Below are positions 1 through 64,000 of a stretch of DNA of 64,000 bases, in pieces. The notes below the pieces were generated by a model. It was not told where the DNA came from and ran no database searches. It was given only the letters and a program-made list of their open reading frames with translations. The DNA is from Bacteroidales bacterium UBA4295 (lineage in GTDB: Bacteria; Bacteroidota; Bacteroidia; Bacteroidales; Paludibacteraceae): positions 97,239-161,238 of the forward strand of contig DGVB01000037.1 in assembly GCA_002395805.1 (NCBI GenBank). The letters run 5' to 3'. Position 1 is the first letter of the stretch; each line of letters begins with the position of its first letter. A program made the translations under genes and the position numbers.

Positions 1-1
1 G

Positions 2-1384
2 TTCGCGCCTGTCTGGCCGGGTTATTTCCCCGAGGAACTGCACGTGGACTATGTCACCAACGGCGTACATATGCCTACTTGGGCTGCATCAGACTGGAAG
101 AAGGTTTACAAGAAATATCTGCCGAAAGAGTGGATCAACGACCAGTCGAACCTTGAGATGTGGAAGCCGTACGCAGATATTCCGGATGAGGAGATTTGGA
201 AGACCCGTATCGGTCTGAAGCGCAAGATGATGGATTATATCAAGGAGCAGTTCCGCGAGGACTGGATGAAGAGCCAGGGTGATCCTGCGCGTATCGTCCG
301 CGCCTTGAGCGAGATGAAGCCGGAGAACCTGATCATCGGTTTCGGTCGCCGCTTCGCTACGTACAAACGCGCTCACCTGCTCTTCACGGACCTGGAGCGT
401 CTGGAGAGGCTGGTGAACAACCCCAATTATCCGGTGCAGTTCCTCTTCACCGGCAAGGCTCACCCGGCAGACGGAGGCGGTCAGGGTCTGATCAAGCGTA
501 TCATCGAGATCAGCCGCATGCCGCAGTTCCTGGGCAAGATCATCTTCCTGGAGAACTACGATATGCGTCTGGCTAAACGTCTTATCTCCGGTGTGGATAT
601 CTGGCTGAACACGCCTACCCGTCCGCTCGAGGCTTCCGGTACATCCGGCGAGAAAGCGCAGATGAACGGCGTGCTGAACTTCTCCGTCAAGGACGGTTGG
701 TGGTACGAAGGATACGTAGAAGGTGCCGGATGGGCGCTGACGGAGAAACGCACCTACGAGAACCAGGCGCACCAGGACCAGCTCGACGCGGCTACTATCT
801 ACCAGATGTTAGAGAGCGAGATTATCCCTCTCTATTACGCCAAGAACAGCAAGGGCTACAGCCCCGAGTGGATCCAGTATATCAAGAACTCCGTGACCAA
901 GATCACTCCGCGTTTCACGATGAAGCGTATGATGGACGACTATTTCGACAAGTTCTATTTCAAACTGGCGAAACGCCACAAGCTCCTCAGTGCGGACCAC
1001 TACAAGGTAGCCAAAGAGATCGCGGCATGGAAAGAGAACATAGTAGAGCATTGGGACGAGATAGAGGTGGTTTACAAATCAGAAAACCTGCAAAACCTCA
1101 ATGTAGGCGACAAGGTTCAGATACAGGTAGAACTGGACACCCACGGTCTGAACGACAAAGGCATCGGCGTAGAGCTCGTAGCCATCCGCACTTCGACCCA
1201 CAACAACGACAAACTCTACGAAGTAGAGCCGCTGAAATTGGTGAAGAGCGAAGGCAGCCATCTCTTCTTCGAGAATATCTACCAGCTCGACTATGCCGGC
1301 GGCATGAAATTCGGCCTGCGTATGTATCCGCAGAACGAACTCCTGCCTCACCGCATGGACTTCTGCTACGTCCGCTGGATCTAG
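2..1384 (+). CDS. glgP: alpha-glucan (glycogen) phosphorylase, C-terminal part, cut by window edge
   Basis: The reading frame is open from base 2, so the gene begins upstream; about 460 C-terminal residues are visible. Glycogen/maltodextrin phosphorylase (GT35) releases glucose-1-phosphate from alpha-1,4-glucans in the cytoplasm. The sequence shows NGVHMPTW, the phosphate/substrate-site segment [22 protein letters not shown], and the cofactor-site block [14 protein letters not shown], whose Lys is the expected pyridoxal-phosphate attachment site. A further beta-rich domain of about 100 residues ends in MDFCYVRWI. In Bacteroidales this enzyme is often fused to a glycogen-synthase-like N-terminus; that part would lie outside the window, so fusion cannot be judged. 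A hairpin terminator follows the stop directly. Confidence 0.9.
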
Positions 1385-1406
1385 TCTCGCGTTCGACAAG
1401 TACTTA

Positions 1407-1438
1407 TTATAGCCCGCAGCAATGTGGGCTATAATTTT
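1407..1438 (+). terminator. intrinsic terminator after glgP
   Basis: TTATAGCCC (1407-1415) pairs with GGGCTATAA (1426-1434), extended by a G-T and a C-G pair, followed by TTTT. It lies 22 nt after the glgP stop. Confidence 0.8.
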
Positions 1439-1444
1439 AAGTGG

Positions 1445-1758
1445 TAAATCAAAAACACGTAGCCTACGAGCCTGACGGCACTCTCATGTAGTTGTACATC
1501 CGGCATCTGTAAACAAGTTTCCGCTACCGAATGTCCGACTCCATATGACGGAAGATTCCGTCGGCTACTCACAAAAACATTTGTTCTCGGTCGGCTTAGG
1601 CTCCCCGCCTGCCTTCCCTTTTCGAAGTGCCAAGTCAAGGCACTTCTCCACGCTCACAAATATAGTCAAAAACCTATGCAGTATGCAGAAATAGCACACA
1701 TTACAATATGGAAAAAATTAGACTACTTGGGTAGTTGTACCGCCGCGTTTTTGATTTA
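1445..1758. repeat. 314-bp intergenic element bounded by inverted repeats
   Basis: TAAATCAAAAACACG (1445-1459) is inverted at the other end as CGCGTTTTTGATTTA (1744-1758), 14 of 15 matching. The same right-end 15-mer occurs exactly at 63372-63386. The interior has no convincing ORF and contains the structured repeat at 1581-1646 plus further small hairpins (GACGGAAT/TTCCGTC around 1550). It could be a MITE-like relic or a mosaic intergenic element. No target-site duplication is evident. Confidence 0.5.
1581..1646. ncRNA. structured intergenic repeat, copy 1
   Basis: This 66-nt segment matches 42779-42843 almost base for base. Two hairpins can be drawn: GGCTTAGGC/GCCTGCC around a CCCC loop (about 1592-1613), and GAAGTGCC-AAGTCAA-GGCACTTC (1624-1646). 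In the second copy the inner four base pairs of the latter stem are all different but still pair. A 1-nt length difference between copies argues against a coding role. The transcribed strand is unknown. It may be a small RNA, an attenuator or a palindromic DNA element. Confidence 0.5.
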
Positions 1759-1876
1759 TAGCCATCACGGGGAGCAGGGTTTTTAAGGTTTTTGTCTTAT
1801 TTTGCTCGGGATTATATGTTTCAAAACCACAATTTAGGCGCAAAATGTAGATTTTTGCGCTTTTTTTGTGGAAAAA

Positions 1877-1908
1877 TTTGCTTATTCGAATTACTTTTAG
1901 TACCTTTG
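1877..1908 (+). promoter_or_regulatory. promoter of the 1931 gene
   Basis: TTTG (1877-1880), 20-nt spacer, TACCTTTG (1901-1908): the Bacteroidota sigma-ABfr -33/-7 pattern. Expected start is near 1915, about 16 nt before the ATG. Confidence 0.75.
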
Positions 1909-1930
1909 CATGTTTTTTGAAAAATGTACC

Positions 1931-2299
1931 ATGAGACGTAAAATCACATATCTTTTTCTCCTAATAGGCTTTGCCTATGCTTGCGCGCAGGATTTCGGTG
2001 AGCGCAGCTACCCTGTCCAGCAGGAATTCCAGAGCCAGCAGATCATGAGCTCCGGCAGCAACTATGGCGGTACGGTCTATAAGCCGTTTGACAATTCTAC
2101 GCCATCCGAGCAGAGCAAAGTAGGCGCTTCCTATTCGCCCAACAAAGCTCCGGGCGGCCCGAGAAGAGGATTCGATATCGGTGGTGAAACCGGCAAAGCC
2201 GATGAGTACCCTGTCGGCGAGCCTTGGATCCTGGCGATTTTCGCCGCTGCTTTCGCCACTGGAATAGCAATCAAGAGAATTACCAAAAATGCAAAATAA
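1931..2299 (+). CDS. small secreted protein with C-terminal membrane anchor
   Basis: Start at 1931 (MRRKITYLFLL) gives a clean signal peptide; an in-frame ATG at 1910 lies at the expected transcription start. The 122-residue protein has an N-terminal signal segment ending near ACAQ, a Gly/Ser/Pro-rich low-complexity middle, and a C-terminal hydrophobic helix (GEPWILAIFAAAFATGIAI) followed by basic residues. This layout resembles short Bacteroidales exported proteins with a terminal transmembrane anchor. The stop overlaps the start of the giant gene by 11 nt, so the two are probably co-translated. No function is recognised; a role in handling or anchoring the downstream giant protein is speculation. 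Confidence 0.65.
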   Translation: MRRKITYLFLLIGFAYACAQDFGERSYPVQQEFQSQQIMSSGSNYGGTVYKPFDNSTPSEQSKVGASYSPNKAPGGPRRGFDIGGETGKADEYPVGEPWILAIFAAAFATGIAIKRITKNAK

Positions 2300-5200
2300 T
2301 ATGACTATGAAAAACACAAATATTTTGAGTGAACTTTATAAGGGTTTGATCGGGGTTAAGTCCTGGTTAAGTCGGGGTTTTGTCCTTATATTAGCACTTT
2401 TTACCCTCACCGTCGGAAATGTGTGGGGAGATAATGCTGGTTTATACCAGTGCGATTTGACTTACTCATACAATGGAGTGACAAATACTATAACTACTAG
2501 TACGACATCTACTGATTTAAATACGCCTTTGAATGCTACGCTTAAAATAACAAAGGTTAAATTATATTTCTGGTATTTTAACAACGATTATTCTAAGTAC
2601 GGCAATGTTTGTGGCGGTTTAATGAATTATAACCTTACTGGGGGAGATTGCAATACCGAGTATTTGATGGGAAGTGAGGCGGAATGGAATGATGATGGAT
2701 GGGTTAGCGATTCTAGACATAAACAAATTACGATTACCCGAGATTTAATAATAGCATCGCCAACATCTGCTTCTGGTAATTACACATTCAACTATTGCTT
2801 CAAAGGATGGGGAGATAATGATGATGCATCTAATTGCGGTGATATTTGGTGGTTATCTAATGGGGGAAGCAACTATGCATTGAACTACAAAATTGCTCCT
2901 CCTGCCGTAAGTGGCTTTGGAGTTAGTACAAGCGGATATTTGGCAGGTAGTGGAACTTCTGAAGATCCCTATTTGGTAAAATCCGGAAACTCGTTAACTT
3001 TTACCGTTAGCGGTTCAAAAGCACATTCAGATGCTAATTCAACTTTTAATTATTGGCTCAACTCTGGCACAAAGAAGACATCCGGCACATTATCCACCGG
3101 AAGCATTACAAGTACTGAACTTCAAAGTGCCACAGTACATGGTCAATACATCAACAATAGTTCTTCCTCCTTAGTAGGAACTGAAAGTACTTCTACCATT
3201 TACTACAAGGCTGTTTCTGTCAAAGACATTACGGTTTATATCTATGTAGGAGGTTGCACAAGTGATCAAATTAATTCGTTGGTACTCACCGCAAATCCCT
3301 ATGTAGGTTCTACAGCTTTAGCTGGGGTTACTAAATATATAGGCGATTTCACAACAGATGGCGCTTGGCGCAAATATACATTTACCAATGTGAGCGAGGT
3401 TCAGCATGTTGTTGTTGCCCGTGATGGTGGTCGAGCAGTAGATAACATAACTATTACTGACGATGTTTATTACAAATACGACGGAACTGAACTTGGTGGA
3501 AAATGCATTGCCAGAACGACACCTACTTGGAATGTAGCACCGGCAAATGGTGCAGCCGGTGGTAACATGACTGCTACTATCAACAATGTGCCAGATGGAG
3601 CTACTGTAACATGGAGTTCTTCAGCCACAAGCTATGCTACCGTAAGTAGTAGCGGTTACATCACTTACGTAGCAGCAGGTTCTGCAACTATCAGCGCACG
3701 CATCCAGAAAGCAGCCAGCGGAGACTACTGCGCTCTGGATGAGACTATATCTCAGGCTATCACCGTCACCTCAGGAGCAACAGTAAGTGCCACACGTACT
3801 TGCCCCGAGTATGTTAGTTCCAACTCTGGTCAAGTCAAACTTGACATTTCTTCCACAGGAGCAAGCACTGGTTGGTACTATCGTGTATGTAACTCTGCAA
3901 AAACCGCCTACTATGCACCGGATGAGCAATCTGCGGCAAGTAATACCTTATCATGGACTATGAATGGTAGCCTTCTCACAGGGTCGAACACTCTTGTTGT
4001 GGAATTATATAATAGTGCTCGTCAACTTGTTTGTACCTCTTCTCCTGTAACCGTAAATGTTGAGATTGCCGAGTCTGTCACTATCTCAGCCGGTGCAAAT
4101 GGTTCTGTAAGCCCGTCGGGAACTGTCTATGCCAATAATAATCATGTACATCCGACCATTACTGCTACAGCAAATACCAATTATCACTTTGTAAACTGGA
4201 TTTCCAACAATGCAGCTGCATCGGTGGCCAATGCTAACAATGCTACAACAACCGTTACTGCAACTGCATCAGGTTATACCATCACCGCAAATTTTGCCGG
4301 CGACCAATATACGATAACCTACAAGGATCAAGGTGATGTTACTTATTCCGGAAACAATGAGGGCTCACTACCAGCGACTCACACGTATGGAACAGCAACT
4401 GCTTTAGTAAATGGCACAAAGGCCGGTTATACCTTCGGAGGATGGTACACGGATGCATCTTGTACAAGTTCAGCAGGTTCTTCAATTGGCGCGACCGCAA
4501 AGACGAGCAACTTTACCCTCTACGCCAAATGGACGGAGAGAATGTCCACTCTTTCGACAGCCAATAGTTACAATGCAGGTAATCCAGGTTATGCATCGCC
4601 GACTGTTTCCGGTTCGGCAACAAATGTGGGTTATGTTACCACGCGTGAGATTTCCGCAACTGCCGCCGGAACAGGCTATACCTTTGCCGGTTGGACGCTT
4701 ACCAACTGTACACGTACAGACGGCGGCGCACCCACAGCTACTTCCATTACCATTCGCTCGAATGGCGATGGAGCCGCAGCAAGCGTTGTAGCTAACTATG
4801 AGGAAGATCGTAGTTCTCGTTGGCACCTTGTTGGGCTAAATGAAACTGGCTATGAGATATTCCCTGATGGTTGGAATGTCAGCAATACTTCTATGATGCA
4901 GAAGGCAAGTGGACATTCTGCTGAGAGTGTTGTATATGCGACGGTGACTATAAGTTCCAAGAGAACGTATCTGTTCAAAATTGTAGATGATAATGGAGCA
5001 AGTGACGATATTTGGTATGGTTATTCTACCGGAAGTACTTATCTTGAATGGACAGAGACATCAACCAAGAACGTTTATTCTGGAGATGGAAATGGGAATA
5101 ACCTCAAATTTACGCCCTCACTTTTAGGAACATACGAATTTAAAGTAGATTATTCAGGGACATATCCTGCTGTAACTATTACTTATCCGGAGGTGTATGC

Positions 5201-8200
5201 CGTTTCCGGTAGTTTCAATAGTTGGACAGAGACCAGCAACCTTGCCTTTACCGGAAACGATGGTTCCTATTCTGTAGCTATAGATGGCAATAGTACTAAC
5301 TACGAATTCAAAGTCTTAGACAATGGTAGTTGGTATGGTCACACAAATAAGACCTTCACAGGTACAGAAAGTAATGTAACACTTGCCACTCCTAGTAATA
5401 ACATAAAATTGAAGGCGGATGTTTACCCAAGTGGTTCTTATACCTTTGCGTATAATAAATCCACTAAGAAATTTGGCGTTACTTATCCTGCCTCGTATGT
5501 TATAAACTACGCAGTAGGCGCCACAAAAGGTCAATCAACCGCACCATGGGCGAACTTTACCGGAGAAATTGGGGACAAAGATATAGCCTCTGGTACAAAA
5601 ATCGCGAGCGGTACCACTATCCACCTCTATGCAGCAAATGCCAAAGAACATTATACGTTCTACGGCTGGTACACAGAAGAGAACCCGGCCAGAGATGATT
5701 ATTCAAAGCGGGTTTCGACTTCGCAACACTACTTCACTTCTGTTACGGAGACTAAGAGTTATTATGCAATCTATTTTGAAGATCCATATTGGGTTAACAC
5801 CTATGCAGAAGGTTTCGGTAGTATTGATCCTACTGCGGGACAAAATGCGTATATAGTAACTCCTTCCGGAAATTTCACTGCTACACCTAATATTGGATAT
5901 AAATTTGATAGTTGGGAGCAACGTTCAGGGGCATTAACCATTACTTCTCCAAGCGCAGCTACCACAACTGTAAAGGCAACCGCCGCCTCCGTCCTCCAAG
6001 CTAATTTCAGTCCGCGATGGTCGGTTTTGGGTACGCCCAATGATCCATTTGGCGGATGGTCAGCCTATAACACAAACCTCTTTACGGGCTATACTAAAGT
6101 TAGCACCAAAGACGTAGGTTATAAGACCGTCACTCTTGCAGCTAACACTACTTATGAGATTAAGGTGTATGACCGTCAGGAAAGTACTTTCTATGGCGGT
6201 TCTGCTACTCAAGACATACATTACGCCAATGGCGGCACTGAATATACAGTTGCAACAACTTCATCACCACAAAGCGTCTTCATTCATTCTGCCGCAGCGG
6301 GTACTTACACGCTGAATTGGAACTTGACGGACAAGAAAATTGCCGTAGTTTATCCTACCTCATTGTTCATTACTTCCGGACAGAAGACAGAAGGTCAGGA
6401 CGATAACGTCGGAGGTTCGTTTACTGCGGTGGATAACTCCAGCAATGATGTAAAAGGCGGTAAGTTTGTAGCGGATGGTGCTTCTGTAACCTTTACCGCA
6501 GCGACAAACACTGGTTATAACTTCAGCGGTTGGTTTGATAATGATGGTTGCACAACTGGTCAATATACCGCAGGCACAAATGTTTCCATTGCCGGGAATG
6601 CCATGACATTAAGCAGCATTGACGACGATAAGACGGTTTATGCGAAGTTTGTGCCGAAGACCTATACTATTACGCTCACGCGTACAGGTACGGGTTATGG
6701 TTCCGGCGGCGATGCATCCGTAACAGCGACCTATAACCAAACAATGCCTGTTGCTACTATGCCTACAGCCGCAGCGGGATATGCCTTCATGGGTTACTAT
6801 AGCGAAACAGGCGGAAACGGCAGACGTTTCATTGATCCTTCGGGTAATTGGGTAGCTGCAGCAGGCGACACTATCAGCGGCGGAAACTGGGTACATGCCG
6901 ACAATGCTACCCTCTATGCTTACTTCAAGAAAGCTGTTATTACTGCTTTGACATTTGATAACCCGATAGTAGCGCCGGGGACTGAAGTAGGTGTTACGGC
7001 GACTATCGCTCCGGCAGTAACAGAGGGAACCAAAGTTTTGTGCTGGCGCGTATTATACAACAACGGCAACCCGCTGGATCCGCAACCGGGACTTACTAAG
7101 CCAAGCACAAACAAAATAACCTTTAACGCTCCGACTGCACCGGGTACTTACAAAGTAGAAGCCAAACTGCATCTCGACGACTGCGATGGCACTTTACTAA
7201 GCGAACAAGTGATGAACTTCCAAGTAGCCGGAGATCACACCGTTACCGTTGAGTACAAATGCGGCGACGAAGAGATTGCATCCTCCACCTCCGTTAACGG
7301 CAAGCCGCTGGAGTGGACGGAAATCACAGCACCTGAAGATCCGTTCGGATATATATTCTCCAAATGGAAAGCCGGAGACGGCATTACCATTAATGGAGCT
7401 GTTGACGGAGAGAAAACGGATCGTACAATTCAGTTTAAAGCCGTTTATGATGGCAAGTTAACTGTCGTTTATACCAAGAAGGACTTCATCTATTTCAAAA
7501 ATACATTGGGATGGAGTGGAGATGATATCCACGTATACTTCTATAATTCATCCGGATATTGGGATGACTCAAATGGTGCCGGTGCCACCGGTCCTAATTG
7601 TATCGGTAAAGGCAAGATGACTCTTGTTCCCGGCGAAACGGATATCTATTATTGGGATTACGGAGCAGGTATTACAGGAGGAGCCGCTGCTGCTACAACC
7701 CATGTAGCCTTTACCAATATCAACAAAACAAATCAAGAAAACTTCTATGAGTGCGACGTTGTTTATCCTACCAAAGGCAACAATGAAGGTTTTAGTACGG
7801 GCACTCCGATGTTCGTCCCGATTAGCCAAGAGAAGGTAACAAAAAACACCAAAGCTTATTATTACAACAAAGGTTATTGGACCAAATACAGCGGAGGTAC
7901 CGGATATTCCGTAGATATATTCTTCTCTAAAGGCGGTTCGTACGATAAATCTGTCTCGTTCGAAGAAGGTGATACTCCGGGTATGCCGTTTACTACTACA
8001 GTATATCTAACCGGAGGAACTACCTTAGGCTTTAAGGTCCATCGCTCCAGTGGCCTGTATTATTACGCAGGAACGGATGTTACGATGGCTAATGCCTCTA
8101 CCGCCAAGTCTTTGACATATGATAACACATCCAAAAAACAGACAGGTATTACCACGAATGTCACCGGTGAATATATTTTCACGCTTACTTGTGCAACAGA

Positions 8201-10667
8201 CGGTTTGCTGAATGTAACAGTCAAATATCCAGCCTCAGCGGGAGACTATCGCCTTGTTTACAGCGATGGGGTACAAACGAAGCCTCTAATTTCAGATGTA
8301 GTACCAAAAGTAAACAAGGGTAAAGATACTGTTTCCTTCTTCGTCCGTCCGGGTCGCACTCCTGTTTTGAAGATTCAGCAAGCAACAGAAAGCGCCGGAA
8401 CATTAAGTTGGAGCGCAGGAACGAATATTACCTCTTCTCTCAGCAGTCTCACAAAAGATAGTGTATATAACATCTGTCTGACAATGGACGGAAGTGGCAA
8501 TATCTCTGTTGAGAATGTCGAAGCATACACCGGTAATTTCTATATCCGTACCGATGCTGCCAATAACAAGTGGGACAACTACCGCTCGGCAGACCATGTA
8601 ATGACATATTCGGAATACTCCGAGAAAAACAGCGATTTTACCCACTATTGGATGAAGTTCGTCGGCAATAACACAAACGTCAAGTTTGTTGTTGCGAACG
8701 ATTATAGCCCGTGTATCTCCGATACCTTGATTCAGCAAACCTACCGGGGCGGAGATAAGGATCATGTAAACGGATCTGGAAATCTCGCTCATGAAGCAAA
8801 TATCCGATTCATGTGGCATAGACATACGAATGAAATCTACCGCGCATATCTGTCTCCGGCGAAAGAGAACGGCTCTCATTACCTCGTTCTCCGCGGAACT
8901 GCAAACAATTTGCTTTCCGAATCAGGTACACCTTTAACATCCGGAAATAACAACGGAGTTGAGGATCACAGCATCCAATTCATTGATGACGAGAACTGGA
9001 TCTACGAGACTACCGTGCAGTCTGTCCCGGGTTCGTTCGTAAAACTATACGCCAAGTATAACAACGCATACTTCTATTTCAAAGGAGAGAACAATAATAC
9101 TTGGGACGCAAGTAATGCTATCCAATTGGTTACCGGCTCCGGCTCAGCTGTGAAAGTACGTGTGATCTATGATTTCAAGACCGACCGTCTGGTAGCTGCC
9201 TATCTGCCAAGCGGAGAGATTTCTGACCAGAAGGCAATCAATGCCGACGTGATGTTTATCCGTGAGCATCAGGGCGATATTGAGCAATTAACCTTCAGTG
9301 AGAAAGACTCAAAGATGGGTTCTATCACGGATATCAAAACCGCTTATGCTGTCATGCGGTTCAACAAATGGACGCTGAATAACAAGAGTACCGCAGATGG
9401 ACACGCCCCTCTGCCTGCGCCGCTCTCGCGCTATGAGCGGGATATATTCTATGTTTCCTTCCCGTTCGACGTAAACCTGAATGAGGTATTCGGTTTCGGT
9501 ACGTACGGCATTCATTGGATCATGGAGTACTACGATGGAGCAAGCCGTGCAGTTAACGGATTCTGGAAAGATACTCCTACCTATTGGCGATTTATCACAA
9601 ACCGCAACGGTGTAGTTCTGAAAAAGAACCAAGGTTACATCCTGGCGCTTGATTTGGATATGTTGGGCGAGACCTCCGATGTATGGCGGAACGACAACGA
9701 ACGGGCAGAGCTCTTCTTCCCGTCCAGCGGAAACCTGCCGGATATCACCGCCGGAACAGTAACAGCCGAATTGGAAGCACACACTTGCACTATTAATCGT
9801 AACACACCACAAGGTGACAGACGTATTGCCGACAGCCACTGGAATATCATGGGCGTTCCGACATACGTGAATACCAGTAATGTAGACTTCGCTAACACCG
9901 AGTGGCAAACAACGCCAAGAGATCCGGCTACAGGACATTTTGGAGGCCCGAATTTCCTCTATACCTGGAACTCGGCGGATAACTCGCTGACGCCTACTTC
10001 CGCTACCGGATTCACCTACCATGCTATGCATGCTTATACCGTGCAATATTATGGCAATGTCTCATGGACAGCAAGCGTAAATCCGTCTTCTATCGTAGCT
10101 CGTCAGAGACATGTTCCGAACGCATATGAATGGTGCCTGGAACTGCAGCAGAACGAACAAATGACAGACCGTACCTACGTGCGCATGTCCAATGAGGAGG
10201 AAGTGACTACCGGATTTGAGTTCGGCTATGATATGAGCAAGAGCATGGAATGGGCAAAGGCCAATATCTACACCTTCATCGGTTCGGAAGCGGTAGCCGG
10301 AAACTCCATGCCTCTGGAAACAGTCCAAACAACAGTAGTGCCGGTAGGCGTATATATCAAGAGCGATGGCGAATACACTTTCTCTATGCCGGAGGGCACC
10401 AACGGAGTCGGTATCACCCTCATTGATACGGAAGCCAATGTCCGTACAAGCCTCTCGGCGCTGGATTATACCGTCACCCTCTCCGCTGGAGAATACACCA
10501 ACCGTTTCTTCCTCGAGATCTCGCCGGTACAGAATACTCCGACAGATATAGAGAATGGTGGATTGATGAATGGTGAAAATGGTGTACGCAAAGTGATGAT
10601 CGACGGTATCCTCTATATCGTTCGCGACGGCAAGATGTACGACGCACGCGGAGCCCGCGTGGAATAA
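2289..10667 (+). CDS. 2792-residue secreted modular surface protein (Ig-like, InlB/Listeria-Bacteroides-type repeats, T9SS-like C-terminus)
   Basis: A signal peptide (GFVLILALFTLTVGNVWG) follows the N-terminus; starts at 2289 and 2307 are both possible. Visible modules: a bacterial Ig-like domain (about residues 410-495, WSSSATSYATVSSSGYITYV); a Listeria-Bacteroides-type repeat (675-750, GYTFGGWYTD to YAKWTE); a divergent bacterial-repeat domain (1168-1243, IGYKFDSWEQ); and another (1413-1457, FSGWFDND to YAKF). Several beta-sandwich modules resemble carbohydrate-binding or glycogen-binding folds (GSFNSWTE). The last 27 residues, VRKVMIDGILYIVRDGKMYD onward, match the terminal motif of two other secreted proteins here and are the likely T9SS sorting signal. 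Just before it lies a simple-repeat insert (10551-10584). The first part of the gene is visibly more AT-rich than its neighbours. It is probably an adhesin or glycan-binding surface protein; the ligand is unknown. Confidence 0.8.
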   Translation: MQNNMTMKNTNILSELYKGLIGVKSWLSRGFVLILALFTLTVGNVWGDNAGLYQCDLTYSYNGVTNTITTSTTSTDLNTPLNATLKITKVKLYFWYFNNDYSKYGNVCGGLMNYNLTGGDCNTEYLMGSEAEWNDDGWVSDSRHKQITITRDLIIASPTSASGNYTFNYCFKGWGDNDDASNCGDIWWLSNGGSNYALNYKIAPPAVSGFGVSTSGYLAGSGTSEDPYLVKSGNSLTFTVSGSKAHSDANSTFNYWLNSGTKKTSGTLSTGSITSTELQSATVHGQYINNSSSSLVGTESTSTIYYKAVSVKDITVYIYVGGCTSDQINSLVLTANPYVGSTALAGVTKYIGDFTTDGAWRKYTFTNVSEVQHVVVARDGGRAVDNITITDDVYYKYDGTELGGKCIARTTPTWNVAPANGAAGGNMTATINNVPDGATVTWSSSATSYATVSSSGYITYVAAGSATISARIQKAASGDYCALDETISQAITVTSGATVSATRTCPEYVSSNSGQVKLDISSTGASTGWYYRVCNSAKTAYYAPDEQSAASNTLSWTMNGSLLTGSNTLVVELYNSARQLVCTSSPVTVNVEIAESVTISAGANGSVSPSGTVYANNNHVHPTITATANTNYHFVNWISNNAAASVANANNATTTVTATASGYTITANFAGDQYTITYKDQGDVTYSGNNEGSLPATHTYGTATALVNGTKAGYTFGGWYTDASCTSSAGSSIGATAKTSNFTLYAKWTERMSTLSTANSYNAGNPGYASPTVSGSATNVGYVTTREISATAAGTGYTFAGWTLTNCTRTDGGAPTATSITIRSNGDGAAASVVANYEEDRSSRWHLVGLNETGYEIFPDGWNVSNTSMMQKASGHSAESVVYATVTISSKRTYLFKIVDDNGASDDIWYGYSTGSTYLEWTETSTKNVYSGDGNGNNLKFTPSLLGTYEFKVDYSGTYPAVTITYPEVYAVSGSFNSWTETSNLAFTGNDGSYSVAIDGNSTNYEFKVLDNGSWYGHTNKTFTGTESNVTLATPSNNIKLKADVYPSGSYTFAYNKSTKKFGVTYPASYVINYAVGATKGQSTAPWANFTGEIGDKDIASGTKIASGTTIHLYAANAKEHYTFYGWYTEENPARDDYSKRVSTSQHYFTSVTETKSYYAIYFEDPYWVNTYAEGFGSIDPTAGQNAYIVTPSGNFTATPNIGYKFDSWEQRSGALTITSPSAATTTVKATAASVLQANFSPRWSVLGTPNDPFGGWSAYNTNLFTGYTKVSTKDVGYKTVTLAANTTYEIKVYDRQESTFYGGSATQDIHYANGGTEYTVATTSSPQSVFIHSAAAGTYTLNWNLTDKKIAVVYPTSLFITSGQKTEGQDDNVGGSFTAVDNSSNDVKGGKFVADGASVTFTAATNTGYNFSGWFDNDGCTTGQYTAGTNVSIAGNAMTLSSIDDDKTVYAKFVPKTYTITLTRTGTGYGSGGDASVTATYNQTMPVATMPTAAAGYAFMGYYSETGGNGRRFIDPSGNWVAAAGDTISGGNWVHADNATLYAYFKKAVITALTFDNPIVAPGTEVGVTATIAPAVTEGTKVLCWRVLYNNGNPLDPQPGLTKPSTNKITFNAPTAPGTYKVEAKLHLDDCDGTLLSEQVMNFQVAGDHTVTVEYKCGDEEIASSTSVNGKPLEWTEITAPEDPFGYIFSKWKAGDGITINGAVDGEKTDRTIQFKAVYDGKLTVVYTKKDFIYFKNTLGWSGDDIHVYFYNSSGYWDDSNGAGATGPNCIGKGKMTLVPGETDIYYWDYGAGITGGAAAATTHVAFTNINKTNQENFYECDVVYPTKGNNEGFSTGTPMFVPISQEKVTKNTKAYYYNKGYWTKYSGGTGYSVDIFFSKGGSYDKSVSFEEGDTPGMPFTTTVYLTGGTTLGFKVHRSSGLYYYAGTDVTMANASTAKSLTYDNTSKKQTGITTNVTGEYIFTLTCATDGLLNVTVKYPASAGDYRLVYSDGVQTKPLISDVVPKVNKGKDTVSFFVRPGRTPVLKIQQATESAGTLSWSAGTNITSSLSSLTKDSVYNICLTMDGSGNISVENVEAYTGNFYIRTDAANNKWDNYRSADHVMTYSEYSEKNSDFTHYWMKFVGNNTNVKFVVANDYSPCISDTLIQQTYRGGDKDHVNGSGNLAHEANIRFMWHRHTNEIYRAYLSPAKENGSHYLVLRGTANNLLSESGTPLTSGNNNGVEDHSIQFIDDENWIYETTVQSVPGSFVKLYAKYNNAYFYFKGENNNTWDASNAIQLVTGSGSAVKVRVIYDFKTDRLVAAYLPSGEISDQKAINADVMFIREHQGDIEQLTFSEKDSKMGSITDIKTAYAVMRFNKWTLNNKSTADGHAPLPAPLSRYERDIFYVSFPFDVNLNEVFGFGTYGIHWIMEYYDGASRAVNGFWKDTPTYWRFITNRNGVVLKKNQGYILALDLDMLGETSDVWRNDNERAELFFPSSGNLPDITAGTVTAELEAHTCTINRNTPQGDRRIADSHWNIMGVPTYVNTSNVDFANTEWQTTPRDPATGHFGGPNFLYTWNSADNSLTPTSATGFTYHAMHAYTVQYYGNVSWTASVNPSSIVARQRHVPNAYEWCLELQQNEQMTDRTYVRMSNEEEVTTGFEFGYDMSKSMEWAKANIYTFIGSEAVAGNSMPLETVQTTVVPVGVYIKSDGEYTFSMPEGTNGVGITLIDTEANVRTSLSALDYTVTLSAGEYTNRFFLEISPVQNTPTDIENGGLMNGENGVRKVMIDGILYIVRDGKMYDARGARVE

Positions 10668-10692
10668 AGACCGGACACGAACCGTACTATGA

Positions 10693-10709
10693 CGTTCGCG
10701 ATGCGAACG
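10693..10709. repeat. palindromic hairpin downstream of the giant gene
   Basis: CGTTCGC and GCGAACG pair around GAT, and a further GCGAACG follows within 10 nt. It lies in the 3' untranslated region and has no T-tract. Confidence 0.5.
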
Positions 10710-10768
10710 CCATGCGAACGAAAGAGACTACAAAATCATAGTACATACTATACAAAACAAGAACAAAG

Positions 10769-10790
10769 AGAGCCTTTCAGGGCTCTTTTT
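10769..10790 (+). terminator. intrinsic terminator of the 1931-10667 operon
   Basis: AGAGCC (10769-10774) pairs with GGCTCT (10781-10786), running into five T. Confidence 0.8.
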
Positions 10791-10810
10791 GGTGCAAAAA
10801 CACATTTTTT

Positions 10811-10842
10811 CTTGCGCATATCAAAAAAAAGCAGTACTTTTG
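10811..10842 (+). promoter_or_regulatory. promoter of the 10900 ATPase gene
   Basis: CTTG (10811-10814), 20-nt spacer, TACTTTTG (10835-10842). The 30-odd bases across this promoter are nearly identical to the panD promoter at 12030-12061. Confidence 0.8.
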
Positions 10843-10857
10843 CAGCGAATTTTTATT

Positions 10858-10887
10858 ACGACTTTTTTCGTAACGACTTTTTTCGTA
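10858..10887 (+). repeat. 15-bp perfect tandem duplication in the leader
   Basis: ACGACTTTTTTCGTA occurs twice in direct succession (10858-10872, 10873-10887) between the promoter and the ATG. Each unit is partly palindromic (ACGA/TCGT). Confidence 0.85.
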
Positions 10888-10899
10888 ATAGTACATTAT

Positions 10900-11961
10900 A
10901 TGGAAAATCCGTTTAAATTTGGATCAATAGTAGAGAATGAATTCTTTACAGACCGCGTGAAAGAGGTAGCGTACATCCGCCAGTTTATAGAGAGTAGAAA
11001 CCACCTCGTATTAATCAGTCCTCGCCGCTTCGGAAAAAGCAGCGTGGTATTAAAAGCGGTCAAACAAGCGGAACGGCAGTACATCAATCTCAATTTGCAG
11101 GAAGTCACTTCACTTTCCGATTTTGCGGCTAAGCTGCTCCGCGAGGTGTACCGCATTCATCCGATGGAGAAACTCCGCCAATGGATATTGCGTTTCCGTG
11201 TGATCCCAACTATTAGCACGAATCAACTGACGGGCGCACTCGAGATTGGATTCCAACCTACTCAAGACCAGCGGGTTTTATTGGAAGATGTATTAGCGTT
11301 GATTGAAAACATGCATACTGAGCAGGACAGACTGGTCGTTATTTTGGATGAATTCCAAGAGATTTTGGAGATTGCCCCGGCATTAGACAAACAACTAAGA
11401 GCTATCATGCAACAGCAGCGACATATCAACTATATCCTTTTGGGAAGTCAAGAGAGTATGATGACCGATATTTTTGAGAACGTCAAATCTCCCTTCTATC
11501 ATTTTGGAGAATTGATGCGACTACAGAAATTACCGAGGACAGAATTTGATGAATACCTCCGGACGCGTTTTGAGCCTGTCTTTAAGGACAAAGCAGCCGA
11601 ACTGTCCCGCCAAGTACTGGATTACACGGATTGTCATCCCTATTATTCGCAACAATTGGCTTTTCATATGTGGCAAATAGGAATTCTGCAACCCGAGGAG
11701 AAAAATGTACATGAGGCAGCCGTACAACAAATCGTCCTCACCCATAATCTGGATTATGAGCGTATATGGATGAATTTTAAGCGAACCAGCAAATGGCTGC
11801 TACTGCGTTTAGCGAAAGAAGGCTCGTTCCAGACAGGCGAATACCGCACCAGCACGCTTTATAGCTCACTCAAACGGCTGCAGCAAATGGGATACGTGAT
11901 CTATACCGACCATTATGAGATAGAAGATCCGTTCTTCTGCGAATGGCTGCGCAAGATGTAG
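10900..11961 (+). CDS. AAA+ ATPase of the ATPase_2 (archaeal ATPase-like) family
   Basis: Start at 10900 (MENPFKFGSIV) is chosen because the frame upstream of it is promoter and leader. The 353-residue protein has an N-terminal P-loop (ISPRRFGKSSVV, residues about 38-49) and a Walker B (LVVILDEFQEI, about 147-157). A sensor-like LLGSQES and a C-terminal winged-helix-like half follow (FQTGEYRTSTLYSSLKRLQQMGYV). These belong to the STAND-related 'ATP-binding protein' group common in Bacteroidota, often present in many paralogues and of unknown cellular role. It is monocistronic: its own promoter precedes it and the next gene has another. Confidence 0.8.
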   Translation: MENPFKFGSIVENEFFTDRVKEVAYIRQFIESRNHLVLISPRRFGKSSVVLKAVKQAERQYINLNLQEVTSLSDFAAKLLREVYRIHPMEKLRQWILRFRVIPTISTNQLTGALEIGFQPTQDQRVLLEDVLALIENMHTEQDRLVVILDEFQEILEIAPALDKQLRAIMQQQRHINYILLGSQESMMTDIFENVKSPFYHFGELMRLQKLPRTEFDEYLRTRFEPVFKDKAAELSRQVLDYTDCHPYYSQQLAFHMWQIGILQPEEKNVHEAAVQQIVLTHNLDYERIWMNFKRTSKWLLLRLAKEGSFQTGEYRTSTLYSSLKRLQQMGYVIYTDHYEIEDPFFCEWLRKM

Positions 11962-11980
11962 TTCTTTTCAAAAATTTTGT

Positions 11981-12013
11981 GGCTTTCGACTTTCTACTTT
12001 CGACTTTTGACTA
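11981..12013. repeat. simple repeat of TTTCGACTT-like units
   Basis: About three and a half degenerate copies of a 7-9 nt unit (TTTCGACTTTCTACTTTCGA and on) lie between the ATPase stop and the panD promoter. They belong to the same class of intergenic simple repeats found elsewhere in the window. Confidence 0.6.
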
Positions 12014-12029
12014 AAAATCGTTGATTTTT

Positions 12030-12061
12030 CTTGCGCATATCAAAAAAAAGCAGTACTTTTG
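12030..12061 (+). promoter_or_regulatory. promoter of panD
   Basis: CTTG (12030-12033), 20-nt spacer, TACTTTTG (12054-12061). Confidence 0.8.
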
Positions 12062-12080
12062 CGCTGTAATTTGGAGGAAT

Positions 12081-12422
12081 ATGTATTTAAACATACTGAA
12101 ATCAAAGATTCACCGCGTACAGGTAACCGAGGCTAACCTCGATTATATCGGTTCGATCACTATTGACGAAGCGCTCATGGAGGCTGCCAATATCTATGCC
12201 GGCGAACGCGTACAGGTAGTAGATAACACCAACGGTGCGCGGCTGGAGACCTACGTCATCCCCGGCAAACGCAACTCCGGCTGCATTTGTATCAACGGCG
12301 CTGCCGCGCATCTGGTGAACGTAGGAGATACCGTGATCATCATGGCCTACGCGCTCATGACGCCCGACGAAGCGAAGGCTTTCAAACCCGCCATCGTGTT
12401 TCCTGTAAATAACAAATTGTAA
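12081..12422 (+). CDS. panD: aspartate 1-decarboxylase
   Basis: PanD converts L-aspartate to beta-alanine for pantothenate and coenzyme A synthesis. The 113-residue zymogen shows the self-cleavage site YIGSITID with Gly24-Ser25, where the pyruvoyl group forms, plus INGAAAHLV and [10 protein letters not shown]. Start at 12081 is preceded by a clear GGAGGA ribosome-binding site at 12073-12078, one of the few strong Shine-Dalgarno sequences in the window; upstream in-frame codons lie in the promoter. Normal length for the family (about 115-126). Confidence 0.95.
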
Positions 12423-12440
12423 ATAAAAAGATATTAAAAC

Positions 12441-12561
12441 CTTTTGAATGGTTTAGCGCATAGCGCTCCGGTGCTTTGCCTGTTAGTGCGTCTTTGTGAG
12501 CGAGCTCACAAGCTGCCCTACCATCCAAAACACCACTCTTACGAGTAAAATCATTCAAAAG
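12441..12561. repeat. 121-bp palindromic element A
   Basis: The ends CTTTTGAATGGTTT (12441-12454) and AAAATCATTCAAAAG (to 12561) pair over 14 positions, one of them G-T. Directly inside come a hairpin AGCGC-ATA-GCGCT (12455-12467), a perfect hairpin TGTGAGC-GA-GCTCACA (12495-12510), and ACTC-TTAC-GAGT (12535-12546). It has exactly the same length and outer layout as element B (13061-13181). It lies between panD and the GxxExxY gene. Confidence 0.75.
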
Positions 12562-12599
12562 CAATAAAAGGAAATAAATTTATCCTGTACACTGAAAAT

Positions 12600-13039
12600 A
12601 TGGCATATACCATTAAAACTGTTATAGACAACCATCCGGAATGGCTGAATGATCTGAAACAAAAATGCTATGCCATAAATGGTTGCTTGACGACTGTACA
12701 TTCTGATTTAGGCGCATTCCTTAATGAATATATATACCAAGATGCGCTACAGATTTTGCTTGATGAAAAGCAGATACCTTACCAACGAGAATACTACTTC
12801 AATATAGAATATCACGGCAAGAAAATTCCTCATAAGCATTATTTGGATTTCCTAATTAACGAAAGTATAATCGTTGAATGCAAAGCCGTAGAAAAATATG
12901 TATTGAACATAGACAGCAATTATGGAACTATATGCGGCTTACTGGTAAGAAAATAGGCATCTTATATAATTTCGGACCAGTAAAAGGGCAATCGGAACAC
13001 TATTATTTGGACCAGGATGGCACGATGTATATGTTTTGA
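12600..13039 (+). pseudogene. GxxExxY protein (PDDEXK_3 nuclease fold), frameshifted
   Basis: Read straight, the frame stops at 12956 after 118 residues. It carries the family's LGAFLNEYIYQDAL helix (E43, Y46; the motif's glycine position is Phe) and the PD-(D/E)XK-like core D83 with E93-C-K95. A -1 shift at the A5 tract 12892-12896 restores the family's expected continuation, ICIEHRQQLWNYMRLTGKKI then GILYNFG, ending at 13039 (about 146 residues). A missing A, a sequencing error or ribosomal slippage on AAAAA would each explain this; the straight-frame tail is not family-like. The gene is bracketed closely by palindromic elements A (39 nt away) and B (21 nt away), as if part of one inserted unit. 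The function of the family is not established. Confidence 0.7.
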
Positions 13040-13060
13040 GAATTTTATCTAAATTTATCG

Positions 13061-13181
13061 CTTTTGAATGCTTTGACTCGGTAGAGTCTGGAGTTTGAAG
13101 CGAAGAACTATCCGGGAGTTTACTTACGAAGAGTTATTAGCCTCAAAGTACATAAGAGCGAAGCGCAAAAGCATTCAAAAG
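13061..13181. repeat. 121-bp palindromic element B
   Basis: CTTTTGAATGCTTT (13061-13074) pairs with AAAGCATTCAAAAG (13168-13181) over 14 bp. Directly inside are GACTC-GGTA-GAGTC (13075-13088) and GCG-AAG-CGC (13158-13166). The interior sequence is unlike element A, but total length, arm sequence and the offsets of the flanking hairpins agree. It ends 34 nt before tgt, so it could also act as a tgt leader. Confidence 0.75.
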
Positions 13182-13215
13182 ATTTTATTTGGTTTTATAT
13201 ACTATAAACAAATAG

Positions 13216-14349
13216 ATGGCATTTTTCGAACTACATAGCGAGGCAAAGAGCGTAGGACCGAGAGCGGGTGTGATACATACCGACCACGGCGATATACTCA
13301 CGCCGATCTTTATGCCTGTAGGTACCGTCGGCACCGTCAAAGGTGTGCAGCGCAAGGAACTGGAGGAGGATATCAAAGCCCAGATCATTCTGGGAAACAC
13401 CTACCACCTCTTTCTCCGCCCGGGCACCGAGATCCTCCATAAAGCCGGCGGCCTTCATCGGTTCGAAGGATGGAATAGACCGATACTAACCGACAGCGGC
13501 GGATTTCAGGTCTTCTCGCTCACCGACATCCGCAAGATGACGGAAGAAGGTGTGCGGTTCTCCAGCCATATCGACGGACGCAAACTGCTCTTCACGCCGG
13601 AGAGCGTGATGGACATTGAGCGCGAGATAGGCGCAGACATCATGATGGCGTTCGACGAGTGCTGCCCCGGCACAGCGGATAAGAAATACGCCAAAGACTC
13701 AATGGAGCGCACCCATCGATGGCTCGACCGCTGCATCGCCCGTTTCGACGGCACAGCAGATCTATACGGCTATAAGCAACATCTCTTCCCTATTGTACAG
13801 GGCTGCACCTATACCGACCTGCGGCAAGAAGCCTCGAAACGACTGCGTGATCTGGACCGCGACGGCTATGCTATCGGCGGACTCGCCGTAGGCGAACCTA
13901 CCGAAGTGATGTATGACATGATCGAGGTTTGCAACGATATCCTGCCGGACAACAAACCGCGGTACCTCATGGGCGTAGGTACACCGTGGAATATACTGGA
14001 GGCTATCGAGCGAGGTATCGATATGTTCGACTGCGTGATGCCTACCCGCAACGGCCGCAACGGTATGATTTTCACCTGGAACGGCGTCATGAACCTGCGG
14101 AACAAGAAATGGGAGGACGATTTCACGGAACTTGATCCAAGCGGCACTTCGTATGTCGATCACGCATACACAAGGGCTTACGCGAGACATCTGATTCACG
14201 CGCAAGAGATGCTGGGACTGGAGATTCTATCTATCCATAATCTGGCATTCTATCTGGATCTGGTCACTCAGGCACGCGCACATATCCTCGCCGGTGATTT
14301 CAGCGCATGGAAAGCGTCCGTCCTGCCGGGAATAACCAACAGGTTATGA
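13216..14349 (+). CDS. tgt: queuine/preQ1 tRNA-guanine transglycosylase
   Basis: Tgt exchanges G34 for preQ1 in tRNAs with GUN anticodons (queuosine pathway). At 377 residues it is the usual length. Catalytic Asp residues sit in LTDSGGFQVFSL and FDCVMPTRNGRNG; GGLAVGEP is the substrate-binding loop. The region that carries the three zinc cysteines and the histidine in E. coli-type enzymes reads LDPSGTSYVDHAYTRAYARH here, with no cysteine; as far as I recall this is a Bacteroidota-wide variation rather than damage. No TAnnTTTG promoter is seen directly upstream, where element B lies. Confidence 0.95.
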   Translation: MAFFELHSEAKSVGPRAGVIHTDHGDILTPIFMPVGTVGTVKGVQRKELEEDIKAQIILGNTYHLFLRPGTEILHKAGGLHRFEGWNRPILTDSGGFQVFSLTDIRKMTEEGVRFSSHIDGRKLLFTPESVMDIEREIGADIMMAFDECCPGTADKKYAKDSMERTHRWLDRCIARFDGTADLYGYKQHLFPIVQGCTYTDLRQEASKRLRDLDRDGYAIGGLAVGEPTEVMYDMIEVCNDILPDNKPRYLMGVGTPWNILEAIERGIDMFDCVMPTRNGRNGMIFTWNGVMNLRNKKWEDDFTELDPSGTSYVDHAYTRAYARHLIHAQEMLGLEILSIHNLAFYLDLVTQARAHILAGDFSAWKASVLPGITNRL

Positions 14350-14360
14350 CCGCCTTGGGG

Positions 14361-14416
14361 CTGTAGGATCGCTGCGCTGTAGGACCGCTTTGCTGTAAGA
14401 CCGCTGCGCTGTAAGA
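14361..14416 (+). repeat. 16-bp tandem repeat, 3.5 units
   Basis: Units start at 14361, 14377, 14393 and 14409 (CTGTAGGATCGCTGCG with 1-3 changes each). The array fills the gap between tgt and the permease start at 14421, leaving no room for a normal ribosome-binding site. Confidence 0.8.
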
Positions 14417-14420
14417 TAAA

Positions 14421-15494
14421 ATGAAGAAACTCGACTGGTATATTATCAAGAAGTTTTTGGGCACGTTTTTCTTTTCAATCGTGCTCATTTTGTCTATCGC
14501 CATCGTCTTTGACTTGACGGAGAAAATGGACGATTTCTTCGAGAACCAGGTGCCGCTCCGCGAGATCATTTTCGACTACTACCTACCCTTTATTCCGTAT
14601 TATATGAATATGTTCAGCTCGCTGTTCATCTTCATTTCCGTCATCTATTTTACCTCCAAGATGGCGGGTAACTCGGAGTTTATCGCCATGCATGCCGCCG
14701 GCATGAGTTACCACCGGCTGATGGTGCCATACGCCTTCTCCGCCGCGCTTCTGTTCATTCTCGGTATCTTCATGGGCGGATGGATCATTCCGAAGAGTTC
14801 GGAGAGGATGCTGCATTTCACGGACAAATACATCGAGCATTTCACGTCCGAGAACGCCCGTAATATCCAGATGGAAGTGCAACCGGGTACCATTCTCTAT
14901 ATCGAGTCTTTCCAACGCCGCTCGGGCATCGGATACCGGTGCTCGATAGAGCAGTTTGAAGGCAAAACACTCGTTCAGCGTACCACCGCCGACCGTATTT
15001 ACTACGATTCGCTGGAAAACTGGCATCTGGATAAATATACCCAGCGTACATTCACCGGCCTGCGCGAGAGTCTGGAGCGGGGCAACAGAAAAGATATCAC
15101 CCTGCCTATCGTCCCGGACGAATTGTTTATTACCGCCCAGCAAGCCCATGAAATGACCACCCCGGAACTGAGGCATTACATGCAGCGGCAGCGGGAGAGA
15201 GGCAGCGGAAACGTGAAAGCCTTTGAGGTGGAATACCATAAACGCTGGGCGTCGCCCCTCGGCGCGTTTATCATGACGCTCCTGGGTGTGACCATGAGCA
15301 GCCGCAAGGTGCGCGGAGGTATGGGCAAGAACCTCGGTATCGGTATCATGCTGACAGCCGCATATATCCTATTCTCCACTGTATCAACGACTTTCTCCGT
15401 CAATAATGTAATGAGTCCGTTTATGGCGGCATGGCTGCCGAATCTGGTCTTTTTAGCGATTTCCATACCGCTATATATCCGCGCAGCGAAATAA
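14421..15494 (+). CDS. LptF/LptG family lipopolysaccharide export permease
   Basis: The 357-residue YjgP/YjgQ-family protein has the expected layout: transmembrane helices near residues 12-35, 50-75 and 100-120, a periplasmic beta-jellyroll domain in the middle, and three helices at the end (GAFIMTLLGVTMSSRK, GIGIMLTAAYILFSTVS, PNLVFLAISIPLYIR). With LptB and its partner permease it would extract LPS or lipooligosaccharide from the inner membrane. Bacteroidota usually carry a second paralogue elsewhere, so F versus G is not assigned. The gene follows tgt after a 16-bp repeat array and is probably in the same transcript. Confidence 0.85.
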   Translation: MKKLDWYIIKKFLGTFFFSIVLILSIAIVFDLTEKMDDFFENQVPLREIIFDYYLPFIPYYMNMFSSLFIFISVIYFTSKMAGNSEFIAMHAAGMSYHRLMVPYAFSAALLFILGIFMGGWIIPKSSERMLHFTDKYIEHFTSENARNIQMEVQPGTILYIESFQRRSGIGYRCSIEQFEGKTLVQRTTADRIYYDSLENWHLDKYTQRTFTGLRESLERGNRKDITLPIVPDELFITAQQAHEMTTPELRHYMQRQRERGSGNVKAFEVEYHKRWASPLGAFIMTLLGVTMSSRKVRGGMGKNLGIGIMLTAAYILFSTVSTTFSVNNVMSPFMAAWLPNLVFLAISIPLYIRAAK

Positions 15495-15498
15495 AAAA

Positions 15499-15514
15499 GG
15501 GTGCTCGCGCACCC
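15499..15514 (-). terminator. intrinsic terminator of the 15542-15835 gene
   Basis: GGGTGC-TCGC-GCACCC with an A6 run on its left, i.e. a T-tract on the minus strand. On the plus strand no T-run follows. Confidence 0.75.
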
Positions 15515-15541
15515 CACAAAATTTGTACCTTAAACAGACTG

Positions 15542-15835
15542 TTACCTTAATTCAATTCGGCGCGTAATAGTTTCGCCGTTTACTTTGGCATAGAGGCGGT
15601 ACGTACCGCGATCTAACTCAAACTCTATAAAGTTTCCGCGCTCTTTCTGGAGCAGTTTGCCCTGCATCGAATAGATGCGTGCTTCCTCCATTTGGGTGGA
15701 CGTTACCACCAGCGTGTTTTCGCGGAAGCGAACATTAAAATTATCATTGCTTTTTGCGGCGTCCGCGAATGTAAATCCTGCCATCAGGCAGCAGAATGTC
15801 AATAGATAACTAACCTTATACCAATACATTTTCAT
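15542..15835 (-). CDS. small secreted protein consisting mainly of a T9SS-type sorting-like domain
   Basis: The 97-residue protein has a signal peptide (YLLTFCCLMAGFTFADA) followed by about 65 residues that look like a T9SS type A sorting domain: LVVTSTQMEEARIYSMQGKL, then LDRGTYRLYAKVNGETITRR. No cargo domain precedes it. It has its own promoter (15946-15977) and terminator, so it appears to be a real, independent gene. A sorting-domain-only protein might be a decoy, a regulator or the remnant of a longer cargo protein; this is not resolvable here. Confidence 0.7.
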   Translation of the reverse strand: MKMYWYKVSYLLTFCCLMAGFTFADAAKSNDNFNVRFRENTLVVTSTQMEEARIYSMQGKLLQKERGNFIEFELDRGTYRLYAKVNGETITRRIELR

Positions 15836-15945
15836 AGTTAGTTCCTTTCTTTTAATAGACTAATACCTGTTTTTCGTTCGCGCCAATGCGTGGGCATCCC
15901 GCGTTTTCTGCGTACCTTGAGAGCAGGCGTCATCGAAAAACGGTG

Positions 15946-15977
15946 CAAAATTACTGCCTTTTGCCGGCTTCTGCAAA
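15946..15977 (-). promoter_or_regulatory. promoter of the 15835 minus-strand gene
   Basis: On the minus strand: TTTG (plus 15974-15977), 20-nt spacer, TAATTTTG (plus 15946-15953). It leaves a leader of about 100 nt. Confidence 0.7.
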
Positions 15978-16017
15978 TTTTTCGCCAAAAAAGCGATAAA
16001 TTTCTACAAAATGAGCA

Positions 16018-16076
16018 GTCGGGTTGACAAATTATCAGTACAAACGCCCTTATTGTAGCAAATTGTCAAACCGAGT
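16018..16076. repeat. imperfect inverted repeat in the 15836-16195 intergenic region
   Basis: CGGGTTGACAAATT and AAATTGTCAAACCG match as inverted arms at 12 of 14 positions with a loop of about 30 nt. It lies between the two divergent promoters of a 360-nt gap. The rest of the gap is AT-rich and shows nothing else. Confidence 0.45.
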
Positions 16077-16118
16077 TAGCAAAACGTAGTTAGCAAATAT
16101 AAAATTAATATAATTTTA

Positions 16119-16150
16119 CTTGCGCAGTTCATTTTTTTTTCGTAACTTTG
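16119..16150 (+). promoter_or_regulatory. promoter of typA
   Basis: CTTG (16119-16122), 20-nt spacer, TAACTTTG (16143-16150). Confidence 0.75.
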
Positions 16151-16195
16151 CGGCCGATTTTATAATGCCGTATTATGGCATGAAAAGAAACGGAT

Positions 16196-18010
16196 ATGCA
16201 AAACATTAGAAATATAGCTATTATCGCGCACGTCGACCACGGCAAAACAACGCTGGTGGACAAGATGCTGTACACAGCCAATGTGGTCAGCAAACAGCAG
16301 TCGGAATTCAGCGACCAGCCGAAAGAGTTGATCCTGGACAATAACGATCTGGAGCGCGAGAGAGGAATAACCATCCTCGCCAAAAACGTAGCCATCAACT
16401 ACAAGGGTACGAAGATCAACATCATCGACACTCCGGGGCACGCGGATTTCGGCGGCGAAGTAGAGCGTGTGCTGAATATGGCAGACGGCGTGCTGCTGCT
16501 GGTAGATGCCTTTGAGGGCGCTATGCCGCAGACACGATTCGTGCTGCAGAAAGCGCTGGAGTTAGGGCTCAAACCTATTGTAGTGATCAACAAAGTGGAC
16601 AAACTGAACTGCCGGCCGGACGAGGTGCAGGAAGAGGTGTTCGACCTGATGTGCAACCTCAACGCAACGGATGACCAGTTGGATTTCCAGACGCTTTACG
16701 GCTCTGCCAAACAAGGATGGATGAGTACAGACTGGCGCAAACCGACCACCGACCTGACCGACCTCATGGACGCTATCATCGAGTATATCCCGGCTCCGGA
16801 GGAGAACCCCGGCACCCCGCAGATGCTGGTCACTTCGCTGGATTATAATTCCTACGTAGGCCGAATAGCTATCGGACGTGTGCACCGCGGTGAGTTCAAA
16901 GACGGCCAAATGGTCACCCTTGCCAAGAAAGACGGCACTATGATCAAGACGAAGATCAAAGAGTTGCACACTTTCAACGGCATGGGACACGTGAAGACCG
17001 ATGTGGTCCGCAACGGCGATATATGCGCCATGATCGGTATTGACGGTTTTGAAATCGGCGATACTATCTGCGATGCAGAGAACCCCGAAGCACTCAAGCC
17101 GATTGCTATCGACGAGCCGACGATGAGTATGACATTCTGCATCAACGACAGCCCGTTCTTCGGCCAGGACGGCAAATTTGTCACCAGCCGCCATATACAG
17201 GACCGGCTGAACAAAGAGTTGGAGAAAAACCTGGCGCTGCGCGTAGAGAAAGGCGCTGAAGAGAGCAGCTGGCGCGTCTTCGGCCGCGGCGTGCTGCATC
17301 TGTCTGTTCTCATCGAGACCATGCGCCGCGAGGGATACGAACTACAAGTAGGCCAGCCGCAGGTGATCATCAAAGAGATCGACGGCGTCAAATGCGAGCC
17401 GGTTGAATCCCTGACGGTGAATACCCCTGAGGAATGCTCGGGCAAGATCATCGAGTTCGTCTCCACCCACAAAGGCGAGATGACCAAGATGGAGATGGTA
17501 AACGACCGCGTTCATCTGGAGTTCACGATTCCGAGCCGCGGTATCATGGGAATGCGTACCTACGTGATGAACATATCCGCCGGCGAGGCCATCATGGCTC
17601 ACCGTTTCTTGGAGTACCAGCCCTGGAAAGGCGAGATCGTGAAACGCAACAACGGTAGTCTGATTGCAATGGAAGCAGGAACAGCTTACGCTTACGCTTT
17701 GGACAAGTTACAGGACCGCGGCCGGTTCTTCATCGAACCGCAAGAAGAGGTTTACGCAGGACAGGTAGTAGGCGAGAACGCCAAAGAAGGCGATATCGTC
17801 ATCAACGTCACCAAGAGCAAGAAACTGACCAATATGCGTTCCAAGAGCGCAGACGACAAAGCCGTCCTGCCGCCTCCTGTTAAGATGAGTCTGGAGGAAG
17901 CGCTCGAATATATCAAAGAGGACGAATATGTAGAGGTAACCCCGCATGCAATGCGTATCCGCAAGATCATTCTCGATGAACTGGAGCGGAAGCGCGCAGG
18001 AAGAGCGTAA
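16196..18010 (+). CDS. typA: ribosome-associated GTPase TypA/BipA
   Basis: This 604-residue translational GTPase assists 50S subunit assembly and stress or cold adaptation at the ribosome. All G motifs are present: [33 protein letters not shown] and GSAK. EF-G-like domains III and V follow, then the BipA-specific C-terminal domain ([20 protein letters not shown]). The length is typical. It has its own promoter; 155 nt of simple repeats separate it from tig. Confidence 0.97.
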
Positions 18011-18165
18011 ACTATGTACGAAGGACAAATGTACCATGTACGAAGGATTTACGAAGGGGATGAAGGATGAAGGGCGCAAAGTTAAATCGTAAATAAACCG
18101 CGACGCAAATAAACCGTACATAAATCGTACATCGTAAATGAATAAATCGTAAATTTTATTATAAT
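18011..18165. repeat. simple repeats between typA and tig
   Basis: Degenerate units ATGTACGAAGGA (three times at 18014-18060) and AAATCGTAAAT/AAATAAACCG (several at 18083-18160) fill the whole gap. No promoter of the window's standard type is seen, so tig may be read from the typA promoter. Confidence 0.65.
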
Positions 18166-19494
18166 ATGAAGATTGAACAAAGTGAATTAAAAGACCTGAT
18201 GGCTGTTGTGACGCTGACAATCGAGCCGGCAGACTATCAGGAAGAAGTGGCAAAACAACTGAAAGAAGTACGCCACAAAGCACAAATGCCGGGTTTCCGT
18301 CCGGGTATGGTTCCCGCCGGTCTGGTAAAGAAAATGTACGGCAAAGGTATTCTCGCTGACGTGCTGAACAAGAAAGTTGGCGAAGGTCTGCAGAAGCACA
18401 TCGAGGACAACAAACTGAATATCTTGGGTGATCCGCTGCCTAATAACGAGTTGACTCCGAAGATTGACATGGACAACCAAGAGACCTTCGTTTTCGCATT
18501 CGATATCGCCGTAGCTCCTGAGTTTGACGCCAAACTAACCGGGAAGAACAAACTAACCGAATATGTCATCGAAGTAACCGACGAGATGGTGAACAACCAG
18601 ATTCAGTCCTACTGCGAGCGTTTCGGCGAGTACAGCCAGGCAGAGGAGATCGCGGAAGGCGACATCGTGAAAGGTATTGCCAAACAAGTGGACGGCGAGA
18701 TCGTCAAAGAAGGCGCTATCCTCAATCCCGCTTACATGAAGCAGAAAACCCAGCAGAAGAAATTCATCGGCGCAAAAAAAGGCGATGTAGTAACTTTCAA
18801 CCCGGCCAAAGCATACGGCAGCGAAGTAGAAGTTAGTTCGATGCTGGGCATCACCAAAGAGCAGGCTACCGGCTTGACAAGCGATTTCACATTCGAGATT
18901 CAGGAGATCACCCGCCACGCAGCCGCTGCACTCAACGAGGAACTGTTCACCAAAGTTTATGGCGAGAACGCTCCGAAAGACGAGAAAGAGTTCCGCGCAC
19001 GCGTGAAGGCAGAGATTGAAGCCAACATGGCCGAGGACAGTAAATACAAATTCGGTCTGGACGCCAAAGAGGCTATCATGAAGAAGATGGAGAAGATCGA
19101 GTTCCCGGTTGATTTCCTCAAACGCTGGGTACTTGAGACCAACGAGAAAATGACGGCAGAAGAGCTGGAGAAAGACTTCGACAAGATGCTGGAAGAACTC
19201 AAATGGCATCTGGCGAAAGACCAGCTGATGAAAGAATACAAGATTGACGTGCAGAAAGAGGACGTAGAGGCTTACGCCAAAGAAGTAGCCCGCATGCAGT
19301 TCATGCAATACGGTCTGATGCACGTTGACGACCAGTATCTGACCAACTACGCCAACGAGATGCTGAAGCAGGAGAACCAACTCCGCGGCATCGTAGAGCG
19401 CGTAGCGGAGAACAAGATCTACGAGGCTCTGAAAGGTATCGTTAAGATTGAGCAAAAGAAGATCTCGCACGAAGAATTTGGCCGCTTGTTCTAA
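18166..19494 (+). CDS. tig: trigger factor (ribosome-associated chaperone)
   Basis: A 442-residue protein with an N-terminal ribosome-binding domain that includes the tail-like signature MPGFRPGMVPAGLVKKMYG (the GFRxGxxP type). A degenerate central PPIase-like domain (EEIAEGDIVKGIAKQVDGEI) follows, then a long helical C-terminal chaperone domain. It binds nascent chains at the exit tunnel. As often in Bacteroidota, the FKBP-like middle domain is divergent from the E. coli form. It sits after typA, in line with a translation-linked transcription unit. Confidence 0.93.
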   Translation: MKIEQSELKDLMAVVTLTIEPADYQEEVAKQLKEVRHKAQMPGFRPGMVPAGLVKKMYGKGILADVLNKKVGEGLQKHIEDNKLNILGDPLPNNELTPKIDMDNQETFVFAFDIAVAPEFDAKLTGKNKLTEYVIEVTDEMVNNQIQSYCERFGEYSQAEEIAEGDIVKGIAKQVDGEIVKEGAILNPAYMKQKTQQKKFIGAKKGDVVTFNPAKAYGSEVEVSSMLGITKEQATGLTSDFTFEIQEITRHAAAALNEELFTKVYGENAPKDEKEFRARVKAEIEANMAEDSKYKFGLDAKEAIMKKMEKIEFPVDFLKRWVLETNEKMTAEELEKDFDKMLEELKWHLAKDQLMKEYKIDVQKEDVEAYAKEVARMQFMQYGLMHVDDQYLTNYANEMLKQENQLRGIVERVAENKIYEALKGIVKIEQKKISHEEFGRLF

Positions 19495-19508
19495 TACTTG
19501 CGTGACTC

Positions 19509-19576
19509 GCGGCATAGCCGCTCAATTACGCTACGTATTGAACTACGCTCTCCCCAAGGATTAAAATCCTCGGGGG
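19509..19576. repeat. hairpin cluster between tig and the Mur ligase gene
   Basis: GCGGC-ATA-GCCGC (19509-19521), then CAATTACG/ACGTATTG-like arms (19523-19540), then CCCC..AGGAT/ATCCT..GGGG (19552-19576). There is no T-run after the last stem, so it is a weak terminator candidate at most. Confidence 0.5.
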
Positions 19577-19593
19577 CCCTAATAAAATACAAT

Positions 19594-20931
19594 ATGACAA
19601 GAATCCATTTTATAGCTATTGGTGGTGCGGCGATGCATAACTTGGCACTCGCCGTTGCCTCCAAGGCGGGATACAAAGTAACGGGGTCGGACGATGAAAT
19701 CTTCGACCCTGCTTTGTCTCATTTGCGCGAGGCAGGTCTGCTGCCGGACGAGATGGGATGGCACCCCGAGCGTATTACACCGGATATTGACGCTATCATT
19801 CTCGGTATGCATGCCCGCGAAGATAACCCCGAGTTAATCCGTGCCCGCGAATTGGGAATCAAGATCTACTCCTTCCCGGAATACCTGTACGAGCAGACGA
19901 AAGACAAGATCCGTATCGTCGTTGGCGGCAGCCACGGCAAAACGACCACAACGTCCATGATTCTCTACGTGCTGAACCGTTTGGGTATAGAAGCGGACTA
20001 CATGGTAGGCGCACAGATAGAAGGGTTCGAGCGGATGGTGCGGCTCTCCGATACCGCCAAATACGCAGTCTTTGAGGGCGACGAGTATCTCACTTCCCCA
20101 CTCGACCTGCGGTCCAAATTCCTTTGGTACCACCCGCATGTAGCTATCCTGACAGGCATCGCCTGGGATCATATCAATGTATTCCCAACCTTCCCGCAAT
20201 ACGTAGATACATTCCGCAAATTCGTACACTCGATTGAGCCGGACGGCAGTTTTATCTACTACAAGGGCGACGAGAACCTGCGGGCGATAGCCGGGGATGC
20301 ACGCAAAGACATCACTTGTATACCATACGATGCCTATGAAGGAAATGTAGCGATGCAGGTCTTCGGACGGCATAATATGCAGAACCTGCAGGCAGCCATG
20401 CTGGCATGCCATTGCATCGGTGTAGCGCCGGAGGATTTCTACCGCGAGATCAGTACGTTCACCGGTGCTTCGAACCGTTTGGAGAAAATCTGCGAGACGG
20501 AGAGTTCCGTAGCATACAAAGACTTCGCGCACTCGCCTTCCAAACTGAAAGCGACCGTCAATGCCGTGCGCGAGCGCTATCCGGATAAGAAACTGGTGGC
20601 ATGCATGGAACTCCATACCTTCAGCAGCCTGATGGCGGATTTTCTGCCACAATACAAGGGCTGTATGGCTGAAGCGGATGTAGCCTATGTCTATTTCAAC
20701 CCCAAAGTGATTGAGCATAAACGTCTCACTCCTATTACCGCGGAAGAAGTACGTGAAGCGTTTGGCACGAAAAATGTGGAGGTATTTACCGAAAGCGAAG
20801 CCTTGCAGGCAGCTGTCAGCCGTCAGCTATCAGCCGTCAGCGCTCAGAATGTAGCCCTGCTGATGATGTCGAGCGGCACTTTCGACGGCATTGATGTAAA
20901 GGAGTTTTGTGTTAAGCTGTTAAATGGTTAA
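19594..20931 (+). CDS. Mur ligase family protein, Mpl-like (UDP-MurNAc tripeptide ligase type)
   Basis: Start at 19594 (MTRIHFIAIGGAAMHNLA) matches the family's N-terminal nucleotide-binding loop; the open frame further upstream runs through intergenic hairpins. 445 residues. It has the ATP loop GGSHGKTTTTSMI, the Mur central domain (VFEGDEYLTSPLDLRSKF, GIAWDHINVFPTF) and a C-terminal domain with FGRHNMQNLQAA and YKDFAHSPSKLKATV. Closest to Mpl, which recycles murein tripeptide onto UDP-MurNAc; MurC is the alternative. Residues AAVSRQLSAVSAQN near the C-terminus are encoded by a simple-repeat insert (20813-20847), and the stop lies within GTTAA-type repeats. Confidence 0.82.
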   Translation: MTRIHFIAIGGAAMHNLALAVASKAGYKVTGSDDEIFDPALSHLREAGLLPDEMGWHPERITPDIDAIILGMHAREDNPELIRARELGIKIYSFPEYLYEQTKDKIRIVVGGSHGKTTTTSMILYVLNRLGIEADYMVGAQIEGFERMVRLSDTAKYAVFEGDEYLTSPLDLRSKFLWYHPHVAILTGIAWDHINVFPTFPQYVDTFRKFVHSIEPDGSFIYYKGDENLRAIAGDARKDITCIPYDAYEGNVAMQVFGRHNMQNLQAAMLACHCIGVAPEDFYREISTFTGASNRLEKICETESSVAYKDFAHSPSKLKATVNAVRERYPDKKLVACMELHTFSSLMADFLPQYKGCMAEADVAYVYFNPKVIEHKRLTPITAEEVREAFGTKNVEVFTESEALQAAVSRQLSAVSAQNVALLMMSSGTFDGIDVKEFCVKLLNG

Positions 20932-20945
20932 GCAGTTAAAACGTT

Positions 20946-21362
20946 ATGGATAAGCAAAAAAGACGCGACTACCTGTACATGCGAATGGCACGTACATGGG
21001 CGGAAAACAGTTATTGCGTGCGCCGCAAAGTAGGTGCACTCCTGGTGAAGGACCAGATGATCATCTCTGATGGCTATAACGGCACTCCTTCGGGTTTTGA
21101 GAATATCTGCGAGGACGAGAATAACGTCTCCAAGCCGTACGTGCTGCACGCAGAGGCAAACGCGCTGACCAAAGTAGCCCGGTCGAACAATAGTTCCGAC
21201 GGCGCAACGCTGTATGTGACTGCAAGTCCCTGTCTGGAATGCTCCAAACTGATTATCCAGTCCGGCATCAAACGCGTCGTTTACGGCGAGGAATACCGTA
21301 TCATGGACGGCGTAGAGTTACTCAAGAGAGCAGGCGTGGAGGTAGAGTTTTTAAAGGACTAA
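20946..21362 (+). CDS. dCMP deaminase family protein
   Basis: A 138-residue zinc deaminase with the metal-binding HAEANAL and SPCLECSKL (H-A-E and P-C-x2-C). The N-terminal extension CVRRKVGALLVKDQMIISDG and the substrate-loop GYNGTPSGFENICED are typical of ComEB/dCMP deaminases, which make dUMP for thymidylate synthesis. It starts 14 nt after the Mur ligase stop and ends 16 nt before the S41 protease, so the three form one operon. Confidence 0.88.
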   Translation: MDKQKRRDYLYMRMARTWAENSYCVRRKVGALLVKDQMIISDGYNGTPSGFENICEDENNVSKPYVLHAEANALTKVARSNNSSDGATLYVTASPCLECSKLIIQSGIKRVVYGEEYRIMDGVELLKRAGVEVEFLKD

Positions 21363-21378
21363 ACTGAAAGGAAGAAGG

Positions 21379-22989
21379 ATGAAGAAGTTTATTTTACCAA
21401 CCTTGACAGTGCTGGGCGTGGTCTTAGGCATCATCATCGGCATGGCATTGAGCCAGAAAGCGAACGCACAGCGTATCATCTATCAGAACGGCACATGGCA
21501 GTTGGAGCAATCGAAAGTAGACCGACTGCTGCAGTTGATGGAAACGGCTTATGTGGATGATCTGGACATTGACAGCATCACAGACGAAGTGATGAGCGAA
21601 TTGGTACAGAAACTGGATCCGCATAGCGCCTATATTCCCAAAGAAGATCTGGAAATAGTGAACTCCGAATTAGCGGGTTCATTCTCGGGTATCGGTGTAC
21701 AATTCACCATCCAGCAGGACACGGTTCGCATCGTAGCCGTCATTGCCGGCGGTCCGTGCGAGGGCGTCGGAGTACTGGCCGGGGACAAACTGGTTTCCGT
21801 CGATGACAGTGCTTTCGTAGGCAAAAAGATGAACAACGAGAAGGTAATGAAGACGCTTCGCGGTCCCAAAGGAACGCAGGTTAAGCTCGGTGTACTACGT
21901 GCCGGTACGAAAGAGCCGCTCTATTTCACCGTAACTCGCGGCGACATTCCTGTGACCAGCGTGGATGCAAAGTTTATCATTGAGCAAAACGGCAAAAAAA
22001 TCGGTTTTGTACGGGTGAACAAGTTCGGCGAGACAACCTATAAAGAGTTCATCTCCGCTTTAGCGGACTTGTATGCAAAAGGCGCGACAAGTTATATTGT
22101 GGACCTGCGCGAAAACAGCGGCGGCTATATGGAGCAAGCTATCCGGATGGCCAATGAGTTCTTGCTACGCGGCGATCTGATCGTCTATTCCGAAGGTCGC
22201 GCCTATCCGCGCTACGAAGCGAATGCAAACGGCGGCGGACGATTCAAAACAACGCCGCTGGTCGTGCTGATTGATAATTTCTCCGCTTCCGCCAGTGAGA
22301 TTTTCGCCGGTGCCATGCAGGATAACGACCGGGCAATGATTGTAGGCCGCCGCTCGTTCGGCAAAGGTCTGGTTCAACAGCAGATGCCGTTTGATGACGG
22401 CAGTGCCGTGCGCCTGACCGTAGCACGATACTACACGCCTTCGGGACGCTGTATTCAGAAGCCTTATACTTTAGGCGACCAGGAGGATTATGAGAAAGAC
22501 TTGCTGGAGCGTTTTGAGCATGGCGAGTTCTACTCCGCCGACTCTATCCATTTCGCTGATACTACGACATACCGCACCAAAGGCGGACGAATCGTACACG
22601 GAGGCGGCGGTATCATGCCGGATGTATTCGTAGGCAGAGACACCACGCTGAATACACCTTGGTTCAACCAGTGCGTGAACATGGCTTATACGTATCAGTT
22701 TGCATACCAATATACGGACCAACACCGTAAGGAGTTAAGCAAATACAAAGACTGGCAATCGCTGGAGAAATACCTGCTGAAACAAAATATCCTGCGCGAG
22801 TTTGTTGCGTTTGCCAAAGAGAAAGGCGTCGAACCGAATGAAGCGGAGATTGCCAAATCCAAACCGCTCATGGTGCGTCTGCTGAATGCCTATATAGTTC
22901 GCAATATATTAGGCGACGAGGGTTTCTTCCCGCTCTTCGAGCGCGACGATGAAATCACAAAGAAAGCAGTTGAACTGCTTTCCAAGTAA
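21379..22989 (+). CDS. S41 family C-terminal processing peptidase (CtpA/Prc type)
   Basis: 536 residues. An N-terminal hydrophobic segment (LPTLTVLGVVLGIIIGMAL) exports or anchors it in the periplasm. A PDZ domain follows (GSFSGIGVQFTIQQDTVRIV, LRGPKGTQVKLGV), then the S41 core with the catalytic Ser in NFSASASEIFAGAMQD and Lys in RRSFGKGLVQQQ. The C-terminal 130 residues are helical and lineage-specific. Such proteases process or degrade envelope proteins. Third gene of the Mur ligase-deaminase-protease operon, terminated by the bidirectional hairpin at 23010-23037. Confidence 0.93.
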   Translation: MKKFILPTLTVLGVVLGIIIGMALSQKANAQRIIYQNGTWQLEQSKVDRLLQLMETAYVDDLDIDSITDEVMSELVQKLDPHSAYIPKEDLEIVNSELAGSFSGIGVQFTIQQDTVRIVAVIAGGPCEGVGVLAGDKLVSVDDSAFVGKKMNNEKVMKTLRGPKGTQVKLGVLRAGTKEPLYFTVTRGDIPVTSVDAKFIIEQNGKKIGFVRVNKFGETTYKEFISALADLYAKGATSYIVDLRENSGGYMEQAIRMANEFLLRGDLIVYSEGRAYPRYEANANGGGRFKTTPLVVLIDNFSASASEIFAGAMQDNDRAMIVGRRSFGKGLVQQQMPFDDGSAVRLTVARYYTPSGRCIQKPYTLGDQEDYEKDLLERFEHGEFYSADSIHFADTTTYRTKGGRIVHGGGGIMPDVFVGRDTTLNTPWFNQCVNMAYTYQFAYQYTDQHRKELSKYKDWQSLEKYLLKQNILREFVAFAKEKGVEPNEAEIAKSKPLMVRLLNAYIVRNILGDEGFFPLFERDDEITKKAVELLSK

Positions 22990-23009
22990 GTGGTTAAAAG
23001 TTAAAAAAA

Positions 23010-23037
23010 AAGGCAACCTTGACGGCTGCCTTTTTTC
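23010..23037. terminator. bidirectional terminator between convergent genes
   Basis: AGGCAACC/GGCTGCCT (one mismatch) with an A-run to the left and TTTTTT to the right. It serves the S41 protease (plus) and the dipeptidase (minus). Confidence 0.8.
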
Positions 23038-23039
23038 GT

Positions 23040-24509
23040 TTATAATGCTTTGAGTGCGGCTAAAACGTATTGGTAGAATTTCTGTACCGTAGCGATATTG
23101 ACGCGCTCGTCGGGACTATGCGGGTGCTCAATCGTCGGGCCGAAAGAAATCATCTCCATTCCGTCGTATTTAGCTCCGATGATACCGCATTCGAGGCCGG
23201 CGTGAATAATAACGATACGGGGCGATGCGCCAAACTCTTTCTCGTACGTTGCTTTCATCGTAGCGAGGAGTTGGCTCTTCAAATTGGGTTTCCATCCCGG
23301 GTATGCGCCGCTGAACTGTACGTCGGCTCCGGCGAGCGAGAAAGCGGACTGAATGATCGATTGCAGTTCCTCTTTACGGCTCTCCACCGACGAACGGGTA
23401 AGGCAGCAAACCTCAACGACATGTACCATTTGGTCATTTACCATTTTGGTATTTGTAGAGATCATAGCGAGGTTGTTGGAGGTCTCGACGATGTCCGGCG
23501 CCTCGGGGATAACACGGTAAACACCATGCGGACAGAGCGTGATGGCATGGATGAGATAGTCCTGAATCTCCTCCGGCATCTCGGTCTTCGGGCACTCTAC
23601 TTCTTTGGCTGTACAGGTAATACCTCCGTCCACTCCGTCGTATTCGCTCAGGAATAGATCTTCACAGCGGTCGATGAGATCCTGCACGTCCTGATAGCTA
23701 TCCGCCGGAATCGTGATAACAGCTGACGCCTCGCGCGGAATAGCATTGCGGAGCGAGCCTCCTTCTACGCATACCAAGCGTGCCTCGTAATTAGCCACAG
23801 CCTCTTTGAGCACACGGAAGAGCAGTTTGATAGCGTTCGCGCGCTGGAGATGGATGTCGCATCCCGAGTGACCGCCTTTGCAGCCCTTGATTTCTATTTT
23901 CAAAGCGATGTCGCCCTCTTCGGTCTCTACCTCCTGGTAGCAGAACGTAGCCGTCGTATCCACACCTCCGGCGCATCCCACATAGAGTTCTCCTTCGGTC
24001 TCCGAATCGAGGTTCAGCAGATATTTGCCCTTGAGCCATCCGGGTTGAAGGGCATTCGCGCCGTACATTCCGGTCTCTTCGTCAATGGTGAAGAAAGCCT
24101 CCAAGGGCGGGTGAACGGCACTCTTGTCTGCCAGAATAGCCATCGCTGTAGCCACACCGATACCGTTGTCAGCACCAAGGGTCGTACCGTCGGCTGTAAC
24201 CCACTCTCCGTTTTCTTCTACATAGGCCTGGATAGCATCTTTCTCAAAATCAAAGATTTTGTCGCCGTTCTTCTGAGGCACCATGTCCATATGTCCCTGG
24301 AGGATAACACCCGGATGGTTCTCCATTCCCGGGGAAGCCGGTTTACGGATGAGAACATTGCCGATTTCGTCCTGGAGAGTCTCCAGACCGAGTGATTTAC
24401 CGTAGTTAACAAGGAAATCCGCAATCTCTTTGCGTTTACCGCTGGGACGCGGAATCCGGGTAAGGCTGTAGAAACAATTCCACAAACCTTGAGGTTGTAA
24501 GTTTTTCAT
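23040..24509 (-). CDS. pepD: aminoacyl-histidine dipeptidase (PepD, M20 family)
   Basis: A 489-residue cytosolic di-zinc peptidase that cleaves Xaa-His (carnosine-type) dipeptides. Metal and catalytic motifs: LQGHMDMVPQ, LGADNGIGVA, TIDEETGMYGA, LNLDSETEGE, and the C-terminal HAGLECG and PTIEHPHSPDERV. The length agrees with bacterial PepD (about 485). It starts 3 nt after the asparaginase gene on the same strand, so both are likely co-transcribed from the promoter at 25568-25599 as an amino-acid scavenging pair. Confidence 0.94.
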   Translation of the reverse strand: MKNLQPQGLWNCFYSLTRIPRPSGKRKEIADFLVNYGKSLGLETLQDEIGNVLIRKPASPGMENHPGVILQGHMDMVPQKNGDKIFDFEKDAIQAYVEENGEWVTADGTTLGADNGIGVATAMAILADKSAVHPPLEAFFTIDEETGMYGANALQPGWLKGKYLLNLDSETEGELYVGCAGGVDTTATFCYQEVETEEGDIALKIEIKGCKGGHSGCDIHLQRANAIKLLFRVLKEAVANYEARLVCVEGGSLRNAIPREASAVITIPADSYQDVQDLIDRCEDLFLSEYDGVDGGITCTAKEVECPKTEMPEEIQDYLIHAITLCPHGVYRVIPEAPDIVETSNNLAMISTNTKMVNDQMVHVVEVCCLTRSSVESRKEELQSIIQSAFSLAGADVQFSGAYPGWKPNLKSQLLATMKATYEKEFGASPRIVIIHAGLECGIIGAKYDGMEMISFGPTIEHPHSPDERVNIATVQKFYQYVLAALKAL

Positions 24510-24512
24510 ATG

Positions 24513-25544
24513 CTAATCAATTGTTAGTTCTCCACATAAATCTTTGCCGAGCAATTCGCGAACCTTTGCCGTGTCTTCGGGGTTTTCGCCGAAGAGAAGC
24601 ATCATCTTGGTAAGCAGGGCTTCCGTCGTGATATCGTGTCCGGAGAGAACCCCTGCCTTCATCAGATTGAGCGAAACGGCATAAAGACCCATTTCTACCG
24701 AACCGGTGTTGCATTGCGTCTTATTGACAATAACAATACCTTTATCTACAGCCGACTTGAGTTCGCGGTAGAGCCATTTGTCGGTAGGTGCGTTTCCTGC
24801 GCCGAAGGTCTCCAGCACTACTCCTTTTAGACCGCGTGTGCGCAGCAACGCGCGCACGACAGGCTGCTGTATTCCCGGAAAAAGTTTGAGCACCGCCACA
24901 TTGCAATCAAAGGAAGTATGGAGCCTCAGCGGCGCATTCGGATCGCTGTAATGAACCAGATGCGGCTGGTAAGTGATGTGTACACCGGCTTTCGCCAGCG
25001 CAGGATAGTTGTAACTATTGAAAGCCGAGAAATGCTCGGCGTTGCGTTTTGTAGTACGGTTTGCGCGGAAAAGCCGGTCCTCGAAATAAATGGTCACCTC
25101 CGGCACGATAGCATTGCCTTCTTCGTCTTGCGCCGCCGCTATCTCAATCGCTGTCAGCAGATTTTCCTTGGCATCCGAGCGGAGAACGCCTACCGGCAAC
25201 TGCGAGCCGGTGAAGACCACAGGTTTGGAGAGATTCTCCAGCATGAAAGAGAGGGCCGAAGCGGAATAAGACATCGTGTCGGTGCCATGCAGAATCACAA
25301 AGCCGTCGTATTCGTCATAATGGTCATAGACCATTTTCGCCATCCTAACCCAACAGTCGGGATTGACATCCGAAGAATCCAAGAGCGGAGAGAAAGCCTG
25401 AATATCCACATGAATACTGCCTTCAAAAAGCTCGGGCATAAATGCCTTGAAGGTCTCCATATCGGCCGGAACCAAAGCTCCGGACACTTTGTCCCGCACC
25501 ATAGTAATGGTGCCTCCGGTAGAAATCAAAAGTACTTTGCTCAT
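24513..25544 (-). CDS. ansA: type I (cytoplasmic) L-asparaginase
   Basis: Start at 25544 (MSKVLLISTGGTITMV) is chosen because the frame upstream runs across the promoter and into the divergent gene. 343 residues. The two catalytic threonine segments are STGGTITM and LHGTDTMSYSASAL; the CNTGSVEMGLYA segment and absence of a signal peptide fit the type I enzyme. It hydrolyses asparagine to aspartate and ammonia. First gene of a two-gene operon with pepD, divergent from the response regulator. Confidence 0.92.
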   Translation of the reverse strand: MSKVLLISTGGTITMVRDKVSGALVPADMETFKAFMPELFEGSIHVDIQAFSPLLDSSDVNPDCWVRMAKMVYDHYDEYDGFVILHGTDTMSYSASALSFMLENLSKPVVFTGSQLPVGVLRSDAKENLLTAIEIAAAQDEEGNAIVPEVTIYFEDRLFRANRTTKRNAEHFSAFNSYNYPALAKAGVHITYQPHLVHYSDPNAPLRLHTSFDCNVAVLKLFPGIQQPVVRALLRTRGLKGVVLETFGAGNAPTDKWLYRELKSAVDKGIVIVNKTQCNTGSVEMGLYAVSLNLMKAGVLSGHDITTEALLTKMMLLFGENPEDTAKVRELLGKDLCGELTID

Positions 25545-25567
25545 AGCATTTCCACAAATATGCGGTG

Positions 25568-25599
25568 CAAAATTACAATTTTTTTTGCATATATGCAAA
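25568..25599 (-). promoter_or_regulatory. promoter of ansA-pepD
   Basis: Minus strand: TTTG (plus 25596-25599), 20 nt, TAATTTTG (plus 25568-25575). Its -33 box is the right arm of the palindrome at 25584-25599. Confidence 0.75.
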
Positions 25600-25615
25600 T
25601 TATTTCGTAACTTTG
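25584..25615 (+). promoter_or_regulatory. promoter of the response-regulator gene
   Basis: TTTG (25584-25587), 20 nt, TAACTTTG (25608-25615). Its -33 box is the left arm of TTTGCATATATGCAAA (25584-25599), a perfect 16-bp palindrome shared with the divergent ansA promoter. Confidence 0.75.
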
Positions 25616-25634
25616 CGGCGGATTTTTGAATATC

Positions 25635-26312
25635 ATGGCTACACGAATCCTGATAATAGACGGTGACATCAGCCTTTCTACCGTGCTGAACGACTATCTG
25701 GTCAGCCGCGGGTACAAGGCGCATGTGGTACATACCGGGCGCGAAGGACAGGAATGTCTGAAGGAGAGCTCATGGGATATCGTGCTGACGGAGTTGCAGG
25801 GATTAGGGATGAACGGCTATGAGTTGCTCAAAGATATCCGTCACCGGCTACCGAATATTCCTTTGATTGTATTAACGACCCGTACCGACCGCGAGGACCA
25901 GATGCGGGCTTTTCAGTTGGGATGCGACGACTACCAGACCAAACCGTTTACGATGGATATCCTGATATGCCGGATAGAAGCTATCCTGCGGCGGGTACGG
26001 GCATTGGAGGAAAACAAACAGAAGGTATTCGAATTAAACGGCAAAGTGTTTGACGCCGTACATCAGACCTTTGACGGCAAACATATGTCCTCGAGGGAAA
26101 GCGATTTGCTTTTAATGCTATGCCGGCATGAAGGCGACGTGGTGGACAAACACCGAATTTTAGTAGCGCTATGGAAAGAGGACAATGCTTTTACAGCGCG
26201 ATCTTTAGGCGTGTATATCAATCACTTACGGCAATTTCTGCGACCTGCGAACTATGAGATTATTGCCGTGCGGTATAAAGGGTACAAGCTCGTTAAAAAC
26301 GAGCATTTGTGA
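25635..26312 (+). CDS. atypical OmpR/PhoB-type response regulator
   Basis: Start at 25635 (MATRILIIDGD). 225 residues: receiver domain (1-118) and winged-helix DNA-binding domain (about 130-223; SSRESDLLLMLCRHEGDVVD, RSLGVYINHLRQFL). The receiver lacks the phospho-acceptor Asp: WDIVLTELQGLGMNG places Glu53 there. One of the acidic pocket residues is Gly10 (D9-G10-D11), while the switch Lys103 (QTKPF) remains. The protein is therefore expected to act without canonical phosphorylation, possibly locked active by Glu. No histidine kinase gene is adjacent. RprY-like regulators of Bacteroidota are the nearest familiar group. It is followed after 22 nt by rpe. Confidence 0.85.
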   Translation: MATRILIIDGDISLSTVLNDYLVSRGYKAHVVHTGREGQECLKESSWDIVLTELQGLGMNGYELLKDIRHRLPNIPLIVLTTRTDREDQMRAFQLGCDDYQTKPFTMDILICRIEAILRRVRALEENKQKVFELNGKVFDAVHQTFDGKHMSSRESDLLLMLCRHEGDVVDKHRILVALWKEDNAFTARSLGVYINHLRQFLRPANYEIIAVRYKGYKLVKNEHL

Positions 26313-26334
26313 TTTGTAATTTGTAATTTAAGAT

Positions 26335-26979
26335 ATGAGATTAATAGCTCCTAGTGTATTATCAGCAGACTTTGGTCATTTGGCAGAGGATTTAGAGATG
26401 ATCAACCGCAGCGAGGCGGACTGGCTGCATGTGGATGTGATGGACGGTACATTCGTGCCGAATATATCGTTCGGTTTTCCGTTGATGAAGCCGTTCAAGC
26501 AATATTGCACGAAGCCGCTGGACGTGCATCTTATGATTGTTCATCCCGAGAAATACGTGGAGCGTTTCTGCGACGCAGGTGCATGGTCGGTAGGTTTTCA
26601 TCTGGAGGCTGTGGACGATCCGATGCCTGCATTGGAGATGATCAAAGCGAAAGGCGTTCGGACTTGTCTGACGATCAATCCGGATATCGATGTGAAGCGT
26701 CTGGTGCCTTACCTGGACAAAGTGGATATGGTATTGCTAATGAGCGTTTTTGCAGGATTCGGCGGGCAGAAATTCATTCCGGAGACGATGGATAAGATCC
26801 GTTTTATCCGCGAAGAGATAGACCGCCGCGGGCTGAAGACGTTGATCGAGATAGACGGTGGAGTCAACACAGAGAACGCCCATGCACTATTCGATGCCGG
26901 TGCAGATGTGCTGGTAGCAGGAAGTGCCGTTTTCGGTGCGAAAGATCCGGAAGAGGCCATCCGGTTAATGAAAAATTAA
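26335..26979 (+). CDS. rpe: ribulose-phosphate 3-epimerase
   Basis: 214 residues with a TIM-barrel sequence typical of Rpe: IAPSVLSADFGHL, LHVDVMDGTFVPN, KPLDVHLMIVHPE, VDMVLLMSVFAGFGGQKF, IDGGVNTENA and VAGSAVFG. Metal ligands His and Asp are in place (HVDVMDG, DVHLM, EIDGG). It interconverts ribulose-5-P and xylulose-5-P in the pentose phosphate pathway. The gap to the regulator gene is filled by ATTTGTAATTTGTAATTT repeats (26304-26329). Confidence 0.96.
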   Translation: MRLIAPSVLSADFGHLAEDLEMINRSEADWLHVDVMDGTFVPNISFGFPLMKPFKQYCTKPLDVHLMIVHPEKYVERFCDAGAWSVGFHLEAVDDPMPALEMIKAKGVRTCLTINPDIDVKRLVPYLDKVDMVLLMSVFAGFGGQKFIPETMDKIRFIREEIDRRGLKTLIEIDGGVNTENAHALFDAGADVLVAGSAVFGAKDPEEAIRLMKN

Positions 26980-26989
26980 AAATCACGGG

Positions 26990-27010
26990 ATAATATACTA
27001 TGTATATTAT
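26990..27010. repeat. AT-rich hairpin upstream of comEC
   Basis: ATAATATAC-TAT-GTATATTAT, a perfect 9-bp stem with a 3-nt loop. A related 11-bp hairpin with the same loop and core (ATACTATGTAT) lies at 42693-42717. Confidence 0.6.
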
Positions 27011-27070
27011 AGGTTGTACCGGGATACGATATAACCAGTACCTGTATAGTACAAGCGCGTTAAAACATCC

Positions 27071-28105
27071 ATGCGCGATAGAATAAGAGCATATCCGATG
27101 ATCGTATTGCTGCTGCCGCTGGTGGCGGCAATATTGCTTTTTGTAGAGAGGCCGCCGAAATACGGTACAAAGAAAGCGCCTAATGCCATGCAGGAGCGGC
27201 TATACGGCAGGTTGGAAGCAGGAGGATTGAGCGGCGACGAGTTAGCCACAACAGGTGCCTTGACTTTAGGATACAAGGAAGATTTGGATAAGGAATTGAA
27301 ACGCCATTTTCAGGCTTCCGGCGCTGCGCATGTACTGGCAGTAAGCGGGCTGCATACCGGTATCATCTATGGAATTTTAATAGGATTGCTCACTTTAGGC
27401 AGACGTTATAAACCGTTGTACGAAAACCGATTAGGGCGATGCGCATTGAGTACGATTGTTATTTCGGCCATGTGGGGATACGCATGGTTGACGGGCATGA
27501 CTCCTTCGGTCGTTCGGGCCGTACTGATGGTGACGATTTTTGAAGTCGGTCGGATGGCCTACAGGCAAGCCTTTTCTCTCAACACCATAGCCGCGGCGGC
27601 TGTGCTGATCTTACTGGTACATCCGCAGGATTTATGGAGCGTGAGTTTCCAGCTCAGTTTTGCGGCGACGGCGGCGATAGTGGTACTATTAGCCTACCCA
27701 TTCCCTCTCTTAATAAGGAAGGGAATCGGAGCCCAAATCACACGATATTTCGGAGGAATTATTTTAGTCAGCCTTGCGGCACAGTTAGGGACTTTGCCTA
27801 TCACGATGTACTATTTCGGCCAGATTAGCAATTATTTTCTTCTGACGAACCTGATTGTGCTGCCGATAGCCGCTTTTTTGGTGCCCTGCGGGTTGGTTTC
27901 TATCGCTTTGGGCGGCAGTTGGTGCGGCGTGCTGTTCAGCAAGGTTACACGGGCACTGGCTTGGGCTATGAATCATAGCGTGGAATGGATAGAGAGTCTG
28001 CCCGGTAGCACCACCAAAGTATCTATCGGTTTAGGAATGGTAGTGATTTACTACGTGCTGTTTCTCGGGTTTTGTATAGGTGTCCAGCCGCGAGAAAAAG
28101 TATAA
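27071..28105 (+). CDS. ComEC/Rec2-type competence channel core, short form
   Basis: 344 residues covering only the ComEC membrane 'Competence' domain: the signature HFQASGAAHVLAVSGLHTGI, then about seven hydrophobic segments (LSTIVISAMWGYAWLTGMTP, VSFQLSFAATAAIVVLL, FLLTNLIVLPIAAFLVP). Full ComEC proteins are usually 650-800 residues with an N-terminal OB-like soluble domain and often a C-terminal beta-lactamase-like domain; both are missing here. The family conducts single-stranded DNA into the cytoplasm. An in-frame palindromic insert (27700-27726) encodes residues near YPFPLLIRKGIG. Either a reduced transporter or a lineage-specific short form. Confidence 0.8.
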   Translation: MRDRIRAYPMIVLLLPLVAAILLFVERPPKYGTKKAPNAMQERLYGRLEAGGLSGDELATTGALTLGYKEDLDKELKRHFQASGAAHVLAVSGLHTGIIYGILIGLLTLGRRYKPLYENRLGRCALSTIVISAMWGYAWLTGMTPSVVRAVLMVTIFEVGRMAYRQAFSLNTIAAAAVLILLVHPQDLWSVSFQLSFAATAAIVVLLAYPFPLLIRKGIGAQITRYFGGIILVSLAAQLGTLPITMYYFGQISNYFLLTNLIVLPIAAFLVPCGLVSIALGGSWCGVLFSKVTRALAWAMNHSVEWIESLPGSTTKVSIGLGMVVIYYVLFLGFCIGVQPREKV

Positions 28106-28129
28106 TTTATTAAGAAAAACATGTGCGCG

Positions 28130-28161
28130 CTTGCGTATATCAAAAAAAAGTTGTATCTTTG
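28130..28161 (+). promoter_or_regulatory. promoter of the secreted-protein operon
   Basis: CTTG (28130-28133), 20-nt spacer, TATCTTTG (28154-28161); drives the overlapping genes 28190-39038. Confidence 0.78.
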
Positions 28162-28189
28162 CAGCCGTTTTAATGGTGTACGCATAGTA

Positions 28190-29236
28190 ATGAAGAAATT
28201 ATTGGGGATATGGATGATTATCTGCCTCGCGACATGCGCCTGGGCAGAGACCGTGTTTACCTTTACCTCGTCAGAGGATATGAGCCAAACGAAAGACGGC
28301 ATTACGATGGCTATCGCGAAGGGCAACGGTCAAAATAATCCCACAGTAACTACCGACTACGAGACCAAGCAGCCGGAGATGCGTTTATACACAGGAAATA
28401 CCATTACTATCTCCGGTAACGAATTGAAAGACATTCAGTTGGTATGCGCCCGAAGCAGCGCGAGCAACAAGAACTACACCGGTTTGAGCGCCAGTACAGG
28501 AGATTTGGTATCCGGCGGCGAAGCGGCAGGCAAGAACGACTGGAAAGTAGATCACTGGACGGGGAGCGCACAAGAAGTGGTGTTTACCCTGACAGGAACA
28601 GGTCAGAGACGGATACAGAAAGTAGTGGTAAACGGCGCAGAGGTAGTGATCGGTCCTGTTGAAATCCAGTTGCCGACGGAGGAAGATCTGGTAGCGGACT
28701 ATACCTATACAGAGCCGACTGTCGTGAACGTACCGGACACCCAATTTTTCAAGAACGAATATGCCTTTATCAGCAACAATATCCTGGTGTATTGCGGTCA
28801 GGGATCGATCATCAAAGCAACCGACACGACCGAGGCTTATTTCAACTGCAACGCAGATTATACCCTTACTTTTACGGCAACCGAGGCTATCAAAGGACTT
28901 GAGATAGACGGGTTTGTGCGCAAGGCTTTTAGCGCTACTTGCGACCATGGTGAGATCGAGTATCTGACCGATTTAGATTTCGACGTGGAAGGTCGACCGG
29001 CAATGGTCATTCGGAATATTGACGCTATGAGCGTGACGATCAGTTGTCCCAAACAATTGCGGTGCTACGGTGTACGCGTTTATTTCCAGGAGAATCCGGA
29101 TTACCTGTACCCCGTAGAAGGGATTGAGAGCATTCTGCCTTCGGCAGTCAGCCGTCAGAAAGTGTTGCGTGACGGACAACTCTATATTATTCAAAACAAG
29201 CGTACATACACGGCTGCGGGCGTAGAGATCCAATGA
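28190..29236 (+). CDS. secreted protein with T9SS-like C-terminal motif
   Basis: Start at 28190 (MKKLLGIWMIICLATCAWA) gives a clean signal peptide; the upstream open frame contains the promoter. 348 residues, beta-rich: TVFTFTSSEDMSQTKDGI at the N-terminus and a second module around residues 180-300. No enzyme motif is recognised. It ends KVLRDGQLYIIQNKRTYTAA, the same terminal motif as the proteins ending at 10667 and 42469, just after a simple-repeat insert (PSAVSRQ). ATGA overlap with the next gene indicates translational coupling. Confidence 0.75.
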   Translation: MKKLLGIWMIICLATCAWAETVFTFTSSEDMSQTKDGITMAIAKGNGQNNPTVTTDYETKQPEMRLYTGNTITISGNELKDIQLVCARSSASNKNYTGLSASTGDLVSGGEAAGKNDWKVDHWTGSAQEVVFTLTGTGQRRIQKVVVNGAEVVIGPVEIQLPTEEDLVADYTYTEPTVVNVPDTQFFKNEYAFISNNILVYCGQGSIIKATDTTEAYFNCNADYTLTFTATEAIKGLEIDGFVRKAFSATCDHGEIEYLTDLDFDVEGRPAMVIRNIDAMSVTISCPKQLRCYGVRVYFQENPDYLYPVEGIESILPSAVSRQKVLRDGQLYIIQNKRTYTAAGVEIQ

Positions 29237-32200
29237 AACGATTGCTGTACATACTACCGTTTCTGATTCTGGCGACAAGCTGGTGCGATTCTCTATGGGC
29301 GCAAACCACTCAGCCTAAACAGTTATCAGACGTTACAACCACCGAAGGACGCGAGTTTTTCGTGGCCTGGCTGCCGAACGGCGGTAGTCTCCCTACGGAT
29401 GCCGATTTAAAACTGCAGCTAATCGCCTCCACGCGTCATAGCAATTCCATCAAAGTGGAATATCCCAGCGGTCGGACTGACGGACCGTATATCTTGATTC
29501 CGGGTCAGTCTCATGTAATTACCGTTGACCCGGCAGAAGTTTACTGGAATATTACAGCAGGCGAGGAACAAAGACCACTGAACAAAGGTATCCGCGTATA
29601 TAGTAGTAGCAACGAGAAATTCACGCTCTATTCCATTAACCAATGCGGTACTGAGGCACAAGGAACACTATGTTTTGACGGAGCACATATCCTGCCGGTA
29701 GAAGCGCTTGGCAATGAGTATATCGTCCAAACCGCCGAGGCGGATGAGATGGCTACTGAATTCGTAGTGATGTCCACCAAGCCGGGGGTTACAACCGTAA
29801 CATTGGATCTGAAAGTAAGCAGCCGCAATCCTGTTCCACAACCGATGACAATAACCCTGAACGGTCCGAAGCAGATATATATCGTTCGTTCCAAAGCTCC
29901 GGATCCTGAGGCTCCAAATGATATCATTGACTTGTCGGGTTCTACTATCTGTGCCGACCAGCCGATAGCTGTTTGGAGCGGAAACCAGGTAGCGTCCATC
30001 CCGAATCAAAACGCAAATACAAAAGACCATGCGTATGACCAGTTGCTGCCGGTCACCAAATGGGGAATGAAGTTTCTCGTTCCTATGACAGGATTATACA
30101 CCCAGTATAACGAGGTTCATGTCACAGCACTGAATGACAACACCAACGTCAGCATCACAAATCAACGCGGTGCCCGCTCTACTACTTCTTCCATTACCCT
30201 ACCGGCGCAAGGAGACTCGGTTTTTGTAGTCAAAGCTCCTCTGGCCGGCAATCTGGATAATATGGCGATGTATATCGAGGCCGACAAACCGATTCAGGTT
30301 TATCTGCATTCCTCCGCAGGTGCTGCGAACCCGTACGATGACATCGATGGGGTACGTCACCTGCAAGGCGACCCGTCCATGACCATCATTCCTCCTTTGG
30401 AATATCTGACAGACACCACTATTTTCGCCACCTACAACGGCGGCGACGGCAACCTGACGCATGAGATGAGACTATGGGCCAAGACGGCTAACGTAGGTTC
30501 CATCCGTATGAACGGTAATTCGATTGCAAGCAGTTTCTCTCCTTCTAATATTGCGCCGGGTTATTCTACAGCGAAGATTCCTATTAACCCTACTCAGGGC
30601 ACATCATATATCATTACTGCGCCGGAGAAATGTTTCTCGGGATATGTGTACGGTATGAATGACGGTCAAACCTACCTCTACCCCGTGGGTTATGATTTTA
30701 CTCCCCATCCGGACTCATTGTTCCTGCTCGATAACGGTCCGCAATACACGGTGCGCGAGTCCGAATGGCAGGAACATGCGGTTAGTGCCACTGAAGGCGG
30801 ATGGTACTTGGACAAGACGCTGCAAGATGACGGTACCTACCTGCTGGATTCTATCTTTGTCTGCGACAGCACGATACTCAAATTCCCGATTAACACCCAT
30901 CAGCCCTGGTCCAAAGTAAAATGGGAGATTGAGGCCTCTATTCAAGGTTCCACTTACTTCGAGCCTCTTGAGCAGTTGCCGGATAATGTTTCCCGCCCGG
31001 AACTGGAGCATCAGTTTCATCTGCTTCCTATTACGGAGAAACAGGAGCCGTTTGAGGATTTCGAGGTGCGCGGTATCGTATTCCACTCCCCTGTCTTCTG
31101 CGAAATCCCGGAAGAGAAATGGGATCGCGACACGTTCAACACCGTAGTACGCGTCATGCGCCAGTACAACGACACCACATGGCATGTGATGTGTATCGGC
31201 GACACGATCAAATTCTTCTACGACAGCCTCTATTCGCAAGAGGACCTGAATCTGCACGATCCTGTTCAGAAAGACTCAACGCTTTTCATTGCTACCGAAT
31301 CAAGCGCTCATAATCCGAATCGATGGCAGTACAATATAGGCACCGGGGGGCCTTATACTTTCACGCGTCAGTACACTTCTATGGGCGGATGTGATTCCCT
31401 GAGCACTATCAGAATATTTGTTTGTTCCTCATATTTTGAGGAAAAAGATACGGTAGTTTGTCAGGATGGCACGAAATTCTTAAAATACGGCAGGTTCTTC
31501 AAGCGATACAGTGATAACAACAGCTGGCCGGTTGCAGATACGGTTCTGTACGACACCCTGCGTGCTGTAGGTTGTATGAGCACACCGGAGTATCGCGAGT
31601 TTCTGGAGCACTGCCCCACTTTCAACGGTTGCGACTCCGTGCTGAAACTGCATCTGAAGGTGATGAAACTCGTCAGAAACATCGAGACAGTCAACCAGTG
31701 TATGTCTACCGGTCCGCTTTTTGACTGGAAAGAGAAAGGTAGCGGCAGGATCATCCATTCTTTCAGTGCCGATACCATGCAGAAAGGTATCGTTTACACC
31801 TTCTACGACACTATCCGCTATGCCAACTGTCCGGAATGCCCGGATGGAAGATGCGACTCAGTGCGCAATATTCTCAATCTTCAATTCGTTTCTGATGACG
31901 GACAGGAGCATGGTCCTTTCCACGTTTGCCAAGGCCATACCTATACATACCAAAACATGGACTTTACCCATACCTTCAATTCCGACGGCAAGATATGCAA
32001 TCATCCTTATGAAGTGATCGGTACTGTACATGTCTATGGGGTAGTAGACGGACAAAAAAAGGAATTATGTTCGTTTGAGGATAAAGTGACCTTTATCGTA
32101 GATACGGTATATAAGGACCAGATGACATACGACACCATCTGCTGGGATCCGACTGCTACGAACCAGAAATACAACTGGATTAACCATCCGAACGTAGATA

Positions 32201-35200
32201 TTCCTGTCACCCACGATGGTATATTCACGTACCGAGAGACCATTCCTACTTTCGATACCGGCTGCGACTCCATTTGTGTGCTTAAACTGACTGTAGGCAA
32301 GCCGTATTCCGATGCTCAGACCTGGCCTCTCTGCGACAATGATACCTTGCGCTGGCAAGACACCCTCTTCGTAGGTACAAAATTCACAGGCACATTGCCT
32401 GCCGGCGTGCCGACAAGAACGGTTACTACTTCGTTGGATACACGTCGCGACACCGTTTCACGTTATGGATGCGATTCCATCTTCACGCTTCACATAGACC
32501 TCTATCCGACACGTAATGCGATACCTAAAGATACGTTCATTTGCGAAAACGAAGTATATACTTTCTATGGTCAAACATACACATGGACAGCAAGCCCGGA
32601 TCCATATATCCTGAAACATCAAGATTATACATCGCATCATTGTGACAGTTCGGTACAGCATAATGTTTATGTTTACCCTGTTTTCCTAAATGAGCGTGAA
32701 CTGAACGATACCGTTTGTCAGGTTTTGAACGGCAATTTCTCTTATGTCTGGGAGGGTGCAGCCCATCAGAATTGGAACAACACGCCAAACCAATATCTCA
32801 AGCGACCGGGAACGTATGAACTGGTGGATAACTTAGAAACCATCCATGGCTGCGACTCTATCATCCATCGTACGCTGGTCGTTCTGCCGACTCATGACAT
32901 CCACGTGCCGCACACGATGTCCAGCGAAGATACCGTGCATTGGGAGGGACGTATTTATGCGGGTATGACCGCTGTCTTTGACAATCCGGGCGGATTAGAA
33001 GTGATCCGTTGCTCGGGCGAGCAAACCGTTGTTGACCGTCTCACGACCCAACCGATCGGTACGCATTCCTGCGACTCCGTTCGTACCATGGAACTGAGAA
33101 TCGGACAAGTGTTCCGCGATACGATTTACGATGCAACATGTGCCAACTGCGGAATGTATAACTGGGTGATTACCAGTCCGATAACCGGCAGAGACACAGT
33201 AATTGAGATTACCGATCTGCCGGCGCCGTATCAGGAAAAGATCTATTATGACAGTCTGAAAACGGCTCTCAATTATGACTCGATCTACGTGCTGCGTCTG
33301 ACGGCATATCCGAATTACGAGTACACGGACAACGGCGAGATATGCCAAGGCGAAGAGTACCGCTGGACCGGCCATATGGGCAACGACAACAGCGTAGAAC
33401 ACCATCTCTATTACAACAGACGTCCGATCACAGAGATTCCTACCGACCGGTACGGCACGATACAAATCGTCGACTCAATGCTGACGGACACGATCTATAC
33501 GAATCCCAAGACCCATACCGTTAAGCCGATGCATTGCGATAGCGTCTGGACATTGACGCTGGTCGTTCATCCTACCTACAACAGCCGCTATGTCGATTTG
33601 ACGGATCCTGTACCTATGGCTTCGAACGACACGATATCCCATTTCACGCAGCCGCGAACACTCTTTGTGGGCTATGACTTCGACTATACGGCAGCGGGCA
33701 CTTCTCCTGCTGAACTGGAACAGCAATATGACAGCGTGGTGTATATCGACCGCAGCGAGGGAGAGAGCCATTACGACTCTGTGGTGAATACTTCGCAATA
33801 CGGCTGCGATAGTGTACACTACGTCCGGATAGCGATCTGTGAAATTAAGTTCACCTTGAAGCGCGACTCCATCGGTGATAACAACACTACCTGGCATTTC
33901 GGCGGCGACACATATGCCCGCCAGCATACGCATGAACTGATCTCCGGTGAGATTTTCCATCAATACGATGACGGTACGCCGGTTGATTACTCGGTAGCGG
34001 ACGGGCGTATCATGCGCGAATACCTCTTTATAGACACCCTGCGCACGGCTAACGGATGCGACTCTATCGTCCATGACTCCGTCTTTGTATTCCCGACCTA
34101 TGAGTTCCATTTCGACACCGCTGTCTGCTCCAACACACGTTATGACTGGCGCACGTTGACCAAAATGAATGAACAGAGAACGGGTACCTACTATGACTCT
34201 GTGAACTATACGGTAGGTACGCATACCTTCGATTCGGTCTATGTGCTCGGTCTGGAAGTCATGCCTTCCGGCTATTGGCAGTATGACACGGTTCTGTGTA
34301 TGAACGATACGATCTGGTGGCATTATAAGCAGATTTATTATCGCCCGGGAGGATTGACCTATGTAGAGGCGGACTATAAAGACGAATCGAATCCTTGCGG
34401 CGAGAAACACCACTTGGATTTGACTTTCATGCCTTTCTATGGTGCTACGCTCGTGGAATATGATACGATTTGTCAGTCCGATCCTTACCAATGGATCAGC
34501 CCGGGAGAGACCAAACCGCATACCGAAGCGCTGCGGGACGAGAACGGCAATCCGGTCTCTTCTATCCCGACCGATATAGTAGGAGAGTACACCTATTACG
34601 ATAGTCTGAGAACCAAGTCCTGCGGCTGTGACTCTGTCTATACGCTGCATCTGGTGGTCAAACCTGCTTATCATTTCTATACCGACACGGCTATCTGTAC
34701 GGGCGATGAGTTCCAATGGGTTGTCAAAGACAAGGACGGCAATGATTATACCAATGGTGTCACATATAGTTCCTTGGTTTCCATGCACTTGTATGACACA
34801 ATCTTGGGCGCCACCTCGGCCGGCTGCGACTCCACCTATTATCTCCATATCTTTGTTGATCAGCCGTATGAGATACCGGTAGAGGCAACCAAGTGCGCGG
34901 GCGATGAGTTTGAATGGAACGGCCGCAACTACAATGCCGAGATAGCAGACTCGCGCAACTGGGACAAACCGCAGGAGTTCTACGACACGATCCGGACGCA
35001 TACCGTTGTGGGCCGGTGTGACTCTGTCATGTATCTCCATCTGATGATAGCGCCAAGCGCAGACTCTGTCTGGACGGACACTATCTGCGTCGGCGAGACC
35101 TATTCTTTCCTGGAGTACCAATGGACGGAAGGCGGAGTATACGCCTTCAGGCATGATAACTACTGGGGTTGTCCTATTAATTACCAACTGACACTTCGTG

Positions 35201-36105
35201 CGATACCGCCTACGACGGTAGCCCTTACGCCGGAGCCTGTTTGTATCAACGATGCCGGACAGGATTTCACCTATACGATCCGCTATACCTATTCCGGCGA
35301 ATTCCAGCCGCTCAGTTATACGGTGCGTTATGACTCCGCTTCGCTGGAGGCCGGATTTATCGACCAGGAAGACATCCTCATAGCGCCTAATCTGAGAGCC
35401 GGTACGGAATACGAATTGTATATTCCTACGCCTGTTATCGAGCAAAAAGAGAATTATCCAAGACCGGATAAATATCATGCTACGATAGCGTTCCAGAACG
35501 GTATCTGCCTCTCCGACAGTCTCATGACTTTCCCGCTGGAGATTATGATGAGTTATCCTAACTGGTTGCTGGAGCAGCGCCACGGAGACGTGATCGCTAT
35601 CCTGAATGAGAACTACAACGGAGGCTACACCTGGACTGAATACCAGTGGTATGAAGGCGACTCGATGCTCGTCGGTCAGACGAGGCCGTATCTCCATATC
35701 CCGACCGGACTGACACCCGGTGCTTACTACCATGTCGAGCTGACTCGTACGGAGGAGACAGAGGCCTTCCCAACCTGCGAGATCCAGGCGATAGCAAACC
35801 CGATCAATAATGATTTCGCTCCTACGATGGGTTACCTCGCTGTCACACCGACATGTATCCTCACGGCCAATCCTATTGCGTATATCCTGTCGCGTAAGGA
35901 TGGTATGTACCGTATCACGACGAGCGACGGCAAGTTTGTTTCGGAGGGACTCTTCCGTGCTGATGCCACACCTATCCAACTGCCCGCTATCTCCGGCATG
36001 TATATCATCCAGTTATGGTCTGAGAACACTCCGGAAGAACCCTATAGAGCTGTTAAAGTAATTGTACGAGAGCAATGTCCAAACTGCGACATATCATCCT
36101 TCTGA
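29233..36105 (+). CDS. 2290-residue secreted protein: IgGFc-binding N-terminal domain, about 18 Cys-Asp-Ser repeats, T9SS-type C-terminus
   Basis: A signal peptide (RLLYILPFLILATSWCDSLWA) leads into a domain (about residues 25-490) resembling the IgGFc-binding protein N-terminal family: EGREFFVAWLPNGG, YDQLLPVTKWGMKFLVP and NEVHVTALNDNTNV. Residues 500-1980 hold about 18 repeats of 70-110 residues. Each contains a tyrosine-rich beta segment and closes with CDS followed by alternating hydrophobics (GCDSIFTLHIDLYP, GCDSVYTLHLVVKP). Roughly 14 keep the exact CDS triplet and four are degenerate. The last 100 residues (YRITTSDGKFVSEGLF, ISGMYIIQLW) are a T9SS type A-like sorting domain with a short tail EQCPNCDISSF. 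Likely a surface adhesin or filament; the ligand is unknown. It overlaps the next gene by 31 nt. Confidence 0.82.
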   Translation: MKRLLYILPFLILATSWCDSLWAQTTQPKQLSDVTTTEGREFFVAWLPNGGSLPTDADLKLQLIASTRHSNSIKVEYPSGRTDGPYILIPGQSHVITVDPAEVYWNITAGEEQRPLNKGIRVYSSSNEKFTLYSINQCGTEAQGTLCFDGAHILPVEALGNEYIVQTAEADEMATEFVVMSTKPGVTTVTLDLKVSSRNPVPQPMTITLNGPKQIYIVRSKAPDPEAPNDIIDLSGSTICADQPIAVWSGNQVASIPNQNANTKDHAYDQLLPVTKWGMKFLVPMTGLYTQYNEVHVTALNDNTNVSITNQRGARSTTSSITLPAQGDSVFVVKAPLAGNLDNMAMYIEADKPIQVYLHSSAGAANPYDDIDGVRHLQGDPSMTIIPPLEYLTDTTIFATYNGGDGNLTHEMRLWAKTANVGSIRMNGNSIASSFSPSNIAPGYSTAKIPINPTQGTSYIITAPEKCFSGYVYGMNDGQTYLYPVGYDFTPHPDSLFLLDNGPQYTVRESEWQEHAVSATEGGWYLDKTLQDDGTYLLDSIFVCDSTILKFPINTHQPWSKVKWEIEASIQGSTYFEPLEQLPDNVSRPELEHQFHLLPITEKQEPFEDFEVRGIVFHSPVFCEIPEEKWDRDTFNTVVRVMRQYNDTTWHVMCIGDTIKFFYDSLYSQEDLNLHDPVQKDSTLFIATESSAHNPNRWQYNIGTGGPYTFTRQYTSMGGCDSLSTIRIFVCSSYFEEKDTVVCQDGTKFLKYGRFFKRYSDNNSWPVADTVLYDTLRAVGCMSTPEYREFLEHCPTFNGCDSVLKLHLKVMKLVRNIETVNQCMSTGPLFDWKEKGSGRIIHSFSADTMQKGIVYTFYDTIRYANCPECPDGRCDSVRNILNLQFVSDDGQEHGPFHVCQGHTYTYQNMDFTHTFNSDGKICNHPYEVIGTVHVYGVVDGQKKELCSFEDKVTFIVDTVYKDQMTYDTICWDPTATNQKYNWINHPNVDIPVTHDGIFTYRETIPTFDTGCDSICVLKLTVGKPYSDAQTWPLCDNDTLRWQDTLFVGTKFTGTLPAGVPTRTVTTSLDTRRDTVSRYGCDSIFTLHIDLYPTRNAIPKDTFICENEVYTFYGQTYTWTASPDPYILKHQDYTSHHCDSSVQHNVYVYPVFLNERELNDTVCQVLNGNFSYVWEGAAHQNWNNTPNQYLKRPGTYELVDNLETIHGCDSIIHRTLVVLPTHDIHVPHTMSSEDTVHWEGRIYAGMTAVFDNPGGLEVIRCSGEQTVVDRLTTQPIGTHSCDSVRTMELRIGQVFRDTIYDATCANCGMYNWVITSPITGRDTVIEITDLPAPYQEKIYYDSLKTALNYDSIYVLRLTAYPNYEYTDNGEICQGEEYRWTGHMGNDNSVEHHLYYNRRPITEIPTDRYGTIQIVDSMLTDTIYTNPKTHTVKPMHCDSVWTLTLVVHPTYNSRYVDLTDPVPMASNDTISHFTQPRTLFVGYDFDYTAAGTSPAELEQQYDSVVYIDRSEGESHYDSVVNTSQYGCDSVHYVRIAICEIKFTLKRDSIGDNNTTWHFGGDTYARQHTHELISGEIFHQYDDGTPVDYSVADGRIMREYLFIDTLRTANGCDSIVHDSVFVFPTYEFHFDTAVCSNTRYDWRTLTKMNEQRTGTYYDSVNYTVGTHTFDSVYVLGLEVMPSGYWQYDTVLCMNDTIWWHYKQIYYRPGGLTYVEADYKDESNPCGEKHHLDLTFMPFYGATLVEYDTICQSDPYQWISPGETKPHTEALRDENGNPVSSIPTDIVGEYTYYDSLRTKSCGCDSVYTLHLVVKPAYHFYTDTAICTGDEFQWVVKDKDGNDYTNGVTYSSLVSMHLYDTILGATSAGCDSTYYLHIFVDQPYEIPVEATKCAGDEFEWNGRNYNAEIADSRNWDKPQEFYDTIRTHTVVGRCDSVMYLHLMIAPSADSVWTDTICVGETYSFLEYQWTEGGVYAFRHDNYWGCPINYQLTLRAIPPTTVALTPEPVCINDAGQDFTYTIRYTYSGEFQPLSYTVRYDSASLEAGFIDQEDILIAPNLRAGTEYELYIPTPVIEQKENYPRPDKYHATIAFQNGICLSDSLMTFPLEIMMSYPNWLLEQRHGDVIAILNENYNGGYTWTEYQWYEGDSMLVGQTRPYLHIPTGLTPGAYYHVELTRTEETEAFPTCEIQAIANPINNDFAPTMGYLAVTPTCILTANPIAYILSRKDGMYRITTSDGKFVSEGLFRADATPIQLPAISGMYIIQLWSENTPEEPYRAVKVIVREQCPNCDISSF

Positions 36106-37142
36106 TTCTCTGCCTGCTGCCCGCATTGACATGGGCGCAGAGACGCTACTCGGCCAATGAATGGCATGAGAAAGAGTTGGCGTCCAAGAGAGGCTTCTCC
36201 ACCAAAGACGTGGAGAACAGCACGGACGTGCTCTTTGGTCTGCATGCCGACGAGTACGCAGGCACACATCATTTGATCGGCTTCTCGCTGGAGGGCTCAT
36301 GGTCTTCGTTTGTCAGCAATATGCCGGCGGCTAAGGTAACGCCGGGAGGTGGAGCTGCCGGGTTCCATCTGCTTTATGAGTTCCAGTACAACGGATTCTT
36401 GCTTCAGACCGGTATCGGTGTAGCGTACCAGAAAGTATTCACGAATGTAGCGGACACGGCTATCTACCATCCGAATATGACGGATACATGGTCCGGCATC
36501 AATCCTGCTTCTTTCACGCTCAAACATGCTTTCACCGACCGTCAGGATGTGTCGCAACAGGCGTATGGCCAGATTCCGCTCTATTTCGGCCATTATTTCT
36601 TCGGACCGCAGGGCATCGGTTATTTCCTGGCCGGCGTACATGCCAATTATGCCTTCTGGGGGGATACACGCCAGAAGATGCTCATCTCCACCTCCGGTCT
36701 CTACGAGCGGTATGTAGGAATATGGGAAGAGATGGACAACCATGGTTTCCGGAAAGATGTACCGGCGGAACGGACGGGTACGCAACTCAAACTGAAATTC
36801 GACCTCATGGCGCATGCCGAGATCGGATATGAGTATAACACCCGTCAGTCGGCAAGGGACTATCGTTTGCGGCCGGCTGACAGGCTGGACGGGCGAATCC
36901 GTTTTGCCGCATTCGCCGAATTCGGCATGCTCAATATATGTCCGGGCACCAAGAATGAGTTCTATGGCCTTCCGGATCAGACAATCTATGATTTCTCCAC
37001 CTATCGGATGGATCATATCTTCTCTTCCGAAGATGCCAAATCCTTCTGGCAGCGCAATCTGTTCGTCGGCGTCCGCGTCACTTTCCTCTTCGGTTTCAAG
37101 CCGGAAGAGCATTGTATCCTCTGCGATCCATGGCGCCACTAA
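36075..37142 (+). CDS. outer-membrane beta-barrel protein
   Basis: Start at 36075 (MSKLRHIILLILCLLPALTWAQ) gives a signal peptide and lies inside the end of the giant gene. 355 residues with alternating strands (LIGFSLEGSW, GAAGFHLLYEFQYNGFLLQT, FLAGVHANYAFWG, MAHAEIGYEYN, RFAAFAEFGMLN, LFVGVRVTFLFGF) typical of PorT-like or OmpA-type barrels. It ends EEHCILCDPWRH, a short Cys-x2-Cys tail like that of the preceding protein (EQCPNCD). The shared tail motif and gene overlap suggest it is the membrane partner of the giant protein (inference). Overlaps xseA by 13 nt. Confidence 0.72.
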   Translation: MSKLRHIILLILCLLPALTWAQRRYSANEWHEKELASKRGFSTKDVENSTDVLFGLHADEYAGTHHLIGFSLEGSWSSFVSNMPAAKVTPGGGAAGFHLLYEFQYNGFLLQTGIGVAYQKVFTNVADTAIYHPNMTDTWSGINPASFTLKHAFTDRQDVSQQAYGQIPLYFGHYFFGPQGIGYFLAGVHANYAFWGDTRQKMLISTSGLYERYVGIWEEMDNHGFRKDVPAERTGTQLKLKFDLMAHAEIGYEYNTRQSARDYRLRPADRLDGRIRFAAFAEFGMLNICPGTKNEFYGLPDQTIYDFSTYRMDHIFSSEDAKSFWQRNLFVGVRVTFLFGFKPEEHCILCDPWRH

Positions 37143-38242
37143 CTCTCTCTGAATTATGCTACCTGATCGGTGAAGCGCTGGACGACAGTCTGGCGCCTTC
37201 TTATTGGGTGAAAGCGGAAATCTCATCCCTCTCCGAACGTGGAGGGCATCTCTATCTCGACCTCATCGATTCTCCCCCTTCAGGGGGACGGGGGGCTTCC
37301 GCCAAGATGCGCGCTACTTGCTGGGCGGGAAATAAAGAGATACTCATGGCCTATTTCGAATCCGAGACAGGACAACCGCTCCAAGCCGGCATGTCTGTAC
37401 TCGTGGAGGCAGAGATCCAATATCACGCTGTCTATGGGTTGAGTTTGTCTATCGTGGGTATTGATCCTTCCTATACGCTCGGCGACATCGCACGCCAGAG
37501 ACAACAGACGATTGCGCAACTAAAAGCCGACGGACTACTGGACGCCCAGCAACTGCTGCCTCTGCCTACACTCATCCGCCGGATAGCCGTCATCTCCTCA
37601 CCGCAGGCCGCCGGATACGAAGATTTCAAACACCAACTGGACGCTTCGCCATACCGATTCGAGACCACCCTCTTCGGCGCGACCATGCAAGGCGAGACAG
37701 CTGCCCGTTCCATCCTTGCCGCTTTAGAAGAAATCTCAATGGTAAATGGTAAATGTCCAAATGGTAAATATTATGACTGCGTCGTAATAATAAGAGGCGG
37801 CGGTGCTACAACGGACCTCTCCTGCTTCGACAACTATGAACTATGCGCCGTTTGTGCGCAGTACGAATTGCCTGTTCTCACCGGCATCGGCCATACGCGC
37901 GACATCTCTATTCTCGATCTCGTCGCCCACGAAGCGCTCAAGACACCTACTGCCGTAGCCGAATGGCTCATCCATCGTCTGGACGAACAATCGGCACGTA
38001 TAGAAAATCTCTTCCTGCGTCTCGCAAGAACCGCCGAGCGGCAGATTCTCATCCGCCGCCATCGTGTCGATCTGCTGGAGCAACGTCTCGCTGCCTGCAA
38101 TCCCGAACGAATCTACCGGATGGGCTATTCGCTGCTGACAAAAAACGGCCAAGTCATCCGCTCTGTCTCTGACATCCATCCGGGCGATGTCGTCACTTCC
38201 CATCTCGCTGATGGTACCATAGACCTTACTGCGAATGGCTAA
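37130..38242 (+). CDS. xseA: exodeoxyribonuclease VII large subunit
   Basis: Start at 37130 (MAPLTLSELCYLIGEALDD). 370 residues: N-terminal OB domain (YWVKAEISSLSERGGHLYLDL), then the exonuclease VII core (RIAVISSPQAAGYEDF, CVVIIRGGGATTDLSCFD, VLTGIGHTRDISILDLVAHE, KTPTAVAEWLI), and a short helical tail. With XseB it degrades single-stranded DNA; XseB is not in the window. Shorter than E. coli XseA (456) because the coiled-coil tail is reduced. Two repeat-derived inserts interrupt it in frame: SPPSGGRGA (37271-37297) and NGKCPNGKY (37736-37773). Confidence 0.92.
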   Translation: MAPLTLSELCYLIGEALDDSLAPSYWVKAEISSLSERGGHLYLDLIDSPPSGGRGASAKMRATCWAGNKEILMAYFESETGQPLQAGMSVLVEAEIQYHAVYGLSLSIVGIDPSYTLGDIARQRQQTIAQLKADGLLDAQQLLPLPTLIRRIAVISSPQAAGYEDFKHQLDASPYRFETTLFGATMQGETAARSILAALEEISMVNGKCPNGKYYDCVVIIRGGGATTDLSCFDNYELCAVCAQYELPVLTGIGHTRDISILDLVAHEALKTPTAVAEWLIHRLDEQSARIENLFLRLARTAERQILIRRHRVDLLEQRLAACNPERIYRMGYSLLTKNGQVIRSVSDIHPGDVVTSHLADGTIDLTANG

Positions 38243-39038
38243 ACGCGACTGGCATATTCTCGCACGCGAGCAACGTCTCGGCGCAATCATTCTTTTCACT
38301 CTCGCCTTGGCCGGCTGGCTGTTCGTCGCTATCCGGCAATCGAATCATCCGGACAATACACCTCCCGATAAACCGGCTAAGAAATCCTGGGCGGAACGCA
38401 AAGACTCCATCCGTCTGGCGGATTCGCTGCGTTTTGTGCAATGGAAAGAAGAACGCGAAGCGCGTTATGACTCGTTTTTCGTAGCCGATTCTCTTCGCCA
38501 TGAGCAATGGAAGATTGAGCGAAAGGCACGATGGGATTCGATGCGAACAGAGCGGCAGGAACAATGGGACTCCATGCGTATTGCCGATTCGCTCTGGCGG
38601 GACTCGATGGGTATACGTTTCGTCAAAAAGATCAAGAAAGATACGATTCTCGATCTTAACCATTGCGACACAACGGAGTTGCAATATATACGCGGGATCG
38701 GACGTTATACGGCGGTGCAAATCGTCAGATACCGCGAGCAACTCGGCGGGTACTACAGCCCCGAACAACTAACCGACGAACCTTTCGCCAAACTCTCGCT
38801 CGACACGCTGCTGCATCATTTCACGGCGGACAGCCGCGATATACAGCTTCTCCCCGTTAACTCTCTCACAGCATCGGAACTGGCACAACATCCGTATCTT
38901 CGTTTCGAGCAGGCGAAGGCAATCTACACCCTTCGCAGGAAATACGTCTATCTCACCTCGCTTGACGACCTTCGGACTCTCCATGAATTGTCCGAAAAAG
39001 ACCTGCAGAGAATCGCTCCGTACCTCTCTTTTGAGTGA
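38235..39038 (+). CDS. membrane-anchored helix-hairpin-helix (ComEA-like) protein
   Basis: 267 residues. One N-terminal transmembrane helix (GAIILFTLALAGWLFVAI); then a highly charged helical region (residues 55-125) made of repeats of the type RWDSMRTERQEQWDSMRIAD; then two helix-hairpin-helix units (LDLNHCDTTELQYIRGIGRY; LPVNSLTASELAQHPYLRF) like those of ComEA or T2SS GspK. HhH units bind DNA backbone or mediate protein contacts. The start overlaps the xseA stop by 8 nt. A link to DNA uptake with the ComEC-like gene 10 kb upstream is possible but unproven. Confidence 0.75.
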   Translation: MAKRDWHILAREQRLGAIILFTLALAGWLFVAIRQSNHPDNTPPDKPAKKSWAERKDSIRLADSLRFVQWKEEREARYDSFFVADSLRHEQWKIERKARWDSMRTERQEQWDSMRIADSLWRDSMGIRFVKKIKKDTILDLNHCDTTELQYIRGIGRYTAVQIVRYREQLGGYYSPEQLTDEPFAKLSLDTLLHHFTADSRDIQLLPVNSLTASELAQHPYLRFEQAKAIYTLRRKYVYLTSLDDLRTLHELSEKDLQRIAPYLSFE

Positions 39039-39130
39039 TTTCGGGGAACATTTTGCACGTTTTCAAACAACATATATTTTAATATATTGATTTTAAGCGA
39101 TTTGCAGATTCTTTTTTTCAAAGCCTTTTT

Positions 39131-39162
39131 CTTGCACAAGTCATAAAAAAGCAGTAATTTTG
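39131..39162 (+). promoter_or_regulatory. promoter of the TPR-HTH regulator gene
   Basis: CTTG (39131-39134), 20-nt spacer, TAATTTTG (39155-39162). The ATG at 39183 leaves only about 14 nt of leader and no Shine-Dalgarno. Confidence 0.75.
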
Positions 39163-39182
39163 CACCGGATTTGAAAAACACC

Positions 39183-40391
39183 ATGTTCGCTTTTGTATCA
39201 ACCATATTATCTATCCTGCTGCTGAGCAACCCGCTTACCCTGTACGAACAAGGAAAAACGCTTCGTGAAGAAGGCAAACAGGTGGAAGCCATGCAGGCTT
39301 TCATCGAGGCTGCGCATAGCGGAACAGATGACGAAGTACTTTTAGGGCGCATCTTGTCAAACATGGCGAACATGTGCCGCCAAGCCAACGACCATTCTAC
39401 GGCGTTTGAGGTATATACCCTTTCAGCCGAACATTTCCGGAAAGCCGCAGACACGCTTGCATATGCCTACGCGCTCAACAACATGGCTTGGGAACAGGCG
39501 ACGATGGGAAATAAAGAGGCGGCTATAGAGCTGGTCGATTCCGCCGTACGCTGCTATCCGCGACCGCCACTAACGGACAAAATCATCGAGACCAAAGCCG
39601 CAGCCTGCTTGTTCAGAAAGGAGTATGACTCGGTGCTCGTCTATACCGCGCCGCCCGCGAATGACTACCTTCTCACGCTACGCGCGCAGGCATGTTCCTA
39701 TTTACAGATGGATGATTCGGCTACTTATTATGCGCAATTGCTCCTGCCGCAAACGACGAACCTCTTTGCGTTGGACGACCTCTATTATATCCTGACGCAT
39801 AATGACTCATCGGCGGACAAGGAGACCCTCCGAAACTTTGCTTCTCTACGCGCAGACACACAGAATGCCATCAAAGAGCGACATGGAGAGTTGACGAAAG
39901 CGGTGGAGATACTCAAACAGGATTTGGCGCCACAAGAAAAGACAAAACCGTGGAAGATCATTCTGCTCGTCGTTTTAGGTTTCGGACTGTTGGTGTGGGC
40001 AGCACTTGTTACGAAGAAACAACACCGTTTACATACTCAGAAATCGCAGTTTGAGCAGACACGTCGGTTTGAATTGGAGCAGAATATCCGTCATCTGCAA
40101 GAAACAAAAGATCTTCGGCAAGAACTGCAATGGACTGATTTTCAATCCTTCTGCACACAGATAGACAAGCGTTTTAATGCCTTTGCCGCCAAACTGTCCG
40201 CACAAGGACTTAACGAACAGGACATCCGTATTTGTGTACTCGTCCTCATCGGTCTAAGCCACAAGGAGACAGCCGAAATGCTCAACTGCTCACCCAAGAG
40301 TATCGGCAAACTCAAAGACCTTACCGCCCGTAAACTCGGCGTCTCCGGCGGACAATTACAAGACAAACTACAAAAAACAGCCATATTATGA
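39183..40391 (+). CDS. TPR-transmembrane-HTH regulator
   Basis: Start at 39183 (MFAFVSTILSILLLSNP); the TTG at 39171 is at the transcription start. 402 residues: signal-like N-terminus, TPR-type helices (about 20-160: LYEQGKTLREEGKQVEAMQA, YALNNMAWEQATMGNKEAAI), a transmembrane helix near residue 260 (IILLVVLGFGLLVWAALV), a coiled coil, and a C-terminal LuxR-like helix-turn-helix (ICVLVLIGLSHKETAEMLNC, SPKSIGKLKDLTARKLGV). This Bacteroidota architecture places a periplasmic sensor on a cytoplasmic DNA-binding domain. The 4-nt ATGA overlap with the next gene suggests it controls or responds to that secreted protein (inference). Confidence 0.78.
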   Translation: MFAFVSTILSILLLSNPLTLYEQGKTLREEGKQVEAMQAFIEAAHSGTDDEVLLGRILSNMANMCRQANDHSTAFEVYTLSAEHFRKAADTLAYAYALNNMAWEQATMGNKEAAIELVDSAVRCYPRPPLTDKIIETKAAACLFRKEYDSVLVYTAPPANDYLLTLRAQACSYLQMDDSATYYAQLLLPQTTNLFALDDLYYILTHNDSSADKETLRNFASLRADTQNAIKERHGELTKAVEILKQDLAPQEKTKPWKIILLVVLGFGLLVWAALVTKKQHRLHTQKSQFEQTRRFELEQNIRHLQETKDLRQELQWTDFQSFCTQIDKRFNAFAAKLSAQGLNEQDIRICVLVLIGLSHKETAEMLNCSPKSIGKLKDLTARKLGVSGGQLQDKLQKTAIL

Positions 40392-42469
40392 AGAATATTA
40401 TTAATCGTGCCCTTGCGGCTAAGAAAAAGATGATTTTTTCGCTCATGCTTGCGATAGCAGCCGGCGTGTGGACATTGAGTAATGCCATGTGTATGGGACC
40501 CCTTTCGGATGCCATGGACCAACCATATACCACTGTCAGTGGTACCATTCAGGCGTTGCCCCTTCCCTGTGAACCGGGCGAAGATTGCCCAACCTGTTTG
40601 ACGGAGGCTATCGTTACAAACGACAAGACCTATTATTTGACTACTGAAAATCAGCAAGTAGCCGATTTCCTTGAGCAGATACAAACCTCTCCCGTCCCTG
40701 CAATCTATCTTCTGCCATTAAAAGCAACAGCATCCGGCACTCCTTATCAAATCGGCAGTTTCGATTATCTTTTAATCAGCAGCCTCAATGAACTTTCTGT
40801 TGAGTATTTCTCAGACCAACAAGAGAACAAACTCCCGTCCCTCTGCGACGAGTGGAATGTGCTACATGAGCCGTTTTCTTGTGTCGGAATTTATTGCAGA
40901 CTGCAAACATTAATATATCGCTTAACAACGGATACTCTCATCCAAGATGTGAACTATGTCAAGTTGATGGAACAAGAAGGACCCTATACGCATTATAAAG
41001 GAGCAATGCGTGAAGGAACCAATAGAGACATCTATTATGTGCCGGCGAACAGCACGCATGAATATCTTTTATATGCTTTTAACGCACAAGAAGGTGATCA
41101 ACTGAACAATGTGTGGCTTGGAGGAAATCCGGAAGACTACCCCTACGGCTGGACGATGACTGTTGAGGCGATCCAGGAAACCAGCCCAAGAACATTCGTT
41201 TTGAGCACAGGCTTTATCACCACGGAAGAGGGTGTCGAGAACTATCCGTTATATACAACGTGGATAGAAGGTGTCGGTTCTCCGGAAGAGCCATGTGGAC
41301 TAGATTGCCCGCCGCCTTGCGCGGCTGATGGAGGCGTTTACACACTCCTCTGCGCCTACAAAAACGGCGAGCAAGTCTATTCATCTTCTAAATCAGAACG
41401 GTATGGCTGCGAATTTAACGGTATCCCTTCAACAAAACCATACTCCCTTTGCGACACATGGAATGTAATGGAAGTGGGTCTGGTTACATCGCCTGAGGAG
41501 ATTTACCATACAGTAACCCAGCGTTTGACAAAGGACACTATTATCGCATACCCCAGTTATTATAACTTTACACCTTATGCGCGATTGGAAGAAAACGGCA
41601 AATACAAAGGTGCTATGCGGGAAGAAGGATATGGTAAAATTTATTATATTCCGGCAGGCAGCACACATGAATATTTGCTCTATAACTTCAATGCTAAAGT
41701 GGGGGATAGATTGACTAATCTTTGGTTTGGCGGCCCTGCGAAGGAGTATCCGAATGGTTTAAACGCTACCATCACAGAAATATCAAACACCAGCCCCAGA
41801 GTCTTTACTCTTGCAGCGGAATTGGTCCATGCAGAAAGCGATGCCATAGATACAGTTCTTGTCTTTTGGACAGAAGGAGTCGGAATGGAAACAGGTCCTG
41901 TAGGGATGGATTGTTTTTATTGTGCATGCAGTTGCGGGCAGTTAGTCCTCTGCGCCTACAAAAACGGCGAGCAAGTCTATGTGTCTGACATGGGCGAACA
42001 ATATGGTTGTGTATATAATTATGATCCATATGCTCCCTCCGACACTATTCCGCTGTTCTCCTATACCGGCGACGACCCGGGTTCTTCGACTGTCGATCCC
42101 GTGGATCCGAACCAAGTGGTGGTGACGTTGCAGGGCGATCAACTGACCATTCATGAGAATATGGGTGTAGATATCACCTATTCGTTGAATCATGAAGCCC
42201 CGGCTCAAATGCCTTCGCAACACAAAGCACTACAGTCCAACACATTCCGCGATGAAGTGACGATACAAATCACAGAGTCGGGTGAGTATCTGCTGCAACT
42301 GACGAATCCGTCATGGGGATATAACATCTTTGGCAGGTTTAACTATATACCGCAAGGAATAATAAGCGTTCATTCCTCCTCTGCTCCGCAAAAAGTGCTG
42401 CAGAACGGACAAATGATCATCCTCCGCGGAGAGAAGACTTATACCGTAACGGGACAAGAAGTGAGATAA
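40388..42469 (+). CDS. secreted protein with two 200-residue tandem repeats and T9SS-like C-terminus
   Basis: 693 residues. An N-terminal membrane or signal segment (MIFSLMLAIAAGVWTLSNAM) leads to a Cys-containing region (CEPGEDCPTCLTEAIV). Then come two homologous modules of about 200 residues, each starting LCDxWNV (40841, 41447), containing KYKGAMRE, THEYLLY and FNA, and ending LCAYKNGEQVY. The closing 35 nt of the two modules are identical at an exact 600-nt offset (41346-41380, 41946-41980). A beta domain follows and the end is KVLQNGQMIILRGEKTYTVT, the shared terminal motif. Function unknown. Confidence 0.75.
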   Translation: MKNIINRALAAKKKMIFSLMLAIAAGVWTLSNAMCMGPLSDAMDQPYTTVSGTIQALPLPCEPGEDCPTCLTEAIVTNDKTYYLTTENQQVADFLEQIQTSPVPAIYLLPLKATASGTPYQIGSFDYLLISSLNELSVEYFSDQQENKLPSLCDEWNVLHEPFSCVGIYCRLQTLIYRLTTDTLIQDVNYVKLMEQEGPYTHYKGAMREGTNRDIYYVPANSTHEYLLYAFNAQEGDQLNNVWLGGNPEDYPYGWTMTVEAIQETSPRTFVLSTGFITTEEGVENYPLYTTWIEGVGSPEEPCGLDCPPPCAADGGVYTLLCAYKNGEQVYSSSKSERYGCEFNGIPSTKPYSLCDTWNVMEVGLVTSPEEIYHTVTQRLTKDTIIAYPSYYNFTPYARLEENGKYKGAMREEGYGKIYYIPAGSTHEYLLYNFNAKVGDRLTNLWFGGPAKEYPNGLNATITEISNTSPRVFTLAAELVHAESDAIDTVLVFWTEGVGMETGPVGMDCFYCACSCGQLVLCAYKNGEQVYVSDMGEQYGCVYNYDPYAPSDTIPLFSYTGDDPGSSTVDPVDPNQVVVTLQGDQLTIHENMGVDITYSLNHEAPAQMPSQHKALQSNTFRDEVTIQITESGEYLLQLTNPSWGYNIFGRFNYIPQGIISVHSSSAPQKVLQNGQMIILRGEKTYTVTGQEVR

Positions 42470-42474
42470 GAAAG

Positions 42475-42525
42475 CGGAATACTATTCCGTAGCAAAAGAC
42501 AAAGTCAAGCGGGATAGCATCCCGC
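42475..42525. repeat. two adjacent related hairpins
   Basis: CGGAAT-ACT-ATTCCG (42475-42489) and GCGGGAT-AGC-ATCCCGC (42509-42525) share the same design (GCGGRAT-NNN-ATYCCG). They look like REP-type palindromes after the stop codon. Confidence 0.6.
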
Positions 42526-42544
42526 GTAACGACCAAGAAAGAAG

Positions 42545-42574
42545 AGCGGTGAGGGAGACTTCACCGCTTTTTTT
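42545..42574 (+). terminator. intrinsic terminator of the 39183-42469 operon
   Basis: AGCGGTGA (42545-42552) pairs with TCACCGCT (42561-42568), followed by seven T. Confidence 0.85.
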
Positions 42575-42608
42575 GTCAGTATATATAAGGAGATGATACC
42601 GAAAATAT

Positions 42609-42671
42609 CGCACTTATCTCGCACTAACGACGTACTTATCACGCACTTATCACGCACTTATCACGCACTAA
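42609..42671. repeat. 11-bp tandem repeat, six units
   Basis: Units begin at 42609, 42620, 42631, 42642, 42653 and 42664 (consensus CGCACTTATCA; the second unit is most diverged). They are directly adjacent with no spacers, so not CRISPR. This is a possible replication- or regulator-binding iteron-like array, or simple repeat expansion. Confidence 0.8.
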
Positions 42672-42692
42672 TTTTTAGTATCTAACACGTTA

Positions 42693-42717
42693 GTATTATA
42701 TACTATGTATATAATAC
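42693..42717. repeat. AT-rich hairpin, related to 26990-27010
   Basis: GTATTATATAC-TAT-GTATATAATAC: perfect 11-bp stem, 3-nt loop. Confidence 0.65.
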
Positions 42718-42778
42718 CGAATGAATGTGTTTTAGGGCGTTTTTTTGTTGTACCTTCGGACATCTGCCTTTTTGTATT

Positions 42779-42843
42779 TTGTTCTCGGTCGGCTTAGGCT
42801 CCCCGCCTGCCTTCCCTTTCGAAGCCAAAAGTCAATTGGCTTC
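42779..42843. ncRNA. structured intergenic repeat, copy 2
   Basis: Matches 1581-1646 but is one T shorter. The hairpin GAAGCCAA-AAGTCAA-TTGGCTTC (42821-42843) keeps the outer GAAG/CTTC and the loop AAGTCAA of copy 1 while the inner four pairs change together. A degenerate promoter-like TACCTTCG (42751-42758) lies 20 nt upstream. Of the rest of the gap 42470-43109, 42850-43050 shows a short palindrome near 43010-43030 (TAGAATA/TATTCTA) and no gene. Confidence 0.5.
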
Positions 42844-43052
42844 TTCACCAGCCCGTAGCTACGTTCTTAGCCGCAAGGGCACGATTATTTCGCGTCCTGC
42901 AGACCATACGCAACATTGAGCGATAATTTTAGCAGGGCTGCTCCCTTTGTTGTATGGCTGATCATAGCCTCTATATGCAAGCATCCAAGTCTATGTTCAT
43001 CCCTCCAACATAGAATAAATTATTCTATTTGCTAAAATTTCTCGCTCAAAAA

Positions 43053-43084
43053 TTTGCGTATGTGCAATTTTTGTTGTACCTTTG
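43053..43084 (+). promoter_or_regulatory. promoter of the 43110 lipoprotein
   Basis: TTTG (43053-43056), 20-nt spacer, TACCTTTG (43077-43084). Confidence 0.78.
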
Positions 43085-43109
43085 TAGCCGATTTTAAATT
43101 AGGTGTAAT

Positions 43110-43616
43110 ATGAGAGTAAAAGAACACATATTGGCTATCGCGGTATTCGTACTTGGCTTCGCGGCTTGCACAAATGAGAATCCGCCTGAGGGAGGTGCAC
43201 CCGTCGACCCGCGCGACGCTTTTGTCGGAGTATATGACTACACTTCTAACGGGAATATAGAATTCACGTCCACCGGTGTGAAGCCGATGTCTATTCCTCT
43301 CAACAAAGAAGGAAGTTTCTCGATTGCCAAAGAAGCGGAAGACAACAAAGTAGCCATCGTAGGCGCTATTCTCGGCGAGAAAGATTCCATTCATGCCATA
43401 GTAACCGGCAACCAGCTGATGTTGGAGCAGGGTTCTACCAATTATACCGAAGGCGATTTGAGCATCCAGATGATGCTGTCGTACGACAAAGCTACGCTGA
43501 CCGACAACCAACTCGTCTGGGATGCCGACATATTGGGTGTAGCCTCCTATTCCGGTATCTCGGTCAACTGCACGGGGCACCTTTCCGTGATTGCCATCAA
43601 ACAAGGGACAAATTGA
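43110..43616 (+). CDS. lipoprotein of unknown function
   Basis: 168 residues. Signal peptide ending in a lipobox (VLGFAAC, Cys21), then TNENPPEGG, a flexible negatively charged lead typical of surface-exported Bacteroidota lipoproteins. The mature part is a predicted small beta-sandwich (FVGVYDYTSNGNIEFTS, HAIVTGNQLMLEQGS). No family recognised. It lies 22 nt upstream of ddl and may share its transcript. The protein at 63403 has a similar mature start (KNEQNPPEVGG). Confidence 0.7.
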   Translation: MRVKEHILAIAVFVLGFAACTNENPPEGGAPVDPRDAFVGVYDYTSNGNIEFTSTGVKPMSIPLNKEGSFSIAKEAEDNKVAIVGAILGEKDSIHAIVTGNQLMLEQGSTNYTEGDLSIQMMLSYDKATLTDNQLVWDADILGVASYSGISVNCTGHLSVIAIKQGTN

Positions 43617-43638
43617 CAAAGTACAAAGACCAAATAAA

Positions 43639-44649
43639 ATGAAACGCAATATAGCAATTATCGCCGGAGGAGATAGCAGCGAGCACGACGTGTCGCTGCG
43701 CTCGGCAGCCGGTTTGTACTCCTTCATGGACAAGGAGCGCTATGACATCACCATCGTCGTCTTTGACGGCAAAAACTGGCACACCGAGGCCGGCGAACCT
43801 ATCGACAAGAATGATTTTTCTTTTACGCGCGGGGGCGTGAAGCACACCTTCGATTTCGCGTATATCACCATCCACGGCACACCGGGAGAAAACGGCATTC
43901 TGCAGGGATATCTGGACATGATCGGACTCCCGTACAGCTGTTGCGGTGTGCTCGCCGCGGCGCTGACGTTCAATAAATACGCCTGCAACCACTACCTCTC
44001 CTATTTCGGATTCCATATCGCCAACAGCCTTATGCTCCGCGCCGGACAGAAATGGCCGAACGCACAGAAGATAGCCGACACCTTGGGCTTGCCCTGTTTC
44101 ATCAAATCGAACATAGGCGGTTCGTCCTTCGGTTGCACCAAAGTGAAGACCGTCGAGGATGTCTATCCCGCTATTGAACGGGCGTTCCGGGAAGGAGACG
44201 AAGTGATCTGCGAATCTTTCATGCAAGGCACGGAAGTGACCTGCGGCGTCTATAAGACCAAAGAGAAAGCGGTTGCTTTCCCGATCACCGAAGTGGTGAC
44301 GCATAACGAGTTCTTCGACTACGACGCCAAATACAAAGGGCAGGTGGACGAGATCACCCCGGCACGCATCCCTGATGCCGTACGCGACAAGATACAAGCC
44401 GAGACGCTTCGTCTCTACGACATCATCGGGGCGCAAGGGATCATTCGTGTGGATTGGATTATCACAAAGAAGCCTACCCCGACCCTCCCTGAAGGGAAGG
44501 GGAACGATCTCAACGACGTCCAACTCAATCTTCTTGAGGTGAACACCACGCCGGGTATGACCGCTACATCCTTCATCCCGCAGCAAGTGCGCGCAGCAGG
44601 ACTCGACATCAAAGACGTACTCACAGATATTATTGAAAACAAATTATGA
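43639..44649 (+). CDS. ddl: D-alanine--D-alanine ligase
   Basis: Start at 43639 (MKRNIAIIAGGDSSEHDVSL). 336 residues with the ATP-grasp fold: SSEHDVSLRSA, ITIHGTPGENGILQGYLD, FIKSNIGGSSFGCTKV, EVTCGVYK, RVDWII and LEVNTTPGMT. It makes D-Ala-D-Ala for peptidoglycan. Between the metal-site strands, where most Ddl proteins have a short turn, sits an insert of about 15 residues (KKPTPTLPEGKGNDLND) encoded by a GC-rich palindromic repeat (44473-44505). It overlaps the next gene by ATGA. Confidence 0.95.
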   Translation: MKRNIAIIAGGDSSEHDVSLRSAAGLYSFMDKERYDITIVVFDGKNWHTEAGEPIDKNDFSFTRGGVKHTFDFAYITIHGTPGENGILQGYLDMIGLPYSCCGVLAAALTFNKYACNHYLSYFGFHIANSLMLRAGQKWPNAQKIADTLGLPCFIKSNIGGSSFGCTKVKTVEDVYPAIERAFREGDEVICESFMQGTEVTCGVYKTKEKAVAFPITEVVTHNEFFDYDAKYKGQVDEITPARIPDAVRDKIQAETLRLYDIIGAQGIIRVDWIITKKPTPTLPEGKGNDLNDVQLNLLEVNTTPGMTATSFIPQQVRAAGLDIKDVLTDIIENKL

Positions 44650-45614
44650 TTGACATCAACAAAGCCATAGCATCCCTCAACTGGCAGAAAGAGCCGCGGG
44701 GTCTGTACGAACCGATTGAATACGCCCTCGCATCGGGCGGCAAGCGTTTGCGCCCTACCCTCGCCCTGACGGCGGCTGAACTGATCGTCAACGGCGGACT
44801 CATCAACGGCGATGCGATTGAGCAGACACTCCCGGCTGCGCTGGCGCTCGAGGTATTCCATAACTTCACGCTACTGCATGACGATGTGATGGACCATGCT
44901 GACGTGCGCCGCGGGAAAGAGACCGTACATGTCAAATGGAACGAGAACACGGCAATCCTCTCCGGAGACCAGATGCTCATCGAGGCATACAAACTGCTGT
45001 CGGATGTGCCGGTGGACAAATTGCCCAAAGTGCTCAAATGGTTCAACGAAATGGCTACCGGCATCTGCGAGGGACAGCAACTCGACGTGGATTTCGAGCA
45101 TATGAGCCAGCCCTCCATTGACGACTACATGCATATGATTGAGCTCAAGACTTCTGTGCTGCTGGCGAACGCCATGCGCATCGGCGGCTACATCGCCGGC
45201 GCCAATGAGAGCCAACAGGAGGCGCTATATCAATACGGCCTGCATATCGGTCTTGCGTTCCAGATCCAGGACGATATTCTGGATGTCTATGGCGACCCGA
45301 AGACTTTCGGTAAAGCCGTCGGTGGAGATATTTGCTGCAATAAAAAGACCATCCTTCTCCTCACGGCCTTGGAGACCGCAGATCCGGAGAGCAAAGCAGA
45401 ACTGCTGCAATGGCTCATGGCGAAAGATTGCAACGAAGAGAAGATAGCTGCCGTAACAGAGATATACAATCGTCTCGGCGTGCGCGCTTCCTGCGAGACC
45501 GTTATGGAGGAACATACCTCTCTCGCGCTCGCGCAACTCGACCGTCTGCCGCAGAATGATGCTACCGAGCGACTGCGAGAATTAGCCGAAAAGTTAGCAA
45601 CACGTAAATCGTAA
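44646..45614 (+). CDS. polyprenyl (farnesyl/geranylgeranyl-type) diphosphate synthase
   Basis: 322-residue isoprenyl synthase with the first Asp-rich motif LLHDDVMDHADVRRG, the second FQIQDDILDVYGD, the GGKRLRP substrate loop and LKTSVLLANAM. It condenses IPP with allylic diphosphates; product length is not predictable with confidence. It is coupled to ddl by a 4-nt overlap, fitting a supply role for undecaprenyl carrier or quinone synthesis. The 3' end runs into AAATCGTAAATCGT simple repeats (45601-45632). Confidence 0.9.
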   Translation: MIDINKAIASLNWQKEPRGLYEPIEYALASGGKRLRPTLALTAAELIVNGGLINGDAIEQTLPAALALEVFHNFTLLHDDVMDHADVRRGKETVHVKWNENTAILSGDQMLIEAYKLLSDVPVDKLPKVLKWFNEMATGICEGQQLDVDFEHMSQPSIDDYMHMIELKTSVLLANAMRIGGYIAGANESQQEALYQYGLHIGLAFQIQDDILDVYGDPKTFGKAVGGDICCNKKTILLLTALETADPESKAELLQWLMAKDCNEEKIAAVTEIYNRLGVRASCETVMEEHTSLALAQLDRLPQNDATERLRELAEKLATRKS

Positions 45615-45638
45615 ATCGTCAAATCGTAAATAAACAAC

Positions 45639-46406
45639 ATGCCTTATCGTCGACTACCCAACACAGATCTGGCTCGCCTGCATGCCTTGCAAAACGCTAT
45701 CCAGCGTGCGCAAACTGCCGACTATACCGAGCAAGTCATTCCGTACAAAGTGCTGAGCGAGGCACAGCGTTTTCTGGTGTCCTTTGAGAACGTAGTGATG
45801 CAATCCAAAGACAACTACAAGACCTCTGTCAATGCCAATAAGCAATACCGCCATATTGTGCAAAACGCCCGGATGTATATCTCCCATTTCATCCAGGTGC
45901 TCAACCTCTCTGTGATTCGCGGAGAGATTAAGAAAGAGCAGAAACTGTTGTATGGTCTTGACCCGCATCAGCACGTAGTGCCGGATCTCTCTACCGAAGA
46001 GTATCTGCTCGAATGGGGACAGAAAATCATTGAGGGTGAGCAGAAACGAATGGCAAACGGCGGATTCCCGATCTACAATCCCGCCATCAACAAAGTAAAA
46101 GTACACTATGATATCTTCTGCGAACACCAGCGCCAGCACACCTTCCATGTGCAGAATAGCGAGCGCGTGCATGGAGACCTGGAGCCGCTGCGCGCGCAGG
46201 CAGACGAGATCATTCTCAATATATGGAATCTCGTAGAGGATTTCTACAAGGACCAGCTGCCCTATGCCAAGATGATGAAATGCCAGCTGTACGGCGTCAT
46301 CTATTATTACCGCAAGGGCGAAAGAAAACTCTCAGCCGAGAGCGACCGAGAGCTTAAACGAATACAAGATAGCCAGCCGACTATCCAATGGTCAACTGAG
46401 GAGTGA
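45639..46406 (+). CDS. conserved Bacteroidota protein of unknown function
   Basis: 255 residues, predicted mostly helical, soluble, no signal peptide. Features: MPYRRLPNTDLARLHALQNA, an aromatic/charged central part (GGFPIYNPAINKVKVHYDIF) and YYYRKGERKLSAESDRELKR near the end. It looks like a widespread Bacteroidales hypothetical family, but I cannot name a domain. Its 3' end overlaps the convergent cyclo-ligase gene by 26 nt. Confidence 0.75.
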   Translation: MPYRRLPNTDLARLHALQNAIQRAQTADYTEQVIPYKVLSEAQRFLVSFENVVMQSKDNYKTSVNANKQYRHIVQNARMYISHFIQVLNLSVIRGEIKKEQKLLYGLDPHQHVVPDLSTEEYLLEWGQKIIEGEQKRMANGGFPIYNPAINKVKVHYDIFCEHQRQHTFHVQNSERVHGDLEPLRAQADEIILNIWNLVEDFYKDQLPYAKMMKCQLYGVIYYYRKGERKLSAESDRELKRIQDSQPTIQWSTEE

Positions 46407-46983
46407 CCACGCGATCCATCTTAGGTTCACGAATCATATGAGGGATTTCGTGCTTCTTAAGTTGGAAGGAATAGCAGACACCTACCTTCTTGGCATGAAG
46501 ATGCCGCGACAGGAACTTGTCATAATATCCTCCTCCACGGCCGATACGGTGACGATGATGGTCAAACACGACGCCCGGAACAAGAATCAAATCGATAGCA
46601 CCCTTATAGGTCGCAGTCTGAGGTTCCGGCACACCAAAGTGGCCCTTGCGCATCATATCCTCGCCGTCATACGGACGAACCTCCATCGAGTGACGATGGG
46701 TTACAGGCAATAGAAATAATTTTTCACCCGCATACTTGGTGAGCAACGGACGAAGGTCCACCTCATTATGTATCGGATAGTAGAGAAGCACCGTTTTGGC
46801 CTCGCGGAAAGCAGACATCTGCTCCAACTGGGCAATAATCATAGCCGATTGTTCCGCCACCTCTTCGGGAGTCATCATACGACGCTGCTGCTCTACGACA
46901 GCACGAAGCGCCCCCTGCTCGCGACGAATACGAAACCAGGGGAACCACATTTTGAAATCATGGATTTGAGCTTCAAATAACAT
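46381..46983 (-). CDS. 5-formyltetrahydrofolate cyclo-ligase
   Basis: 200 residues: ATP-dependent conversion of 5-formyl-THF to 5,10-methenyl-THF. Family motifs: LLYYPIHNEVDLRPLL, MRKGHFGVPEPQ, LILVPGVVFDHHRHRIGRGG and YYDKFLSRH. The promoter (47015-47046) has its -33 box inside the divergent gene's first codons. Tail-to-tail overlap with the 45639 gene may produce complementary mRNA ends. Confidence 0.92.
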   Translation of the reverse strand: MLFEAQIHDFKMWFPWFRIRREQGALRAVVEQQRRMMTPEEVAEQSAMIIAQLEQMSAFREAKTVLLYYPIHNEVDLRPLLTKYAGEKLFLLPVTHRHSMEVRPYDGEDMMRKGHFGVPEPQTATYKGAIDLILVPGVVFDHHRHRIGRGGGYYDKFLSRHLHAKKVGVCYSFQLKKHEIPHMIREPKMDRVVTPQLTIG

Positions 46984-47000
46984 AGGACTATTTAGATTTT

Positions 47001-47008
47001 TACCTTTG
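47001..47008 (+). promoter_or_regulatory. -7 element of the 47038 gene
   Basis: TACCTTTG, 30 nt before the ATG. No TTTG/CTTG is present 20 nt upstream, so it is weaker than the other promoters in the window. It forms a palindrome with the opposite-strand -7 at 47015-47022 (ACCTTTGCGACCGCAAAGGT). Confidence 0.5.
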
Positions 47009-47014
47009 CGACCG

Positions 47015-47046
47015 CAAAGGTACTAAAAAAAAACGAAATGCGCAAA
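47015..47046 (-). promoter_or_regulatory. promoter of the formyl-THF cyclo-ligase gene
   Basis: Minus strand: TTTG (plus 47043-47046), 20-nt spacer, TACCTTTG (plus 47015-47022). The -33 box is codons 2-3 of the divergent gene (ATG CGC AAA). Confidence 0.7.
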
Positions 47047-48375
47047 TTTTTTAACATATTTATAGGAATACTCCTTATTTTTCTGACTTCATGCGACAGC
47101 GCTAACAATACACAAACGCTATCTTCTGTAGCCAAGTTATCGGGTTTCGCGTTCGCTAAGGTGGACTCGATGCCGGGGCTGGCTGCCGCCGTATTCACGG
47201 TAGACGAGCGTTTGGATACCGGCTTGGTTTGGAATAAGGACTCTATCCTATACGGCACCAAATTGAATCATGTGGTACCGCGCTTCAGTTTCGCAGCCAC
47301 TCCGGGAGCAGCGGTTCTTTCTTTTCCGGATACTACGGTTGCCTTAACCGGTTACGATACGCTGGATTTTACCAAACGCCCCATCTACCTGACTATCCGT
47401 TCTGCCGACCGCTCTACAACCAAGGTCTATGAGATTCGGCCTACCGTACATCAGGTGGATCCGGATCTCTTCACATGGGATCGTCTCACTGAAGCCGTTT
47501 ATCCGGAGGACGACAGCGAGCAAAAGGTGGTGGAACTGAACAACCAATTCATTATGATCACCTCCAATGGTTTTGATCTGGAGGCGTATTCGTCTGCTGA
47601 TGGCGCTTCTTGGACCGATTTTGGAGACCCGATCGGATTGCCTGCCGGCACACGAGTGCGACAAATCATTAGCGACGGCTACACACTCTATTACGGCCAG
47701 GACAACAAAATATACACCTCCCCTGACGGAATCACATGGAATGCCCACACCGTATCGAAAAACGTAGTGACCATGGTCATGTATTGGAATAAACTCGTCT
47801 GGGTCCTCACCGGCACAGAGAATAACTACAAACTGGAGATATGGGAGGACGAGAACCTGCGGCCGAGCGGTCTAAACCCTGTTGGAGAATTCCCCGTCAG
47901 CGATTTTGCTGCCGTCTGTTTCAAGAGCGCCAGCGAACGCCAGAGGGCAATGGTGATCGGCGGATTCGCCGAGAACGGACGGTCGCTCAATACAAGGTGG
48001 AATTTTGAATACTCCGCTCATCCCCAACCGAATGGTACATACCGGATGGAGGAATTCTCAATAGACAGACCGGCATTTAAATCACTTACCGGAGTCTCTG
48101 TCGTGGAATACGACGAAGCGCTGATGATGTTCGGAGGCGTGGATGACAACATGCAATATTTCGGACGGGATATATACATCTCCTATAACGAAGGTATGAG
48201 TTGGGAGAAAGCCGATTCTACCAAAAACAGCCTGCCGGAGGTTTACCAGGCACGCCAGAAACAAACAGCTATCGTTCGCGGCGAATATGTCTACCTATTC
48301 GGAGGACAAGATGCCGCCAAGACCTATAGCGATGTCTATCGCGGCCGGCTCAACTCCATCAACTGGAATAAATAG
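47038..48375 (+). CDS. DUF6242-type lipoprotein with beta-propeller-like repeats
   Basis: 445 residues. Lipobox LIFLTSC, a cadherin/Ig-like N-terminal part (residues 30-150, PIYLTIRSADRSTTKVYEIR), then kelch-like blades (SSADGASWTDFGDPIGL, TSPDGITWNAHTVSKN, AMVIGGFAENGRSLN, VYLFGGQDAAKTYSDVYRG). The pattern matches a Bacteroidales lipoprotein family annotated DUF6242. It is outer-membrane attached and its function is unknown. Confidence 0.8.
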   Translation: MRKFFNIFIGILLIFLTSCDSANNTQTLSSVAKLSGFAFAKVDSMPGLAAAVFTVDERLDTGLVWNKDSILYGTKLNHVVPRFSFAATPGAAVLSFPDTTVALTGYDTLDFTKRPIYLTIRSADRSTTKVYEIRPTVHQVDPDLFTWDRLTEAVYPEDDSEQKVVELNNQFIMITSNGFDLEAYSSADGASWTDFGDPIGLPAGTRVRQIISDGYTLYYGQDNKIYTSPDGITWNAHTVSKNVVTMVMYWNKLVWVLTGTENNYKLEIWEDENLRPSGLNPVGEFPVSDFAAVCFKSASERQRAMVIGGFAENGRSLNTRWNFEYSAHPQPNGTYRMEEFSIDRPAFKSLTGVSVVEYDEALMMFGGVDDNMQYFGRDIYISYNEGMSWEKADSTKNSLPEVYQARQKQTAIVRGEYVYLFGGQDAAKTYSDVYRGRLNSINWNK

Positions 48376-48406
48376 CAACTGATTAACAAACTAAAATATA
48401 CACATT

Positions 48407-49657
48407 ATGACGATTAAAGATTACAAATTCGCCGGTAAGAAGGCGATCGTTCGTGTGGACTTTAATGTGCCACTCGATGAGAATGGTAAAATCACTGATG
48501 ACACCCGTATTCGCGGTGCGCTGCCTACTCTCAAACACATCCTTGATGAAGGAGGTGCGCTTATTATCATGAGCCATATGGGCAAACCGAAAGGCAAAGT
48601 GCAGGCTAAATTCAGCCTCAGCCAGATCGTTGACGCTGTTGCCGCTGCACTCGGACGTCCCGTTCAGTTCGCTGAGGACTGCGCTAAAGCGCAGGACCAA
48701 GCTGCTGCACTCAAACCGGGTGAGGTCCTGATGCTCGAGAACCTCCGTTTCTATCCGGAAGAGGAAGGTAAACCGGTAGGTATCGAGAAAGAGGATCCTG
48801 CTTACGAGCCCGCTAAGAAAGAGATGAAAGCGCGCCAGAAAGAGTTCGCTAAGACCCTCGCTTCTTACGCAGACTGCTATGTCATGGATGCTTTCGGTAC
48901 TGCTCACCGCAAACATGCTTCTACCGCTGTCATCGCTGACTATTTCGACGCGGACAACAAGATGCTCGGCTTCCTCATGGAGAAAGAGGTAGCAGCTGTT
49001 GATGCTATCCTCAAAGACATCAAACGTCCGTTTGTAGCGATCATGGGCGGCTCGAAAGTATCCTCCAAAATCGGTATCATCGAGAACCTGCTGGGCAAAG
49101 TGGACAAACTGATCCTCTGCGGCGGTATGACTTATACCTTCGCTAAAGCACACGGCGGCGAAATCGGCGGTTCGATTGTAGAGCTCGACAAACTCGATGT
49201 AGCTCTCGGCGTTGAGGAACTGGCTAAGAAGAACGGTGTAGAACTCGTGCTCGCTCCGGATGCTATTTGCGGCGATGATTTCAAGAACGAAGCCAACCAA
49301 AAAGTCTTCCCGTCAGACGCAATCCCCGAGGGATGGCAAGGCATGGATGCCGGTCCTGAGGCACAGAAGAGATTCGCTGCCGCTATCAAGGGCGCCAAGA
49401 CTATTCTTTGGAACGGTCCTGCAGGCGTATTTGAGTTCGATAATTTCTGCGACGGAAGCCGTGCTATCGGTCTTGCTATCGCAGAGGCTACCAAAGAAGG
49501 CGCTTTCTCGCTTATCGGCGGTGGTGACTCCGTTGCATGTGTTAACAAATTCGGTCTCGCTGACCAAGTATCGTATATCTCTACCGGAGGCGGTGCGCTT
49601 CTCGAAGCCATCGAAGGCAAAGTACTCCCGGGTGTAGCTGCTATTAAAGGAGAATAA
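48407..49657 (+). CDS. pgk: phosphoglycerate kinase
   Basis: 416 residues; transfers phosphate from 1,3-bisphosphoglycerate to ADP in glycolysis. Motifs: [87 protein letters not shown] and [14 protein letters not shown]. Normal length. A long insert [20 protein letters not shown] is a common variation. No standard promoter is seen in the 31-nt gap after the DUF6242 gene. Confidence 0.97.
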
Positions 49658-49660
49658 GTC

Positions 49661-50083
49661 ATGGAAGTAGTAGGTAAAATTGTTCAGGTTCTGCCCCTGC
49701 AAGAGGGCGTGGGACGAAACGGCAATCCTTGGAAACTGCAAGGCTATGTACTGGAGACCGTAGAGAACTATCCCCGCAAAGTGCATTTTGAGGTATTTGG
49801 CGAGGACCGTATCAAAGCGAACCCGTGCGAACTGGACCAACTCGTTACCGTTTCTTTCGACATCGAGAGCCGTGAGTTCAACGGCCGTTGGTATACCTCT
49901 ATCCGTGCTTGGAAAATCCAGCAAGGCGATATGACACAGGCCGCTGCGCCTGCTGCCGCTCCGGCTGCGCCCGCTGCACCTGCAGCTCCTGCCGCTCCTG
50001 CCGCTCCTGCCGCTCCGGCTGCTCCGGTCAATGTTGATCCGTTTGACGCAACCGCTGATGGCACGAGCGATCTGCCCTTCTAA
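49661..50083 (+). CDS. DUF3127 OB-fold protein with SSB-like acidic tip
   Basis: 140 residues. Residues 1-90 match the DUF3127 family (GKIVQVLPLQEGVGRNGNPW, VHFEVFGEDRI, REFNGRWYTSIRAWKIQQ), a small Bacteroidota OB-like domain. A linker of about 35 residues of Ala-Pro repeats follows, then an acidic tip ending TSDLPF. This layout, OB fold, flexible linker and terminal D-x-P-F, mirrors single-stranded DNA-binding protein, whose DDDIPF tip recruits repair enzymes. Binding to single-stranded nucleic acid is therefore a reasonable hypothesis; recO lies two genes downstream. The stop overlaps the next start by 1 nt. Confidence 0.8.
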   Translation: MEVVGKIVQVLPLQEGVGRNGNPWKLQGYVLETVENYPRKVHFEVFGEDRIKANPCELDQLVTVSFDIESREFNGRWYTSIRAWKIQQGDMTQAAAPAAAPAAPAAPAAPAAPAAPAAPAAPVNVDPFDATADGTSDLPF

Positions 50084-51036
50084 TGCGCCGGTGGATTAAA
50101 ATCATAGTACCTATAGTCTTGTTAGCGGGTGGCGCTATTATCTGCGCCATCCGCTGGCAAGCATGGTTCGGCATACCTGCTGAACCCCAATGGCGAGGCG
50201 AAGAAATGCACTTCGTCTTCCCCGCTTTTGAACAGGACTCCACACCGGAGTCTCTGGATATACTTGTTCTCGGAGATATCCATAGCCAACTCACCTCCGC
50301 TGACTATGATTCCCTTGCTGCACGGGTGCCGCAGGCGGATATAGTAGCGCAGGCCGGCGACTGGATGGAGAGGGGACAACATTATTATCAGCAACTCCTC
50401 TTCCGCGAATGGACCCGCAGCGCTTTGGCGAATATCCCGGTCATCAGTTGCCCCGGCAATCATGAGTATTCAAAAGGACTACACAAGACGCTCTCTCCTC
50501 TCTGGAGCGAGACGTTCACCTACCCTGCTAACGGACCGAAAGCCGTGCCTGGAGCCAGTTATTTCGTGGACCTGCCTCATTTGAGGTTCATCGTTATTGA
50601 CACGAATCCGCTGAATCGGCTGGTTTATCTCACACGCACCCTGACATGGCTCCGCGAATTGCAGAAAGAAGCGCAGGATCGCTATGTGGTAGTGATGATG
50701 CACCATCCTGTGCTCTCTGTCGGCAAAGGACGAGCTAATCCGATGGTCTATTCTGCCTTCCGCCATGCGCTGGGTGAAGCGGATTTGGTGATAGCCGGAC
50801 ATGACCATAGCTACATGCGCCATACGCCTTTCGTCGTCCTCAATACGGCAGGAAAACCTAAACAACAACGCAAACACATAAATGCCGAAGTATCTGACAC
50901 TATTCCGGTATATGGCGTCTTAACTGTCGCCAACGACCAGCCATCCATCATCAATCATCAATCACAAATGGTGTTCCGCGTCTTTTCTCTAAAAGACGGC
51001 GAACTCCTGGACTCCCTTTATGTTGACCACCACTGA
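50083..51036 (+). CDS. membrane-anchored metallophosphoesterase
   Basis: 317 residues. An N-terminal membrane helix (IIVPIVLLAGGAIICAI), then the calcineurin-type metal motifs LVLGDIHSQ, AQAGDWMERG (usual GDxxD replaced by GDxxER), CPGNHEYS, VMMHHPVL and IAGHDHSYM. The active site probably faces the periplasm; substrate unknown. Residues PSIINHQSQ near the end are encoded by an ATCATCAATCATCAATCA-type repeat (50939-50970). Overlaps recO by 17 nt. Confidence 0.82.
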   Translation: MRRWIKIIVPIVLLAGGAIICAIRWQAWFGIPAEPQWRGEEMHFVFPAFEQDSTPESLDILVLGDIHSQLTSADYDSLAARVPQADIVAQAGDWMERGQHYYQQLLFREWTRSALANIPVISCPGNHEYSKGLHKTLSPLWSETFTYPANGPKAVPGASYFVDLPHLRFIVIDTNPLNRLVYLTRTLTWLRELQKEAQDRYVVVMMHHPVLSVGKGRANPMVYSAFRHALGEADLVIAGHDHSYMRHTPFVVLNTAGKPKQQRKHINAEVSDTIPVYGVLTVANDQPSIINHQSQMVFRVFSLKDGELLDSLYVDHH

Positions 51037-51580
51037 TGCGATAGTACTGTCGCTTCAGCCGCACTCGGACAAAGCGCACCTCCTCCATGCTTATACGCGC
51101 GCAGGCGGACGCGTTAACTATATGGTGTACGGATTAGGGAAGAAAAACACCGCCGGACGATACTCTCCGCTCTCTCTGCTGCAGATCACCACGGACGAAC
51201 GTTCAATCCGCACGGCGCAGTTGGCATACGTACCGCGCACTATTGATACGGATCCTTATAAACGAACAATTGCGCTTTTCATCAGCGAAGTGCTCTATCA
51301 TGTGCTTCGCCATCCGATGCCGGACGAGCCGATGTATAATTTCCTTACTGAAGCCGTTCAAACGCTGGATGAGACCTCAGACCCTCGGAATTTTCATCTC
51401 CGTTTTCTAATGGACTTCGCTGCCAAACTCGGTTTTGCGATGGAGGAAGAACCGGTTTTACCTTCTTCCAGAAAAGCCCGGCAAGAACAACTGCGATCTC
51501 TTTGCGCATACTTCGCTGAACACGTAGAAACATGGCAAGAGCCCAAATCAATTGAGGTATTAATGGAGGTTTTTGACTAA
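51020..51580 (+). CDS. recO: DNA repair protein RecO, short form
   Basis: 186 residues. The N-terminal OB domain is clear (TTTDAIVLSLQPHSDKAHLL, RVNYMVYGLGKKNTAGRY), followed by a helical domain (LFISEVLYHVLRHPMPDEPM, LRFLMDFAAKLGF). RecO usually has 230-250 residues with a C-terminal part that often carries a zinc finger; here the protein stops early. RecO loads RecA with RecR and works on SSB-coated DNA. Confidence 0.85.
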   Translation: MLTTTDAIVLSLQPHSDKAHLLHAYTRAGGRVNYMVYGLGKKNTAGRYSPLSLLQITTDERSIRTAQLAYVPRTIDTDPYKRTIALFISEVLYHVLRHPMPDEPMYNFLTEAVQTLDETSDPRNFHLRFLMDFAAKLGFAMEEEPVLPSSRKARQEQLRSLCAYFAEHVETWQEPKSIEVLMEVFD

Positions 51581-51615
51581 AAATGCATATAAAAAGCAAA
51601 AAAAATGCAAATTTT

Positions 51616-51647
51616 TTTGGTCAATTCAAAAAAAAGTAGTACTTTTG
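51616..51647 (+). promoter_or_regulatory. promoter of rpmH
   Basis: TTTG (51616-51619), 20-nt spacer, TACTTTTG (51640-51647). Confidence 0.8.
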
Positions 51648-51668
51648 CAGTCCATTTTGTGTAAACCC

Positions 51669-51684
51669 GTCCTCGTGAGAGGAC
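51669..51684 (+). promoter_or_regulatory. rpmH leader hairpin
   Basis: GTCCTC-GTGA-GAGGAC: 6-bp stem closed by a GNRA-type tetraloop, 20 nt before the rpmH start, in a leader of about 50 nt. It might be an autoregulatory ribosomal-protein leader or only an mRNA-stabilising stem. Confidence 0.5.
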
Positions 51685-51703
51685 ATAAATACAATAAAGA
51701 GCA

Positions 51704-51862
51704 ATGAAACGTACATTCCAACCTTCCCAACGCAAGCGTCGTAACAAACACGGCTTCTTGGAGAGAATGGCTACCGCTAACGGTCGCCGAGTATTGGCTG
51801 CACGCCGGGCTAAAGGTCGCAAGAAACTGACTGTAGCTGACGAGGGACGCCACAAATTTTAA
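51704..51862 (+). CDS. rpmH: 50S ribosomal protein L34
   Basis: 52 residues: [20 protein letters not shown], then [20 protein letters not shown] and [12 protein letters not shown]. It matches bL34 throughout, with the usual MKRTxQPS start and NGRxVLxxRRxKGR core. The stop overlaps the rbfA start by 1 nt (TAATG). The usual neighbour dnaA is absent; here it is grouped with rbfA. Confidence 0.97.
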
Positions 51863-52197
51863 TGGAGTCAACTAGACAACACAAGATCGCTCGTCTGATT
51901 CAAAAAGACATGAGCGACATCCTTTTGCGATACGCGCGCACGCTTCACGGAACATTGATTTCCGTTAGCGAAGTGCGCGTGTCGCCTGATTTGTCTATTG
52001 CGCACATCTATCTCTCTATTTTCCCGCAGGATAAAGTACAGGAGACTATGGCGCTTATAGACGAGAATTGTCATCGCTTCCGCGGTGAACTTGGCACATT
52101 GGAACGTCACCAATTGCGCATTATTCCTGAAATCGTCTTCCATCTGGACGACACTATAGATCGTATGGAGCGCATTGATGAACTACTCTCGCATTGA
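51862..52197 (+). CDS. rbfA: 30S ribosome-binding factor A
   Basis: 111 residues. RbfA assists late 16S rRNA maturation on the 30S subunit. The KH-like fold is recognisable: RQHKIARLIQKDMSDILL, LISVSEVRVSPDLSIAHIYL, LRIIPEIVFHLDDTIDRMER (the conserved P-E-I-x-F-x-x-D-x-S/T element). Co-transcribed with rpmH; overlaps the next gene by 20 nt. Confidence 0.93.
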   Translation: MESTRQHKIARLIQKDMSDILLRYARTLHGTLISVSEVRVSPDLSIAHIYLSIFPQDKVQETMALIDENCHRFRGELGTLERHQLRIIPEIVFHLDDTIDRMERIDELLSH

Positions 52198-53401
52198 ATC
52201 CCATATCGCCTGGCGATACCTTTTCTCTAAGAAAGGACATAATGCCATTAATATCGTATCCGGTATTAGTGCGGCTGCGGTGGCTGTCGTTACTGCAGCT
52301 ATGATATGCGTGCTCAGCGTGATGAACGGATTCGGAGTGCTCGTAGAGCATATGTTCTCTGAGTTCGATCCTGCGATGATGGTAGTGCCCGCACACGGAC
52401 AGACTTTGCGTACGGACGCAGAGCCTGTCGTTTCTTTATACGCGCGCGAAGACATAGAGGCTGTCTCTATGCAACTGGAGCAAACGGCGCTGGTGCGATA
52501 CAAAGATCACCAACTGCCCGCGCGCGTCATGGGCGTCGATTCGCTATTCACCTCTACCGCGCATATCGACTCTATCATCACGGACGGATTTTATTCTGTC
52601 TGGGACGGCGCCTTCGACCGCGCTGTTCTGGGACGCGGCCTGGCTGCACAGATCGGCATCAACGCCCATTTCACAGGAGCGCTCCATCTCTATGCTCCCG
52701 AGCGCAACGGACGGATCAATATGCTGCGACCGGATAAATCGCTCAGGCACGAACATGCTTTCATTGCCGGCACTTTTGCGGTCAACCAACTGGAGTATGA
52801 CGACCAACTGATGCTCGTCTCGCTGCCGTTGGCACAACGGCTCTTCGATTTTGACGAACATACCGCCACTGCCCTTCGCATCCAGCCGAAGGAAGGAGTG
52901 AAAATTTCTAATCTCAAATCTCAGATAGCAAATCTCTTGGGAAAAGAGTACAAAGTACTGGATCGATACGAACAGCAAGAAGATTTCTTCCGCATCTTAG
53001 GCATTGAGAAACTGCTGACGATTCTGCTGCTGGTCTTCATTCTCATTATTGCCAGTTTCAATATCATCGGTTCGCTCTCAATGCTTATCATCGATAAGAC
53101 CGAGGACATCCGTATTCTCTCCAATTTAGGAGCCGGCGAATCTACTATCCGCCGTATTTTCCTGCTGGAAGGATGGTTTATCTCTTCGCTCGGTACACTC
53201 TCCGGACTGATCTTAGGGGTGCTCCTGTGCCTGGGACAGCAACATTTCGGATGGCTCACTCTGGGCGATGGCGCCGAATATGTCATCTCCGCATACCCTG
53301 TACAAGTCCAAGCGTGGGATATTCTCTTGGTCGCTGTGATCGTACTGGCTTTGGGATTCGTTGCGGCGTGGTATCCTTCTCATAAAATGAAAATCGCATG
53401 A
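52178..53401 (+). CDS. LolC/LolE-type lipoprotein-releasing ABC permease
   Basis: Start at 52178 (MNYSRIESHIAWRYLFSKKG). 407 residues with the FtsX/MacB fold: the family N-terminus IAWRYLFSKKGHNAINIVSG, a first membrane helix, a long periplasmic domain (about 50-270) and three C-terminal helices (LLTILLLVFILIIASFNIIG, FISSLGTLSGLILGVLL, ILLVAVIVLALGFVAAWYP). With an ATPase (LolD-type, not here) it extracts lipoproteins toward the outer membrane. ISNLKSQIANLL in the periplasmic domain is encoded by a simple-repeat insert (52904-52938). Confidence 0.88.
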   Translation: MNYSRIESHIAWRYLFSKKGHNAINIVSGISAAAVAVVTAAMICVLSVMNGFGVLVEHMFSEFDPAMMVVPAHGQTLRTDAEPVVSLYAREDIEAVSMQLEQTALVRYKDHQLPARVMGVDSLFTSTAHIDSIITDGFYSVWDGAFDRAVLGRGLAAQIGINAHFTGALHLYAPERNGRINMLRPDKSLRHEHAFIAGTFAVNQLEYDDQLMLVSLPLAQRLFDFDEHTATALRIQPKEGVKISNLKSQIANLLGKEYKVLDRYEQQEDFFRILGIEKLLTILLLVFILIIASFNIIGSLSMLIIDKTEDIRILSNLGAGESTIRRIFLLEGWFISSLGTLSGLILGVLLCLGQQHFGWLTLGDGAEYVISAYPVQVQAWDILLVAVIVLALGFVAAWYPSHKMKIA

Positions 53402-53934
53402 AAAAGATAGTTATTCTTCCTGTTTTGGCGGGGATAGTCTTGGCTTTTATCTCCTGCCGACCTTCCTCTCCTTCGGCTTATCGCGGTCTGCCTAAGACCT
53501 ATGCCACAGCCTATACCACAGCCTATGGCAATTGCTATGACTCTATTGCCGCAGCAGTCATCATGCTCGATCTCTATTCCGACGGACTGGAGCTGACGAA
53601 GGAAAATGGTATTCAGGGAACGGGATATAATCTCTGTTTCTCGGATGTATTGGTGCCGGATTCTCTCCTGGAAGAAGGAGAATATCGGTCTGCAAACACA
53701 GCCGAACCTTTCACATTCCTTGCGGGCCGCAGCTACGAGGGTTATCCGCATGGCGCATATATTCTGAATATTGAGGAGGACAAGATAAAGAACATCCAGT
53801 TAGTGGACTCCGGTTCGTTCGTTTATCGCAACGACAGCCTTCTTTTCACCCTCTATTATCGCAATACTTACGGCGGCAAAGCTACGTATCAATGCTCTTT
53901 CGCCGGCACGCTCATCCCATGGCAAAACCGTTAA
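53398..53934 (+). CDS. lipoprotein of unknown function
   Basis: 178 residues. Lipobox GIVLAFISC (Cys20), then [11 protein letters not shown]. The mature domain is beta-rich ([40 protein letters not shown]). No family recognised. It is coupled to the Lol-type permease by a 4-nt overlap, and overlaps xerD by 16 nt. Confidence 0.72.
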
Positions 53935-54836
53935 AAGACAAAGACCAACTCTTTCGCGAATACCATACCTACCTGCGTTTGGAGCGAGGGTATTCGGAGA
54001 ATACCATTGAGGGATACGAGATGGATCTGGATAAACTGCGCACCTATGGTGAGGAGCATGGGATGGATATTGTGCATATGACTTTCGACCAGCTGCAGGA
54101 TTTCATCTTTGATGCTTTTAAAGATGTTAAATCGGAGGCTACTCAGGCCCGTGTTCTGGCGGGTGTTCATGCCTGGTTTCGGTTTCTGCTGTACAAAGAT
54201 TATATTGTGCAAGACCCGTCCGAACTGCTGGAAGGGCCGCGTAAATCCAAACATCTGCCTACTGTCTTGACGCTGGACGAAGTGAACCGTATGATGGCGG
54301 CAATCGATCTCTCCTCCAATGAGGGACATCGTAACCGCGCTATGATGGAGATGCTGTACGGCAGCGGCCTGCGTGTAAGCGAACTGGTCAATCTGCAACT
54401 CAGCAAGATCTATCTCTCCGATCATTACATGCTGATCGAAGGCAAAGGCTCCAAACAGAGGCTTGTACCTATCTCTCCGGTAGCGGAAGAGTGGTTCGGT
54501 TATTGGATGCAAGAGCGTGCTACATGGCCGCTCAAGCCCGAATCGCGCGATATTGCTTTCGTTAACCGGTACGGTCGGCCGCTCACGCGAGCTATGGTCT
54601 TTACGATCGTACGGCGGCTATGCGCAGAGGCAGGTATTACCAAAACCGTCTCGCCGCACACCCTACGCCATTCGTTTGCTACCCATCTGCTGCAGAACGG
54701 AGCGGATCTGCGTGTCATCCAGCAACTCCTTGGCCATGAAGATCTGGCTACCACCGAGATTTATACGCATTTGGACGTACAGGATTTGCGCGAAGCCATC
54801 CTGCAATGCCATCCGGAGAACAAATTGAAAGGTTAG
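53919..54836 (+). CDS. xerD: tyrosine recombinase XerC/XerD
   Basis: Start at 53919 ([20 protein letters not shown]). 305 residues, the usual size. SAM-like N-terminal domain ([20 protein letters not shown]) and catalytic domain with Arg in [13 protein letters not shown], Lys in IEGKGSKQR, His-x2-Arg in [14 protein letters not shown], His in [10 protein letters not shown] and nucleophile Tyr in EIYTHLD. It resolves chromosome dimers at dif. No element-type neighbours, so a housekeeping Xer rather than an integrase. Confidence 0.93.
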
Positions 54837-57154
54837 TGTTTGGAAAACTTCGCATAGGATTCTTTGTACTTTGTACTTTGTCGCTTTGTACTTTTCGTTG
54901 CTTCGCGATCGAGACTATTATCGTGGGCGAAATAGTGAATGAGACCACAGGCGAAGCAATCCCGAATGTCAACATCCGTTTCCGCGGGACGAAGATCGGC
55001 ACCACCTCTGATGAGAACGGCTCGTATGCCCTGCGCGTAGATATGCAGGCTAAGGCACAACTCATCTTCTCTGCCGTCGGCTATTACACCCAGCGGTTTG
55101 ATATCGAGCCGGGAGCTATGGCAGGCCTGCAAGTGGCGATGCGGGAGAAAGTAGCTACACTTACCGAAGTGGTGGTAGCCCCGAACGAAAACCCTGCCCT
55201 CGAACTGCTACGGCAAGTGCGTGCGCATAGACCGGAAAACGACCGAACCCTCCATCCGGAGAACGCCACTACCGCCCGACGGGAACAGACGCTCTATATA
55301 TCGCATATCAACAAAAAACACCTCCGACGCGCGCTATGGCGCAGCCTGCAAGCAGGTATGATCGCACAGGAAGACTCCACCTATATCATGCCGCTCTACC
55401 GCGAGACACAGTCCTTCCGACTCAGCGGTAAAGAGATGATTCCTGCGAATGACCAACGTACCCAGGCTTTGATCCTCACCTCCACCGATTATTCTTCGCT
55501 TCTCGGCGGGGAAGGAAATCTCAATTTCTATGCCCCTTCCGTCTCGCTTATGGGACATGCCTTCCTCTCGCCTCTCGCCACTTCAGGAAACCTCTATTAC
55601 CGCTATTATTTGATCGGCGAAGACACCATCCATTTCCGCACACGAAATCCGTTTTACGCCACTTTCAACGGAGAAATGGTGATTGATACCGCTACGTTTG
55701 CGCTCAGATCCATCCGGGCATATGTGCCGGCCGAAGTGGCTGTCAATTACGTCAACACCCTGCATATCTCGCAATCTCTCCTGCCGGATGGCACGATTGC
55801 ATACGAACATATCTCCGCGCTCCTCGATTTTGCCATCAAAACCCAACAAGCCGGTACCGTCTTTCCTACCCTACTCATCAATACGAGTTTGAGTAATCCG
55901 GCAGCGAACGACATGAGCGGTCTTACAGCAGAGCAGTCTTACAGCGATAGCGGTCCTATAGGCAAAGCCGATCCCTCTTCCGACTCCGCATTTGCAGCCC
56001 TTGATTCGCTGCCGATCGTACGAACCGCGAAGTTCTTTGCTACTGTCGCCACGACCGGATATATCCCTACCGGCACACCGGTGGATATCGGTCATGTGGA
56101 GGAGATTCTGCAGGTTAACTCCCATGAAGGAGTCCATTTCGGTCTGCCTTTCCGTACCAACGAACGGTTCTCGAAAATCGTCTCTTTGGAGGCTTCCGTC
56201 GGATATGGTATCAAAGGTCGCTCGCCGAAAGGGATGGGACGGATCTCCGTCAATCTGCCTACCGCTCGCAAAAACATCATGCAACTGGAGTATAACGACC
56301 GATATGTCTGGTCCGAAGTGGATGATTTCGACCGCCTGCTGCGCGAGAACTCTATGGGATGGGGCAATTTTGATTTCACGGCCTATGCCTTCGAAGCCCT
56401 GCATCGCGACAGCCTCTATGTCAACACGGCTATCCGTCAACGACAAATCCAGTTTCATTGGTTTGCAGACTGGACTCCGCATCTCGAGACGCACGCTTAT
56501 ATTCGCGCCGGATGGCAGGAAGGATACGCTTATCAGTCGCTCTCCGCTATTGCGCGTCTCAGCTGGGGAGAACGCAAATACGACGGATTCTTCATGCGCC
56601 GCTATGCCTATTCGAATCGATACCCCGTACTCTATTTAGGGTTCGAAACCGGCCATTGGGACGAAGGGCTGTACGCCCACCTGCGTGTCATGCTTACCCA
56701 GCACGCAAATCTCGGCATGGGCGGGACACTCGACTATGCGCTCCAGGGAGGTGCTGTCTTCGGAACGGTTCCTGACGCTTTTCTCTGGCAGGCCTCTGCT
56801 AACCAAGGCTATGCCTACGATCCTTACCGCTTCACATTCCTGCATGGACGGCAACTGCTCGCTGACAAATACGTAGCGTTGCAAACCGAATGGAACGGCC
56901 ATGGCATCCTCTTCAATCTCATTCCCGGTATCCGGTGGCTCCATCTGCGCGAACTGGTCGAAGCCAAAATAGCATACGGATACCTGAGTAAACAGAACCC
57001 TTCCCTGCTGCATCTCAACCCGGGTCACTCCTTTTATGCCGAGATAGGCGTCGGAATCGGCAATATTCTACGGGTATGCGATCTCTATTCTATCTGGTCC
57101 CTCTCGCCGGAAATTCATTGGGGTATGCGTTTTCGCATCCATTTGGGCTTGTAG
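54836..57154 (+). CDS. DUF5686 / carboxypeptidase-regulatory-like outer-membrane protein
   Basis: Two starts are possible: ATG at 54806 inside xerD, or GTG at 54836 overlapping its stop; the latter directly precedes the signal peptide FGKLRIGFFVLCTLSLCTFR and is preferred. About 772 residues: CarboxypepD_reg-like domain (IIVGEIVNETTGEAIPNVNI, GTTSDENGSYAL), then a long region and C-terminal strands of a beta barrel (LYLGFETGHWDEGLYAHLRV, SLSPEIHWGMRFRIHLG) as in DUF5686 proteins. TonB-receptor-like topology without a plug. The signal peptide's hydrophobic core is encoded by a TTTGTACTTTGTAC simple repeat (54862-54895). Confidence 0.82.
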   Translation: MFGKLRIGFFVLCTLSLCTFRCFAIETIIVGEIVNETTGEAIPNVNIRFRGTKIGTTSDENGSYALRVDMQAKAQLIFSAVGYYTQRFDIEPGAMAGLQVAMREKVATLTEVVVAPNENPALELLRQVRAHRPENDRTLHPENATTARREQTLYISHINKKHLRRALWRSLQAGMIAQEDSTYIMPLYRETQSFRLSGKEMIPANDQRTQALILTSTDYSSLLGGEGNLNFYAPSVSLMGHAFLSPLATSGNLYYRYYLIGEDTIHFRTRNPFYATFNGEMVIDTATFALRSIRAYVPAEVAVNYVNTLHISQSLLPDGTIAYEHISALLDFAIKTQQAGTVFPTLLINTSLSNPAANDMSGLTAEQSYSDSGPIGKADPSSDSAFAALDSLPIVRTAKFFATVATTGYIPTGTPVDIGHVEEILQVNSHEGVHFGLPFRTNERFSKIVSLEASVGYGIKGRSPKGMGRISVNLPTARKNIMQLEYNDRYVWSEVDDFDRLLRENSMGWGNFDFTAYAFEALHRDSLYVNTAIRQRQIQFHWFADWTPHLETHAYIRAGWQEGYAYQSLSAIARLSWGERKYDGFFMRRYAYSNRYPVLYLGFETGHWDEGLYAHLRVMLTQHANLGMGGTLDYALQGGAVFGTVPDAFLWQASANQGYAYDPYRFTFLHGRQLLADKYVALQTEWNGHGILFNLIPGIRWLHLRELVEAKIAYGYLSKQNPSLLHLNPGHSFYAEIGVGIGNILRVCDLYSIWSLSPEIHWGMRFRIHLGL

Positions 57155-57211
57155 TGGTATGATTTTTGTAGTATGAAATTTGGAAACAAACACTAAAAAA
57201 CAGATACAATT

Positions 57212-57463
57212 ATGGCAGTAGAAAAGAAATTGACTCGCTCTTCCAATAAGATCTTGGCAGGCGTTTGCGGCGGTATCGCCGAGTATTTTGATGTAGATCC
57301 TACGCTCGTTCGCGCAATCTACGCTATCCTGGCGATCTTCACTACCGGTTTTCCCGGACTTCTTCTTTACATCATTCTGATGCTGATCATGCCGGCTGCG
57401 CCTGCAAAGAACAACATCGAGGATGTGAAATTCGAAGACGCCACAAAAAAAGAGGACAAGTAA
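57212..57463 (+). CDS. PspC domain protein
   Basis: 83 residues: KKLTRSSNKILAGVCGGIAE, YFDVDPTLVRAIYAILAIFT and one transmembrane region (FPGLLLYIILMLIMPA). PspC proteins sit in the inner membrane and sense or answer envelope stress. Monocistronic; a terminator overlaps its stop codon. It faces an operon with other small envelope proteins (YtxH, holin-like). Confidence 0.9.
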   Translation: MAVEKKLTRSSNKILAGVCGGIAEYFDVDPTLVRAIYAILAIFTTGFPGLLLYIILMLIMPAAPAKNNIEDVKFEDATKKEDK

Positions 57464-57478
57464 TCGTCCTCTTTTTTA
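57443..57478. terminator. bidirectional terminator overlapping the pspC stop
   Basis: AGAGGAC (57451-57457) pairs with GTCCTCT (57466-57472), flanked by A8 and T6. The pspC stop TAA lies in the loop. Confidence 0.85.
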
Positions 57479-57485
57479 TGTCCGC

Positions 57486-58541
57486 TTAGGTGCTCTTTGG
57501 TTTCCTGATCCTTCCGCGGTAGTCATCCTGATGCGCTCGCGAGGCAACACCCCTATTCGCTATATAGCGGTCGTAATAGGAGATGATGAGTGTCGTGATC
57601 GGAAGCGCTATAATCATACCGATCACGCCGCATATGGCTCCCCAGATACTGAGACTCAGCAGGATAGCCGCCGGACTCATTCCGGTCACATTGCCCATAA
57701 TCTTGGGCGTCAGCACCATATCCTGAATACTCTGCACGACGATAAACACTACCGCCATCAGCAGCAATGTCAGCCATACAGGCTGGCCGGTCTGAGCCGA
57801 CTGAATCAGGCATAACACGATACACGGCGGAATGCCCAATGCCTGCATGTATGGCACCATATTCAGCAATCCGATGATCAATCCCATCGCTATTCCCATC
57901 GGCATGCCGATGATGGTGAAACCGATAGCGAACAATACGCCGACGCAGGTAGCGACCATCGCCTGGCCGCGGAAATAAGCGTTCATATTCCGGTCTATAT
58001 CGCCCATCATCGTTACTACTCTCGGGCGGATCTTACGCGGAATATACTTGCTGTAGTTCGCCCGGATATTGGGGAAATCGATCATCAGGAAAATCAGGTA
58101 CATAAACCCGATGAAGATTACCAGCAGTTCGCTCATCCAACTCAGTCCGCCGGTGATCCAGTTGCCGATCTTCGGCAGCAGTTCCTTGATCGAAGAGGTC
58201 AGTTCGGGATTTGCCAGTACGCTTTTCCAGTCCCATTCCTCCTGCCATTGCAGCAGTTTCTCCTGGGTCTCGGCAGACATGTATTGGTTGATATCGAATG
58301 TTGCGATATAGTTCTGGAATCCCGCCCAAGCGGTATTCACCTGATCCATAACCGGCTTGCGCAATGCTGCGATAGCGCCAACTACTATGCCGACCGCCAA
58401 CACCAGCGTTATTACCACCGCCAGAGCGCGATTGCGCACGCGGCATTTGGTCTGGATAAACACAACGATCGGGTCCAGCACATAGGCCAACAGAAAACTG
58501 ACAAAAAACGGCAGTAATACTCCGTATAGACGACTAAACAT
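57486..58541 (-). CDS. AI-2E family transporter (PerM-like)
   Basis: 351 residues with about seven to eight membrane helices (VLLPFFVSFLLAYVLDPIVV, LAVVITLVLAVGIVVGAIAAL, SELLVIFIGFMYLIFLMIDF, ILLSLSIWGAICGVIGMIIA). The family includes the AI-2 exporter TqsA and Na+/H+ or lipid-related members; substrate is not predictable. Last gene of the gpx operon, 2 nt after the holin-like gene. Confidence 0.88.
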   Translation of the reverse strand: MFSRLYGVLLPFFVSFLLAYVLDPIVVFIQTKCRVRNRALAVVITLVLAVGIVVGAIAALRKPVMDQVNTAWAGFQNYIATFDINQYMSAETQEKLLQWQEEWDWKSVLANPELTSSIKELLPKIGNWITGGLSWMSELLVIFIGFMYLIFLMIDFPNIRANYSKYIPRKIRPRVVTMMGDIDRNMNAYFRGQAMVATCVGVLFAIGFTIIGMPMGIAMGLIIGLLNMVPYMQALGIPPCIVLCLIQSAQTGQPVWLTLLLMAVVFIVVQSIQDMVLTPKIMGNVTGMSPAAILLSLSIWGAICGVIGMIIALPITTLIISYYDRYIANRGVASRAHQDDYRGRIRKPKST

Positions 58542-58543
58542 AG

Positions 58544-59041
58544 TTATTTACGGATCTTACCGGTGATCAGGTTCCACACGCGGCTGAACAGGTTCATGTA
58601 GAAATTCAGTTCCCGCGTCGCGTTCTCCACATGACATTCCATGCGCACGCTCTGCAGTTCCGCATGATGCTCTGCCTCCATGGTCTTGAGAGCCAACTCT
58701 TCCTCCGTTTGAATCTCCTTGCTCAGCAGTTTGATGAACGGATGGATGAACAGTTGCTTGCGGCATGCTATCGCTATGATGATCAATACGATATAGGTAC
58801 TGCCGATAATCAGAGCCGCAGCCCAAACCGGCATGTATGCCGACATCGCGTCGATAGCTGCTACGGCGCCGAAAGTGAATAACGCCAGCACGCAAAGTAA
58901 CAGGGTAAAGATCAACAGGAATAAGCCTAACAAACGGCTGATGATACCTATCAGTTTCAGTCTGCCTACTTCGCCTACCGACTTGCCGTACTCCGTCAAC
59001 TCGCTCTTGATCTGCTCGACAATCTCGCTCTCCATACTCAT
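58544..59041 (-). CDS. holin-superfamily-like (DUF1469 type) membrane protein
   Basis: 165 residues. An N-terminal amphipathic helix (EIVEQIKSELTEYGKSVGEV) and two adjacent membrane helices (LGLFLLIFTLLLCVLALFTF, MPVWAAALIIGSTYIVLIII) match the 'phage holin family' Holin-X/DUF1469 group, which in chromosomes is usually not phage-related. A coiled-coil tail follows. It overlaps ytxH by 4 nt. These pairs are common in Bacteroidota envelope-stress contexts. Confidence 0.75.
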   Translation of the reverse strand: MSMESEIVEQIKSELTEYGKSVGEVGRLKLIGIISRLLGLFLLIFTLLLCVLALFTFGAVAAIDAMSAYMPVWAAALIIGSTYIVLIIIAIACRKQLFIHPFIKLLSKEIQTEEELALKTMEAEHHAELQSVRMECHVENATRELNFYMNLFSRVWNLITGKIRK

Positions 59042-59268
59042 GCCTCCTCTTTTTTCGGTTCTGCTGTCTGTTCTGCGGCGTTGGCCTCTGCCAGATCCTG
59101 TTTCAACTGGTCGCAGTAATCCTGCATATGTTTCTTGGCTTCCTCGGCATAATCAGCAATCTGCTGACGTACTTCCTCTCCTGTCTTCGGGGTTAATAAC
59201 ATGGCAGCTGCTGCGCCTACTAATGCGCCGCCGATAAAGAGCGCGGCTCCTCTGAATAAGTTGCTCAT
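59038..59268 (-). CDS. YtxH domain protein
   Basis: 76 residues: one Gly/Ala-rich membrane helix (AALFIGGALVGAAAAMLLTP, with KTGEEVRQQIADYAEEAKKH after it) and an Ala/Glu-rich tail. YtxH proteins (B. subtilis general-stress type) are small membrane proteins of unknown mechanism. 11 nt downstream of the ohrR-type gene. Confidence 0.85.
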   Translation of the reverse strand: MSNLFRGAALFIGGALVGAAAAMLLTPKTGEEVRQQIADYAEEAKKHMQDYCDQLKQDLAEANAAEQTAEPKKEEA

Positions 59269-59279
59269 AATGGTATGAT

Positions 59280-59723
59280 TTATTTGTTGGTTTGTTGCAA
59301 TCCTTCAATCAGTTTGTCTAACGCAGGGATCATAGCCTGTAACTCCTGCATAGAGACATATTTGCCTATTTCGTTTCCCAGTTTAGCCGGTATCTCTTTT
59401 GCCTGCTCGCGCATGGCAATCGCCTGAGGAGTCAGACAGACGATCCGTTGCCGTGTATCCACTTCTCCTTTGACGCGTCTCACGAGTCCCGCTTTCTCCA
59501 TCCTCTGCAGCAGCGGAGTCACCGTGTTCGTCTCTAGCAGAAGACGTTTCGCAATATCGTTCACCGGCTGCTGGTCTTTTTCCCACAGCACCAGCAACAC
59601 CAAGTATTGCGGATACGTAATCCCCAATTGTTCAAAATAAGGATTATACGCACCCGCAATCATCCGCGCCGCCGTGTAGAGACGGAAACAGAGCTGGTTG
59701 TCCAATTTCAGTTGTTCGTACAT
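59280..59723 (-). CDS. OhrR-type MarR family regulator
   Basis: 147 residues. The start YEQLKLDNQLCFRLYTAARM places a Cys at the position of the peroxide-sensing Cys of OhrR. The winged helix follows (YPQYLVLLVLWEKDQQPVND, NTVTPLLQRMEKAGLVRR, DTRQR wing). OhrR proteins are repressors released by organic hydroperoxides. It is encoded with the peroxidase gene (1-nt overlap), and two related palindromic sites flank the operon promoter, so it probably autoregulates. Confidence 0.85.
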   Translation of the reverse strand: MYEQLKLDNQLCFRLYTAARMIAGAYNPYFEQLGITYPQYLVLLVLWEKDQQPVNDIAKRLLLETNTVTPLLQRMEKAGLVRRVKGEVDTRQRIVCLTPQAIAMREQAKEIPAKLGNEIGKYVSMQELQAMIPALDKLIEGLQQTNK

Positions 59724-60271
59724 TATTTCGCCAGTTCCGCTACGATATTTGCCTCAAAATCTTTGGGTTCGGCTACCGGCGCGAAGCGTTGGATCGTCTT
59801 GCCGTCTTTGGAAACGAGGAATTTCGTGAAGTTCCACAGGATATCGCTCTCTTTCTCTACGCTCTTGCTGATACGTTTGAGCATAGCGTGAGCGGCTTTG
59901 GCTTTGAGACCTTTGTATTCCTCCGTCGGCGCTTGTGATTTGAGATACTCAAATAGCGGGTTGGCGTTAGCGCCGTTCACGTCGCTTTTCGCCATCAGAG
60001 GGAACGTCACACCGTGGTTCAGACGGCAGAACTCTTCAATCTGCTCGTCGCTGCCAGGCTCCTGATTGGCGAACTGGTCGCAGGGGAAACCGAGAATCAC
60101 GAAACCCTGGTCTTTGTATTTCTTGTATAACTCCTCCAGACCGTCGTATTGCGGCGTGAAACCGCATTTGGATGCCGTATTGACGATCAGAATCACTTGT
60201 CCTTTGTAGTCTGCCAGACTTACCTCTTTGCCTCTGTTCGAGAGGACTTTGAAATCATAAATAGTTGCCAT
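59723..60271 (-). CDS. glutathione peroxidase family (thiol peroxidase) protein
   Basis: Start at 60271 (MATIYDFKVLSNRGKEVSLA); upstream in-frame codons are intergenic. 182 residues. Catalytic Cys36 in NTASKCGFTPQY (Cys, not selenocysteine), Gln in GFPCDQFANQEPG and Trp-Asn in DILWNFTKFLVSKDG. Bacterial Cys-Gpx proteins usually use thioredoxin to reduce hydroperoxides. First gene of a five-gene operon (gpx, ohrR, ytxH, holin-like, AI-2E). Confidence 0.93.
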   Translation of the reverse strand: MATIYDFKVLSNRGKEVSLADYKGQVILIVNTASKCGFTPQYDGLEELYKKYKDQGFVILGFPCDQFANQEPGSDEQIEEFCRLNHGVTFPLMAKSDVNGANANPLFEYLKSQAPTEEYKGLKAKAAHAMLKRISKSVEKESDILWNFTKFLVSKDGKTIQRFAPVAEPKDFEANIVAELAK

Positions 60272-60295
60272 ATTTGTATTGTTTTTGTAATTCAA

Positions 60296-60400
60296 TTATC
60301 AATTATCAATCCACCATTAAGCGCCGCGTCACCATTAATCATTCCACCATTTCACCATTCCACCATTAAGCGGCTCCGCCGCGTCACCATTAATCAATTT
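60296..60400. repeat. CCACCATTAA/TCAATTA simple repeats in the gpx leader
   Basis: About six degenerate CCACCATT or ACCATTAA units and two AATTATC units lie in the leader between the gpx promoter and its start. A GGCTCCGCCGCG hairpin is included. The reverse complement (AATGGTGGAATGGTG) is the family found in frame at 10551-10584. Confidence 0.65.
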
Positions 60401-60406
60401 ATCATT

Positions 60407-60472
60407 TATATCGCACACGACTGAAATCGAGTGCAAAGGTACTGCTTTTATTTTAATATCGCAAACGATATA
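60407..60472. promoter_or_regulatory. gpx operon promoter with candidate OhrR operators
   Basis: Minus-strand promoter: TTTG (plus 60462-60465), 20 nt, TACCTTTG (plus 60434-60441). The -33 box is embedded in the palindrome ATATCG-CAAA-CGATAT (60457-60472). A second, related site TATATCGCACACGAC (60407-60421) lies just past the start. Two sites flanking the promoter suit repression by the operon's own MarR/OhrR protein (inference). Confidence 0.6.
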
Positions 60473-60544
60473 TCTAAAAATTATGTATTTTCTTAATTAT
60501 AGTATATCATTTCTTAATAACAGGATATAGTATGCTTCCTTTTT

Positions 60545-60576
60545 TTTGCACAATTCGAAAAAAAGTTGTAATTTTG
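60545..60576 (+). promoter_or_regulatory. promoter of the 60612 gene
   Basis: TTTG (60545-60548), 20-nt spacer, TAATTTTG (60569-60576). Confidence 0.78.
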
Positions 60577-60611
60577 CAAGGTTATTTAAGTTACTAAATT
60601 CGCTACCCATC

Positions 60612-63026
60612 ATGAAACACTTTCGCTTATTCACTCTCCTGCTTCTGGCTAACTGCGTTTTATGTCCCCTTCGGGCTGCTGTTCCGGCTACTCCTCTTGC
60701 GTATTACACGCCTTCCGAGGCGCTCAATATGACCCGGAGCGGCGACGGAAATCCGAATGACGAACCCTATACCGTTATCCAAACCGAAGCAGGACGCAAG
60801 TGCGTCTATGTGCCGTCCTCCAAGTTCCTCTATTTCCGTATCAATAAGACGGTTGTTCCTTCCACGATGGATACGCTGGTCTTCAAGATCACCTATCTCG
60901 ACCGCGGGACGGGAGAACTGAGGATGCAGTATAATGCTACCGGCAATCGCAACTATGAGTCGTGCGTCGTCGCTAAAACCGCTTCCGACCAATGGATAAC
61001 TGTTACTATGGCGGTCACGGATGCTTCCCTGCGCGATGCGCAGAACCATGGCGACATCCGCATCAACGAAGGAAACTATATCGCTCGCGTGGAGGTGTAT
61101 AACGGAACGCTTGATCCGCTTTCCGAACCGCTCTGCCCGCATGCGGGAGGAAGTGCCTATTCGGAGTTTGTCGGCAAGTCGGTTGCTGGTTATCAGGCTT
61201 GGTTCCGCGTAGCGGGACGGTATGATTTCTGGCATCATTGGGGAAACGATGCGGTAGCTCCGGACGGTACGCGATGGCCCAGACCCAACAATCATACTTT
61301 TGAGATCTATCCCGATATCTCCTTCTACGACGATGCCGATCTGGCGCAGACGGGTTTTGCCGATCTCGGAAACGGAGAACCGGCGAGACTCTATAATGCC
61401 GCTTCGCCTTCGGTTATCGCGAAGCATTTTGCCCTCATGCAGCAGCATGGCATAGACGGAGTCGCGGTTCAGCGGTTCTTGGGACCCGAGATGCGCACTA
61501 TTGCCAATAATCCTGCCGCTACGCTCCTTTCCATCCGCAGCCAGGCGGAGAATAACAGCCGGCTCTTCTATATCTGCTATGACATCACCTCCAACGGTCT
61601 GGAGTCCACCTGGGCGGATCTGATTCGTTTTGACTGGGTCTATAATATCGAGCAGAACTACTCCCTCACGCAATCGCCTGCTTATGCTACGGTCAACGGC
61701 AAACCGGTTGTGCAGGTCTGGGGAACGGGTTTCACGGACAATCATCCTGGTACGGCAGCGGAGACGATTGCGCTCATCGAATGGCTCAAGAGCCGCGGAT
61801 GCTATGTCATCGGAGGTGTGCCTACTTACTGGCGGGAGAACCGCAATGATGCCAAAGGACCGTCGCAGCCTGATCAGGCTAACCGGGAGAGTTTTGAGGA
61901 AGTCTACAAGCATTATGACATGCTCTCGCCTTGGCTCGTAGGACGGTTCAGCAATCTCCAGGAGGCGCAGTATTTCTTCTCTCTCCAGCGCCAGGACAAG
62001 CATTATTGCGACTCGCTTCATATCGGTTATATGCCTACTCTCTTCCCGGGTTTCGGATGGGCTACGTGGAATACGGGTGTGCCTAATCAGGCACCGCGGC
62101 AGGCGGGTTCATTCCTTTGGGAGCAAGCCAAGAATATCCGTCAGACGGGATGTACCAATATGTATTTCTCTATGTTTGATGAGTATGACGAAGGCACGGC
62201 GTTGCTCTCGGCGGCTACCGACTATACCATGCTGCCGGCCGATGCGTATTTTCTGACCACTTCGGCGGACGGACGATGGCTTTCTTCGGATTTCTATCTG
62301 CGCCTGGCGGGAGATGCCGCGCGGATGCTGAAGGGTGCCAAGGATACCGCTTTCGCTACTCCTTACAGCCTCGGACCTGTCTTCTATCGCAATAGTTTTG
62401 AGAGCCGCACTACGCCTTATAACTATGTCAATCATGTGCCGCAGAATACCGGCACTTTCCCTATCGATCCGTGTCTCTATCTGCCGCAGCAGATCATCAG
62501 CACCCATGTTACCGATGCGGTCTGCGAGATCGTCCGCTCCTCTGCCCGTACGGGCGAGTATGCGCTCTCCGTCAGAGGTTCGGCTGCTGCCTCCGCGCAT
62601 TATCAGTACCGGTTCGCCAAAACCCGTATCGAGGTCACACGGCCGATGCGTCTGACGGCTTTCCGGGCTGCTGCCGGTATAGGAGAGAATATACAAATCA
62701 TGCTCTCCATGCGTTCCGGACAAACGATCACCACCTCCGTCGATTCCGTGGACGGTTCGTTCTCGCGCCTGGTGGCTTATATACCGCTATCCTTCGCGGG
62801 AGACTGTATCGATGCCGTTTCCGTCGTTCTCACTACAACCGAGACGGGTGCTTTCTCCGCTACGATAGATGATATCCTGATCGAAGAATGGGACGGTACG
62901 AATACGGCGATTGATCAGTCGGAGTGCACTCCCGGAAGCAACACGATGCGTTTCGACATCCTGGGACGTCCCGTTTCGGACGATTACAGAGGTATCGTTG
63001 TCACACCTTCCGGCAAGTTTTTCTGA
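60612..63026 (+). CDS. secreted glycoside hydrolase family 99/71-like protein with T9SS-type C-terminus
   Basis: Start at 60612 (MKHFRLFTLLLLANCVLCPL) gives the signal peptide. 804 residues. Residues about 25-180 form an N-terminal beta domain. The central domain resembles GH99/GH71-like enzymes: VAGYQAWFRVAGRYDFWHHW, FALMQQHGIDGVAVQRFLGP, VQVWGTGFTDNHPGTAAETI, GGVPTYWRENRNDAK and MYFSMFDEYDEGTAL. These families cleave alpha-mannans or alpha-glucans; the exact substrate cannot be stated. A jellyroll domain follows, and RFDILGRPVSDDYRGIVVTP with GKFF closes it as a type A sorting domain. Confidence 0.82.
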   Translation: MKHFRLFTLLLLANCVLCPLRAAVPATPLAYYTPSEALNMTRSGDGNPNDEPYTVIQTEAGRKCVYVPSSKFLYFRINKTVVPSTMDTLVFKITYLDRGTGELRMQYNATGNRNYESCVVAKTASDQWITVTMAVTDASLRDAQNHGDIRINEGNYIARVEVYNGTLDPLSEPLCPHAGGSAYSEFVGKSVAGYQAWFRVAGRYDFWHHWGNDAVAPDGTRWPRPNNHTFEIYPDISFYDDADLAQTGFADLGNGEPARLYNAASPSVIAKHFALMQQHGIDGVAVQRFLGPEMRTIANNPAATLLSIRSQAENNSRLFYICYDITSNGLESTWADLIRFDWVYNIEQNYSLTQSPAYATVNGKPVVQVWGTGFTDNHPGTAAETIALIEWLKSRGCYVIGGVPTYWRENRNDAKGPSQPDQANRESFEEVYKHYDMLSPWLVGRFSNLQEAQYFFSLQRQDKHYCDSLHIGYMPTLFPGFGWATWNTGVPNQAPRQAGSFLWEQAKNIRQTGCTNMYFSMFDEYDEGTALLSAATDYTMLPADAYFLTTSADGRWLSSDFYLRLAGDAARMLKGAKDTAFATPYSLGPVFYRNSFESRTTPYNYVNHVPQNTGTFPIDPCLYLPQQIISTHVTDAVCEIVRSSARTGEYALSVRGSAAASAHYQYRFAKTRIEVTRPMRLTAFRAAAGIGENIQIMLSMRSGQTITTSVDSVDGSFSRLVAYIPLSFAGDCIDAVSVVLTTTETGAFSATIDDILIEEWDGTNTAIDQSECTPGSNTMRFDILGRPVSDDYRGIVVTPSGKFF

Positions 63027-63043
63027 CAAGATTTTTGATTTTT

Positions 63044-63075
63044 CTTGCGTATCTCAAAAAAATGTTGTAATTTTG
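63044..63075 (+). promoter_or_regulatory. promoter of the 63403 lipoprotein
   Basis: CTTG (63044-63047), 20-nt spacer, TAATTTTG (63068-63075). It lies about 325 nt before the ATG. Confidence 0.75.
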
Positions 63076-63082
63076 TGTGCAA

Positions 63083-63402
63083 AATTGCTACACGCCGCAA
63101 GGGTTTTTGTCATTTTTGTGAGGGCATAAAGCCCGTATTTTTGTAAGCCGACGGTCTCATAAATAAAAACCTTTTTTAGGTTTATGTCTGTGACGAAAAA
63201 TAGTTTAGTATTGTTAGCAGCATCCGCTGCTGCGGATTTGGATGGTAAGCCGCGCTGCAAGCTCGCTTGTGAGCGCGTATTAGCAAACAAGTACGCTCAA
63301 GGCCGCATAGGCCAAAATAGTAAACTATTTTAAGTCGCAGGGTTTTATAGGTTTTTTTCAAGACCGGCGAGCGCGTTTTTGATTTACTTTTAAAAAAAAT
63401 AT
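63083..63402 (+). promoter_or_regulatory. long structured 5' leader of the 63403 gene
   Basis: Successive hairpins: GGGC-ATAAA-GCCC followed by GTATTTTTG (terminator-like, about 63122-63141); AAACCT/AGGTTT (63168-63183); overlapping GCAGC/GCTGC and ATCCGC-TGCT-GCGGAT, which cannot form together; CGCGCT/AGCGCG; GGCC-GCATA-GGCC; AAAATAG-TAAA-CTATTTT. It ends near CGCGTTTTTGATTTA (63372-63386), identical to the end of the element at 1744-1758. No credible ORF inside. Confidence 0.5.
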
Positions 63403-63831
63403 ATGAAACGATTATTCTTAGTATTGGCAGCCGCAACGCTGCTCGCAGGCTGCAAGAACGAGCAAAACCCGCCGGAAGTAGGCGGTATGAGTTATAACAA
63501 ATACTTTTTCCGAATAGTTAATAACACTACTCAGGCTGACTTCAAACTCAATTTCATTAGCGCATCTGGAGAACAATTAGACATTAGCCCCGTAGTAGGA
63601 CCGGGCGGGTCCAGCTCTTGCACCCTGAATGATGTTTTCGCCCTTTCTGGCAGCAGCCCGGCTGCAGGAGTATACCTTTATCCTGCAGCGCATGATTTAA
63701 CTACCGATACATGGGTGGAACTGGAGAGTGAAGGGATCTGGAACTTCAGTAATGAAGGCGTTGTCGTCACGCTCAGTTATTTCCTTGGCCACTACTCCGT
63801 CAGTTATGAATATGTAAGTCGCATCAACTGA
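63403..63831 (+). CDS. lipoprotein of unknown function
   Basis: 142 residues. Lipobox TLLAGC (Cys18), then KNEQNPPEVGG, similar to the mature start of the 43110 lipoprotein (TNENPPEGG). A small beta domain follows (FRIVNNTTQADFKLNFISAS, GVVVTLSYFLGHYSVSYEYV). No family recognised. It is preceded by a 325-nt leader and faced by an antisense promoter just past its stop. Confidence 0.7.
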   Translation: MKRLFLVLAAATLLAGCKNEQNPPEVGGMSYNKYFFRIVNNTTQADFKLNFISASGEQLDISPVVGPGGSSSCTLNDVFALSGSSPAAGVYLYPAAHDLTTDTWVELESEGIWNFSNEGVVVTLSYFLGHYSVSYEYVSRIN

Positions 63832-63845
63832 CGCTCCGATCACAG

Positions 63846-63877
63846 CAAAATTACAACAAATTTCCCACATATACAAA
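63846..63877 (-). promoter_or_regulatory. orphan minus-strand promoter aimed into the 63403 gene
   Basis: Minus strand: TTTG (plus 63874-63877), 20 nt, TAATTTTG (plus 63846-63853). Expected start is near 63838, 7 nt beyond the lipoprotein stop, transcribing antisense to that gene. No minus-strand gene follows. Confidence 0.55.
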
Positions 63878-63884
63878 CAATTCC

Positions 63885-64000
63885 GAAGATTTTTATAATT
63901 TTACTCCGAACTTTTTAATAAATCCACTCCGAAGATTTTGGAAGTTTTATTCCGATAAATTCCAAAATAATCGTTCGAAATAATCGTTGTATATTTAAAA
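63885..64000. repeat. AT-rich degenerate repeats at window end
   Basis: Three to four copies of an ACTCCGAAGATTTT-like unit (about 63884, 63902, 63927, 63950) in a very AT-rich stretch. No gene is seen up to the window edge. Confidence 0.5.

Follow-up and report, generated by a model that had tools for sequence, protein, structure and literature searches.

A GxxExxY nuclease gene between inverted cloverleaf elements: a probable, hitherto undescribed mobile DNA family shared by related bacteria of gut and rumen

Genes and elements at the panD–tgt locus

The window, i.e. the whole stretch of 64,000 nucleotides analysed here, originates from Bacteroidales bacterium UBA4295, whose genome sequence comprises 1.50 Mb and is 61% complete. 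The unit described below (12420–13206) is located, as the initial annotation had it, between panD, the gene for aspartate decarboxylase (12081..12422, + strand; PF02261, E 9e-50), and tgt, the gene for queuine tRNA-ribosyltransferase (13216..14349, + strand; PF01702, E 3e-154). Its left terminus is element A (12441..12561, − strand), a cloverleaf element in reverse orientation; its right terminus is element B (13061..13181, + strand), a cloverleaf element in forward orientation. The outer flank of A (12420..12440, − strand) overlaps the panD stop codon. It is A-rich here, and thus T-rich on the + strand of the element, and has a diverged, by-eye likeness to the flank pattern of solo elements. 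The inner flank of A (12562..12585, − strand), which runs to the gene start, as well as the inner flank (13040..13060, + strand) and the T-rich outer flank (13182..13206, + strand) of B were also recognized by eye from the flank pattern.

Both elements are 121 bp long, have identical 10-bp ends and close as an outer stem of approximately 14 bp, in which the single differing arm pair is G-T in A and C-G in B. All of these features had been read correctly from the sequence. The interiors, which had been taken to be unlike, are in fact related. After reverse-complementation of A, 41 of 93 interior positions were identical to those of B in an ungapped comparison (shuffles: mean 23.7, maximum 39 in 5000). 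Since this match exceeds all 5000 shuffles, A and B represent the same element, present twice in inverted arrangement. The order of the small hairpins also identifies A as the element of B in the opposite orientation, because the hairpin with a 3-nt loop comes first in A and that with a 4-nt loop comes first in B. RNA folding yielded z-scores of −5.9 for A and −3.7 for B, and 0 of 200 shuffles folded as well for either element. The end motif (≤1 mismatch) occurs five times in the window as compared to 0.13 expected occurrences. A lone one-mismatch match at 39028–39041 has neither a partner arm nor the cloverleaf fold.

The gene between the two elements belongs to the GxxExxY (TIGR04256/PF13366, PDDEXK_3) family, which is common in bacteria and has no settled role. 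It is not intact, as had been assumed, but frameshifted in this genome. The open frame of 118 aa (12600..12956, + strand) covers profile positions 2–81 of 117 in PF13366 (E 3e-19; 69.9 bits for this frame alone, cut-off 22) and matches TIGR04256 (E 3e-19; 69.7 bits for this frame alone, cut-off 35). The second part of the PF13366 domain (profile positions 77–109) is encoded in a different frame at 12884..12985 (+ strand), with a stop codon at 13037–13039. The spacing of 39 nt given for the left side is actually 38 nt, while the 21 nt given for the right side fit the stop codon of the other frame. The motif E and Y, D, ExK, and QxxxY are invariant in 35 of 35 aligned homologues. The window frame retains E, Y, D, and ExK; QxxxY lies beyond the frameshift, and the G of GxxExxY is replaced by F both here and in L216. 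The latter is an intact relative of 146 aa from the panD–tgt site of genome G103. A structure model (pLDDT 88) gave PDB entry 4ic1 as the best Foldseek match (E 3e-4), and the PADLOC models produced no match for three proteins. Comparison with other loci identifies the unit at 12420–13206 as a mobile cassette that has decayed, in which a GxxExxY nuclease gene is bounded by two inverted, outward-facing cloverleafs of 121 nt.

The cloverleaf element and its solo copies

In the folded element, a four-way junction joins the outer stem (about 14 bp) to three hairpins, one on the 5′ side, a long one in the centre, and one on the 3′ side. It is not limited to the panD–tgt unit, as had been supposed: seven further copies were detected among the end-motif matches in the same genome. 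The nine copies were aligned by MAFFT without the use of structure. Their consensus contains 40 modelled pairs, 20 of which show compensatory changes on both sides. Shuffling of columns gave a mean of 7.6 such pairs and never 20 in 500 trials, and sliding the partner by 1–3 columns reduced the number to 3 to 7. Similarly, 93.6% of the cells in question were paired in the nine-copy alignment, versus 82.5% in shuffles and at most 50.6% after sliding. The cloverleaf is an element family with a conserved fold. Aligned copies are 109–128 nt long, and their most conserved stretch is the apex of the central hairpin. Copies have common T-rich flanks on the same strand, with approximately 13–20 nt on the 5′ side of the core and 24 nt on its 3′ side, so that the full unit comprises about 160 nt.

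A covariance model, R1, was built from the nine copies. Elements A and B, both part of this training set, score 100.3 bits on the − strand (50.1 on the +) and 121.8 bits on the + strand (54.4 on the −), respectively. At E≤0.01, R1 matches were present in 13 of 31 genomes, namely in 13 of the 19 genomes of this genus (the own genome included) and in none of the 12 from other genera of the order. The fold has a preferred strand. Among 82 copies, which were taken on the strand preferred by R1 and are related, so that they do not represent 82 independent events, 78 folded better on the + strand by a mean difference of 7.9 kcal/mol, with 195 G-U pairs on the + strand versus 102 on the − strand. A search of Rfam 15 revealed no family at the gathering score in the window and none at E≤0.5 in eight loci; this description thus covers an element family that had no match in these searches. 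Palindromic structured candidates of 80–132 bp have been reported from a human microbiome screen in Bacteroidetes (PMC8040213). Some of them could be related to the cloverleaf; this comparison is by description, and the available text of that source names no link to GxxExxY genes.

Most of the copies examined are solo and reside in short gaps between co-directional genes. Only 4 of 70 copies in loci fetched for context overlap a long open frame. For the 43 copies with both neighbours within 400 nt, the gaps were co-directional in 39, convergent in 1, and divergent in 3 cases, and the strand of the copy was random with respect to the flanking co-directional genes (same 18, opposite 21). In their distribution, these solo copies are dispersed non-coding relatives of the cassette elements in the same genomes; the direction of descent between the two is inferred. 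Identical copies were found at different places. One copy sequence occurs five times in G102, including three times in units of about 277 bp, and two identical copies in G071 appear, as far as the contig ends indicate, to have unlike surroundings. Seven of the 15 copies examined in G102 are situated inside these ~277-bp units, which are MITE-like in that they end in inverted repeats and are bordered by exact target duplications of 9 bp. The units at L244–L253 have inverted termini beginning with CATTGCTGTCCC or TATTGGTGTTGCG and carry the cloverleaf near one end. A terminal-motif search of four genomes identified no autonomous partner; it returned seven sites, five of which were the units already seen in G102 and two of which lay approximately 100 nt from R1 matches. 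No target duplication was enriched outside the common flanks at 58 copies from other loci or genomes.

Two further arrangements of cloverleafs were observed. In two species, the gap of the same gene pair, presumably dusB and a membrane protein gene, is occupied by a cloverleaf (L110:2649-2770 and L119:8937-9058); the two cloverleafs agree in their relative orientation and have very different sequences. On contig C20 of the own genome (L108:6234-8811), a cloverleaf follows each of the ORF6N, DUF2442, and PIN-domain genes, always in the same orientation, which gives this region an integron-like look.

Outward-facing elements around GxxExxY genes and reuse of sites

PF13366 matches were found in 60 of 121 genomes of the genus. 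By score, the respective genes fall into two groups, canonical and divergent, the latter including the window gene; in the gene tree, the eight canonical rows that were used stand apart from the remaining 49. The divergent subfamily was hand-drawn at bit scores of 84–113, with the addition of broken copies in G000 and G001, and short fragments were not counted. Its 49 loci comprise 40 fetched loci and nine obtained in a separate search; L205 and L223, with two genes each, were counted once, and the fragment locus L036 was set aside despite its R1 matches. An R1 match within 250 nt of the gene was detected in 31 of the 49 loci, on both sides in eight of them, and was missing near the gene in 18. 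As a control, R1 matches at E≤0.05 occurred anywhere in only 2 of 24 tgt loci (24 of 30, the two occupied ones having been left out). The canonical sample (29 of 32 loci) contained few and mostly weak R1 matches, which obey the orientation rule given below at seven of eight near-gene places, the exception being L174.

In the 49 divergent loci, the outermost copy faces outward: it was on the − strand in 20 of 23 cases on the left and on the + strand in 25 of 27 cases on the right. In this count, the far left copy of L210 was set aside, while that of L224 was included though located beyond the neighbouring gene; right copies beyond the neighbouring gene were also taken in L206, L209, L222, and possibly L217. 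A stricter count of the nearest copy gave a weak signal (27 of 39 sides obeying the rule), since an opposite-sense inner copy is common on the right. A cleaner and mostly new test set consisted of 58 of the 80 GxxExxY loci from a named collection; most of the others repeat loci already used. It contained 41 R1 matches in 27 loci, 12 of them with matches on both sides, and all matches were within 361 nt of the gene. The orientation was − on the left in 17 of 18 and + on the right in 20 of 21 cases, i.e. as expected on 37 of 39 sides (p 3e-9). Two of the 58 loci are ≥97% identical to earlier ones, L284 (98%, one counted side) and L346 (no counted side); in the 56 independent loci, the rule holds for 36 of 38 occupied sides. 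The gene had no R1 match nearby in 31 of the 58 loci. The R1-positive loci of the collection include Prevotella, Prevotellaceae, and Bacteroidaceae titles, and whole-genome searches of six such genomes revealed R1 matches in four, one of which had 15. L329, a locus with a weak R1 match, is from Prevotella communis E15-14. These counts indicate that an outward-facing element pair surrounds many GxxExxY genes across families.

The association is also seen at the genome level. R1 matches, those beside the gene included, were present in 32 of the 39 genomes that carry a gene of the divergent subfamily versus 29 of the 82 that lack one (p 2e-6). The link is not exclusive, as G002 (90% complete) has 12 matches and no gene of this subfamily; assemblies are incomplete. 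Scattering of the palindromes apart from the gene, which the initial annotation regarded as speaking against a connection, is thus real, yet the copies are strongly associated with the gene.

The gap between panD and tgt measures from −1 to 71 bp in 26 of the 28 genomes with both genes; the other two have 796 bp (window) and 854 bp (G003). The occupant in G003 shares 40% identity with the window gene across the aligned portion and is accompanied by a cloverleaf pair of its own. Three sites, panD–tgt, recQ–rimO, and a wzt-like one, are occupied by GxxExxY genes of separate clades; recQ, rimO, and wzt are names that we presume from the sequences of these neighbours. On the gene tree (starred branches), the label changes forced are at least two for panD–tgt, at least two for recQ–rimO, and at least three for the wzt-like site; long branches meet in this tree, and three changes may represent one gain and two losses. 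The cassettes of L229 and L230, which occupy unlike sites in two species, agree to 98% along 576 bp. Sequence comparison thus indicates that sites stand empty and are re-occupied. The GxxExxY gene had the same direction as its neighbour of ≥150 aa in 34 of 36 loci on the left and 33 of 36 on the right, which fits a dependence on read-through transcription.

Several other arrays were recorded around GxxExxY genes. In L041:1120-2600 and L042:1900-2800, tandem arrays beside the gene consist of cloverleafs alternating with a second palindrome or motif rich in AAAAACGC / GCGTTTTT. The genes in L176, L181, L185, L021, and L025, four of which are from other families of the phylum, are located between other palindromic repeats with the short motifs CACAAAG, TTAACCACAGAG, ACGAAAGGCACGAAA, ACGGATT, and CAGAATTT. 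L223 (G111) has two tandem GxxExxY genes about 870 bp apart, upstream of a wzt-like ABC gene.

Possible modes of spread and comparison with known systems

A mobile unit, as had been proposed initially, is supported by the empty panD–tgt gap in 26 of 28 genomes, by the reuse of this site by distant GxxExxY clades, and by the outward pairs in other families. The reading we prefer, with about as much doubt as confidence, is a mobile cassette of REP/RAYT-like architecture built around a small Cas4-like PD-(D/E)XK nuclease, the part of this enzyme in moving the elements being our inference. One strand of the element, when single-stranded, would fold into the four-way junction, and the nuclease would cut at or beside the folded structure. 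Copies of single elements, or of the whole cassette if two elements act together, could then be placed in the short gaps that separate co-directional genes and would do little harm there. Recognition of structured elements by the GxxExxY protein, which was suggested initially, is possible; the nuclease would presumably both act on the folded strand and drive the spread.

A broader version of this reading can be put forward only tentatively. It would regard the system as widespread selfish DNA of Bacteroidales, with a small Cas4-like PD-(D/E)XK nuclease in the place of an HUH or DDE transposase. This enzyme would recognise a single folded strand of the four-way-junction element, disperse solo copies of the latter between co-directional genes, and propagate itself within a cassette bounded by a pair of inverted copies. 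The whole GxxExxY family would then consist of mobilising nucleases, with other palindromic repeats flanking some of them in other Bacteroidota. The available literature on the family (TIGR04256/PF13366) mentions GxxExxY incidentally and revealed no partner element, and no title was found that links palindromic repeats with this family. The covarying element of 121 nt, with its fixed orientation rule across families, is a concrete candidate substrate for GxxExxY proteins. If the nuclease does move it, REP-like selfish DNA would arise here by an enzymatic mechanism that is new.

A serious rival, though one we consider unlikely, is that the GxxExxY gene is a passenger: a separate transposase would mobilise the elements, alone or in inverted pairs, and any gene that came to lie between two of them would become part of a composite unit. 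This option has to be taken seriously because the inverted termini and 9-bp duplications of the MITE-like units in G102 are the mark of another kind of transposase and because some element-bearing genomes, G002 and G006 among them, have no PF13366 match. The ORF6N, DUF2442, and PIN genes of L108 are also located between elements. It accords poorly with the recurrence of one gene family between outward-facing elements in both Paludibacteraceae and Prevotellaceae, with the failure of the terminal-motif search in four genomes to reveal an autonomous partner, and with the absence of enriched duplications at the solo copies tested. Improbable in our view is an action of the elements in RNA, where they would be inserted in sense in operons and process or insulate messages like excised rRNA intervening sequences, the nuclease being carried along or regulated. 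Better folding on one strand and the co-directional setting of GxxExxY neighbours and of 39 of 43 element gaps agree with such a role. It would account for the operon bias, but leaves unexplained that the strand of solo copies is random relative to genes; moreover, the left and right copies of a cassette are on opposite strands, and eight loci gave no Rfam match up to E 0.5. The possibility that the elements are host-useful extragenic repeats, concentrated near a defence or recombination nuclease for reasons other than movement, appears very improbable given the empty sites in most genomes, the changing occupants, and the lack of a PADLOC match for the three proteins.

The preferred reading, a nuclease-centred mobile cassette, has its nearest known plan in REP/REPIN sequences and RAYT. 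As described in the accessible part of PMC3116915, these are also palindromic extragenic repeats with dispersed copies and a linked gene for a DNA-cutting enzyme beside the repeat; in our case, too, the gene is flanked by inverted repeat copies, and solo copies are dispersed between genes. Both the enzyme and the element differ. REP sequences are 20–40 bp long according to the text available from PMC3733652, whereas the cloverleaf element has about 121 nt and a four-way junction. The cassette enzyme is a PD-(D/E)XK protein (PF13366), unlike the Y1 HUH transposase of RAYT. A Y1 transposase (PF01797) had no match in the element-bearing genomes G001, G002, G004, and G006; weak PF01797 (Y1_Tnp) matches were obtained for G000, G003, G007, G008, G009, and G018, the own genome being among the genomes with weak matches.

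The intervening sequences of 23S rRNA with their S23 protein are, in the part of PMC4990558 available, likewise small selfish units with complementary ends and a short open frame. By contrast, the cassette lies between protein genes, has its own cloverleaf at each end, and encodes a protein of another family. The intervening-sequence reading raised initially is weakened accordingly, since the sites are gaps between protein genes and not rRNA; the window cassette itself lies between panD and tgt, with no Rfam match in the window. The likeness to MITEs concerns the G102 element, which is carried in ~277-bp units with inverted termini and 9-bp duplications, unlike the 58 copies from other loci, where no duplication was enriched outside the common flanks. 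Among the arrangements seen, the L108 array resembles integron cassettes.
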